42,445 bases of DNA. Origin: an uncultured bacterium. Its GTDB lineage: Bacteria > Armatimonadota > HRBIN16. This document shows positions 1 through 42,445 of the stretch, piece after piece. The first letter of the stretch is position 1. Each line of letters begins with the position of its first letter. The position numbers and the translations under genes are program-made. The stretch covers positions 1-42,445 of the forward strand of contig CAKZNX010000069.1 in NCBI GenBank assembly GCA_937132045.1, given 5' to 3'. The notes under the pieces were generated by a model that did not search any database, was not told the DNA's origin, and saw nothing but the letters and a program-made list of their open reading frames with translations.

Positions 1-2
1 GT

Positions 3-128
3 GGCGAGTGGTTGCTTCGGGAGTATGCTGGGGCAGATGGGGTGGTCCGTCTGGAGAGCGTGGCGGTGGAACTGCCGGTCGCGCTGGTGTATGAGGGTGT
101 TGCTCTCGCCGAAGCCTCTCAGGAATGA
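3..128 (+). CDS. 3' end of an unidentified CDS truncated by the window start
   Basis: Frame 3 is open from the window edge to TGA at 126-128 (GEWLLREYAGADGVVRLESVAVELPVALVYEGVALAEASQE*); too short to assign a family. Confidence 0.5.
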   Translation, partial: GEWLLREYAGADGVVRLESVAVELPVALVYEGVALAEASQE

Positions 129-191
129 ACCAGTCATGATGCACTTGTGATACAGTGAACATATCTCACTTACCCGAGAAGGAGGGCGTTC

Positions 192-2435
192 GTGGAGTAT
201 CCGACGTTTGGTTGGTTTCACCCGCTTCTGTTCGTGCTGTTTCTGCTACTCTTTGCCTCTCTTGCAATTGCAGAGGGGGAGCGCGACACCCCGTTCATTC
301 AGGAAACCGCAGAACGTTACTCGCTCGGCTCGGAGGATGCCAACGATGTGCGCGGTATCGCCGTAGACCGGCAGGGCAACGTGTGGGCAGCGACGCGCGC
401 CGGTATCTACCGACTGAGCCGTTCACAGAACCGCTGGGAAGCCATGATGTCCGCCGAACAGGCAGGACCGGGCTTCTGCGCTTACACCGACCGTGAGGGC
501 ATGGTGTGGATGGGCGCGTGGAACGGGCTGTACCGTGCGGAACAGGACGGCATACGCCGCGTGCAGGGCATCTCCGAACCGGTCTCCGCGCTCTGTGAGG
601 TGGAAGACGAGCTGCAGGCGTTCGGTCCCGATGGGATGTGGCGTATTCGTGGTGATACAGTGACCCATCAGCAGCTGCCCTCGGCGCGAAGTGTGCGTGC
701 CGTACTCGCTGACAGGCAGGGAGGGGTATGGATTGGCACCGACGTCGGACTGTTCCACCACACTGCCAGCGGAAGCTCGTGGTGGAACGATGAGGACTAT
801 TTGCTGAGTGCATCGGTGCGTGGGCTGGCGTACGCCAGCGATGGAGCACTCTGGATAGGCGGTCTGGGCGGTATCACCATACACCGCGAGGGCAAGCGTG
901 TTGGGCATTTCACCACTGCCGATGGCTTGCCCAGCGTGGAGGTGCAGTGTGTGCGCCCTGCCCCGGACGACAGGATGTGGATCGGCACGCCAAAGGGGGT
1001 GGTGCGCACAGACGGCAAGAGCTGGTCACTGCGTCACAGCCTGCGGTGGCTACCCAGCGATGATGTACGCGATGTGGCGTTCGATGCGGATGGCACGGCG
1101 TGGATAGCCACAGCGGGGGGTGTCTCCGCCGTCCGGCGCCGGTCAATCACCCTCGCTGAAAAGGCGCAACACTACCTGAGTATCTGCATGGCGAGGCACG
1201 TCCGTGAGCCCGGACTGGTGGAGAAATGCCTGCTGGAGACGCCGGGCGATGTGAACACATGGAGACCGCGTGATGACGACAACGATGGCGAATACACAGG
1301 AATGTATCTGGCGATGGAGAGCTTCCGCTTCGCGGCGACGAAAGACCCATCTGCACAGGCGAATGCGCGCAGAGCTTTTGGGGCGTCACGTTTCCTCCAA
1401 ACAGTCACCGGCACCAGCGGCTTCGTGGCGCGAACGGTCATCCCGTCAGATTGGAAGCCCTTGAACGACCCCAACCGCACATATACTGATGCGGAATGGG
1501 CAGACGAACGGGTGGCTGACCCACGTCACAAGCGAGTGCACGAGCGATGGCGTCTCAGCGCCGACGGTAAGTGGTTGTGGAAGGGCGATACCAGCAGCGA
1601 TGAGATTACCGGGCACTTCTACGGCTACCTGCATTTCTACGACCTCGCCGCCGACGAAGCCGATAAGCAAGCGGTGCGGGAGCATGTGCGCCGTGTGATG
1701 GACTACATTATCGACTGCGGGTATGTGTTGAAGGATATCGATGGCGCACACACTCGCTGGGCGGTGTGGTCGCCGGAGAAGCTCAATGGCGATCCTGACT
1801 GGGCGCCCGAGCGCGGCATCAACTCGGTGGAGATACTCTCTTTCCTCAAAGCGACCTACCATATCACCGGCGAGGAGAAGTACCAGCGCGAGTACCGCAA
1901 TTTGCTGGATGAACACGGCTACCGCGAGAACGTTAAACGGGCAAAGACCTTCAATTCGGCATGGCGAACGCATATCGACGACGAGCTGCTGGCACTTGCC
2001 TTTCCGGCTCTGTTGCTTTACGAGACCGACCCCGATTTGAAGCGCCTCTATCGGCAGGCGCTGGACACATGGTACGAAGGGGTGAGGCGTGACCAGAACC
2101 CCTGGTTCCATTACCTCTACGCATCGCTAACCGGTACTGCACCCGAGAGGCACGACTCGCTGATGTTCCTTCGGGATGCGCCGCTGGACCTCGTAAGGTG
2201 GACGGTGGACAACACCCGCCGGGAAGACCTGAAGCTGGTTCGCTACCCGGAGATTGACCGCTGGCAGACCGACCGACTGCCTCCACCGAGCGAGCGCGGT
2301 GTGATGCGCTGGGATGATAACCCCTGGACGGCTGTACAGGGGGACGGCGGACACACCGAAAGCGATGGGGTATTCTGGCTGTTGCCCTACTGGATGGGGC
2401 GCTATTACGGTTACATCGAATCCCCAGACAAATAA
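192..2435 (+). CDS. Secreted/membrane-anchored Reg_prop-type beta-propeller protein with a C-terminal helical (alpha/alpha-toroid-like) domain
   Basis: GTG start after GGAGGG; hydrophobic N-terminus; repeated propeller motifs (DRQGNVWAATRAGIYRL, DREGMVWMGAWNGLYR, DRQGGVWIGTDVGLFH, SDGALWIGGLGGI, DDRMWIGTPKGVV, DGTAWIATAGGVS). Confidence 0.8.
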   Translation: MEYPTFGWFHPLLFVLFLLLFASLAIAEGERDTPFIQETAERYSLGSEDANDVRGIAVDRQGNVWAATRAGIYRLSRSQNRWEAMMSAEQAGPGFCAYTDREGMVWMGAWNGLYRAEQDGIRRVQGISEPVSALCEVEDELQAFGPDGMWRIRGDTVTHQQLPSARSVRAVLADRQGGVWIGTDVGLFHHTASGSSWWNDEDYLLSASVRGLAYASDGALWIGGLGGITIHREGKRVGHFTTADGLPSVEVQCVRPAPDDRMWIGTPKGVVRTDGKSWSLRHSLRWLPSDDVRDVAFDADGTAWIATAGGVSAVRRRSITLAEKAQHYLSICMARHVREPGLVEKCLLETPGDVNTWRPRDDDNDGEYTGMYLAMESFRFAATKDPSAQANARRAFGASRFLQTVTGTSGFVARTVIPSDWKPLNDPNRTYTDAEWADERVADPRHKRVHERWRLSADGKWLWKGDTSSDEITGHFYGYLHFYDLAADEADKQAVREHVRRVMDYIIDCGYVLKDIDGAHTRWAVWSPEKLNGDPDWAPERGINSVEILSFLKATYHITGEEKYQREYRNLLDEHGYRENVKRAKTFNSAWRTHIDDELLALAFPALLLYETDPDLKRLYRQALDTWYEGVRRDQNPWFHYLYASLTGTAPERHDSLMFLRDAPLDLVRWTVDNTRREDLKLVRYPEIDRWQTDRLPPPSERGVMRWDDNPWTAVQGDGGHTESDGVFWLLPYWMGRYYGYIESPDK

Positions 2436-2501
2436 GAGCTATCGTAACCTTGCACCTCGTGGAACAGTCTAAATAGTGTATGTGAACGAAGGGAGGGCAC
2501 C

Positions 2502-3563
2502 GTGATGAAAACCTCTGTCTCCCGCTGGAGTTTGCTGATCGCCGCAGTGGTACTTGCGATGGCAGTGACGATGCCTGCCTCTGCGGACGACCTCGGCAAG
2601 CTGTTCAAGAAGACCGAGAGCGGTAAGAGCAAGTCCGATGATCGCTCCTCGCCGAGCAAGAGCGATGGACGCAACACACCCTCAGTCTCGCCCAGCAACA
2701 ACAATACAGACAACAACGACCTGTTCCGCAAAAAGGGCGATCGTGCCCCGGCGCCTGCGCCAAGCCGTCAGCCTGCGCCTGCTCCAGCTACATCCGGTAA
2801 CCGCCCGCAGCCGAGTGGGCGTAATCAGCCGTCGGTAGGACCGGGCGAATACTGGGTCTACCCGTCTGAGGTGCAAACACCCTTTGGAAACCGCCCGCGT
2901 CCGTCCGCTAACGGCATGATCAACCTGGCTCGGCGTACCGGCGAGTGGCAGCCGAACATATACTTCCCGCCGATCAACGACAACTATCGTCGCCACTATC
3001 CACGTGGGGTGGCTTACGGTTTCTATGTACGCACGTACGAGCCGTATCGCGTGTGCCCATCGGTGTACGTGTTCTACACCACCATGCCCGCTTACATCTC
3101 CACCGAGCGAATCGTCGTGGTGGAACGTCCGGTATTCGTGGAGGTGCCGGTCTTCGTCTATCGTGAGGGCTACTACCTGGAGCGAAGCCTGCCCACCCGG
3201 CTGGACGCTACCATTGGCGACATCCAGCGTGCGTGGCGCTACAACAGCCCTGATCTGATCCGGCGTCATCTGCGCTTCGATATGTTCGTGGCGGTGTACC
3301 TGCGCGGCAAGTACGCCTACTCGGTACCTGCTGAGGACTACTTCACAATGACGCTGGACGCCATGCGCAACACCCGTACCATGCGCTTCGCCTTCGACGA
3401 GATCCGCAAGCGCACCAACGATGCGTACGTGCTTTACGGGCAACATGTGTATCAGGACGAGGACGGTCAGGTGCGCACCACCTACATCAGCTATACGGTG
3501 GAGCGCATTGGCAGTGAGTGGATTGTCACCGAGGTGGGTTCCAGTCCAGAGCCTCTGCCCTGA
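2502..3563 (+). CDS. Secreted hypothetical protein with Pro/Ala/Ser-rich linker and C-terminal globular domain
   Basis: Signal-peptide-like N-terminus (LLIAAVVLAMAVTMPASA), low-complexity PAPAPSRQPAPAPA linker, Tyr/Val-rich middle region. Confidence 0.7.
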   Translation: MMKTSVSRWSLLIAAVVLAMAVTMPASADDLGKLFKKTESGKSKSDDRSSPSKSDGRNTPSVSPSNNNTDNNDLFRKKGDRAPAPAPSRQPAPAPATSGNRPQPSGRNQPSVGPGEYWVYPSEVQTPFGNRPRPSANGMINLARRTGEWQPNIYFPPINDNYRRHYPRGVAYGFYVRTYEPYRVCPSVYVFYTTMPAYISTERIVVVERPVFVEVPVFVYREGYYLERSLPTRLDATIGDIQRAWRYNSPDLIRRHLRFDMFVAVYLRGKYAYSVPAEDYFTMTLDAMRNTRTMRFAFDEIRKRTNDAYVLYGQHVYQDEDGQVRTTYISYTVERIGSEWIVTEVGSSPEPLP

Positions 3564-3619
3564 GTGAGTTCAGCCGCATGGGGCTGAGGCTCAATCACAG
3601 CCTGTGCTAAAGCACCAGA

Positions 3620-3654
3620 GAGGGACGGAAGCACGACATCCGTCCCTCGTTTTT
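3620..3654 (+). terminator. Intrinsic terminator downstream of the 2502-3563 ORF
   Basis: 10-bp perfect stem GAGGGACGGA / TCCGTCCCTC with a 9-nt loop followed by GTTTTT. Confidence 0.85.
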
Positions 3655-3688
3655 GGTACAATATCGGTGCTGAGGGGAGGTGAAAGCA

Positions 3689-5158
3689 ATGAGCGAGAAA
3701 TGGGAGGGCAAGCTGGAGCGCATCGACAGCAACCGCTGGCGCATTCCGAAAGACTACAAGAAGGGAATGCGTGTGGATGGCATCATCTACGCCAGCGCGC
3801 GGTTGATAGAGCAGATTGTGCAGGACCAGTCGCCGGAGCAGGTCGCCAACGTCGCCACCCTGCCGGGCATTCAGCAGTACTCCATTGCCATGCCGGATAT
3901 TCACTGGGGATACGGCTTCCCGATAGGAGGGGTGGCGGCAATGGACATCAAGGAGGGCGTGGTTTCGCCCGGTGGCGTGGGTTTCGATATCAACTGTGGG
4001 GTGCGCATGTTACGCACCGACCTCACCGTCGGGCAGGTTCAGCCCAAAATCAAGGAGCTGGTCGACCAGATTTTCCGCGATGTGCCAGCTGGACTGAAAG
4101 GTGAGGGGCTGATCAAAGTGAACCCACAGGAGCTTCGCGAGGTGATGCGCAAAGGCGCTCAGTGGATGATTGAGCACGGCTACGGCTGGGAGGAAGACAT
4201 CGAGCGCAGCGAGCAAAGCACCACGCTGACCGGTCTGTTGCCTCCGGAACCCTCCAACATCTCCAACCGCGCCATCGAGCGGGGTAAGACGCAACTCGGT
4301 ACGCTGGGCGGCGGCAACCACTTCCTGGAAGTGCAGGTGGTGGACGAAATCTACGACCACAAGGTCGCCGAGGTGTTTGGCATCACGCAGGTTGGGCAGA
4401 TTACAGTGATGATACACACCGGTTCGCGCGGGTTCGGACACCAGACCTGTGACGACTATCTGGATGTGATGCAGAGGGCGCAGAAGAAATACGGCATCGA
4501 ACTGCCCGACCGACAGCTTGCCTGTGCACCTATCTCCTCCGAAGAGGGTGAGGACTACCTGACTGCGATGGCGTGTGCCGCGAACTTCGCCTGGGCGAAC
4601 CGACAGGCGATCGCTCACTGGGTGCGACAGGCGTTTGCCAAAGTGTTCGGGGCAAAGCCACACGACCTCGGGATGCACCAGATATACGACGTAGCGCACA
4701 ACATTGCCAAGATCGAGGAGCATGTGATCGATGGCAAGCCGCGCACGGTGTGCGTGCATCGGAAAGGAGCCACGCGTGCGTTCGGTCCGGGACACCCTGC
4801 TGTACCTAAGTGCTACCGCGAGGTGGGACAGCCGGTGTTGATCCCCGGCGACATGGGGCGCTACTCGTTCATTCTGGTGGGTACCGTCACTGCGATGCGA
4901 GAGACGTTTGGTTCCACCTGTCACGGCGCAGGTCGCATGATGAGCCGCCATGGCGCCATGCGCGAGGCGCAGGGACGCAACATCGCTCAGGAATTGGCTG
5001 ATAAAGGCATCTACGTACGGGCACAGAACAAAGCCACCCTGGCTGAGGAAGCCTCCTACGCCTACAAGGACGTGGCGAATGTGGTCGATGTGTGCGAAGG
5101 AGTGGGCATCTCGCGCAAAGTGGCTCGCCTGCGCCCCATCGGAGTGGTGAAAGGCTGA
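3689..5158 (+). CDS. rtcB: RtcB family tRNA-splicing/RNA-repair ligase
   Basis: RtcB motifs: MPDIHWGYGFPIGGVAAMD, GGVGFDINCGVRML, GTLGGGNHFLEVQ, HTGSRGFGHQ, HRKGATRAFGPGHP, STCHGAGRMMSR. ATG at 3689 sits behind GAGGGGAGGTG; the ORF track starts at GTG 3680. Confidence 0.95.
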   Translation: MSEKWEGKLERIDSNRWRIPKDYKKGMRVDGIIYASARLIEQIVQDQSPEQVANVATLPGIQQYSIAMPDIHWGYGFPIGGVAAMDIKEGVVSPGGVGFDINCGVRMLRTDLTVGQVQPKIKELVDQIFRDVPAGLKGEGLIKVNPQELREVMRKGAQWMIEHGYGWEEDIERSEQSTTLTGLLPPEPSNISNRAIERGKTQLGTLGGGNHFLEVQVVDEIYDHKVAEVFGITQVGQITVMIHTGSRGFGHQTCDDYLDVMQRAQKKYGIELPDRQLACAPISSEEGEDYLTAMACAANFAWANRQAIAHWVRQAFAKVFGAKPHDLGMHQIYDVAHNIAKIEEHVIDGKPRTVCVHRKGATRAFGPGHPAVPKCYREVGQPVLIPGDMGRYSFILVGTVTAMRETFGSTCHGAGRMMSRHGAMREAQGRNIAQELADKGIYVRAQNKATLAEEASYAYKDVANVVDVCEGVGISRKVARLRPIGVVKG

Positions 5159-5225
5159 GTAATTGGGGCTGCGCCGTTCTCGGGAACCTTCGGCTGCCCA
5201 GCTTCTGTTTTCCGATGGCGACCCT

Positions 5226-7526
5226 ATGAGGAGGGCATCAGCCGTGTACGCTCCCAGATGGGGTATACTCAAAGCCGTACTGCTAGTGCCCCTATCTATT
5301 CTGCGGGCAGTCGGAGGTAACATGCCACAAGATTCCGGTGACGTGTTCGCGGCTCTGCAACGCTGTCATGTGGTTTGGGATAGCCCCTCAGCGGACAGCT
5401 CGGGATCGATGCCGCTGGGCAACGGGGATGTAGGGGTGAACCTCTGGGTTGAGCCGAACGGCGACCTCGTCTTCTATCTGAGCAAAACCGACGCCTGGAG
5501 CGAGAACAACCGTCTGCTGAAACTGGGCAGGATACGGGTGTCAGTGCAGCCTTCTCTGTTCAGCTGGGGAGGCTTTTGCCGGCAGGAACTGCGCCTGTTA
5601 AGCGGCGAGATCGTGGTGCAGGCTGGCGATCCCCGCAAGCCTGCGCTTCTGCGGGTGTGGGTGGATGCGAACCGTCCCGTGGTCTGGGTGGATGTGGAGA
5701 GCCCAGAGCCAGTGCATGTGCAGGCCCAGCTGGAGGTGTGGCGCACCAGAGACCGAAGGCTGGAAGGACGCGAGCTATTCAGCGCATACGGCATGATGGA
5801 ATCGCCATTCCCTGTGATCGAACATGCCGATACGGTACTGGAAACACCGAAAGATGCGCTTATCTGGTATCATCGCAATTCCACCTCGATCTACGAACTG
5901 ACCCTGCGTCACCAGGGACTGCAGAGCCTGATTGGAAAGCTTCCGGATCCCCTGCTGCACCGCACTTTCGGCGGGATGATACGTGGCAAAGGGCTGACGC
6001 GAACGGACCGGCACACCTTACGCAGCACCTCGCCGGGAAAGCGGTTTTCTGTGGCGGTGCATGTGCTGACGGCGCAAACGCCGACCGTGGAAGAATGGCT
6101 TCACCAGCTGCAGGCTCAGGCAAAAAAGGTGGAGTCTATGGCGCGCACGCAGGCGCGCGCTGCCCATCAGCGCTGGTGGCAGAGCTTCTGGCGACGCAGC
6201 TGGATCGTGGTGACCGGAAGCCCAGAGGCAGAGGTGGTAACTCAGGGCTACACGCTGCAGAGATTCGTCAATGCCTGCGCGGGGCGTGGGGCGTATCCCA
6301 TCAAGTTCAATGGTTCTATATTCACCGTCGACTCGCGTGAGCCGGATGAACAGTTCGATGCCGATTACCGCCGATGGGGCGGAGAGTACTGGCTCCAGAA
6401 CACCCGATTGCTTTACTGGACGATGTTACCTGCAGGCGATTTCGATATGATGCGCCCCCTGTTCGAGATGTATCGCAAAGCGCTTCCTCTGGCTCGGGAG
6501 AGGACAAAGACATATTTTGGGCATGAAGGGGCTTATTTCCCCGAGACCATCACCTCGTGGGGCACCTACGCCAACGTCAACTACGGCTGTAACCGCGAGA
6601 ACAAACCGGTCTCTCACATCGACAACCCCTACATCCGTTACTATTACTCCTGCAACCTGGAACTGCTGGCGCTGGCTCTGGACTATTTCCTCCACACCGG
6701 CGACAAGCGGTTCCTGAATGAGACTCTTCTGCCTTTTGCCGATGCCTTCGTCACCTTTTACGACCGACACTTTCCGCGTGACGAAAACGGCAAGCTCCTG
6801 TTCAAACCCTCGCAGGCTCTGGAGACGTATCCGAGCACCATCAATCCCCTGCCCGACATCGCGGGACTGCAGTGGGTGCTGGATGGGCTGTTGCGATTGC
6901 CGCTGGGAGCGGAGGGGGCAGACCGGCGCAACCAGTGGCGGCGGCTGCTGGGACAGCTTCCACCTTTGCCGATGAAAACGGAAGGCAACGCGACCTACTT
7001 TGTGCCTGCGCGGGAGATCCTCGCGGACCCCATCAATTCGGAAAACCCCGAGCTGTATGCGGTGTTCCCTTACCGGTTGTACGGCGTGGAGAAGCCCGAC
7101 CTGGACATGGCGCGTCGAACGTACGCACGCAGAGTCTACAAGGGCAACGAAGGCTGGCGTCAGGACCCCATCTGGGCGGCTCTGCTGGGCTTAATCGATG
7201 AGGCGAAAGCGATGGTATCTCAGCGCTTCGCCACCAAACACGCAGGCAGCCGTTTCCCTGCCTTCTGGGGACCGAACTACGACTGGATACCCGATCAGGA
7301 CCACGGCTGTGGGGGGATGATCGCCCTGCAGGCAATGCTGATGCAGACCAGTGGCGACCGCATCCTGCTCTTTCCTGCATGGCCCCGTGACTGGGATGTT
7401 TCGTTCCGACTGCACGCGCCTGGCAAGACAGTGGTAGAGGGCGAACTGCGCGGCGGCAAACTGCGTGCTCTGAAGGTAACGCCCGCAAACAAAGAGAAAG
7501 ATGTTACCGTGTTCGAGCCACAATAG
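5226..7526 (+). CDS. DUF5703-type / GH95-like (alpha/alpha)6 glycoside hydrolase
   Basis: [45 protein letters not shown] is typical of DUF5703/alpha-fucosidase-like N-termini. Start chosen at ATG 5226 (signal-like segment follows); the ORF track starts at TTG 5163. Confidence 0.75.
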
Positions 7527-7540
7527 CTGAAGGGGGAACC

Positions 7541-8488
7541 ATGCCGCGCGCAATAGTGACAGGTGGAGCGGGCTTTTTGGGGTCGCATCTGGTAGATCGC
7601 CTGCTGGCGGAGGGCTACGAGGTTATTGCGCTGGACAACCTCATTACAGGCACGGTGGAGAACATTGTGCACCTCGCAGGAAACGAGCGTTTTCGCTTCA
7701 TCAAACAGGATGTCACCGAGTACCTGTACATCGATGGACCGGTAGACATCATCTTTCACTTTGCCTCACCTGCCAGCCCTGTGGACTTCGCCAACAGACC
7801 CATCCAGATACTGAAGGTGAACTCGCTGGGAACTCACAAAACCCTAGGGCTGGCGAAGGCGAAGGGGGCGCGCTACGTGCTGGCGTCCACCTCGGAGGTA
7901 TACGGCGATCCGCTGGTTCACCCCCAGCCGGAAGAGTATTCGGGTAACGTGAACCCCGTAGGCGTTCGTGGCGCATACGACGAAGGCAAGCGCTTTGCCG
8001 AAGCAATTACCATGGCATACCACCGTCATCATGGGCTGGACACGCGCATTGTGCGTATCTTCAACACGTTTGGTGAACGGATGCGCCTCGACGACGGCAG
8101 AATGATCCCGAACTTCATTGGGCAGGCGTTGCGCGGCGAGCCGATCACGGTGTATGGGGACGGGCAACAGACGCGCAGCTTCTGCTATGTGTCCGACCTG
8201 ATCGAGGGCATCTGGAGGTTGTCCCAGCTGCCCAACTATCACGAACCGGTGAACATCGGCAACCCGGACGAGCGAACGGTTCTGGACGTGGCGTCTCTGG
8301 TGAAGGAACTGTCGGGTAGCGCCAGCGAGATTGTCTTCCGCCCGCTGTTTTCACCGGACGAGCCGCGCCGACGCAAGCCGGACATTACCCGCGCGAGGCA
8401 GCTGCTGGGCTGGCAGCCGCAGGTGACGCTGGAGGAGGGGCTGAGGCGCACCATCGACTACTTCCGGGCGCGCCTGCCTGTTCCCTAA
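7541..8488 (+). CDS. NAD-dependent epimerase/dehydratase, UDP-glucuronate decarboxylase-like (extended SDR)
   Basis: [11 protein letters not shown] Rossmann motif; YDEGK (YxxxK) catalytic motif; [25 protein letters not shown] resembles UXS proteins. Confidence 0.9.
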
Positions 8489-8952
8489 TCCTGTTTCTGC
8501 GCTTCCTCTTCTGCTGCAACCGCCTCGAGGAAAGCGTCTACCCCTGCCTGCGCCACAATACGGTCCTGTTCGATAGTGCCTGAGCTGACGCCTACCGCGC
8601 CGATGACCTGCCCGTTGACTATAATGGGCAGCCCTCCACCGAAAATCATAAAACGCCCCTGATTGCTGACATGAATGCCGTAGGCAGGACCGCCCTGTGG
8701 CGAAGCGATGGTGGCATATTCGTGCGTGCCGCGTCGCGTGCCGGCTGCGGTGAACGCCTTGTTGATGGCGATGTCGATGCTGGTGATGCGCGCGTTGTCC
8801 ATCCGGCAGAAGGCTATCAGGTTCCCGCCGTCGTCCACTACGGCGATGTCCATGTCCTGTCCCAGTTCGCGCGATTTCTCCTCGCACGCGTGAACGATGA
8901 ACTTTGCACCCTCCAGTGTCAGTTTGATACGATTCTTATGCACCAGTGCCAT
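8485..8952 (-). CDS. GlcG/HbpS family heme-binding-like protein (DUF336)
   Basis: [67 protein letters not shown]...GAVGVSSGT. Start at MALVHK. Confidence 0.88.
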
Positions 8953-9121
8953 AACACCCCGCCTCCATCGTTCGGAATAGTTGGCTTGCTGACAATCGAC
9001 GTTCTCAGTATACCACTTCGCGCAACGGGCAAGCAACGGGAGCACCGACGTCACGGTTACCGGGTGCCTGCCAAAGCCCCGAAATACCCGCGTGGAGTGG
9101 GGTATGCTGGACAGCGACCGG

Positions 9122-9154
9122 CTTAAAAGTACCTTAACAATTGCGCGATATGAT
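9122..9154 (+). promoter_or_regulatory. Putative Pho box plus -10 element for the pst operon
   Basis: Direct repeat CTTAAAA-GTAC-CTTAACA (9122-9139), then 9 nt to TATGAT (9149-9154). Confidence 0.5.
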
Positions 9155-9203
9155 ACCAGCGGTGGGGATTCGACGTCTATTGCTGGATGGAGGAGTGATT
9201 ACG

Positions 9204-10262
9204 ATGCTTCGCAAAGGCGCGACTTTCTGGAGTGTGCTGGTTCTTGCCAGCTCGCTAGTCATCGCAGGGTGCGCTCCGAAGAAGGAGTCAACAACCACAA
9301 CCGGCGCCCCGACAAAGATACAAATCACGGGAGCCGGATCCACGTTTGTGAACCCGATTATGTCTCGCTGGTCGTCCGAGTACGAGAAGCTTGCCGGCGT
9401 GCAGGTGAATTACCAGAGTATCGGTAGCGGTGGTGGTATTCAGCAGTTCAAAGAAGGCACCATCGACTTCGGCGCGACCGACGTCACGGTTTCCGAAGAG
9501 GAAGAGAAGAGTTTTACCCGCTCGTTCGTTCAGTTCCCCGTCGTAGCGGGTACGGTGGCGATAGTGTACAATCTGCCCGGTTTTACCGAGAACCTGAAAC
9601 TGACCCCGGCAGTGCTGGTGGATATCTTTCTGGGCAAGATTAAGAAGTGGAACGACCCACGCCTCTCTCTGCTGAACCCGGGCGTGAATCTCCCGAACAT
9701 GGACATCGTGGTGGTGCACCGCTCGGATGGGAGCGGAACCACCTATATCCTGACCGACTATCTCAGCACGGTCAGCGAGGAGTGGAAGCAGAAGGTGGGG
9801 CGTGGCAAGTCGGTCAGCTGGCCCGTGGGCGTTGGGGGTAAAGGTAACGAGGGCGTCACTGGACAGGTGAAGCAGCTGCCCGGCGCCGTTGGCTATGTGG
9901 AACTGAACTACGCGCGGCAGAACAACCTGACCTTTGCAGCCATTCAGAACACGGCGGGTACATTCGTCCTGCCCAGCCAGGAGACCGGTGCGGAAGCCAC
10001 CCGCGTGGCGGTGGAGCGGCTCAAGACGGATATCCGAAGCAGTGTGGTGAACATGCCCGGCGGCAACAGCTATCCCATCACCGGCTTCGTGTACGTGCTG
10101 GTGGACAAACAGCCGAAGGATGCCGCCAAAGGCGCAGAAGTCAAGAAGTTCTTCGAGTGGGTACTGAAGGAAGGACAGAAGATGGCTGGTGAGCTGGACT
10201 ACGTACCGCTCGCCGACGAAGCTGTCCAGATGTCGCTGGCAAAGCTTGCTGAGGTACCGTAA
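9204..10262 (+). CDS. pstS: Phosphate ABC transporter substrate-binding lipoprotein PstS
   Basis: Lipobox VIAGC; ITGAGSTFVNPIMSRWSSEY; HRSDGSGTTYILTDYLS; GAVGYVELNYA. ATG 9204 after AGGAGTG. Confidence 0.95.
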   Translation: MLRKGATFWSVLVLASSLVIAGCAPKKESTTTTGAPTKIQITGAGSTFVNPIMSRWSSEYEKLAGVQVNYQSIGSGGGIQQFKEGTIDFGATDVTVSEEEEKSFTRSFVQFPVVAGTVAIVYNLPGFTENLKLTPAVLVDIFLGKIKKWNDPRLSLLNPGVNLPNMDIVVVHRSDGSGTTYILTDYLSTVSEEWKQKVGRGKSVSWPVGVGGKGNEGVTGQVKQLPGAVGYVELNYARQNNLTFAAIQNTAGTFVLPSQETGAEATRVAVERLKTDIRSSVVNMPGGNSYPITGFVYVLVDKQPKDAAKGAEVKKFFEWVLKEGQKMAGELDYVPLADEAVQMSLAKLAEVP

Positions 10263-10267
10263 CGGCG

Positions 10268-11242
10268 ATGAACGAGCCAGCCACGGAAGCGGCTACAGCA
10301 CCGGAGAGGCGCGCACGCCGCGGGGCAGCCACGTTCTGGTCAGACCGTCTGTTTCGGGTAACCGCTGTGGTGTGCGCCTCCGTGCTGGGGTTTCTGGTGC
10401 TGTTCTTCGGCTACGAGCTGTGGCAATCGTCTACCTTGAGCATTCGCACCTTCGGGTGGCGGTTCTGGATATCTCAGGAGTGGGACCCGGTACGAGAGCG
10501 TTACGGCGCGCTACCCTTTATCTGGGGAACGCTCGTCACCTCGATTGCTGCGCTGCTCCTCGCCGTGCCTCTCAGTCTTGGTACTGCCATTTTCATCGCG
10601 GAGGTAGCGCCGCGCTGGCTGAGGCAACCGGTTTCCTTCGTGGTGGAGTTGCTGGCAGCCATTCCATCGGTGGTGTACGGGCTGTGGGGAGTCTTCGTGA
10701 TGGTGCCATGGCTGCGTGAGCACGTTCAGGTGCCGATAGCGCGGCGGTTCGGACAGATTCCCCTGTTTGAAGGTCCTGCCTTCGGTGTGAGCATGATGTC
10801 GGCAATCCTCATCCTCGCCGTGATGATTATCCCCTACATCACTGCCGTCTCGCGGGAGGTGATTTTGGCGGTGCCGCAGTCGCAGCGTGAAGCCTCGTAT
10901 GGGCTGGGCGCTACTCGCTGGGAGACTATTCGCAGGGTGGTATTGCGCTACGCCCGGGTGGGCATCCTCGGCGGGATTATTCTGGGATACGGGCGCGCAG
11001 TGGGCGAGACAATGGCGGTGACAATGGTCATCGGAAACCGTCCGGATATTACCATGTCGCTATTGCAGCCGGGGTACACCATGGCGAGCGTCATTGCGAA
11101 CGAGTTTACTGAGGCAACCTCGCCGCTGTATCTGTCTGCCCTCACCGAATTGGGGCTTTTGCTATTCATCATCACCCTTCTCATTAACGCGCTGGCACGG
11201 TTCCTGGTGTGGCGCGTTACGCGGGGGGAGGTGCGTCACTGA
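10268..11242 (+). CDS. pstC: Phosphate ABC transporter permease PstC
   Basis: EASYGLGATRWETIRRVVLRYARVGILGGIILGYGRAVGETMAV permease EAA loop; position after pstS. Confidence 0.94.
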   Translation: MNEPATEAATAPERRARRGAATFWSDRLFRVTAVVCASVLGFLVLFFGYELWQSSTLSIRTFGWRFWISQEWDPVRERYGALPFIWGTLVTSIAALLLAVPLSLGTAIFIAEVAPRWLRQPVSFVVELLAAIPSVVYGLWGVFVMVPWLREHVQVPIARRFGQIPLFEGPAFGVSMMSAILILAVMIIPYITAVSREVILAVPQSQREASYGLGATRWETIRRVVLRYARVGILGGIILGYGRAVGETMAVTMVIGNRPDITMSLLQPGYTMASVIANEFTEATSPLYLSALTELGLLLFIITLLINALARFLVWRVTRGEVRH

Positions 11243-12099
11243 TGCGGCTATCGCCCCTGCATGAGCGCTGGCGTCGCGTGCTGAATGCAGTGTCGCTGGG
11301 GTTGTCCGGTGTGTGCGCCGTGGTGGTGATGGCGCCGGTGTTCATCATCCTTGCCTATCTTGTCGCCAACGGCATTCGCTCCGTGAACCTGGAGTTTCTG
11401 AGCAGCCTGCCCAAGCCCCCGGGCGAGCCGGGCGGCGGCATGGCAAACGCCATTGTGGGCAGCTTCTATATGGTCGGGCTGGCGCTCATTCTGTCGCTGC
11501 CCATCGGCGTGGGGGCGGGGGTGTATCTGGCTGAGTTCGGCAACAGCCGGTATGCGCACCTCGTTCGGTTCATCGCAGACGTATTGAACGGCGTACCCAG
11601 TATCGTGATTGGCGTATCGGTTTGGGCGCTGCTGGTGGTACCGATGCGGTCGTTTTCGGCGCTGGCTGGCGGTGTGGCGCTGTCGTTCATCATGATCCCG
11701 ATGATCACCCGCACCACCGAGGAGATGGTGCGCGCAGTGCCCAATGCCCTGCGCGAGGCGTCACTGGGGTTGGGAGCCACATACGCCCGTACTATGTGGA
11801 GCGTGGTGCTGCCAGCGGCGCGCGGCGGTATCGTGACCGGGGTGATGCTGGCGCTGGCGAGGGCTTTCGGGGAGGCAGCACCTCTGCTCTTCACAGCGCT
11901 GGGAAACCGCTTCTGGAACGTCTACCTCGACCGTCCCATGGCGAACCTGCCCACTCAAATATATGAGTATGCCAAATCGCCCTACCAGGACTGGCACCGA
12001 CAGGCGTGGGCAGCAGCGCTGGTACTGATCACAATCGTGCTGGTGCTGAACGTTGTAGCGCGTCTTTCCACACGCGAGCGGTTTCGTGCTCTGAGGTGA
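11242..12099 (+). CDS. pstA: Phosphate ABC transporter permease PstA
   Basis: [54 protein letters not shown] overlap with pstC. Confidence 0.94.
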
Positions 12100-12167
12100 T
12101 AGGTATGAGAGAAGGTTATTCCTCCCTGACTGTCCAACCTGAAGTGTTGATGCAGGAGGATGCATCC

Positions 12168-12968
12168 ATGGCGACGATGGTGTTTCCGCGGCGGGATGAA
12201 GTGACGGCGCCGCCGCAACCCAAAATCAGCACGCGCAACCTGAACGTCTATTATGGCACTTTTCATGCCATCAAGGACGTGACTTTAGATATTTTGCCCA
12301 ACCAGATAACCGCACTGATCGGACCCTCAGGGTGCGGTAAGTCCACCTTCCTGCGCTGTCTGAACCGCATGAACGACCTGATCGAGGGGGCGCGCGTGGA
12401 AGGTTCCGTGCTGCTGGATGGGATAGATATCAACGATGTGCGTACGGATGTGGTGGCACTGCGCAGGCGCGTGGGAATGGTCTTCCAGCGTCCAAACCCG
12501 TTCCCTATGTCCATTTACGACAATGTGGCGTATGGTCCGCGCATCCACGGCATCCGGAAACGCAGCAGGCTGAACCAGATTGTCGAGCGCAGTCTGAAGC
12601 AGGCGGCGTTGTGGGATGAGGTGAAGGACAAACTTCGGCAGTCGGCACTGGCGCTGTCGGGAGGACAGCAGCAACGCTTGTGCATCGCTCGGGTGCTGGC
12701 GGTAGAGCCGGAGGTGTTGTTGATGGACGAGCCAGCATCTGCACTGGACCCGACGGCGACGTTTCGTATCGAGGAGCTGATGCAGGAGCTGAAAAGCCGA
12801 TACACCATCGTCATCGTCACGCACAACATGCAGCAGGCAGCGCGAGTCAGCCATTACACCGGCTTCTTCTATAAAGGCGAGCTGTACGAATTCGGCGAGA
12901 CCGCCAAGATATTCACCAACCCCGACCGCCGTGAGACGGAGGACTACATCCGCGGGCGCTTCGGCTAA
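12168..12968 (+). CDS. pstB: Phosphate ABC transporter ATP-binding protein PstB
   Basis: Walker [10 protein letters not shown], signature [15 protein letters not shown], Walker [17 protein letters not shown] 12168 has AGGAGGA 7 nt upstream; alternative start ATG 12105. Confidence 0.95.
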
Positions 12969-12991
12969 GACTATTCAGGAGGCTCAATCCC

Positions 12992-14536
12992 ATGGGACGA
13001 CGAGTGGTTCTGTATGCAATTGCGTTCAGCTGGTTCGTGTGCCTGATAGCAGCGCAGGCACAGCAGGTTGCGACCGGCGTGGTGTTCCACGACCAGAACC
13101 GGAACGGTTCGCGCGACGCGGGGGAACGTGGCATTCCCAACGTGCTGGTCTCCAACGGGCGCGACGTGTTGCGCACCGACAAGCAGGGACGATACCGCCT
13201 GAATGTCACTGACGACACGGTTATCTTTGTCATCAAACCGCGCGGATGGCAGGTTCCCCTGAACGAACACAATCTGCCCCAGCATTCCTACGTACACAAA
13301 CCGAACGGCTCGCCAAAACTGCGCTTCGCGGGCGTGCCTCCGACCGGACCCCTGCCGGTATCGGTGGATTTCGCTCTCGTACCCAGCAAAGAGTCCGACC
13401 GGTTCACGACGATTTTCATGGGTGATACCCAGCCGCGAGACCTGAAAGAGGTCGGTTACATCGCGCGGGATGTGGTGCGAGAGCTGTCCACCCTGAAGGG
13501 CATCACCTTTGCCACCGTGCTGGGCGACATCGTGTTCGACGACTTAACCGTTTTCGACCCGCTCAACCGTGTGCTGGGGCGAATCGGGGTGCCCTGGTAT
13601 CCGGTTATCGGCAATCACGATCTGAACTTCGATACTCAGGAGGATCGCTATTCAGACGAGACGGTTGAGCGCGTTTACGGAGCGCCTTACTATGCCTTCG
13701 AGTACGGCAGAGTGAGCTTCATCGTGCTGGAGAACATCCTGTGGAAGGGTGACGGTTACACCGCCGGGCTCGGTGAATCGCAGGTGGAGTTCGTGCGCAA
13801 CTACCTGCGCCATGTGCCACGAAGTAACCTTGTGGTGCTGATGATGCATATTCCGCTCAATCAGCTGCCCGATGGCGAACGCCGTGCTTTGTTCGAAGCG
13901 CTCGCTCCATTCCCACACACGCTCTCGTTCTCGGCGCATACGCATATCCAGCAGCATCTATTCTTCAGGAAGGAAGACGGTTGGCTGCGCGATGAGCCTC
14001 ATCATCATGTGAACGCGGTGACCGCCTGCGGCAGCTGGTGGACTGGCGTGCCCGACCCGGTTGGCATTCCGCACACGACCATGCGCGACGGCGCCCCCAA
14101 CGGGTACCTGATTGTGGAGTTCCGCGGCAACCGCTACTCCATCGGGTACAAAGCCACGCGCCGACCACCCGAATACCAGATGAACATCTACATGCCCGAC
14201 ATCATCTCTATTGGTGACGTGCCGCAAACTCGCGTGCTGGTGAATGTGTTCTTCGGTTCGGAGAAGTCGCGTGTGGAGATGCGCCTCGGCGACGAGGGAG
14301 ATTGGATACCGATGACGCGCGTACAGGAACCTGACCCTGCCTATGCCGAAATGAAGAAGCTGGAGGAGCAGTACACCCTGCCCGGCAGGAGACTGCCCGG
14401 ACTGATGAACTCGCCACACCTGTGGGCGGCAAATCTGCCAGCGAAGCTGCCGCGGGGCAGTCACGTGCTCACCGTGCGAACCGTTGACATGTTCGGGCAG
14501 GAGTGGGTGGACCGTCATATCTTCGTCGTGCGTTAA
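12992..14536 (+). CDS. Secreted calcineurin-like metallophosphoesterase with N-terminal SdrD/MetallophosN-like beta domain and C-terminal domain
   Basis: Signal peptide; ATGVVFHDQNRNGSRDAGERGIPNVLVSNG (Ca-binding-like B domain); metallophosphatase motifs GDTQ, LGDIVFDD, GNHD, MHIP, SAHTH. Confidence 0.88.
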   Translation: MGRRVVLYAIAFSWFVCLIAAQAQQVATGVVFHDQNRNGSRDAGERGIPNVLVSNGRDVLRTDKQGRYRLNVTDDTVIFVIKPRGWQVPLNEHNLPQHSYVHKPNGSPKLRFAGVPPTGPLPVSVDFALVPSKESDRFTTIFMGDTQPRDLKEVGYIARDVVRELSTLKGITFATVLGDIVFDDLTVFDPLNRVLGRIGVPWYPVIGNHDLNFDTQEDRYSDETVERVYGAPYYAFEYGRVSFIVLENILWKGDGYTAGLGESQVEFVRNYLRHVPRSNLVVLMMHIPLNQLPDGERRALFEALAPFPHTLSFSAHTHIQQHLFFRKEDGWLRDEPHHHVNAVTACGSWWTGVPDPVGIPHTTMRDGAPNGYLIVEFRGNRYSIGYKATRRPPEYQMNIYMPDIISIGDVPQTRVLVNVFFGSEKSRVEMRLGDEGDWIPMTRVQEPDPAYAEMKKLEEQYTLPGRRLPGLMNSPHLWAANLPAKLPRGSHVLTVRTVDMFGQEWVDRHIFVVR

Positions 14537-14632
14537 TTTTCAATTTCCCGTAACTTTGGCGCCTCCTGCAACTGTATGGAATAATGTATAATGATACCAC
14601 TGATACAGTGCAGGAAGGAGACCGAGTCAGCG

Positions 14633-15343
14633 ATGACCGTCGTACGCCATGCTTTTGACGAGGAACTTCAGCTGCTCCAAAACGAGCTGCTGGCGATGGG
14701 CAGCTACGTGGAGCAGATGCTGGATCATGCTGTGCAGTCTCTGTGTCAGCGCGATGAAGACCTGGCAAAGGACATCGTGCGTCGCGATGATGAAGTGGAC
14801 GAGATGGACGTGAACATCGAGATGCACTGTTTGCGCCTGCTAGCTCTGCAACAGCCTATGGCGCGAGACCTGCGCCTGATCGGCACGGTACTGAAAACCA
14901 TCACCGACCTGGAGCGCATCGGCGACCATTCGGTGGACATCGCGAAAGCAGCAATCAAGCTGAAGGACTACCCCAGTGTGGTCAATCTGGTGGACGTGCC
15001 CCTGATGAAGCAAAAGGTCTGCGGGATGATCCGAGGCGGGCTCGACTCGTTCACGCAACACAACCTCGAACTGGCGTACGACGTGTGCGACATGGATAAC
15101 GAGGTAGACAAGCTCTACCGGCGAATGCGGCGGGCGATTGTCACCGCCATGCAGATCAACCCCAGCAACCTGGAAGCCTGTACACTGATGTTGCTGGTCA
15201 TCTACTATCTGGAGCGCTGTGCCGACCATGCTGTGAACGTGGCGGAGCGCGTGGTGTTCGTGGAGACCGGTGTTCTGCGCCAGCTTGCTGCCAGCCACAG
15301 CGGTGTATGGGTTCCGGAAGAGAACAACGAGAACGATTTCTAG
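14633..15343 (+). CDS. phoU: Phosphate transport system regulator PhoU
   Basis: FDEELQLLQNELLAMGSYVEQMLDHAV; LRLIGTVLKTITDLERIGDHSVDIA; YLERCADHAVNVAE. Confidence 0.95.
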   Translation: MTVVRHAFDEELQLLQNELLAMGSYVEQMLDHAVQSLCQRDEDLAKDIVRRDDEVDEMDVNIEMHCLRLLALQQPMARDLRLIGTVLKTITDLERIGDHSVDIAKAAIKLKDYPSVVNLVDVPLMKQKVCGMIRGGLDSFTQHNLELAYDVCDMDNEVDKLYRRMRRAIVTAMQINPSNLEACTLMLLVIYYLERCADHAVNVAERVVFVETGVLRQLAASHSGVWVPEENNENDF

Positions 15344-15346
15344 GTC

Positions 15347-16024
15347 ATGGGCGTGGATATCGCGCGCAACGTGGCTGAGGTTCGGGAGCGAATCGCCAGC
15401 GCCTGTGCTCGCGCAGGGCGTAAGTCAGACGAGATTGTGCTGATTGCGGTGGCGAAAACGGTGGACGTTGCGCGAATCAGACAGGCAATCTCCGCAGGAA
15501 TCGAGCACTTCGGCGAGAACTATTATCAGGAAGCGCGCGAGAAAATCCCGGCAGTCGAATCTCCCGTGCACTGGCACTTCATCGGGCACCTGCAGAAGAA
15601 CAAAGTGCGGGGCGTAGTGCCCCTTTTTGCATGGATTCATACCGTGGATGATGAGGAGCTGGCAGAGGAGATTGACCGCCGCGCGCAAGCGATGGGCAAA
15701 CATCAGCGCGTGTTGATTGAGGTGAACATCGCCCGCGAACCGCAGAAGTTCGGCGCTGCTCCCGAACAGGTACTGGCTCTGGCGGAGCGCATCGCTGCCC
15801 TGCCGAATGTGCGCCTCGAAGGACTGATGGGCATGGCACCCATGGTGGAGCGGGCGGAAGAGGCGCGCCCTTACTTTGCAGAACTGCGTCGCCTGTTCGA
15901 AAGGCTGCCTGAGGCGCACCGTGTGCATCTCTCGATGGGAATGACGCAGGACTACGAAGTGGCTATCGAGGAAGGCGCCACGATGGTGCGGATCGGCACG
16001 GCAATCTTCGGTCCGCGGGGCTGA
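15347..16024 (+). CDS. YggS family pyridoxal-phosphate homeostasis protein
   Basis: VLIAVAKTVDVARIRQAISAGIEHFGENYYQEAREKIPAV; HWHFIGHLQKNKVR; LSMGMTQDYEVAIEEGATMVRIGTAIFGPR. Confidence 0.95.
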   Translation: MGVDIARNVAEVRERIASACARAGRKSDEIVLIAVAKTVDVARIRQAISAGIEHFGENYYQEAREKIPAVESPVHWHFIGHLQKNKVRGVVPLFAWIHTVDDEELAEEIDRRAQAMGKHQRVLIEVNIAREPQKFGAAPEQVLALAERIAALPNVRLEGLMGMAPMVERAEEARPYFAELRRLFERLPEAHRVHLSMGMTQDYEVAIEEGATMVRIGTAIFGPRG

Positions 16025-16038
16025 AGGAGGGTGAATCG

Positions 16039-16443
16039 GTGCAGGAACCTTTTGAGGAAGAAGGTCGGTCGTGGTGGGCAAAGCTGCGCGAGCGGCTGTT
16101 TGGTGCGGTGGAGGAAGAGGAGGATACTGGCGCCACCGTGATTCGGCTCCACTCCCGCGCGGCGCAGCGGGTGAACGTGCTGTATGCTCGCACAATGGAG
16201 GACGCCCGACGGGCAGCGGACGGGCTGAAAGCCGGTAACCAGCAGCTGGTGAACTTTCAGTATGCAGACCCCCGCCTTCGCGAGCGGGTGGTGGACTTCC
16301 TGATGGGTGTGGTGTACGCGCTGGAGGGTACCGTAGAACGGGTGCACGAGCAGGTGTTTCTGTTTGCCCCTGCGAATGTGCAGGTGGATACCACCAACGT
16401 GGAGGACTTTCATAACGGATCATGGAGTGAGCGCGGAGGGTGA
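16039..16443 (+). CDS. sepF: Cell division protein SepF
   Basis: VIRLHSRAAQRVNVLYARTMEDARRAADGLKAGNQQLVNFQ...RVVDFLMGVVYALEGTVERVHEQVFLFAPANVQVD; GTG start. Confidence 0.92.
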   Translation: MQEPFEEEGRSWWAKLRERLFGAVEEEEDTGATVIRLHSRAAQRVNVLYARTMEDARRAADGLKAGNQQLVNFQYADPRLRERVVDFLMGVVYALEGTVERVHEQVFLFAPANVQVDTTNVEDFHNGSWSERGG

Positions 16444-17252
16444 GCCTTCAGGGGAAAACCATAGCCGTTATCGGCACGGGGGCGATGGGTTCGGCGACCT
16501 GCCGCGGGTTGCTGAAAGCGAACGCGGTCGCACCCGATCAGATTATCGCCGCGGACGTGCACCACGAGAAGGTGGGCGTACTGGTAAGAGAGCTGGGCAT
16601 ACGCTCGGCGGCGACGAACGTGGAGGCAGCACGGCAAGCAGACATTATCCTGCTGTGCGTCAAGCCCTACCTGATTCACGACGTGGTGGAACAGATCGCT
16701 GCTGTGGTCACCCCGGACAAGCTGATTATTTCCATCGCGGCAGGCGTGCCGATTTCCCGAATTGAAGACCTTCTGCCACCGAGCACACCGGTCATACGCG
16801 CCATGCCTAATACCTGCGCCATTGTAGGGGCGGGCGCTGCTGCCTACTCGCGGGGACGGTATGCTACGGCAGAACACGCTGCTGCCGCTCACGAAATCTT
16901 CACCTCCTTCGGCGAGGCGGTGGAGGTGGAGGAACATCTGTTGAACGCCGTCACCGCTATCAGCGGAAGCGGTCCGGCTTACGCCTATCTGATGATCGAA
17001 GCGCTATCTGATGGGGGCGTGCGGGCGGGACTGCCGCGCGACATAGCCACCTTCCTCGCCGCGCAGACGCTGCTGGGCGCCGCCAAGATGGTGCTGGAGA
17101 CGGGAATGCACCCTGCTCAGCTGAAGGACATGGTGACCACGCCGGCTGGCACCACCATCGCCGCGCTGGTGGTCATGGAGCGGGCAGGCGTGCGTTCCGC
17201 GCTGATCGAGGCGGTAGCCGCAGCCATCGAGCGAGCGGACGAGCTCTCTTAG
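16440..17252 (+). CDS. proC: Pyrroline-5-carboxylate reductase
   Basis: VIGTGAMGSATCRGLL; VIRAMPNTCAIVGAGAAAY; TAISGSGPAYAYLMIEALSDGGVRAGLPRDIA; GTGA overlap with sepF. Confidence 0.95.
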   Translation: MSLQGKTIAVIGTGAMGSATCRGLLKANAVAPDQIIAADVHHEKVGVLVRELGIRSAATNVEAARQADIILLCVKPYLIHDVVEQIAAVVTPDKLIISIAAGVPISRIEDLLPPSTPVIRAMPNTCAIVGAGAAAYSRGRYATAEHAAAAHEIFTSFGEAVEVEEHLLNAVTAISGSGPAYAYLMIEALSDGGVRAGLPRDIATFLAAQTLLGAAKMVLETGMHPAQLKDMVTTPAGTTIAALVVMERAGVRSALIEAVAAAIERADELS

Positions 17253-18208
17253 TTCAGCGGCGGCAACGCGCTTGCTTCGTCCAGTATCGCTTTCTCCTCC
17301 GGCGGTAACAGCCCGCTCCAGTTGTTCAGGATCAGGTTCAGCTGCTCCATGTTACGTGCGCCGATGATGGCGCTGGTCACCGCCGGGTGGCTTAAGGTCC
17401 ACGCGATGGCGGTCTGGACAAGCGGGCGGTCAAACTGTTTCAGTACCTCGACAATGCGCTGTGCCCTTTCAATGTTATGCGGTTTGGCGCGTCGTTCCAA
17501 AAACCACTGGTTCTCCGCGGCGCGAGTGCCCGGTGGAGGAGGCTCGCCGGGACGATACTTGCCGGTGAGGATGCCTCCCGCCAGCGGACTGTACACCATC
17601 ACACCCACACCCTCCGCCCGACACAGGGGCAGAATCTCCATCTCCACCACGCGGTCGATCAGGTTGTAGCGGGGCTGGATGCTGTCGAAGCGCGACCAGC
17701 CCTGTTTATCGCTGATCCACAGCGCCTTGCACAGCTGCCATGCGCTGAAGTTGGAACAGCCGATGTAGCGCACTTTGCCCTGACGGACAAGGTCGTTGAG
17801 GGCGCTCAGTGTTTCTTCCAGAGGGGTGGTCTCGTCCCAGGAATGCACCTGATACAGGTCGATATGGTCGGTTTGCAGGCGACGCAGACTGCGCTCCGCC
17901 TCGCGCAGGATGTGGTAGCGTGACAGCCCCTCGTTGTTCGGTCCCTCGCCGACGGGCGCCCGCACCTTGGTGGCGATGACCACGTTGTCTCGGTGTGCCT
18001 TCAGTGCTTTGCCGAGTATTTCTTCCGAGCGTCCGCGGGTATACACGTTCGCCGTGTCGAAGAAGTTGATGCCCGCCTCCAGACACCGCTCCACCATGGC
18101 GATGGAGGTTACCTCATCCGCCTCTCCGCCAAAGGTCATGCAGCCCATGCACAGTTCCGACACCCACAGTCCCGTTCTGCCCAGACGTTGATAACGCACT
18201 TGTGGCAC
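17249..18208 (-). CDS. Aldo/keto reductase
   Basis: GINFFDTANVYTRGRSEEILGKAL; HIDLYQVHSWDETTPLEETLSAL; GKVRYIGCSNF; TSAIIGARNMEQL. Confidence 0.93.
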   Translation of the reverse strand: MPQVRYQRLGRTGLWVSELCMGCMTFGGEADEVTSIAMVERCLEAGINFFDTANVYTRGRSEEILGKALKAHRDNVVIATKVRAPVGEGPNNEGLSRYHILREAERSLRRLQTDHIDLYQVHSWDETTPLEETLSALNDLVRQGKVRYIGCSNFSAWQLCKALWISDKQGWSRFDSIQPRYNLIDRVVEMEILPLCRAEGVGVMVYSPLAGGILTGKYRPGEPPPPGTRAAENQWFLERRAKPHNIERAQRIVEVLKQFDRPLVQTAIAWTLSHPAVTSAIIGARNMEQLNLILNNWSGLLPPEEKAILDEASALPPLN

Positions 18209-18228
18209 CTCGTTGTTTCCTGATCTTT

Positions 18229-18792
18229 TCAGGGTCTTCTAGCCCGCCCTGGTATTGGACGGGAAGAGTAGGCAGGCTGGCTCCAATCTGGGTCGTCATC
18301 GAAGAGTGACGGCGTGGTTGCTCTTCGCAGTTCGGATTCGGTCTGACAAGTCCCATCCCTCCGAATATGAACCGCATCGATACCATAGTGGTCAAATAGA
18401 TGTCTGGCTATCAGCAGACGACGGTGGCAATGCTTAGGGTCTTCTTCGGCACACATCAGGGCAACTCGTCTCTCTTGACCGAGCACGTCCAGAACTTTCT
18501 GGATACCTTGCTTGAACACGCTGGTATTGCTGAAGGCATCATAGTTAGCGTAACCGCGCTGGTCGTAAAGGTCATCCCCATCCAGTCTGCCTCCCAGAAG
18601 ATTACCCATGTAGCAGTAAATGATGCCTGTCGCACCCAGAGCCGACTCGAGGCTTGCCCTGTCAAACTGAGTATGCCAGCGCGATGTTGGAACAGACCGA
18701 ACGTCAATGAGCGTGTCCACTGTGTGCATGCGGAGCAACTCGATGAATCGCTCAATCTGGTGGTTGGAGTGCCCTATTGTAAACAGTGGCAT
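18229..18792 (-). CDS. DUF488 domain-containing protein (subtype A)
   Basis: MPLFTIGHSNHQIERFIELL...LIDVRSVPTSRWHTQF; CAEEDPKHCHRRLLIARHL (Cx5-6CHR motif). Confidence 0.92.
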   Translation of the reverse strand: MPLFTIGHSNHQIERFIELLRMHTVDTLIDVRSVPTSRWHTQFDRASLESALGATGIIYCYMGNLLGGRLDGDDLYDQRGYANYDAFSNTSVFKQGIQKVLDVLGQERRVALMCAEEDPKHCHRRLLIARHLFDHYGIDAVHIRRDGTCQTESELRRATTPSLFDDDPDWSQPAYSSRPIPGRARRP

Positions 18793-18829
18793 GTGTGCTC
18801 TCCCCTGTGTTGACGTGCTCTACTACCAG

Positions 18830-18838
18830 ATTATAGCA
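18830..18838 (-). promoter_or_regulatory. Extended -10 promoter element (TGCTATAAT) upstream of the DUF488 gene 18229-18792
   Basis: Reverse strand reads CATGCTATAATCTGG in the 52-nt gap between the two ORFs; matches TGnTATAAT exactly. Confidence 0.5.
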
Positions 18839-18844
18839 TGTTTC

Positions 18845-19561
18845 TTATGGCGCAGCATCAAGCCCTCGTTCATCTTTGCCGTTCTGGGTTAAGGCTGGTT
18901 TGCCATAGTATTGGGACACCTGAAGGTAGCATACCGGTTCGACACCCTGAGTCCTGCTCCACCAGCGGGCTAATGACAGACGAAGCAGACCGCCAGCCGG
19001 AATCACGTCAACCTCCAGCGGGGCTTCGGCAATGTAGGGTACAACAATGTTGCGGTATTCTGAACGCAGGCGGATTTTGCCTTCGGTAGTGCGCCAGACT
19101 TCCAGTTCGTGCGGTGGTATCCAGAAACAGGTGCTAAAGCTCGGAACACCTGTTCGCCGTTCAATAAATCGTGAACCGGTTTCTGAACTCACCTGCAAGA
19201 GTCCCTCAAACACGGTGTCAATGCTACCCCTATACAGGGGCACAACAGAGTTTTGTGTGATAATCTGCATCAGCCTATCGGCTATGGGTGGTGCTAGCGT
19301 GCCTGCGAGGCGCAGATGTTGAACACGGCAGTCTTCCGTGTGAGGGGGGCGTATGTTTGGGCTGGGAAGATATTCCAGCTCCAATATCTGCCCGACCTTG
19401 AAGGCAAATTCCTCGGCGTGATAAAAGGCTCCGTCCGCCTTGTGAAGGCGGAGGTTGCGTATTGGCGTGTAGCCAGTTGATGTTTGTTCCAGCTCAAGTG
19501 CCCCCACGCACTTTCGCCCTTCGCGCATCCGGGTTACTGCTACGATAGCAGCAAGACTCAT
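18845..19561 (-). CDS. Hypothetical protein, tentatively dual-OB-fold-like, translationally coupled to the upstream DUF488 gene
   Basis: MSLAAIVAVTRMREGRKCVGALEL...PIRNLRL...GQILELEYLPSPNIRPPHTED...; start ATG overlaps upstream TGA (ATGA at 19558-19561). Confidence 0.65.
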   Translation of the reverse strand: MSLAAIVAVTRMREGRKCVGALELEQTSTGYTPIRNLRLHKADGAFYHAEEFAFKVGQILELEYLPSPNIRPPHTEDCRVQHLRLAGTLAPPIADRLMQIITQNSVVPLYRGSIDTVFEGLLQVSSETGSRFIERRTGVPSFSTCFWIPPHELEVWRTTEGKIRLRSEYRNIVVPYIAEAPLEVDVIPAGGLLRLSLARWWSRTQGVEPVCYLQVSQYYGKPALTQNGKDERGLDAAP

Positions 19562-20061
19562 GGGCGCAAATGTACGACCTCCAGTGCCAGCTTCTGCGAG
19601 AGAAAGTCCGCGAGAATAGACCGGTGGCACGCCTCTGGTTCGCGCTCCACGCACAGTAACGCAACCACGCTTGCTCTCGGATGAATACTATCGAGAAACG
19701 AAGCGTCAGAGGCGCTATGCTGTATCTGCTGCGTGTAGACTTCGACGAATTCGGGAGATAGATGCGTTCTGTTTCGCTTGCGAATCTTGCCATCCTTGTC
19801 CTTTTGCTTTTGTATGAGACGAATTTCCTGGGTCGGTGCCAGTTGCTTGAGATGGATATACTCTATTCCGTTTTGATGCAAAAGGTCGCTAAGCGCCTTA
19901 GCATTGGCGAAGCGATAGGAGCTTCCGCGAACACCTCTGCGCTGCCTCACGTCCACAACCACTTCCACTTGATGCTCCCTGAGGTCCGCGACAAAACGCT
20001 CTTCAGTCCACCCGTAAACGCCTATCGTGACGATTCGCTTCAAGGACTGACAATATACCAA
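19558..20061 (-). CDS. DUF488 domain-containing protein (subtype B)
   Basis: RIVTIGVYGWTEERFVADLREHQVEVVVDVRQRRGVRGS; ALLCVEREPEACHRSILADFL; TTG start with AAAGGAGG upstream. Confidence 0.88.
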   Translation of the reverse strand: MVYCQSLKRIVTIGVYGWTEERFVADLREHQVEVVVDVRQRRGVRGSSYRFANAKALSDLLHQNGIEYIHLKQLAPTQEIRLIQKQKDKDGKIRKRNRTHLSPEFVEVYTQQIQHSASDASFLDSIHPRASVVALLCVEREPEACHRSILADFLSQKLALEVVHLRP

Positions 20062-20096
20062 CCTCCACGACCTCCTTTGTCATGCCATTTCTGCGC

Positions 20097-21401
20097 TCAG
20101 CTTACCTTGCCCGGCGCATTGAAACGGCGCGCCGCCTCGTCCAGCACCAGCACCCAGTCTCCCCCGTCGTCTGCGGGTGGAGGAAGAAACTCCTGAACCC
20201 CGCGCGTGGCGAATGTACCGATACGCCGTGCCTTGCCGCTGCGCGGGTCAAACCACCACGCTACCGCCTGCCGTCCTGCTACCCTGCTCAGGTGCAACTG
20301 TACCGGCTTTACGCGTGGCACGTACACCATCACGTAGCTTCCATCGTCTGACCGGGTCGCTGAGATGTGTTCGCCACCCTCTCCCGCTTCGCAGGCGAGG
20401 ATACTCTGGTCGGGGACACGGCGGAGAAACGGCCGCGACAAGAGCAGCCGTCGCACGAAGGGCACCTGTGTGGCGCCGGGCAGTTTCAGCGACTCGTACC
20501 AGGGCTGGCGGGCGTGAATAACCGGCGCACGCCCCGGCGCCCACATCTGCCAGATGTTGTTACAGCCGTAGGTGTGTCCGTGCGCTCCGGCAAACAGCGC
20601 CCAGTAGGCGAACTTGCGCACATCGTACGCCTGCAGATAACCGTTCTTCGGGTCAAAATCCGACGGGATGTCTTCGTATCCGGGTTCCCCGTCCATGCAG
20701 GGCTTCGCTGGCGTTCGGGCATAGTCGGACGCAATGCGACGCCAATTGTCACGGTTTGCGCTGTGCCCGGACTGCAGCATGTTGAAGTCCAGCCAGTCGT
20801 CGTTGTGGAAGAACTCCGCGCTGGAGCGCCCACCCCAGGGATGATAGGTGATGAGCTGGCTGCGCCCAACCTGCGAACGAATGCCCTGCGCCATCGCGCG
20901 GATGATGGCGTAGTGTTCGTCGGTCTCGGGGCAGCGGTCGCCGCCCAGGATCCAGATAATGTTGCGCTGACGGTATCGGTGGGCAATCCATGCGCCATAC
21001 GCGCGGGCGTTTTCAGGGTTGAAGATGCTGGGACCCACGCCCCATTTGGGATGCCACTTGTCGCCCCAGGTGGGCAGCATTCCGATGAACAATCCCAGCT
21101 GGTTTGCCTTCTCCACCAGAAAGTCTACATGCTTCCAGTATTCCTCGTTCGGCTTTGTCGGGTCGTTGTTGACCAGAGGAGTGTGTCCGTAGGGGTTAGG
21201 GGTGTTCAGTCCGTCCAGCTCGGCAAGCGCCACTGCCTGAATCACGGTGAATCCCTTGGCAGCACGGTCGCGCAGGTACCTCTCCCCCTCTTCGCGGTTC
21301 AATCGGTGGAAAAGTTCCCAGGCGGTATCGCCCATGAAGAAGAAGGGTTGCCCGTCATCCCGTATCAGGAACCGCCGGTTATCACTGATTGCCAAACCCA
21401 T
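20097..21401 (-). CDS. DUF4038 / GH140-like glycoside hydrolase (apiosidase-like)
   Basis: RFLIRDDGQPFFFMGDTAWELFHRLNREEGERYLRDRAAKGFTVIQAV; RQRNIIWILGGDRCP; PCMDGEPGYEDIP; FAYWALFAGAHGHTYGCNNIWQMW. Start MGLAISD at 21401. Confidence 0.88.
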   Translation of the reverse strand: MGLAISDNRRFLIRDDGQPFFFMGDTAWELFHRLNREEGERYLRDRAAKGFTVIQAVALAELDGLNTPNPYGHTPLVNNDPTKPNEEYWKHVDFLVEKANQLGLFIGMLPTWGDKWHPKWGVGPSIFNPENARAYGAWIAHRYRQRNIIWILGGDRCPETDEHYAIIRAMAQGIRSQVGRSQLITYHPWGGRSSAEFFHNDDWLDFNMLQSGHSANRDNWRRIASDYARTPAKPCMDGEPGYEDIPSDFDPKNGYLQAYDVRKFAYWALFAGAHGHTYGCNNIWQMWAPGRAPVIHARQPWYESLKLPGATQVPFVRRLLLSRPFLRRVPDQSILACEAGEGGEHISATRSDDGSYVMVYVPRVKPVQLHLSRVAGRQAVAWWFDPRSGKARRIGTFATRGVQEFLPPPADDGGDWVLVLDEAARRFNAPGKVS

Positions 21402-21421
21402 TATCCTGACCTCCCGCCAGA

Positions 21422-22378
21422 TTACTCGTATTGCCCATCTGCAAGCCATTCCACCTGTTTAGGGCGGAGCGCAATGTCCGCTGCAGCCATACATTCACGC
21501 AGATGATCGAGCCTGCCCGTCGCAAAGATGGGAATGGTTGTCGGTTTCTGGTGGAGCAGCCAAGCCAGCGCCACCTGCGTGGGCGTGCAACCAATCTGCC
21601 GGGCAAGCTGTTCGGCGCGTTCGCGGCGTTTGGCGTTGAGCGGATGACCGAAGTGTTGCTCACCCCGTTCGATGCGAGCAAAGTAACCGAGAGCAGTGGA
21701 AGTGTACGCCGCAACAGGGACGTTGTTTTGCCAGTACCACTCGGCGTCCGCTTCTGTCACGTAGCGCGTGGTGGGGTCATCGCCGATTTGCCAGCTGGGT
21801 GTAGCGAGGCTCCACTGCACCTGTGAAATCACAAAGCCCTGCAGACCGTTTGCGGAGGCGTACCGATTTGCCTGCTCGATGCGCTCCACGCTCCAGTTGC
21901 TGGCTCCCAGCGCACACACTCTGCCTTCTTGAATATGGTGGTTGAGCGAATCGATAATCTCGTCCACGGGTATACGCGGGTCGTCGCGGTGCAGGTAGTA
22001 GATGTCCACTGTGTCCATCTGCAGGCGTTCCAGACTCTCCGAGAGGTCCTGTGCCACCTGTTCAGGAGCCATGTAGCGGTCGGGGCGAGGATAGACGTCT
22101 CCACCGCTGGGGTGTCCGCCCTTCGTGGCGATGACCACCTGCTCACGACAGCCGAGTTCACGGATGACTCTGCCCAGTTCGCGCTCGCTGCATCCTGCGC
22201 CCTCAGGCAGCCAGAAGGCGTAGCAGTGTGCCGTGTCTATGAAATTGCCGCCCAGTTCCAGATACTCGGCGATAAGCTGCGTGGCGTTCTTGCCCCGGAT
22301 ATGTGCCCCCAGCTCTCCCGTGCCAAGGCAGAGGGCGGAAACCGTCATGTCCGCGTGCGGAATCTGCAACCTGCGCAT
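21422..22378 (-). CDS. Aldo/keto reductase
   Basis: LGTGELGAHIRGKNATQLIAEYLELGGNFIDTAHCYAFW; MDTVDIYYLHRDDPRIPVDEIIDSLN; VCALGASNWSVERIEQA. Confidence 0.92.
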   Translation of the reverse strand: MRRLQIPHADMTVSALCLGTGELGAHIRGKNATQLIAEYLELGGNFIDTAHCYAFWLPEGAGCSERELGRVIRELGCREQVVIATKGGHPSGGDVYPRPDRYMAPEQVAQDLSESLERLQMDTVDIYYLHRDDPRIPVDEIIDSLNHHIQEGRVCALGASNWSVERIEQANRYASANGLQGFVISQVQWSLATPSWQIGDDPTTRYVTEADAEWYWQNNVPVAAYTSTALGYFARIERGEQHFGHPLNAKRRERAEQLARQIGCTPTQVALAWLLHQKPTTIPIFATGRLDHLRECMAAADIALRPKQVEWLADGQYE

Positions 22379-22439
22379 CCGACCACCCCGTAGGAAATAT
22401 TACTCGTCAGAAGCTTCTTTGGCGCGGGCGGATGCGATT

Positions 22440-22466
22440 CCTGCCCTTTATGCAACGCGGGGCAGG
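22440..22466 (-). terminator. Possible hairpin/weak terminator immediately downstream of the HtrA-like gene
   Basis: 7-bp stem CCTGCCC / GGGCAGG with a 13-nt loop directly after the stop codon; no U-tract. Confidence 0.3.
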
Positions 22467-23591
22467 TTAAGGTGCGGAAGACCTCTCGCCGAGCTGTACA
22501 CTCACTTTCAGTCGGTTCTTGCCGCGCACGACATCGATCTCCACGCGGTCACCCGGTTTCATCCGGCGCAGGAAGGCTGTCACATCGGCGGCGCGGCGCA
22601 CGGGCGTCCGGTTCAGCGCAACGACAACATCGCCCAGCCGGATACCGCCACGCGCTGCAGGGCTGTTCGGCACCACCCGAACGACTTCTGCACCTTCACC
22701 GTCGTGGTCTGCGGGCATGATGCCCAGAAAAGGACGTCGCAGTTTGCCTGCTCGCATATCGTCCAGCACAGCGCGCACGTCGTTGATGGGCACCGCCAGC
22801 GCACCACCTGTCGTGCCGAACATCGACATCTCCAGCGAGGTGCCGAGACTTGGTACCGCACTGCCTCGGGCGGTACTCGGCGGACTGAAAACCATTCCAG
22901 GCGCAATGCTGGCGACAATCACGCCCACCACCTCGCCACGGCTGTTGACCACCGGCGCCCCACTGCTCCCTGCGCCAATCGGAGCGCTGATCTGCAGCAG
23001 GTTGGACAGAAACTGTTGCTGTCCCAGCGCGCCGGTACGCTCGCGCCCTGAGACGATGCCCAGCACCACCGAGCGCTCGAATCCCCCCAGCGTGCCCACA
23101 CACAGCACCAGGCCGCCGGGCTCCACCCTGTCGGAGTCGCCCAGCGTCAGTGGCGGAGGGGTCGACTCGGAGCAGAGAATAAGGGCAAGGTTGGTGACGT
23201 CGTCCACACTCACCACCCGGGCTGAAGCTCGCTGTCCATTAGCGAAGCGCACGGTGCAGGTTTCCGCCCCCCGCACGATGTCGGCGCTGGTGAGTATCGA
23301 GCCGTCGCGATCGACGATGAAGCCGGTGCCTTTGCGCGAGATGGGGCTGGGCAGATTCAGCAAGCGCATCGCTTCCAGCCAGCGACGGGCGGTTTCGTTC
23401 TGCGGAGGCACCAGACCGGTTGACGGTATCGAGCCGGGCGATACCAGCGCTCCTCCCTCCACTGCCACCACGCCCGTCTGCACCTTGCGGGTTAGCGCTG
23501 TAATCTCCCGTTCCAGCGATTCCAGCAGGCTCTGTGCGCTGGCTGGCAGAACAATCAGCAGAAGGCACACGAGCGTTGCTATGATACGCAT
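22467..23591 (-). CDS. HtrA/S1C-like trypsin-fold protein with PDZ domain; catalytic His and Asp apparently substituted
   Basis: Signal peptide MRIIATLVCLLLIVLPASA; GTGFIVDRDGSILTSADIVRGAETCTVRFANGQRASARVVSVDDVTNLALI; GAGSSGAPVVNSRGEVVGV; C-terminal PDZ VVRVVPNSPAARGGIRLGDVVVALNRTPV. Confidence 0.9.
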   Translation of the reverse strand: MRIIATLVCLLLIVLPASAQSLLESLEREITALTRKVQTGVVAVEGGALVSPGSIPSTGLVPPQNETARRWLEAMRLLNLPSPISRKGTGFIVDRDGSILTSADIVRGAETCTVRFANGQRASARVVSVDDVTNLALILCSESTPPPLTLGDSDRVEPGGLVLCVGTLGGFERSVVLGIVSGRERTGALGQQQFLSNLLQISAPIGAGSSGAPVVNSRGEVVGVIVASIAPGMVFSPPSTARGSAVPSLGTSLEMSMFGTTGGALAVPINDVRAVLDDMRAGKLRRPFLGIMPADHDGEGAEVVRVVPNSPAARGGIRLGDVVVALNRTPVRRAADVTAFLRRMKPGDRVEIDVVRGKNRLKVSVQLGERSSAP

Positions 23592-23604
23592 CGGGTATCG
23601 CCTC

Positions 23605-24345
23605 CTATTCCACGGCACCTGCTGTGGCTGGATAAGCAGCCTGCATGACGTAGGTTTCGGGTACCGGAGTGGATGCTACCGGATGCGCCTCGGACACCAC
23701 CGGCTGAACCGGCACCAGCGGCTCCGACGAAGCGGTTCCCACAGCCTCTTCGTGAGACGTCCCAACAGGCTGAGGCGTCGGTTGGGCTGCCACCACAATG
23801 CGCCTTGGTGGTTGATGTGCGGGCGCTGGCGTCCGCTGAGGCGCCTTCTCGGGTCTGGCTTGCGCCGGTGGAGCGGGTTTATCGAGCTGAGAGGGCTTCG
23901 CTTTGACGTCCTCGCTGGCAGGGGCGGCCGGCTTCCTGATTTGCGAAGGCGCAACGGGTTGTGTCTCTCGCTGGGCAAGCTGGGGAGCCGTCTGCAGAGG
24001 TTTGCCGACGTGGTCAACAGGCGCGGTGCCTCGCAACCACAGCGACAAGCCGATGACCACCGCCACAACCCCTGTCATCGAGGCGAGAGCGACCTGAAGT
24101 GGAAAAGTGCGCTGTTTGACCGCCGTGCTCACCTGCAGAGGTTGCCATCCCGCGGGTGGCGAGCTCGGCAGAAGGCGCGCGTACTGCCGCAGTGCCTGAT
24201 GCGTTCGGCGGTAGTGCAGAGCCTGCACCTGGCAGCGCGAGCAGGTCTTGAGGTGGCGTCGCACCCAATTGGGCAGACTGCCCTCTATGTCATCCTCGCA
24301 CAGCGCGAGGAAGTATTCGGCGAGTCGGCACATGAGCCGCTTCAT
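23605..24345 (-). CDS. Membrane-anchored zinc-finger anti-sigma factor with Pro/Ala-rich extracytoplasmic region
   Basis: HLKTCSRC (Hx3Cx2C) motif, single TM segment VALASMTGVVAVVIGLSLWL, ATGA overlap with the sigma factor gene. Confidence 0.82.
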   Translation of the reverse strand: MKRLMCRLAEYFLALCEDDIEGSLPNWVRRHLKTCSRCQVQALHYRRTHQALRQYARLLPSSPPAGWQPLQVSTAVKQRTFPLQVALASMTGVVAVVIGLSLWLRGTAPVDHVGKPLQTAPQLAQRETQPVAPSQIRKPAAPASEDVKAKPSQLDKPAPPAQARPEKAPQRTPAPAHQPPRRIVVAAQPTPQPVGTSHEEAVGTASSEPLVPVQPVVSEAHPVASTPVPETYVMQAAYPATAGAVE

Positions 24346-24944
24346 GGTGATCCCCCCAAAAGCACTTCCAGACGTTGTTTAAGCAATCGGCGGGCGCGGA
24401 ACAGACGCAGCTTCACGCTTCCGACACTGCATCCCAGCGCCTTTGCCATTTCCGCATAGTCCATCCCTTCGATATCTCGCAACACAATCACCGCACGATG
24501 GTGTGGAGGCAGGGCGTCGATGGCTTTGCGCACCGTTTCCCGCAGCTCGTTGAGTTCGGCGGCGGTGTGGGGATCGATGTCCGCGTGAGAACCGCCAACG
24601 TCCCAGTCCAGCGATACCTCAGGATGCGCGTGCTTGCGCTTCACGTGGTCTATTGCCAGGTGCACGCCGATGCGGATCAGCCAAGTGCGCAGTTGCGCCT
24701 CTCCGCGGAAGCTGTCCAGCGCACGGTATGCACGCAGAAACGCCTCCTGAGTGAGGTCTTCAGCATCCTGGGTATTGCCCACCACGCCGAGTATACTGCG
24801 AAACACCGCAGAGCGATGCTGCTCCCACAGTGTGCCGAAAGCCTCCATATCGCCCGATCGGCAGCGTTCAATCAGCTGTCGCTCGCTGTCCTGTCGGGGG
24901 TGCTCTCCAGTTGCCACACGCCACTCCCAAACTTGCGCATCCAT
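24342..24944 (-). CDS. ECF RNA polymerase sigma factor
   Basis: NTQDAEDLTQEAFLRAYRALDSFRGEAQLRTWLIRIGVHLAIDHVKR (region 2) and LPPHHRAVIVLRDIEGMDYAEMAKALGCSVGSVKLRLFRARRLLKQRL (region 4). Confidence 0.95.
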   Translation of the reverse strand: MDAQVWEWRVATGEHPRQDSERQLIERCRSGDMEAFGTLWEQHRSAVFRSILGVVGNTQDAEDLTQEAFLRAYRALDSFRGEAQLRTWLIRIGVHLAIDHVKRKHAHPEVSLDWDVGGSHADIDPHTAAELNELRETVRKAIDALPPHHRAVIVLRDIEGMDYAEMAKALGCSVGSVKLRLFRARRLLKQRLEVLLGGSP

Positions 24945-25124
24945 CGCGTCGCTCCTTCATCGATTCGGTGCGAGCACCTTAGGCTCCCCCTCGCGCCAAC
25001 CCACACTGCGGAGAGACAGCTGGTGCCCGCACCGTCGTCTGCTCTTGCTGGCGGGCGTGTATCCCTCCGCAAGTCCTCCGAACCACACCAACATAATAGA
25101 CGATGCCTGTCCTTATCTGTTATC

Positions 25125-25985
25125 ATGGTGTATATGAGCCAGATCATCACCCTGCTAACCGACTTCGGCACAGAAGACACCTACGTGGGTGTGATGAAGG
25201 GTGTTATCGCCTCCATCTGCCCTTCGGCTCTGGTGGTTGACCTCACGCATGAAGTGCCCCCGCAGGACGTTGCTACAGGAGCGTTTCTGCTGGACGTTTC
25301 GGTGGACTACTTCCCTCAGGACACGGTGCATGTGGCGGTGGTCGATCCCGGCGTGGGCACCGCGCGCAAACCCGTAGCCATCCGGACGGAACAGGCGTAT
25401 TACGTTGGTCCGGATAACGGCATTTTCACGCTGGTGCTGCAGCGCCACCGGATGCGCAGGGCGGTGTGTCTGGATAATCCACAGTATCACCTGCCTGAAA
25501 AGAGCACGACGTTTCACGGCAGGGACGTATTCGCTCCGGTGGCGGCGCATCTTGCCTGCGGGGTGCCCTTCGAGCAGCTTGGTACGCCTGTTTCCAGTCT
25601 CCAGCGTCTGCCACTGCCGCGCGTGCGGGTAGACTGGCATGGCATTCGCGCCACTGTGGTGCATATCGACCGCTTCGGCAACGCCATCACCAACCTGACA
25701 CGCTCGGATTACGAGGCGTGGTGCCGCCGCTGGGACGTGAAAGAGAATCTGGCTCGGGTGGAGTGCGCAGGCGTTCGGCTATCTATATGCCAGACGTATG
25801 GCGAGGTGCCCGACGGACAACCGCTGGCGCTGTTCGGCAGCAGTAAAAGGCTGGAAGTGGCGGTGAACAGGGGCAATGCAGCGCAGGTATTCCGGTTGAA
25901 ACGCGGCGACACTATCAGGGTACTGCGTCAGGAAACCGCCCCACCGCCGCGCCCGCAGAGGTCGCTGAATCTGGGTTTGAAGTGA
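25125..25985 (+). CDS. SAM hydroxide adenosyltransferase (DUF62 family)
   Basis: MVYMSQIITLLTDFGTEDTYVGVMKGVI; VVDPGVGTARKPVAI; YYVGPDNGIFT; TFHGRDVFAPVAAHLACG; HIDRFGNAITNL. The ORF track extension to 24375 is read-through antisense to the sigma factor gene. Confidence 0.93.
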   Translation: MVYMSQIITLLTDFGTEDTYVGVMKGVIASICPSALVVDLTHEVPPQDVATGAFLLDVSVDYFPQDTVHVAVVDPGVGTARKPVAIRTEQAYYVGPDNGIFTLVLQRHRMRRAVCLDNPQYHLPEKSTTFHGRDVFAPVAAHLACGVPFEQLGTPVSSLQRLPLPRVRVDWHGIRATVVHIDRFGNAITNLTRSDYEAWCRRWDVKENLARVECAGVRLSICQTYGEVPDGQPLALFGSSKRLEVAVNRGNAAQVFRLKRGDTIRVLRQETAPPPRPQRSLNLGLK

Positions 25986-26105
25986 ACAGAAGGAAACGCC
26001 CCCGCGATTGGCGCTGGCAGATGGCGTGCTGTCCCGGGCAGGAGAAAGGAGGGGCGCATCGCGAACAGGGAAAGCGTCCACCCAACTGTTCAACGGAGGA
26101 GGAGT

Positions 26106-27086
26106 ATGCATCGACTGGTTATCACCTTCACTCTGCTGGCAGGAGTGCTTTTGCTGTTCTCCGCCTGCGCGAAGCGTCAGGAGGCGTCGGGTCCTGCTCC
26201 GTCCGCGAAGCTGCGCATCGCGGTGGTGCCCAAGGGCACCGCACATTCGTTCTGGCTGACCGTGAAGGCGGGCGCGGAACAGGCAGGACAGGAAGAGGGC
26301 GTGCAGATTCTGTGGAAAGGTCCTGCGGAAGAGACCGACGTGGAGGGTCAGCAGCGCATTCTGGAGGACTTCATCAACCAGAAGGTCGACGCAATTGTGA
26401 TGGCGGCTTGTGACGCCGACGGAATGGTACCTATTGTCAAGCAGGCAATGGATGCCGGTATTCCGGTGATTACCATCGACTCGGGGGTGAATTCCGACCT
26501 TCCGCTCAGCTTCGTGGCAACCGACAATGTCGCCGCGGCGGCGAAGGCAGCGGAGGTGCTGTGCGAGCTGGTTGGTGGAAAGGGCAAGGTCGGTATGGTC
26601 CCCTTCATCAAAGGGGCTGCCTCCTCGGAACAGCGCGAGCAGGGCTTCCGCGAGGGCATCAAAAACTGCACCGGCGTGACGCTGGGACCGGTTCTCTATT
26701 CGCAAAGCCAGGTGGAGCGAGCGATGCAGGTGACCGAGGACATGCTGACCGCCAATCCCGACCTGGTGGGCATCTTTGCCGCGAACGAACCGGGTGCAGT
26801 GGGCGCAGCGACAGTGCTGGAACAGCGCGAGCTGGCGGGCAAGGTGAAGCTGGTAGCCTTCGATGCGGCGCAGCCGGAAATCGACGCCCTCAGGCGAGGC
26901 ACCATTCAGGCGCTCATCGTGCAGAACCCCTTCAAGATGGGCTATGAGGGAGTGAAGCTGGCCGTGCAGGCAGTGAAAGGCGATCGCGCCAGCATCCCGA
27001 AGCGCGTGGATACCGGCGTAACGGTGGTCACGCGGGACAATCTGGACACCCCTGAAGTGCAGGAGCTCCTGAAAGAGCGCAGATAG
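26106..27086 (+). CDS. Substrate-binding lipoprotein of sugar ABC type (RbsB-like, periplasmic-binding type 1)
   Basis: Lipobox LFSACAKRQ; VVPKGTAHSFWLTVKAGAEQAGQEEGVQILWKGPAEETDVEGQQRILEDFINQKVDAIVMAACD; IFAANEPGAVGAATVL. Confidence 0.93.
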   Translation: MHRLVITFTLLAGVLLLFSACAKRQEASGPAPSAKLRIAVVPKGTAHSFWLTVKAGAEQAGQEEGVQILWKGPAEETDVEGQQRILEDFINQKVDAIVMAACDADGMVPIVKQAMDAGIPVITIDSGVNSDLPLSFVATDNVAAAAKAAEVLCELVGGKGKVGMVPFIKGAASSEQREQGFREGIKNCTGVTLGPVLYSQSQVERAMQVTEDMLTANPDLVGIFAANEPGAVGAATVLEQRELAGKVKLVAFDAAQPEIDALRRGTIQALIVQNPFKMGYEGVKLAVQAVKGDRASIPKRVDTGVTVVTRDNLDTPEVQELLKERR

Positions 27087-27095
27087 AGCAGCCGG

Positions 27096-28304
27096 ATGGT
27101 CAGCGTTGAACGGATAGAGGAGGCACGTCGGGCGGCACAGGGAATCGTTCAGCATACGCCCCTGTTCCCTGCCCGCATGTTGAGTGAGCTGGCGGGGGTG
27201 CCGGTGTGGCTGAAGGTGGAGAGTTTCCAGCGCACCGGCTCCTTCAAGATACGGGGCGCCTATGAGTTCCTGCGCCGCCTGCCGGAGTCGGTGCGGGCGC
27301 GCGGGGTGGTCACCGGTTCGGCGGGAAACCATGCGCAGGGCCTGGCGCTCGCTGCGAAGATGTTCGGCGTGCCAGCTACCATCTTCATGCCGGTGTTTGG
27401 TTCCATCGCCAAGATGCAGGCGGCAAAGGGGTATGGAGCGCAGGTCATTCTGCAGGGCGAGGGCTTTGCCGAGGCGGTGGAGGCGGCACAACGCTATGCG
27501 CAGGAGACGGGCGCGACCTACGTCCCCGCCTACGACCACGACGACATCATCTGCGGGCAGGGCACCTGCGGGCTGGAGATTCTGGAAGACCTGCCGGAGG
27601 TGGAGCAGATTGTGGTGCCGGTGGGTGGCGGAGGGCTTTTCTCCGGCATCGCGGCGGCGGTGAAGGCGCGCAAGCCCGATGTGTCGCTGATCGGAGTTCA
27701 ATCCGAGGGAGCGGATACGGCAGTGCGCTCATGGCGGGAGGGCAGACTGGTGAGCGATCCGGTGGTTCGTTACACTCTTGCCGACGGCATCGCGGTGAAA
27801 ACGCCAACCGAGCGAACTTTCGAGTACATCCGGCACTATGCTGACGAAATGGTAACGGTGGACGACCGCAGCATCGCGCGAGCAGTACTCTGGCTGATGG
27901 AGCGCAAGAAAGTGGTGGTAGAGGGCGCTGGAGCCGTCGGGGTGGCGGCGGTACAGAGCGGACGGGTGCGCCTGCACGGGACAACGGTGATCGTGGTCTC
28001 GGGCGGAAACATCGACACCAAGACCCTGTCCGACCTGATCGAACGGGAGATGCTGCAAGCCAGCCGGTACTACCAGTTCTTCACTGCCGTGCCCGATCGC
28101 CCGGGCGGTCTGGCGGCGCTGTTGCAGCTGGTGGCTCAGGCGCAGGGCAACATTATGACGGTCCACCACAACAGGATACACCCCTCCGTGCCGCACGGAT
28201 GGACGGGGGTAGAGCTGCTGCTGGAGGTGCGCGACGCCGAACACATCGCACAGATACACAGTGTCCTGCGCGCCGCGGGCTACGAGGTGAGGGTACTGGC
28301 ATGA
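27096..28304 (+). CDS. ilvA: Threonine ammonia-lyase with C-terminal ACT-like domain
   Basis: KVESFQRTGSFKIRGAYEFL; GSAGNHAQGLALAAKMFGVPATIFMP; VPVGGGGLFSGIAAAVK; C-terminal ACT-like FTAVPDRPGGLAALLQLVA. Confidence 0.93.
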   Translation: MVSVERIEEARRAAQGIVQHTPLFPARMLSELAGVPVWLKVESFQRTGSFKIRGAYEFLRRLPESVRARGVVTGSAGNHAQGLALAAKMFGVPATIFMPVFGSIAKMQAAKGYGAQVILQGEGFAEAVEAAQRYAQETGATYVPAYDHDDIICGQGTCGLEILEDLPEVEQIVVPVGGGGLFSGIAAAVKARKPDVSLIGVQSEGADTAVRSWREGRLVSDPVVRYTLADGIAVKTPTERTFEYIRHYADEMVTVDDRSIARAVLWLMERKKVVVEGAGAVGVAAVQSGRVRLHGTTVIVVSGGNIDTKTLSDLIEREMLQASRYYQFFTAVPDRPGGLAALLQLVAQAQGNIMTVHHNRIHPSVPHGWTGVELLLEVRDAEHIAQIHSVLRAAGYEVRVLA

Positions 28305-29098
28305 GAATGCTCTATGGAGCCGTCGCTGTATTCGCGGTGTTGCTGTCGATTCAGCCCGCGTGGGCGCAGGAGTGGCAGGTTCGCCGGCGGGGGACGATAC
28401 TGGAGATTGGCTACGGCAGCGGAACGAACTATCCCCAGTATGCCGCCCTGCATCTGGATAGCAGTTACTTCCGCATGGTGTACTCTACGCAGGCGGGGTG
28501 GGGCACCTCCGTGATCCTGATGCCTGCGTTCTGGTCACAGGGCAGGTACTATCAGGGTGCTCCCGTCACCGCGACGTGGCGTACAGAGGGCAAAGAGCTG
28601 GTGCTGTCCCTGTCGGGTGATATCTCCTCCCTGCGCGTGTCGCTGGAGGTGAGACTGCAACCGCCCGATGGGATGAGCTTTGTGGCGCGGGTGCGCACTG
28701 TATCTGTCACCGGAACCGTTCCGCTGGACAACCGTCCGGGCGAGGCGTTCAAGCCAGTTATGCTCTCCTCCATGCGCATCTCTGCCACACAGTGGGACGC
28801 ACGCGCTGCCTACACCGGAACCCGACTGGTGAACCTGCCTTCCAGTGGCTGGGTGCTGAACCCGCCGGTGACGGTTGGGCGCTTCGGGCTGATCGGCGGC
28901 ACCTCCAGCTGGAAGACGAACGCTCCCACCATGGAGGTGGTGCTGAGGCAACCGCGCTCTTTGCAGGTTACCGGTTGGATCACTTTCAGTACCAATCCCA
29001 ACGACGACAACGTGGGTTTCTGGGCAGCGTCTGCCCAGCTGCTGCGTTCGTGGCAGTACACGCTCCGATGCACTGCCACCCATCCACTTGGAAGATAG
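28301..29098 (+). CDS. Secreted hypothetical protein
   Basis: MRMLYGAVAVFAVLLSIQPAWAQEW signal peptide; ATGA overlap with the ilvA stop (28301-28304). Confidence 0.7.
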   Translation: MRMLYGAVAVFAVLLSIQPAWAQEWQVRRRGTILEIGYGSGTNYPQYAALHLDSSYFRMVYSTQAGWGTSVILMPAFWSQGRYYQGAPVTATWRTEGKELVLSLSGDISSLRVSLEVRLQPPDGMSFVARVRTVSVTGTVPLDNRPGEAFKPVMLSSMRISATQWDARAAYTGTRLVNLPSSGWVLNPPVTVGRFGLIGGTSSWKTNAPTMEVVLRQPRSLQVTGWITFSTNPNDDNVGFWAASAQLLRSWQYTLRCTATHPLGR

Positions 29099-29101
29099 AC
29101 G

Positions 29102-31141
29102 CTACCGCGTCGCCTGCAGTCGTATTTGAGCGGCTCGCAGATTGACCTCTCGCATCCGGCGAAGCATCTCCCATTTGGGACGGTCGCAGAAATCCACCAG
29201 CCCGAAGGCGAAGTGCTCGCCGATTACCAGCATGTTGCCCCTGCCGGGACCGCGCCCTGTGAGTGGCTGGTCGCGATACTGGAACCACATCACCCCCACG
29301 CAGGCAGGATGACGTGCGGCGTCGGTCACCCAGCGACGATACAGTTCGCCCGATTCCGCCTCGTCCTTCGCCCAGGTGGGATATCTGCCGTAGGCACGTG
29401 CGCCGTCGTACCACGCGGGAAACGAGAACTCCCCGCACAGAACGGGCTTGTCGATGCGCTCGATGAGCCGTTTCATCCACTCGTCGGCGAAGTCGGGGGC
29501 GTAGCGGTCGTAGCCCAGCACGTCGCAATGGCGTGCACTCAGCGTCCAGTCTTCTTCGTTTTCCCACCAGCCCGGCACGATCCAGAAGCCGAAGTACAGA
29601 TGGTTGGGGTCGAGCTCCTTGACCGTGCGGTAGACCCAGCTGTAGTAGCGTTCGGCATAGTAGCGACGGAGTGGTTCGATATCCTCGTCGCGAGGCGTAA
29701 GAGTCGCGCTATACAGGGCGCTTCGGTCACGCGCGTCCACCCTCCACGCTCGCGCCATTTCGGAAATCTGGTTTCTGTACAGGTTTTCCAATGCATAGTC
29801 TATCAGGGCGCGTTTGCCGGCGGGCGCACCCGGCAGGCGAAGTATCTGTGCAATCTCGTCGCGAGTGAAAATCTCGTCATACTCGTTGCCGAGCGACCAT
29901 CCCAGCACCCAGGGGCTGTTGCGGAACGGCTCGATTTGCCGGCGCAGGTGTTCACGCAGCTGTGCCTGTACCGCCGGGTCAAAGATGTCGGGGTGGCGTA
30001 CCAGGTTGGGGATTTCCCATCGTCCGAGCACCGGCGCGAAGGGAAAGCCGTCAATCCGGTCCCATTTGCCGCCGCCAGAAAACCCCCATGTAAGCAACCT
30101 TTGCTTTGCAAGTTGTATACTTTGTGCCTTCCAGTCCTCGCCGAAGCGGCGCATCAGGTTCACTGCGTGCAGGCACACGTAGTCGGTATTGGCACGTTCG
30201 CCCCACACGTCCTTGCGCCATACCTCAGCGGTCCTACCCTCTCTGGGGGGAAGCCACTCGAACACGGCTTCGCGTTCCGAGACAGGGGTCATTTCCCATG
30301 TCAATGCGGGCACGGAGCATACGCCCACGTAGAAACACGGGTTGCCCTCCGGGGTGATGAGCCACCAGTTTCTTCCCCTGCGCACCACGCGGTAGAAACC
30401 GGTAGCCTGCTCGCGCCAGCCTGCCTTCAGGTAGCCACCGTAGGGGTCAAAGTCGCGCGGAAGCCCCCACTGCGCCAGAGTGCGTTTCTCCTCCTCGAGA
30501 CTGCGTCGCAGGTCGTCGTCGGTTTGCACCCTGTTCGGGGAGCGTACATAGCGACATTGCCCGAAGCGGTCGATGTAGGGCTGGTAGCGCTTCCAGTCGG
30601 GCATGGGCACCAAACGGAAATTAGCCTCGATGTTCAGGGGAAGGTCCACCGCGAATGGAGTCCGCCGGATGGGTTTGCCCCACAGGGTTTCTATATTGAA
30701 CATTCGCACAGGTTCGGGAATGTCTTCGCGCGTCTCCAGTGAGAACTCCTGCTGGCTTCGCCTGCCCATGGTGATGCTTACGCGGTGGCGAGTCGGGCGA
30801 TAGTTCGTCTGTCCGCTGGCGAATGAGGGCACAGTTGCCACTTCCAGGGAGCCTCCGTGAGGAGCAAACCTGCCCTCGCTCTTGCCCAGAAGCGTGTTGT
30901 TCAGCCACAGTTCCGCTCCCGATGCGGTGATGCGTGCCACGAGGCGATACGGCTTGTTCCACTCCCATTTCGGTGTGGCGACGATGAAACGCCACGAGTT
31001 CCCGTCGGCAACGCCCAGCGCAATCTTTAGCGTCTCCAGAGGGCATACAGGGTCAGGCGTCTCGTTCTCGAAGCTCAGGTAAAAGCCTTTTCTGCCCTGC
31101 CAGTCATGCTGGGAAGCGAAGTAGTAGCGGTGAGCAGCCAT
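29102..31141 (-). CDS. TIM-barrel glycoside hydrolase, agarase/GH clan-A-like, with N-terminal beta domain
   Basis: NWWLITPEGNPCFYVGVCSVPALTWEMTP; SPWVLGWSLGNEYDEIF (Asn-Glu motif); KPVLCGEFSFPAWYDGARA (candidate nucleophile). Start at MAAHRYYF; the ORF track extension to 31405 overlaps the divergent gene. Confidence 0.78.
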   Translation of the reverse strand: MAAHRYYFASQHDWQGRKGFYLSFENETPDPVCPLETLKIALGVADGNSWRFIVATPKWEWNKPYRLVARITASGAELWLNNTLLGKSEGRFAPHGGSLEVATVPSFASGQTNYRPTRHRVSITMGRRSQQEFSLETREDIPEPVRMFNIETLWGKPIRRTPFAVDLPLNIEANFRLVPMPDWKRYQPYIDRFGQCRYVRSPNRVQTDDDLRRSLEEEKRTLAQWGLPRDFDPYGGYLKAGWREQATGFYRVVRRGRNWWLITPEGNPCFYVGVCSVPALTWEMTPVSEREAVFEWLPPREGRTAEVWRKDVWGERANTDYVCLHAVNLMRRFGEDWKAQSIQLAKQRLLTWGFSGGGKWDRIDGFPFAPVLGRWEIPNLVRHPDIFDPAVQAQLREHLRRQIEPFRNSPWVLGWSLGNEYDEIFTRDEIAQILRLPGAPAGKRALIDYALENLYRNQISEMARAWRVDARDRSALYSATLTPRDEDIEPLRRYYAERYYSWVYRTVKELDPNHLYFGFWIVPGWWENEEDWTLSARHCDVLGYDRYAPDFADEWMKRLIERIDKPVLCGEFSFPAWYDGARAYGRYPTWAKDEAESGELYRRWVTDAARHPACVGVMWFQYRDQPLTGRGPGRGNMLVIGEHFAFGLVDFCDRPKWEMLRRMREVNLRAAQIRLQATR

Positions 31142-31232
31142 CTCCGTTCTCCCTTCAGGTAATTCTACGGGCTGAGTTAGATGCAGTCGCGTCGCTTTCC
31201 TGCCGATAATAAGCGGTGAGGAGGTTGGTAGC

Positions 31233-31658
31233 ATGGGGTATCCGGTGCAGCGTATTACCATCACGGGCATCGACATAGACAGCGTGGAGAAAGATCCCTC
31301 GTTCGCCACAGCGTACGCCTTCACCATGCAATTGTCGGAGGCGCCCAACGAGGCGTGGACGCTCGCCTTCAGCGAGGAATGGAAAGCAATCATCGCCGCA
31401 CGCAAACTGCAGCTCGATGTCGTGGGCGACCGTCTTCGCTGTATTGTGTCGGAGGGCGATGACCTGCGCCGGGTGGTGCGGTTCGCTTACGAGTTCGTGG
31501 AGCGCATCAACCAGCGGGTTCCGCACTACTGCGCCCAGCTGGAGCAACGTGACCGGCGCGAGCAGGCGTACCGCCGCGAGGTGGAGGAGCATATCGCATA
31601 CCTGCGTGCACGCTTGCAGGCACTTGTTGAGGAGTTTGAGGGCAACAAGGCGGCGTAG
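31233..31658 (+). CDS. Hypothetical protein, possibly coiled-coil at C-terminus
   Basis: Complete ORF, RBS-like GGTGAGGAGG upstream, same strand and 34 nt before fliD. Confidence 0.6.
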   Translation: MGYPVQRITITGIDIDSVEKDPSFATAYAFTMQLSEAPNEAWTLAFSEEWKAIIAARKLQLDVVGDRLRCIVSEGDDLRRVVRFAYEFVERINQRVPHYCAQLEQRDRREQAYRREVEEHIAYLRARLQALVEEFEGNKAA

Positions 31659-31692
31659 TGATGAAGCATAGCGCAACAAGGGAAAGGCAGGT

Positions 31693-33978
31693 GTGGGGAC
31701 GTTGAGCACGAGCGGTATCAACTTCTCTGGTCTCATCTCCGGCATGGACACCGAGGGGCTGATCCAGCAGATCATCAAGGTGGAGAGCCGGCGCAAGACC
31801 ATCTGGGCGACACAGCAGTCGCAGCTCACCCAGCGGCTTTCTGGACTGCAGGCGCTTCAGGCGCAGTTGCTGGGGTTTCAGTCCGCCATTTCTCAGGTAA
31901 CCATTCAGTCTGCGTTCAAAGCGGTCAGCGCTACCAGCAGTGCCGAGAGCGTGGCTCGCGTGAGCGTCTCCACCGATGCGGTACCAGGAACCTACCTGCT
32001 GGAGGTGTCGCAGCTCGCCACCAACCACAAGATTGCCACCACCGCCCGCACCTCCGCCGATGACGCACTGGGGTTAGACGGTTCGTTTATCGTCAACGGC
32101 AAGCAGGTGACCGTCGTTGCCAGCGACAACCTGCGCGACATCGCCGCCCGTATCAACAACGCCAAGGCAGGCGTCACCGCGTCGGTGCTGAGCGCGAGCA
32201 GTGGTGAGCATTATCTCGTGCTGACGGCGCACAACACCGGTAAAGCGAACGCCATCAGCCTGAACGACCTGGGCTCCGGCAATGTTTTGCAGTCGCTGGG
32301 GCTGGTCAATACCACCACCACACTGAAGAACCCCATCACCAACGGCGCGCAGTCCGACAAATTCGCCGATACCAGCACCGCTATCGGCACGCTGATGACG
32401 CTGAGCAACGCGCCATCAGGTACGATACGGATCAACGGCGTGGATGTCGCTATCGACCTCGCAACCGACTCGCTGAACGCGATTGCCAGCAAGATCAACG
32501 ACGCTGGCGCCGGGGTCACCGCCTCAGTTGTCACAGTGAACGACAATGGCACCACCAGGTACCGACTGAGCATTACCGGTAGCAGTACACCTGCCTTCAC
32601 CGACGACCAGCACATTCTCGAGACACTGGGCATCCTGAAATCAGGCTACGGTAATGAGCTGGTGCAGGCAAAGGACGCACAGTTCAAGATTGACAACATG
32701 AGCCTCACCAGCAGCACCAACGTGTTGACCAACATCGTGCAGGGCGTTGCCATCACCCTGACGGACGCAGACGCTACCAGCCCCAAAAAGACTACCATCA
32801 CCATCACGCGCGATACCGGTAGCATTAAGAGCGCTATTGAGGGATTTGTGAAGGCGTACAACGACACCGTCGACCTGATCAAGAAGTACGACTACTTTGA
32901 CAAGGAAACCTACGACACCGGACCGCTGTTCGGCAACCCCACTGTCAACGCGCTAAAGTCGGAGCTGATGGGACTGCTGTCTGACACCGTCGCAGGTACC
33001 CCGTCAGATATGAGCATGCTGGCACAGGTGGGTATCACACTGGACCCATCACGCTCGGGCAAGCTGCTGCTGAAGAGCACCGAGCTGGAAGAGGCTCTGA
33101 ACAATCGGCTGGCGGACGTGGAGAGGATTTTCCGGGTGGTGGGTTCCACCAGCGACCCGCGCCTGACATACGTCATCGCGACCAGCAAGACGAAAGCCAC
33201 CGGCGTGCCGTTGACGGTGGAAATCACACAGGTGGCAACGCAAGCACGGGCGGTGGCAACAGTTGCGCAGACGCAAGCAAGCGCCACGGCAGAGCGCCTG
33301 ACCTTCAGCGGTGGAATATTCGGGAGCAATGAGTACAGCATCACCCTGAACGCAGGCAACACCATCGACGACACCATCGCTCAGATAAACTCGGATGCCA
33401 ATCTGGCGCGATACCTTGTGGCGTCCAAAGACGAGAACGGGCACCTGGTGTTGACCTCCAGGCAGTACGGCTCTCGCGCAGCGTTCAACGTGGTGAGCAA
33501 CCAGGAAGCTGCCGGTAACAACAGCGGTATCGGCACTACGCGCCTGGAAGTGCAGGGGCAGACCGTGGCTGGCACCATCAATGGCGAGCCAGCGACAGGC
33601 GATGGACAGTTCCTTACTGGCAACGCTGGAAACGCCACTACGGACGGCTTGCAGGTGCGAGTGACTGCCACCACGACAGGCATCATCGGCACCGTGACGG
33701 TCACACGGGGCATAGCAGACCAGGTGTTCCAGATGATCCAGCGGTTTACCGACTCGATTAACGGAGCACTGACGGATGAGACGAAGACCATCCAGCAGCA
33801 AATCGACGAGATCAAGGGGCGCATATCGGCGTTTGATGAAGCGATGCAGCGCAGGGCGGAGTTCTTGCGGGCGCAGTTCACCCGCATGGAGTCTGCTCTG
33901 AACAAGATGCGGAACGAATCGATGCGTTTAGCCGCCGTTTTGGGACAGGGCAATCTGTTCAGTAATCTGGGTGCTTAG
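31693..33978 (+). CDS. fliD: Flagellar hook-associated protein 2 / filament cap FliD
   Basis: INFSGLISGMDTEGLIQQIIKVESRRKTIWATQQSQLTQRLSGLQALQAQLLGFQSAI; Flagellin_IN-like repeats; C-terminal coiled coil. GTG start. Confidence 0.93.
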   Translation: MGTLSTSGINFSGLISGMDTEGLIQQIIKVESRRKTIWATQQSQLTQRLSGLQALQAQLLGFQSAISQVTIQSAFKAVSATSSAESVARVSVSTDAVPGTYLLEVSQLATNHKIATTARTSADDALGLDGSFIVNGKQVTVVASDNLRDIAARINNAKAGVTASVLSASSGEHYLVLTAHNTGKANAISLNDLGSGNVLQSLGLVNTTTTLKNPITNGAQSDKFADTSTAIGTLMTLSNAPSGTIRINGVDVAIDLATDSLNAIASKINDAGAGVTASVVTVNDNGTTRYRLSITGSSTPAFTDDQHILETLGILKSGYGNELVQAKDAQFKIDNMSLTSSTNVLTNIVQGVAITLTDADATSPKKTTITITRDTGSIKSAIEGFVKAYNDTVDLIKKYDYFDKETYDTGPLFGNPTVNALKSELMGLLSDTVAGTPSDMSMLAQVGITLDPSRSGKLLLKSTELEEALNNRLADVERIFRVVGSTSDPRLTYVIATSKTKATGVPLTVEITQVATQARAVATVAQTQASATAERLTFSGGIFGSNEYSITLNAGNTIDDTIAQINSDANLARYLVASKDENGHLVLTSRQYGSRAAFNVVSNQEAAGNNSGIGTTRLEVQGQTVAGTINGEPATGDGQFLTGNAGNATTDGLQVRVTATTTGIIGTVTVTRGIADQVFQMIQRFTDSINGALTDETKTIQQQIDEIKGRISAFDEAMQRRAEFLRAQFTRMESALNKMRNESMRLAAVLGQGNLFSNLGA

Positions 33979-33995
33979 GAGAGGACAGGAGTGGT

Positions 33996-34424
33996 ATGGC
34001 GCTGACAAGCCCGTATGACGTGTATCAGCGAATGCAGGTGGACACCGCGTCTCCTGCCAAGCTGGTGGTGATGTTGTATGATGGGGCGATCCGTTTTCTC
34101 AAGCAGGGTCAGGATGCCATGCAAAGGGGAGACAGGGAGAAACAGAATCACTATCTGGTGCGCGCCCAGCGCATCATCGCCGAGCTGACCAGTTCGCTGG
34201 ACGTGGAGGCAGGCGGGGAGATCGCGGTGAACCTGATGGCGCTGTATCAGTTCATGCACGAGCAGCTGGTGCTGGCGAACCTCGAGGACGACCTGCAGAA
34301 AGTGCAGAAGGTGCGCGAGATGCTGGAGAGCCTGCGTGAGGCGTGGGTGCAGGTGGAGGCGATGGCGCGGGAGGCGCTGGGACAGTCTGCCTCGTCGGGA
34401 GCCGAGGTACCACATGCAGCCTGA
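33996..34424 (+). CDS. fliS: Flagellar export chaperone FliS
   Basis: PYDVYQRMQVDTASPAKLVVMLYDGAIRFLKQGQDAM; adjacent to fliD. Confidence 0.93.
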   Translation: MALTSPYDVYQRMQVDTASPAKLVVMLYDGAIRFLKQGQDAMQRGDREKQNHYLVRAQRIIAELTSSLDVEAGGEIAVNLMALYQFMHEQLVLANLEDDLQKVQKVREMLESLREAWVQVEAMAREALGQSASSGAEVPHAA

Positions 34425-34770
34425 CGCTTACTGGCAGAAGTGGCTGGTCACGCATGGCGAGCGGGTGCGCATCCTGCAGGCACTGCAGGAAGAGGCAATT
34501 GCCAGCGAGCAGTGGGATACGCTTCAGCAGTTGTTGCAGGAACAGGAGGAGCTGCTGCGGGATGTATGGCAAGCCGCTCCTCCCGACCTGCCCACTGACG
34601 TGCTTGCCTTCCTGCACGAGGTCAGACAGGAGAACATGCGGCTTCAGCAGAAGCTGGAGGCTCGGCTGAACGCGCTGCGCACGGAGATGGCTGAGGTAAA
34701 CCGGTCACGCAGCGCCCTGCAGTATTACACAGGCACCCCGTCCGGTAGCCTCGAGGACCGCGCGGCGTAA
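34414..34770 (+). CDS. FliT/FlgN-like putative flagellar chaperone
   Basis: Small helical Gln/Glu-rich protein overlapping the fliS 3' end by 11 nt; position-based call. Start MQPDAYW. Confidence 0.55.
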   Translation: MQPDAYWQKWLVTHGERVRILQALQEEAIASEQWDTLQQLLQEQEELLRDVWQAAPPDLPTDVLAFLHEVRQENMRLQQKLEARLNALRTEMAEVNRSRSALQYYTGTPSGSLEDRAA

Positions 34771-34839
34771 GTTGCCGCAAGCAGGAAGCACCCCGCCCCC
34801 TACCGAAACATCTTCCACACGAATAGCAGGAGGTGGAGG

Positions 34840-35613
34840 ATGCCTGGTCTGGTAGAGGGCAGGAATGCTCTCGTGCTGGGTGTCGCCAGCGAGCGCAGTA
34901 TCGCGTGGGCAATCGCGCAGAGACTGGCTCAGGAAGGGGCGCACCTGGCTTTAACATATCAAAACGAACGGCTTGAGAAGAACGTCCGTCCCCTCGCTGA
35001 AACCGTCCCCGGAACGCTCGTGCTGCCCTGCGACGTATCCGACGATGAGCAGGTCGCTGCGCTGATACAGTCGCTGCAGGCGCAGTGCGGCAGGGTCGAC
35101 ATTCTGGTACACAGCGTCGCCTTTGCGAAGAAGGAGGAACTGTCCGGGCGATATGTGGACACCTCGCGCGAGGGTTTTCGCATTGCGATGGACGTGAGTG
35201 TGTACTCTCTGGTGGCGCTGTGTCGGGCGCTGGAGCCGCTCATGAGCGCGGGGGGAAGCGTGGTCACCCTGACCTACATCGGCAGCGAACGGGTGGTACC
35301 CAACTACAACGTGATGGGCGTTGCTAAGGCAGCGCTGGAGGCGAGTGTGCGTTATTTGGCGTCAGACCTGGGACCGCAGGGCATCCGGGTGAACGCGGTG
35401 TCGGCAGGTCCGATCAGCACACTGGCGGCGCGAGCCATCGCCGGCTTTACCACCATGCTGGGACGTGTGCGCGAAGTGGCTCCATTGCGCCGCAACACCG
35501 AAGCGGAGGAAGTCGCCGATGTGGCGCTGTTTCTGCTGAGCGATCTCGCCCGAGGCGTCACCGGCGAGGTGGTTTACGTGGATAGCGGCTACCACCTCAT
35601 GGGCATGGTGTAA
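34840..35613 (+). CDS. fabI: Enoyl-[acyl-carrier-protein] reductase (NADH)
   Basis: LVLGVASERSIAWAIAQRLAQEGAHLALTYQNERLEKNVRPLA; YIGSERVVPNYNVMGVAKAALEASVRYLASDLGPQGIRVNAVSAGPI. Confidence 0.95.
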   Translation: MPGLVEGRNALVLGVASERSIAWAIAQRLAQEGAHLALTYQNERLEKNVRPLAETVPGTLVLPCDVSDDEQVAALIQSLQAQCGRVDILVHSVAFAKKEELSGRYVDTSREGFRIAMDVSVYSLVALCRALEPLMSAGGSVVTLTYIGSERVVPNYNVMGVAKAALEASVRYLASDLGPQGIRVNAVSAGPISTLAARAIAGFTTMLGRVREVAPLRRNTEAEEVADVALFLLSDLARGVTGEVVYVDSGYHLMGMV

Positions 35614-35636
35614 CACGATACAGCAGGGAGGTAGAG

Positions 35637-36029
35637 ATGAGAAGAGTAGTGCTGATTGCGCTGAGTGTGCTGTTCGGTGCGGTATGCATGGGATGGGTGC
35701 AGGGAGAGCCGCCCGCCGAGGTGACCGTTGGCGGGGAGCTGATCCTGCGCATCCGTTTCAGTGCGGGCGGAATGACTCCTCAGCAACGCGCAGATGCCAT
35801 CACCATGCGCCTGCGCACCATTCTGCAGGACCCCGACATCCAGCCTGCGGACGTGGTGGTCAAGCCCATCGCTGGCGGTGAGGCAGGTATCTACGTCAAA
35901 GACCAGCTACTCATCACCGTGGACAGACGCCATGCGGAGTTCCACAAGACCACGCCGCTGAAGCTGGGTGAAATCTGGGCGAAACACCTGCGCGAAGTGA
36001 TTCCGCAGGTGAATGTGAAGCCAAGGTAG
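35637..36029 (+). CDS. Small secreted protein resembling periplasmic N-terminal regions of MscS-type proteins
   Basis: Signal peptide, then LRIRFSAGGMTPQQRADAITMRLRTILQDPDIQPADVVVKP; resemblance recalled from family knowledge only. Confidence 0.55.
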   Translation: MRRVVLIALSVLFGAVCMGWVQGEPPAEVTVGGELILRIRFSAGGMTPQQRADAITMRLRTILQDPDIQPADVVVKPIAGGEAGIYVKDQLLITVDRRHAEFHKTTPLKLGEIWAKHLREVIPQVNVKPR

Positions 36030-36052
36030 CGGGCGCACTCGCAGAAGAGAAC

Positions 36053-36105
36053 GTCGTTCCGAGCGGTAAGCGATGCTGCGATGGGTCGCCACCGCTCGGA
36101 GTGAC
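36053..36105. repeat. Intergenic palindromic (REP/MITE-like) element
   Basis: 15-nt arms GTCGTTCCGAGCGGT / ACCGCTCGGAGTGAC (2 mismatches when paired) separated by 23 nt; no U-tract. Confidence 0.55.
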
Positions 36106-36171
36106 CGGTGAATTGAGCCTGTGTTGTTGTTTCTGACACGCACGCATCGCAGGGGTTGTGTGGAGGGCGGA

Positions 36172-39165
36172 ATGGGTCGCAGGGGCTTCGCGCTTCTTGG
36201 TGTGCTTCTCATCATGGCGTGTACACCACTTGTGGAGGGTCAGATGTCCGCAGATGTCCCCGAGAACGTCTACCGCGCCGAGCTGGTCAGCTATCCCGGC
36301 GCGTACGGTTTCGAAATCGGCAAGTCGGCAATCATCCTCGTGAGCGATATGGAGCTTGAAGCGCTATCCGACCCTGATCGCAAGCTCAACCTCACACTCA
36401 CCTTCGAACCGCAGGAAATGAGCCTGCGCGAGGTCTGCGAGCGAGCGAAACAGTCTGGGCACCGCACAATGATTATTGCCTTCGACCACTTTTTCAGCCA
36501 GTACCGCCCTGGTCAGGCAGGACCGCGTCGCTACACTCCGGACACCGACGGCTACATCGAGCGCCTTGCCCCGATCGCCAGATTTGCGCAGGGATATGGT
36601 CTGGGGTTGGAACTCAGCCTACTGTCGCCACTGGAAATCGGTCCCGGTTATCGCGCCAAAACCGGCGAGAGCGGGATGTGGATGCAGTATCGCAAGGGCC
36701 TGCGCGACCCGCAGACGGGCGCGTTCAGCGTGCAGATGTGGCGGCACAGGCGCTGGGCGAACAACAAGGGCGTGGTGGAGCTCGAGGACGCGGGGGTACG
36801 GGTGTTCGCCTTCCGGGAGCAGTCCATCGCAGGCACGCCGTACCGTGTTGTCAATCCCGATAGCATCGTGGAAATCACCGAAGCGGCGAAGGTAGAGGTC
36901 TTCCCCGGAGCGCAGGCTCGCGCGGGCGACTTCGCTGCAGTGCGCATCCGCGTGTACGGAACAGGACGAACCGATGTCGGTGCGCTCAACCGCGTGCTGG
37001 TGGTGCAGATGTACCGGTCGCCCGAGATGGACTACTTCAGTCCCAGGGCGCTTCCCTTCCTGAAGGAGCTGATCGACAAATACGCCGACGCCGGTATCAG
37101 GCTGAACGCCCTCTATTCTGACGAGATGCACATCCAGCAGGACTGGGCGTACTTCAACCACCACGATCACGGCGATTTCGCCATGCGCTATGTGACCGAC
37201 AGCCTGGCGCACCGGTACGCGCAGCTCTACGGCGACCGCTACCGCGACTTGGCGAAGTATCTGCTCTATTTCGTGTATGCGCAGGAGGACTTCGCGTCCG
37301 ACCTCACAGCGCGGCAGCCGATCATGCATGTGTTTGGCGCTTCACCGGAAGCGATACGCGAGACGGCTCTGTTCCGCTCGCGATATTACCGCCTTCTGCA
37401 GGATGGGGTAGTGGAACTGTTCACCGCAGCCAAACGCTACGCCGAGCAGAAGATGGGCTACAAGCTGGAGTCGCGTGCTCATGCCACATGGGCGGAAAGT
37501 CCCACGGTTGACTACTGGAACACCGGGCAGGAGAACATGAACCGGCACAAGTACGAGTACACGTCCAATTTCGTCTGGTCGGTGACGGTGCATCAGGCGG
37601 CGTCTGCCTGTCATGACTATTTCCGCTGGGGCGACTTTCTGACGGGCAACGGCAACGACCACGCGGAAGGTGGCTGGCTCGACCGCAACTACTACGGCTT
37701 GGCGCTTGGTTGTTCCACCGGTATCCTGAACGAGGTGCCGTACTCCTACGCGGCGCACTGGGGCTCTCCCGCCGAGATTTCCCAGCGACACTGGTGGCTG
37801 CAGTGTGCCTTTGGCACGGCGGGGGCATACCACGGTCGGGTACAGGGGATGCAACATCGCGCGGTGGAGGTGCTGATGCTGTATCCGCTGGATCTGGTGG
37901 CGGTAGAAGAGCGCTTCGGCAGCTGGATGACGCAGTACGGCTACACCAACTATATCACGCAGTGGAAACTGCTGGAACAGGGCAGGCTCGAGGGCGGCGC
38001 GATACGCATTGGGGACTACCGCTTCACGACACTCGTGGCGCTTTTCGAGCCTTTCCCCGCGCGTGCCATGCTGGAGCTGATGAAGCGCATGGTGGAAGCA
38101 GGGGGCAAGGTGGTGTGGTCAGGACCGCCGCCCGTGCTGACCGCCGAGGGAGAGCCGGCGCAGCCGCTGTGGCAGGAGATATTCGGCGTGCGTTACGCAC
38201 CTGGGCAGATGGAAGGGATTGCCGCGCCGGGAAGGGTGGTGACTTTCAGCGGCACTCTGGGCGGAGTGACGCCCCAGACCATTCTCACCGACTTCCTCGT
38301 GGACCACATCTACCCGGTGACGCCCGAAACGAGCACCGAAGCAGTGGCTCAGGTGGGCGAAGCAGTGGTGGGCACGGTGCGCCGTACTCCGAATGGCGGT
38401 ATCGCTGTCTTCCTTGGCTATCGCCCGCGCGACGATCAGTCTCGCAGTCTGGGGTACGATGCGCGCAACTGGTTTGACGTGCTGAGCGCACTGGGGGCAT
38501 ATCCGCCCACCGGTAAGTTCGCTGACCTCAACGACAACACGGAGCATCTCTCGCGGACGGGCGAGTATCTGGTCACCCGCTTCCCCAACGGCGCGATATC
38601 GATGGCGCCGCACATACGCGGTATCGTGGAAGACTGGGGCGGCGGCTTCGCCCGCAACCGGCAAGAGGACGAGAAGGTGCTTCAGAGGCTGAAGCTGCCC
38701 TCCGACCGGGTGCAGGTGAAAGACCTCGCCGTAAAAGGGCATCGGGTAAGTGTGGACGCGCGCGGTGCAGTGAGCTTTCGTGTGAATGAAAAAGGCGACA
38801 TGGTAGCCTTTTGCGGTTTCGATTGCACAGAGATTGAGATAGACGGCAGACGCCATCGGTTTGCCGAGCGGATTGGCGAGCATCCTGTGGCGCTGGTGGT
38901 GTGGGCGCCTGTTGCTAAGGAGCGCAGGGTAGCGGGCGGTGCGGTGATGGAGATACAGGTGCACGGAGCGGCGCGGCTCGTACTGCCCGAGAACCTGTTT
39001 CCGGCAGAGTTTCAGATGTTTCTCGAAGGTGCAACGCCGGGTAGCAGGGGGCGCGAGGTCCCGTTCCGCCGAGAGGGGGGCAACGTGCTGGTGGAGGCGC
39101 TTCCCGAGCTGTCTGGCAGGTGGATATACGTAGTGCCGGCTGGTCAGGCAACTATTGACAACTGA
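36172..39165 (+). CDS. Large secreted hydrolase-like protein: TIM-barrel-like domain plus GATase-like (GH42-type middle) domain; uncharacterised
   Basis: Signal-like FALLGVLLIMACTPLVEG; LNALYSDEMHIQQDW; VEVLMLYPLDLVAVEERFGSW...GAIRIGDYRFTTLVALFEPFPARAMLELMKRMVEAGGKVVWSGPPP. Upstream start at 36121 is also possible. Confidence 0.65.
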   Translation: MGRRGFALLGVLLIMACTPLVEGQMSADVPENVYRAELVSYPGAYGFEIGKSAIILVSDMELEALSDPDRKLNLTLTFEPQEMSLREVCERAKQSGHRTMIIAFDHFFSQYRPGQAGPRRYTPDTDGYIERLAPIARFAQGYGLGLELSLLSPLEIGPGYRAKTGESGMWMQYRKGLRDPQTGAFSVQMWRHRRWANNKGVVELEDAGVRVFAFREQSIAGTPYRVVNPDSIVEITEAAKVEVFPGAQARAGDFAAVRIRVYGTGRTDVGALNRVLVVQMYRSPEMDYFSPRALPFLKELIDKYADAGIRLNALYSDEMHIQQDWAYFNHHDHGDFAMRYVTDSLAHRYAQLYGDRYRDLAKYLLYFVYAQEDFASDLTARQPIMHVFGASPEAIRETALFRSRYYRLLQDGVVELFTAAKRYAEQKMGYKLESRAHATWAESPTVDYWNTGQENMNRHKYEYTSNFVWSVTVHQAASACHDYFRWGDFLTGNGNDHAEGGWLDRNYYGLALGCSTGILNEVPYSYAAHWGSPAEISQRHWWLQCAFGTAGAYHGRVQGMQHRAVEVLMLYPLDLVAVEERFGSWMTQYGYTNYITQWKLLEQGRLEGGAIRIGDYRFTTLVALFEPFPARAMLELMKRMVEAGGKVVWSGPPPVLTAEGEPAQPLWQEIFGVRYAPGQMEGIAAPGRVVTFSGTLGGVTPQTILTDFLVDHIYPVTPETSTEAVAQVGEAVVGTVRRTPNGGIAVFLGYRPRDDQSRSLGYDARNWFDVLSALGAYPPTGKFADLNDNTEHLSRTGEYLVTRFPNGAISMAPHIRGIVEDWGGGFARNRQEDEKVLQRLKLPSDRVQVKDLAVKGHRVSVDARGAVSFRVNEKGDMVAFCGFDCTEIEIDGRRHRFAERIGEHPVALVVWAPVAKERRVAGGAVMEIQVHGAARLVLPENLFPAEFQMFLEGATPGSRGREVPFRREGGNVLVEALPELSGRWIYVVPAGQATIDN

Positions 39166-39184
39166 CCATATTCTCGGATAGAAT
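39155..39184 (+). promoter_or_regulatory. Sigma-70-type promoter for infC
   Basis: TTGACA (39155-39160), 18-nt spacer, TAGAAT (39179-39184). Confidence 0.65.
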
Positions 39185-39228
39185 AAATCGCGTTGGTTTG
39201 CGCAAAACTTGGTCTGAGGTGAGGAAAC

Positions 39229-39747
39229 ATCAGAACGGATCTGCGGATCAACGAGCGCATCCGGGCACGCGAGGTGCGCGTCGTGGATGAGAACGGCGTG
39301 CAATTGGGCATCCTGCCCACCCGCGAAGCGCTGCAAATTGCGCAGGAACGCGGATTGGACTTAATCGAAGTCGCTCCTCAGGCTAACCCTCCCGTGTGTC
39401 GCATCATGGACTACGGGAAGTTCAAGTACCAGCAGGCGAAACGGGAGAAGGAAGCACAAAAGAAGCAGCATGTCACGGAAGTGAAAGCCATCCGGGTGCG
39501 CCCTGGGACGGACGATCACGACCTGGACTTCAAGCTAAATAATTGCATCAAGTTTCTCAAAGAGGGCGACAAGGTCAAGATTACGGTGCTCTTCCGCAGC
39601 CGTGAGATTACCCGTCCCGAAATGGGGCAGAAGGTGATGGAGTTCTTCTCCAACGGCTGTGGCGAAGTGGGTGTGGTGGAGAAGGCTCCGACGATGGAAG
39701 GGCGCACGATGACGATGGTGCTGGCTCCGAAGCCAAAAGGCAAGTAA
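39229..39747 (+). CDS. infC: Translation initiation factor IF-3, apparent AUC start codon
   Basis: IRTDLRINERIRAREVRVVDENGVQLGILPTREALQIAQERGLDLIEVAPQANPPVCRIMDYGKFKYQ; in-frame TGA at 39220 and no ATG/GTG/TTG before GTG 39274; GAGGTGAGG 4 nt before ATC 39229. Confidence 0.85.
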   Translation: MRTDLRINERIRAREVRVVDENGVQLGILPTREALQIAQERGLDLIEVAPQANPPVCRIMDYGKFKYQQAKREKEAQKKQHVTEVKAIRVRPGTDDHDLDFKLNNCIKFLKEGDKVKITVLFRSREITRPEMGQKVMEFFSNGCGEVGVVEKAPTMEGRTMTMVLAPKPKGK

Positions 39748-39775
39748 CGAGCAGACCAGTGGTCGCGCAATTCGC

Positions 39776-39800
39776 AATGGGGGAATACTCCCCCATTTTT
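39776..39800 (+). terminator. Intrinsic terminator/attenuator-like hairpin between infC and rpmI
   Basis: AATGGGGGA-ATAC-TCCCCCATT, 9-bp perfect stem with 4-nt loop, followed by TTT. Confidence 0.7.
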
Positions 39801-39830
39801 CACGCAATAATCTGGTGAGGAGATGGTCGT

Positions 39831-40025
39831 ATGCCGAAGATGAAGACGCACAAAACGGCGGCGAAGCGCTTTGCCCGTAGCGGCAAAGGTCGGCTGATTT
39901 GTCGAAACGCCGCCAATAGCCACATGTTTCTTCACAAGAGCGGCTCGCGCAAGCGTCGGTTGGAGATCGAGAAAGAGGTTGACAAAGGCAGCCGCTGGCG
40001 CATGAAGCGCCTGCTGGGAATCTGA
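39831..40025 (+). CDS. rpmI: 50S ribosomal protein L35
   Basis: MPKMKTHKTAAKRFARSGKGRLICRNAANSHMFLHKSGSRKRRL. Confidence 0.96.
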   Translation: MPKMKTHKTAAKRFARSGKGRLICRNAANSHMFLHKSGSRKRRLEIEKEVDKGSRWRMKRLLGI

Positions 40026-40045
40026 GCGAAGGGGGATGATGAATT

Positions 40046-40417
40046 ATGCCTCGTGTGAAACGCGGCACAATGACCCATAAACGGCACAAGAAGACTATCG
40101 AGCGCGCCGAAGGCTACTGGGGGCGGAAGAAAAACGTTTTCCGCCGCGCCAACGAGCAGGTGATGAAGAGCCTGCAGTACGCCTATCGTGACCGTCGCGT
40201 GCGCAAGCGGCAGTTCCGCAGGCTCTGGATCACGCGCATCTCCGCCGCCTGCCGCGCCGAGGGCTTGCCCTACAATCGCTTCATCGAGGGGCTGACAAAA
40301 GCGGGTGTGGTGCTGGATCGCAAGGTAATGGCGGATATGGCGGTGAACCAGCCAGAAGCCTTCCGCGAGCTGATTCAGATCGCCCGACAACACGCCACAT
40401 TAGCGACGGTGGGGTAG
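40046..40417 (+). CDS. rplT: 50S ribosomal protein L20
   Basis: MPRVKRGTMTHKRHKKTIERAEGYWGRKKNVFRRANEQVMKSLQYAYRDRRVRKRQFRRLWITRI. Confidence 0.97.
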   Translation: MPRVKRGTMTHKRHKKTIERAEGYWGRKKNVFRRANEQVMKSLQYAYRDRRVRKRQFRRLWITRISAACRAEGLPYNRFIEGLTKAGVVLDRKVMADMAVNQPEAFRELIQIARQHATLATVG

Positions 40418-40418
40418 C

Positions 40419-41408
40419 GTGGAAGAGCGTGTTCACGCGCTGGTAGAGGAAGCCTCTCAAGCCATCCTCTCTGCCAGCACCACGGCGGAACTGGAACAGC
40501 TGGAGACCCGTTACCTGGGGCGCAAAGGGCAGGTGACCGAGCTGCTTCGCGCACTGCCGACCCTGTCCCCCGAGGAGCGACCACGCTTCGGACAGATGCT
40601 GAACTCGGTGAAGGCGCAACTGCAGGCGCAGATCGACGCGCGTCGCGCCGAGTTACAGGGGCAGGAGCGCGAAGAGCGCCTCCGCGCCGAACGGGTGGAC
40701 ATCACCCTGCCTCCGCGTCCCCTGCGCGTCGGGCTGAAACACCCGCTCACCCAGACGATGGAGCGCGTGCGCGCCGCGCTCATCGGTCTCGGCTTCGAGT
40801 TTGTGGACAGCCCCGAACTGGACGACTACCGCTACAACTTCGCTGCGCTGAATTACCCCGACGATCACCCGGCGATGGACGAGCAGATGTCGTTCTACAT
40901 CTCCGACACCCGCCTGCTGCGCACGCAGACCACCAGCGTGCAGGGGCGAGTGATGGAAAAGCGCAAGCCGCCGTTCCGTATCGCCGTCATCGGAAGGTGC
41001 TTCCGCAACGAGACGGTGGATGCCACCCACCATCACACCTTCCATCAGGTGGACGCCTTCATGGTGGATAGGGGTATTAGCATGGCAGACCTGAAGGGGG
41101 TGCTGGCGGCGTTCGCGAGGCAGATGTTCGGGGAAGATGTGCAGGTGCGCTTCCGTCCGGACTTCTTCCCGTTCGTGGAGCCGGGAGTGGACTACGCCAT
41201 TTACTGGCAGGGTGGCTGGCTGGAGCTGGGCGGCGCGGGGCTGATCCATCCCAACATCCTGCGCGCGCACGGCATTGACCCCGAGGAGTGGACCGGTTTC
41301 GCTTTTGGACTGGGCATCGAGCGCATCCCGATGATCCAGTATCAGATTGATGACCTGCGATTGTTCCTGGAGAACGACCTGCGTTTCCTGCAAAGATATG
41401 GGGCGTAA
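40419..41408 (+). CDS. pheS: Phenylalanine--tRNA ligase subunit alpha
   Basis: YLGRKGQVTELLRALPTLSPEERPRFG; HPLTQTMERVRAALIGLGFEFVDSPEL; HTFHQVDAFMVDRGISMADLKGVL; GTG start. Confidence 0.97.
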   Translation: MEERVHALVEEASQAILSASTTAELEQLETRYLGRKGQVTELLRALPTLSPEERPRFGQMLNSVKAQLQAQIDARRAELQGQEREERLRAERVDITLPPRPLRVGLKHPLTQTMERVRAALIGLGFEFVDSPELDDYRYNFAALNYPDDHPAMDEQMSFYISDTRLLRTQTTSVQGRVMEKRKPPFRIAVIGRCFRNETVDATHHHTFHQVDAFMVDRGISMADLKGVLAAFARQMFGEDVQVRFRPDFFPFVEPGVDYAIYWQGGWLELGGAGLIHPNILRAHGIDPEEWTGFAFGLGIERIPMIQYQIDDLRLFLENDLRFLQRYGA

Positions 41409-41411
41409 GCG

Positions 41412-42445
41412 ATGCGTGTGCCGATAGAGTGGCTGAAGGAATATGTAGAGGTTCCGACATCGCCGGAGGAGCTGTCTCATCGCCTGACGATGGCTGGACT
41501 GGAGGTAGAGGCGATCGAGCACGATGAAGGCGAGCCTGTGCTGAACGTCAAGGTGACCCCCAACCGGGGCGACTGCCTCTCGATGGTAGGGGTAGCGCGC
41601 GAGGTGGCGGCGCTGTATGGGCTGTTTCTGCGTCATCCCATGCCCTCCGCCCGCACCTGTGTGCCGAGTGAGGCAGCTCAGTTCGCGCACATTGAAATCG
41701 TCGACGACGACCTGTGTCCCCGTTACGCCGCGCGGGTGGTGCGCAACGTTCGCATCGCCCCCTCGCCCGAGTGGATGCAGAAACGCCTGATCGCAGCGGG
41801 AATGCGCCCGATTAACAACGTGGTGGACGCGACCAACTACGTGATGCTGGAGATGGGGCAACCGCTGCACGCCTTTGACCTCGACCTCCTCCCGGAGGGG
41901 CGTATCGTTGTTCGGCGGGCGAAGCCGGGCGAGAGGATTGTCACCCTGGACGGCGTCGAGCGCGACCTGCAGCCCGACATGCTGATGATTTGCGACGCCA
42001 CGCATCCGGTGGCGGTAGCCGGTGTGATGGGCGGCGGCGAGACGGAAGTGACCCCCAGCACGCGCAACGTTCTGCTGGAGTCGGCGCATTTCCATCCCAC
42101 CTCCATCCGGCGTACCTCCCAGCGACTGCAGCTGTCCACGGAGGCGTCCTATCGTTTCGAGCGCGTCGTAGACCCGGGCGGTGTGGTCGCGGCGCTGGAT
42201 CGCGCGTGTGACCTGCTCGAGCAAATCGGTGCCGGTGAGCCGGTACCAGGCGCGGTGGATGTGTACCCTCGTCCGGTTCCGGAACGTACCGTCACCCTGC
42301 GTCCCGAGCGATGCAACCTGTTGCTTGGCTTGAATCTCGATGCGCAGACTATGGTGGACTGCCTGTGGCGACTGCAGCTGGCGGCGCACCTGCAGGATGG
42401 CGTCATCCATGTGCAGGTTCCCACCTTCCGCCCCGACCTGAACAT
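41412..42445 (+). CDS. pheT: Phenylalanine--tRNA ligase subunit beta, 3' truncated by window end (absent from the ORF track)
   Basis: MRVPIEWLKEYVEVPTSPEELSHRLTMAGLEVEAIEHDEGEPVLNVKVTPNRGDCLSMVGVAREVAALYG; RPINNVVDATNYVMLEMGQPLHAFDLDLL. Confidence 0.95.
   Translation, partial: MRVPIEWLKEYVEVPTSPEELSHRLTMAGLEVEAIEHDEGEPVLNVKVTPNRGDCLSMVGVAREVAALYGLFLRHPMPSARTCVPSEAAQFAHIEIVDDDLCPRYAARVVRNVRIAPSPEWMQKRLIAAGMRPINNVVDATNYVMLEMGQPLHAFDLDLLPEGRIVVRRAKPGERIVTLDGVERDLQPDMLMICDATHPVAVAGVMGGGETEVTPSTRNVLLESAHFHPTSIRRTSQRLQLSTEASYRFERVVDPGGVVAALDRACDLLEQIGAGEPVPGAVDVYPRPVPERTVTLRPERCNLLLGLNLDAQTMVDCLWRLQLAAHLQDGVIHVQVPTFRPDLN

Follow-up and report, generated by a model that had tools for sequence, protein, structure and literature searches.

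An ECF sigma, anti-sigma, and HtrA operon conserved in Armatimonadota encodes an HtrA-like protein without the catalytic histidine

The window, by which we mean the whole 42,445-nucleotide stretch of DNA analyzed here, comes from a 3.5-Mb Armatimonadota genome whose named relatives include HRbin16, SKYG40, SKYG83, Armatimonadetes isolate RSWS16, and Chthonomonadia isolate Ch118. Three neighboring genes on the reverse strand encode an ECF sigma factor of 200 aa (24342..24944), an anti-sigma factor of 246 aa (23605..24345), and an HtrA-like protein of 374 aa that lacks the catalytic His and Asp (22467..23591). The sigma and anti-sigma genes share an ATGA overlap, and the HtrA-like gene begins 13 bases beyond the anti-sigma gene. 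Its start was placed at the ATG at 23591, which is preceded by AGGAGG; the GTG at 23618, an alternative from the open reading frame list, is less likely. Elsewhere in the window, we observed two DUF488 genes near each other (18229-18792 and 19558-20061, reverse strand) and a gene for the FliD flagellar cap (31693-33978, forward strand; Pfam FliD_N and FliD_C).

The sigma factor contains regions 2 and 4 only (Pfam Sigma70_r2, E 7e-18; Sigma70_r4_2, E 1.6e-17) and scores 103 bits against a cut-off of 42.9 for the NCBIfam profile TIGR02937, matching the ECF type. The anti-sigma factor comprises an N-terminal zinc-type domain, one transmembrane helix, and a long, Pro/Ala-rich outer tail. Its residues 31-38 read HLKTCSRC (24232..24255, reverse strand), the HxxxCxxC zinc-binding motif of ZAS anti-sigma factors, and the helix, predicted by sequence inspection at about residues 84-105 (24031..24096, reverse strand), is conserved in position. 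HLKTCSRC occurs at residue 31 in all 10 genomes of the genus, and HxxxCxxC is found at the same place in nearly all of the other families described below. The Pfam domain zf-HC2 matched with an E value of 0.034, which lies under the gathering score. Motif, adjoining sigma gene, and membrane helix together identify the protein as a ZAS anti-sigma factor with predicted zinc binding. In one anti-sigma factor from an operon of the same type (L140, genome G077, 1750-2700), no HxxxCxxC was seen; this protein keeps the membrane helix and the tail motif.

The HtrA-like protein begins with a signal sequence, MRIIATLVCLLLIVLPASA (23535..23591, reverse strand), recognized by inspection and conserved in type among orthologues. 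A trypsin-like domain follows (Trypsin_2, PF13365; residues 88-224, E 2.6e-25; 22920..23330, reverse strand) and then a PDZ domain with an FLGI carboxylate-binding loop (PDZ_2; residues 287-367, E 1.1e-14; 22491..22733, reverse strand). Single-sequence structure prediction gave a pLDDT of 42, and we took instead an alignment-based AlphaFold model (mean pLDDT 84, pTM 0.77), which Foldseek matched to DegP, Deg1, MucD, and DegS. Pfam, model, and Foldseek thus agree on the HtrA fold of a trypsin-like domain plus PDZ, and the signal sequence and PDZ domain reported in the first-pass annotation are both present. A viral fold search added nothing. The protein falls under the cut-off of every NCBIfam HtrA family, the best being TIGR02037 (172.5 bits against 416), and scores 36.3 bits against a cut-off of 800 for the MamO equivalog.

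Alignment with solved HtrA structures placed LTSADIV over LTNNHVV, TNLAL over SDVAV, and GSSGAP over the GNxGG nucleophile loop. The catalytic His site is therefore occupied by Asp104 (GAC, 23280..23282), the catalytic Asp site by Asn134 (AAC, 23190..23192), and the nucleophile site by Ser210 (AGT, 22962..22964) within G208-S-S-G-A, all on the reverse strand. These are exactly the codons named in the first-pass annotation, and the loss of His and Asp that it read by eye holds in structure-guided alignments and in all 10 orthologues of the genus, every one of which reads Asp-Asn-Ser. A displaced active-site His could be rejected as an alternative: in each of the nine complete genus orthologues, the protease domain is free of His, and six of these nine proteins contain none anywhere.

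We then considered whether the altered site could be an artifact. The only point for a decaying pseudogene or an assembly error is the loss of two catalytic residues itself. The sigma, anti-sigma, and HtrA genes occur in the same order in all 10 genomes of the genus, and relative to the window, the products in the nine others are 88-92% (sigma), about 44-52% (anti-sigma), and 59-76% (HtrA) identical. Across the nine complete genes, the three altered-site codons vary synonymously only (GAC/GAT, AAC/AAT, and AGT/AGC), and dN/dS for the HtrA-like gene is 0.05-0.18 within the genus. The altered residues are kept by purifying selection. Agreement among ten independent assemblies, together with the synonymous codons and low dN/dS, rules out chance, sequencing error, and pseudogene decay, and the deep clade over four families described next leaves decay or misassembly a negligible probability.

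To place these proteins more broadly, we surveyed 292 Armatimonadota genomes, probably mostly metagenome-assembled, with a seed profile built from the His-less proteins, so that recovery, though not the tree, is biased toward His-less proteins. To the window's genus and family f7, the survey added families f31 and f38 as carriers of the operon with a His-less HtrA, so that three families are known besides that of the window. Family f7 contributed 19 HtrA proteins (8 Glu-Asn-Ser, 10 Asp-Asn-Ser, and 1 Ser-Asn-Asn at the three sites) within the same operon, and its carriers include a 3.44-Mb single-contig genome. Seven more came from family f31, six reading Asp/Glu-Gly-Pro and one Glu-Gly-Ser, and family f38 is represented by a single genome (G234) with Asn-Asp-Ser. 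Both a sigma gene and a gene for a long-tailed zinc anti-sigma factor are present at the f31 and f38 loci. Overall, an ECF sigma gene adjoins 34 of the 37 His-less HtrA genes, and the remaining three start about 750 bases or less from the edge of their contig. The linkage proposed in the first-pass annotation is thus conserved well beyond the window, and orthologues with an intact triad, which would have spoken against its reading, occupy none of the 37 loci.

We also calculated a maximum-likelihood tree for 80 HtrA proteins with the triad columns left out. A single branch, supported at 100/100 and recovered in 100% of bootstrap trees, separates the 36 His-less proteins from all others. The sigma proteins of the His-less operons also cluster (94/88), in an analysis with few controls and in which some long branches meet. 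These data show that the catalytic residues have been lost in a whole HtrA lineage under selection, and that His-less HtrA proteins in sigma/anti-sigma operons are real and conserved. The carriers are hot-spring and soil bacteria, apparently including the cultured relative Chthonomonas calidirosea. A separate HtrA homologue from genome G059 (L015/L097) reads Ser-Asp-Ser, with Ser at the His site; it lies outside the His-less clade and is apparently an independent loss of His.

The altered site is itself strongly ordered. In an alignment of 27 His-less proteins from the genus and f7, Asn134, Gly208, Ser210, and Gly211 are invariant, position 104 is only ever Asp or Glu, and G290 of the PDZ carboxylate loop is likewise invariant. 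Such a pattern at the former active site amounts to more than decay. The first-pass annotation described the triad as broken, which is right for His and Asp but perhaps too strong for the genus and f7, where a carboxylate-Asn-Ser arrangement and the oxyanion Gly208 are kept. One explanation is that the protein is an altered but active enzyme, in which Asp/Glu104, hydrogen-bonded by Asn134, would serve as general base for Ser210 beside an intact oxyanion hole, tuned to acid. The conserved residues would fit, as would the codons, which in the genus change only synonymously at all three positions. There is a parallel in the sedolisins (S53; PMC11593635), serine-carboxyl peptidases with a Ser-Glu-Asp site in which a carboxylate replaces the catalytic His; these have a subtilisin fold unrelated to the HtrA-like protein, and the analogy is functional only, catalysis here being putative. 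C. calidirosea is also described as a moderate acidophile (PMC4959169). However, the side chain of Asp, being shorter than that of His, might fall short of Ser, the f38 protein reads Asn-Asp-Ser, and His-bearing HtrA paralogues are kept in the same cells. Family f31 weighs further against the idea, since it retains the operon with Gly at 134 and, in six of seven proteins, Pro at 210. As the operon and the anti-sigma tail stay where Ser is lost, the shared function should not need a nucleophile or catalysis, which argues against a serine-carboxyl-like enzyme as the general function. We therefore regard an altered active enzyme as decidedly unlikely, and its more specific form, an acid-active serine-carboxyl HtrA with Asp/Glu for His and an invariant Asn that cuts the anti-sigma factor of its own operon, as improbable. 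The HtrA-like protein is thus probably without enzyme activity.

Conventional HtrA proteins are found alongside the His-less type. The three other HtrA proteins of the window's genome are all His-Asp-Ser, and one of them belongs to a second operon (L051, contig C211, 5293-8018, reverse strand) that encodes an ECF sigma factor, a short zinc anti-sigma factor of 174-175 aa, and an intact-triad HtrA of roughly 510 aa. A second sigma/HtrA locus with His-Asp-Ser is present in all ten genus genomes; the genus therefore keeps intact and His-less versions side by side. The two operon types differ in their partners, with anti-sigma factors of 242-296 aa accompanying His-less HtrA and anti-sigma factors of 174-198 aa accompanying His-Asp-Ser HtrA. 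The anti-sigma factor of the second locus also has a conserved end, ..VSVRYYR. About three M50 site-2 proteases are encoded in the window's genome.

These paralogues raise the possibility that the His-less protein is a non-catalytic subunit, forming mixed oligomers with a His-Asp-Ser paralogue and either activating it or directing it to the anti-sigma factor. Candidate partners exist in the three paralogues, particularly the one whose sigma/anti-sigma operon is kept in ten genus genomes, and there is precedent in MamE, whose processing needs the presence of MamO but not the MamO triad (PMC4794232). The sequence gives no sign of mixed oligomers, however, and the active paralogues of the genus lie on other contigs or far off. 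The two operon types come close together only in an f31 genome, where both are found near each other on one contig (L190, 1-5500). On balance, a subunit role seems unlikely, although among the readings considered it ranks second, after the docking role proposed below.

We next examined the outer tail of the anti-sigma factor. Its C-terminal 38 residues (..VPETYVMQAAYPATAGAVE; 23608..23721, reverse strand) stand out in pairwise comparisons within the genus, with a mean identity of 0.66, close to that of the cytoplasmic domain (0.69), against 0.35 for the linker. Tails in other families keep an aromatic-hydrophobic strand (YVMSAL, YIMGTL, YLPVRY, and similar), a motif that they have in common with the genus tail. 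The last residue differs between the groups. It is Glu in 10 of 10 genus proteins, whereas among the 23 tails read outside the genus it is Y in 8, W in 8, F in 5, and L in 2; in five control anti-sigma factors, whose partner HtrA has an intact triad, it is R or D. Glu at the C terminus is not a usual HtrA-PDZ ligand, an aromatic residue being the usual one. Because the genus tails end in Glu, capture of the terminus by the PDZ domain is conjectural and not secure there. The tail ends of the other families, judged by their sequence, resemble PDZ ligands: the DegS PDZ takes hydrophobic C-terminal ligands (PMC8103513), and the PDZ of AlgW is described as taking C-terminal ligands of the same kind (PMC8545111). 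The binding of the tail by the PDZ domain suggested in the first-pass annotation is accordingly favored by the conserved tail end and by the aromatic termini elsewhere, and disfavored by the Glu terminus throughout its own genus.

The tail also bears on whether the HtrA-like protein could be an effector, produced upon sigma activation to serve as a holdase-type chaperone in the envelope and having no contact with the anti-sigma factor. HtrA proteins such as DegP do have chaperone activity, and the HtrA gene comes last in the operon, which has a conserved promoter of its own. An effector role leaves unexplained, however, why the His-less type is paired with a long and C-terminally conserved tail, and we consider it unlikely.

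The promoter is of ECF type, TGATAAC-N16-CGTCTA, and lies ahead of the sigma gene (25097..25125, reverse strand), where it is invariant in 10 of 10 genus genomes. Exact copies elsewhere are very few per genus genome; with this strict pattern, a wide regulon was not supported, the operon itself being the only target to recur in all ten genomes. Many f7 sigma genes are likewise preceded by this element with its 16-nt spacing, an indication that the ECF sigma factor regulates its own operon. We also note that 25097-25125, read on the strand opposite to the ECF-type promoter, resembles an extended -10 sigma-70 promoter directed toward the divergent gene for SAM hydroxide adenosyltransferase; the site may thus hold two overlapping promoters. 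The divergent gene is unlikely to be the sole reason for the conservation because the element recurs with its 16-nt spacer ahead of many f7 sigma genes; in the genus, the element may nevertheless also serve the divergent gene.

Taken together, these observations suggest that the HtrA-like protein now serves the anti-sigma factor as a partner for docking or sensing, and not as an ordinary protease. We propose an autoregulated operon of an ECF sigma factor, a membrane zinc anti-sigma factor, and an HtrA pseudoprotease that docks or guards the anti-sigma tail, and we put the chances of this reading at about even. The HtrA-like protein, presumably exported and oligomeric, would hold the conserved C-terminal tail in its PDZ domain and/or its emptied substrate cleft, and the docked tail would be either shielded from true proteases or presented to them. 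Misfolded envelope proteins or another ligand would compete for the same sites, after which site-1 and then site-2 (M50) proteolysis by other proteases would destroy the anti-sigma factor. The freed sigma factor would then switch on the operon via its own TGATAAC-N16-CGTCTA promoter. Docking is favored by the linkage, the single clade, the pairing of long tails with His-less HtrA, and the conserved tail end, all seen at the sequence level. It is also consistent with the intact Gly290, Gly208, and fold, with the operon's own promoter (in the genus and most of f7), and with the presence of M50 and active HtrA paralogues. Against an emptied cleft stands the strictness of Asp/Glu104 and Asn134 in the 27 proteins, which is more order than such a cleft would need.

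HtrA control of sigma factors is usually explained in terms of protease cascades, and DegS, AlgW, and MucD are active proteases in the algU and rpoE stress modules. The HtrA-like protein shares with the S1C proteins HtrA, DegP, DegS, and MucD a signal sequence, a trypsin-like domain plus PDZ, and the fold, but has the catalytic His and Asp replaced. The operon likewise resembles algU-mucABCD and rpoE-rseABC/DegS in combining an ECF sigma factor, a membrane anti-sigma factor, and an HtrA-type PDZ protein (PMC8103513), whereas the window's operon has no RseB/MucB gene. One protein here would combine the roles played in the sigma-E system by RseB, as guard, and the DegS PDZ, as sensor. The role in envelope stress put forward in the first-pass annotation would be assigned to the operon by analogy with such modules; the stress roles of fold relatives do not show a stress role for the HtrA-like protein. 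The gene order is also that of sigE-rseA-htrA in Mycobacterium tuberculosis, where HtrA is an essential serine protease and sigE and rseA are not cotranscribed (PMC10027907).

A search of the open-access literature for HtrA pseudoproteases tied to anti-sigma factors yielded MamO-type precedents only. MamO of magnetotactic bacteria likewise goes back to an HtrA duplicate that persisted after its catalysis was lost. Its His and Asp are in place, but Thr stands where Ser would be and the oxyanion hole is blocked; in addition, it binds metal and includes a TauE domain (PMC4794232). The proteins described here have instead lost His and in most cases Asp, mostly retain Ser and the oxyanion Gly, and are encoded beside a sigma factor and an anti-sigma factor. 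If docking is the function, this lineage, kept across four families, would show an anti-sigma factor being controlled by nothing more than a PDZ/cleft scaffold; if instead the altered site is catalytic, it would show that a trypsin fold can work without His.

Finally, the 5' leader of the sigma gene contains a predicted 69-nt hairpin (24966..25034, reverse strand; z-score -2.9). An Rfam search with the hairpin gave no family above chance, and it was not found in the f7 and f31 loci. Within the genus it is near-invariant, occurring as a single copy per genome and remaining almost letter-identical in ten species while its flanks diverge.
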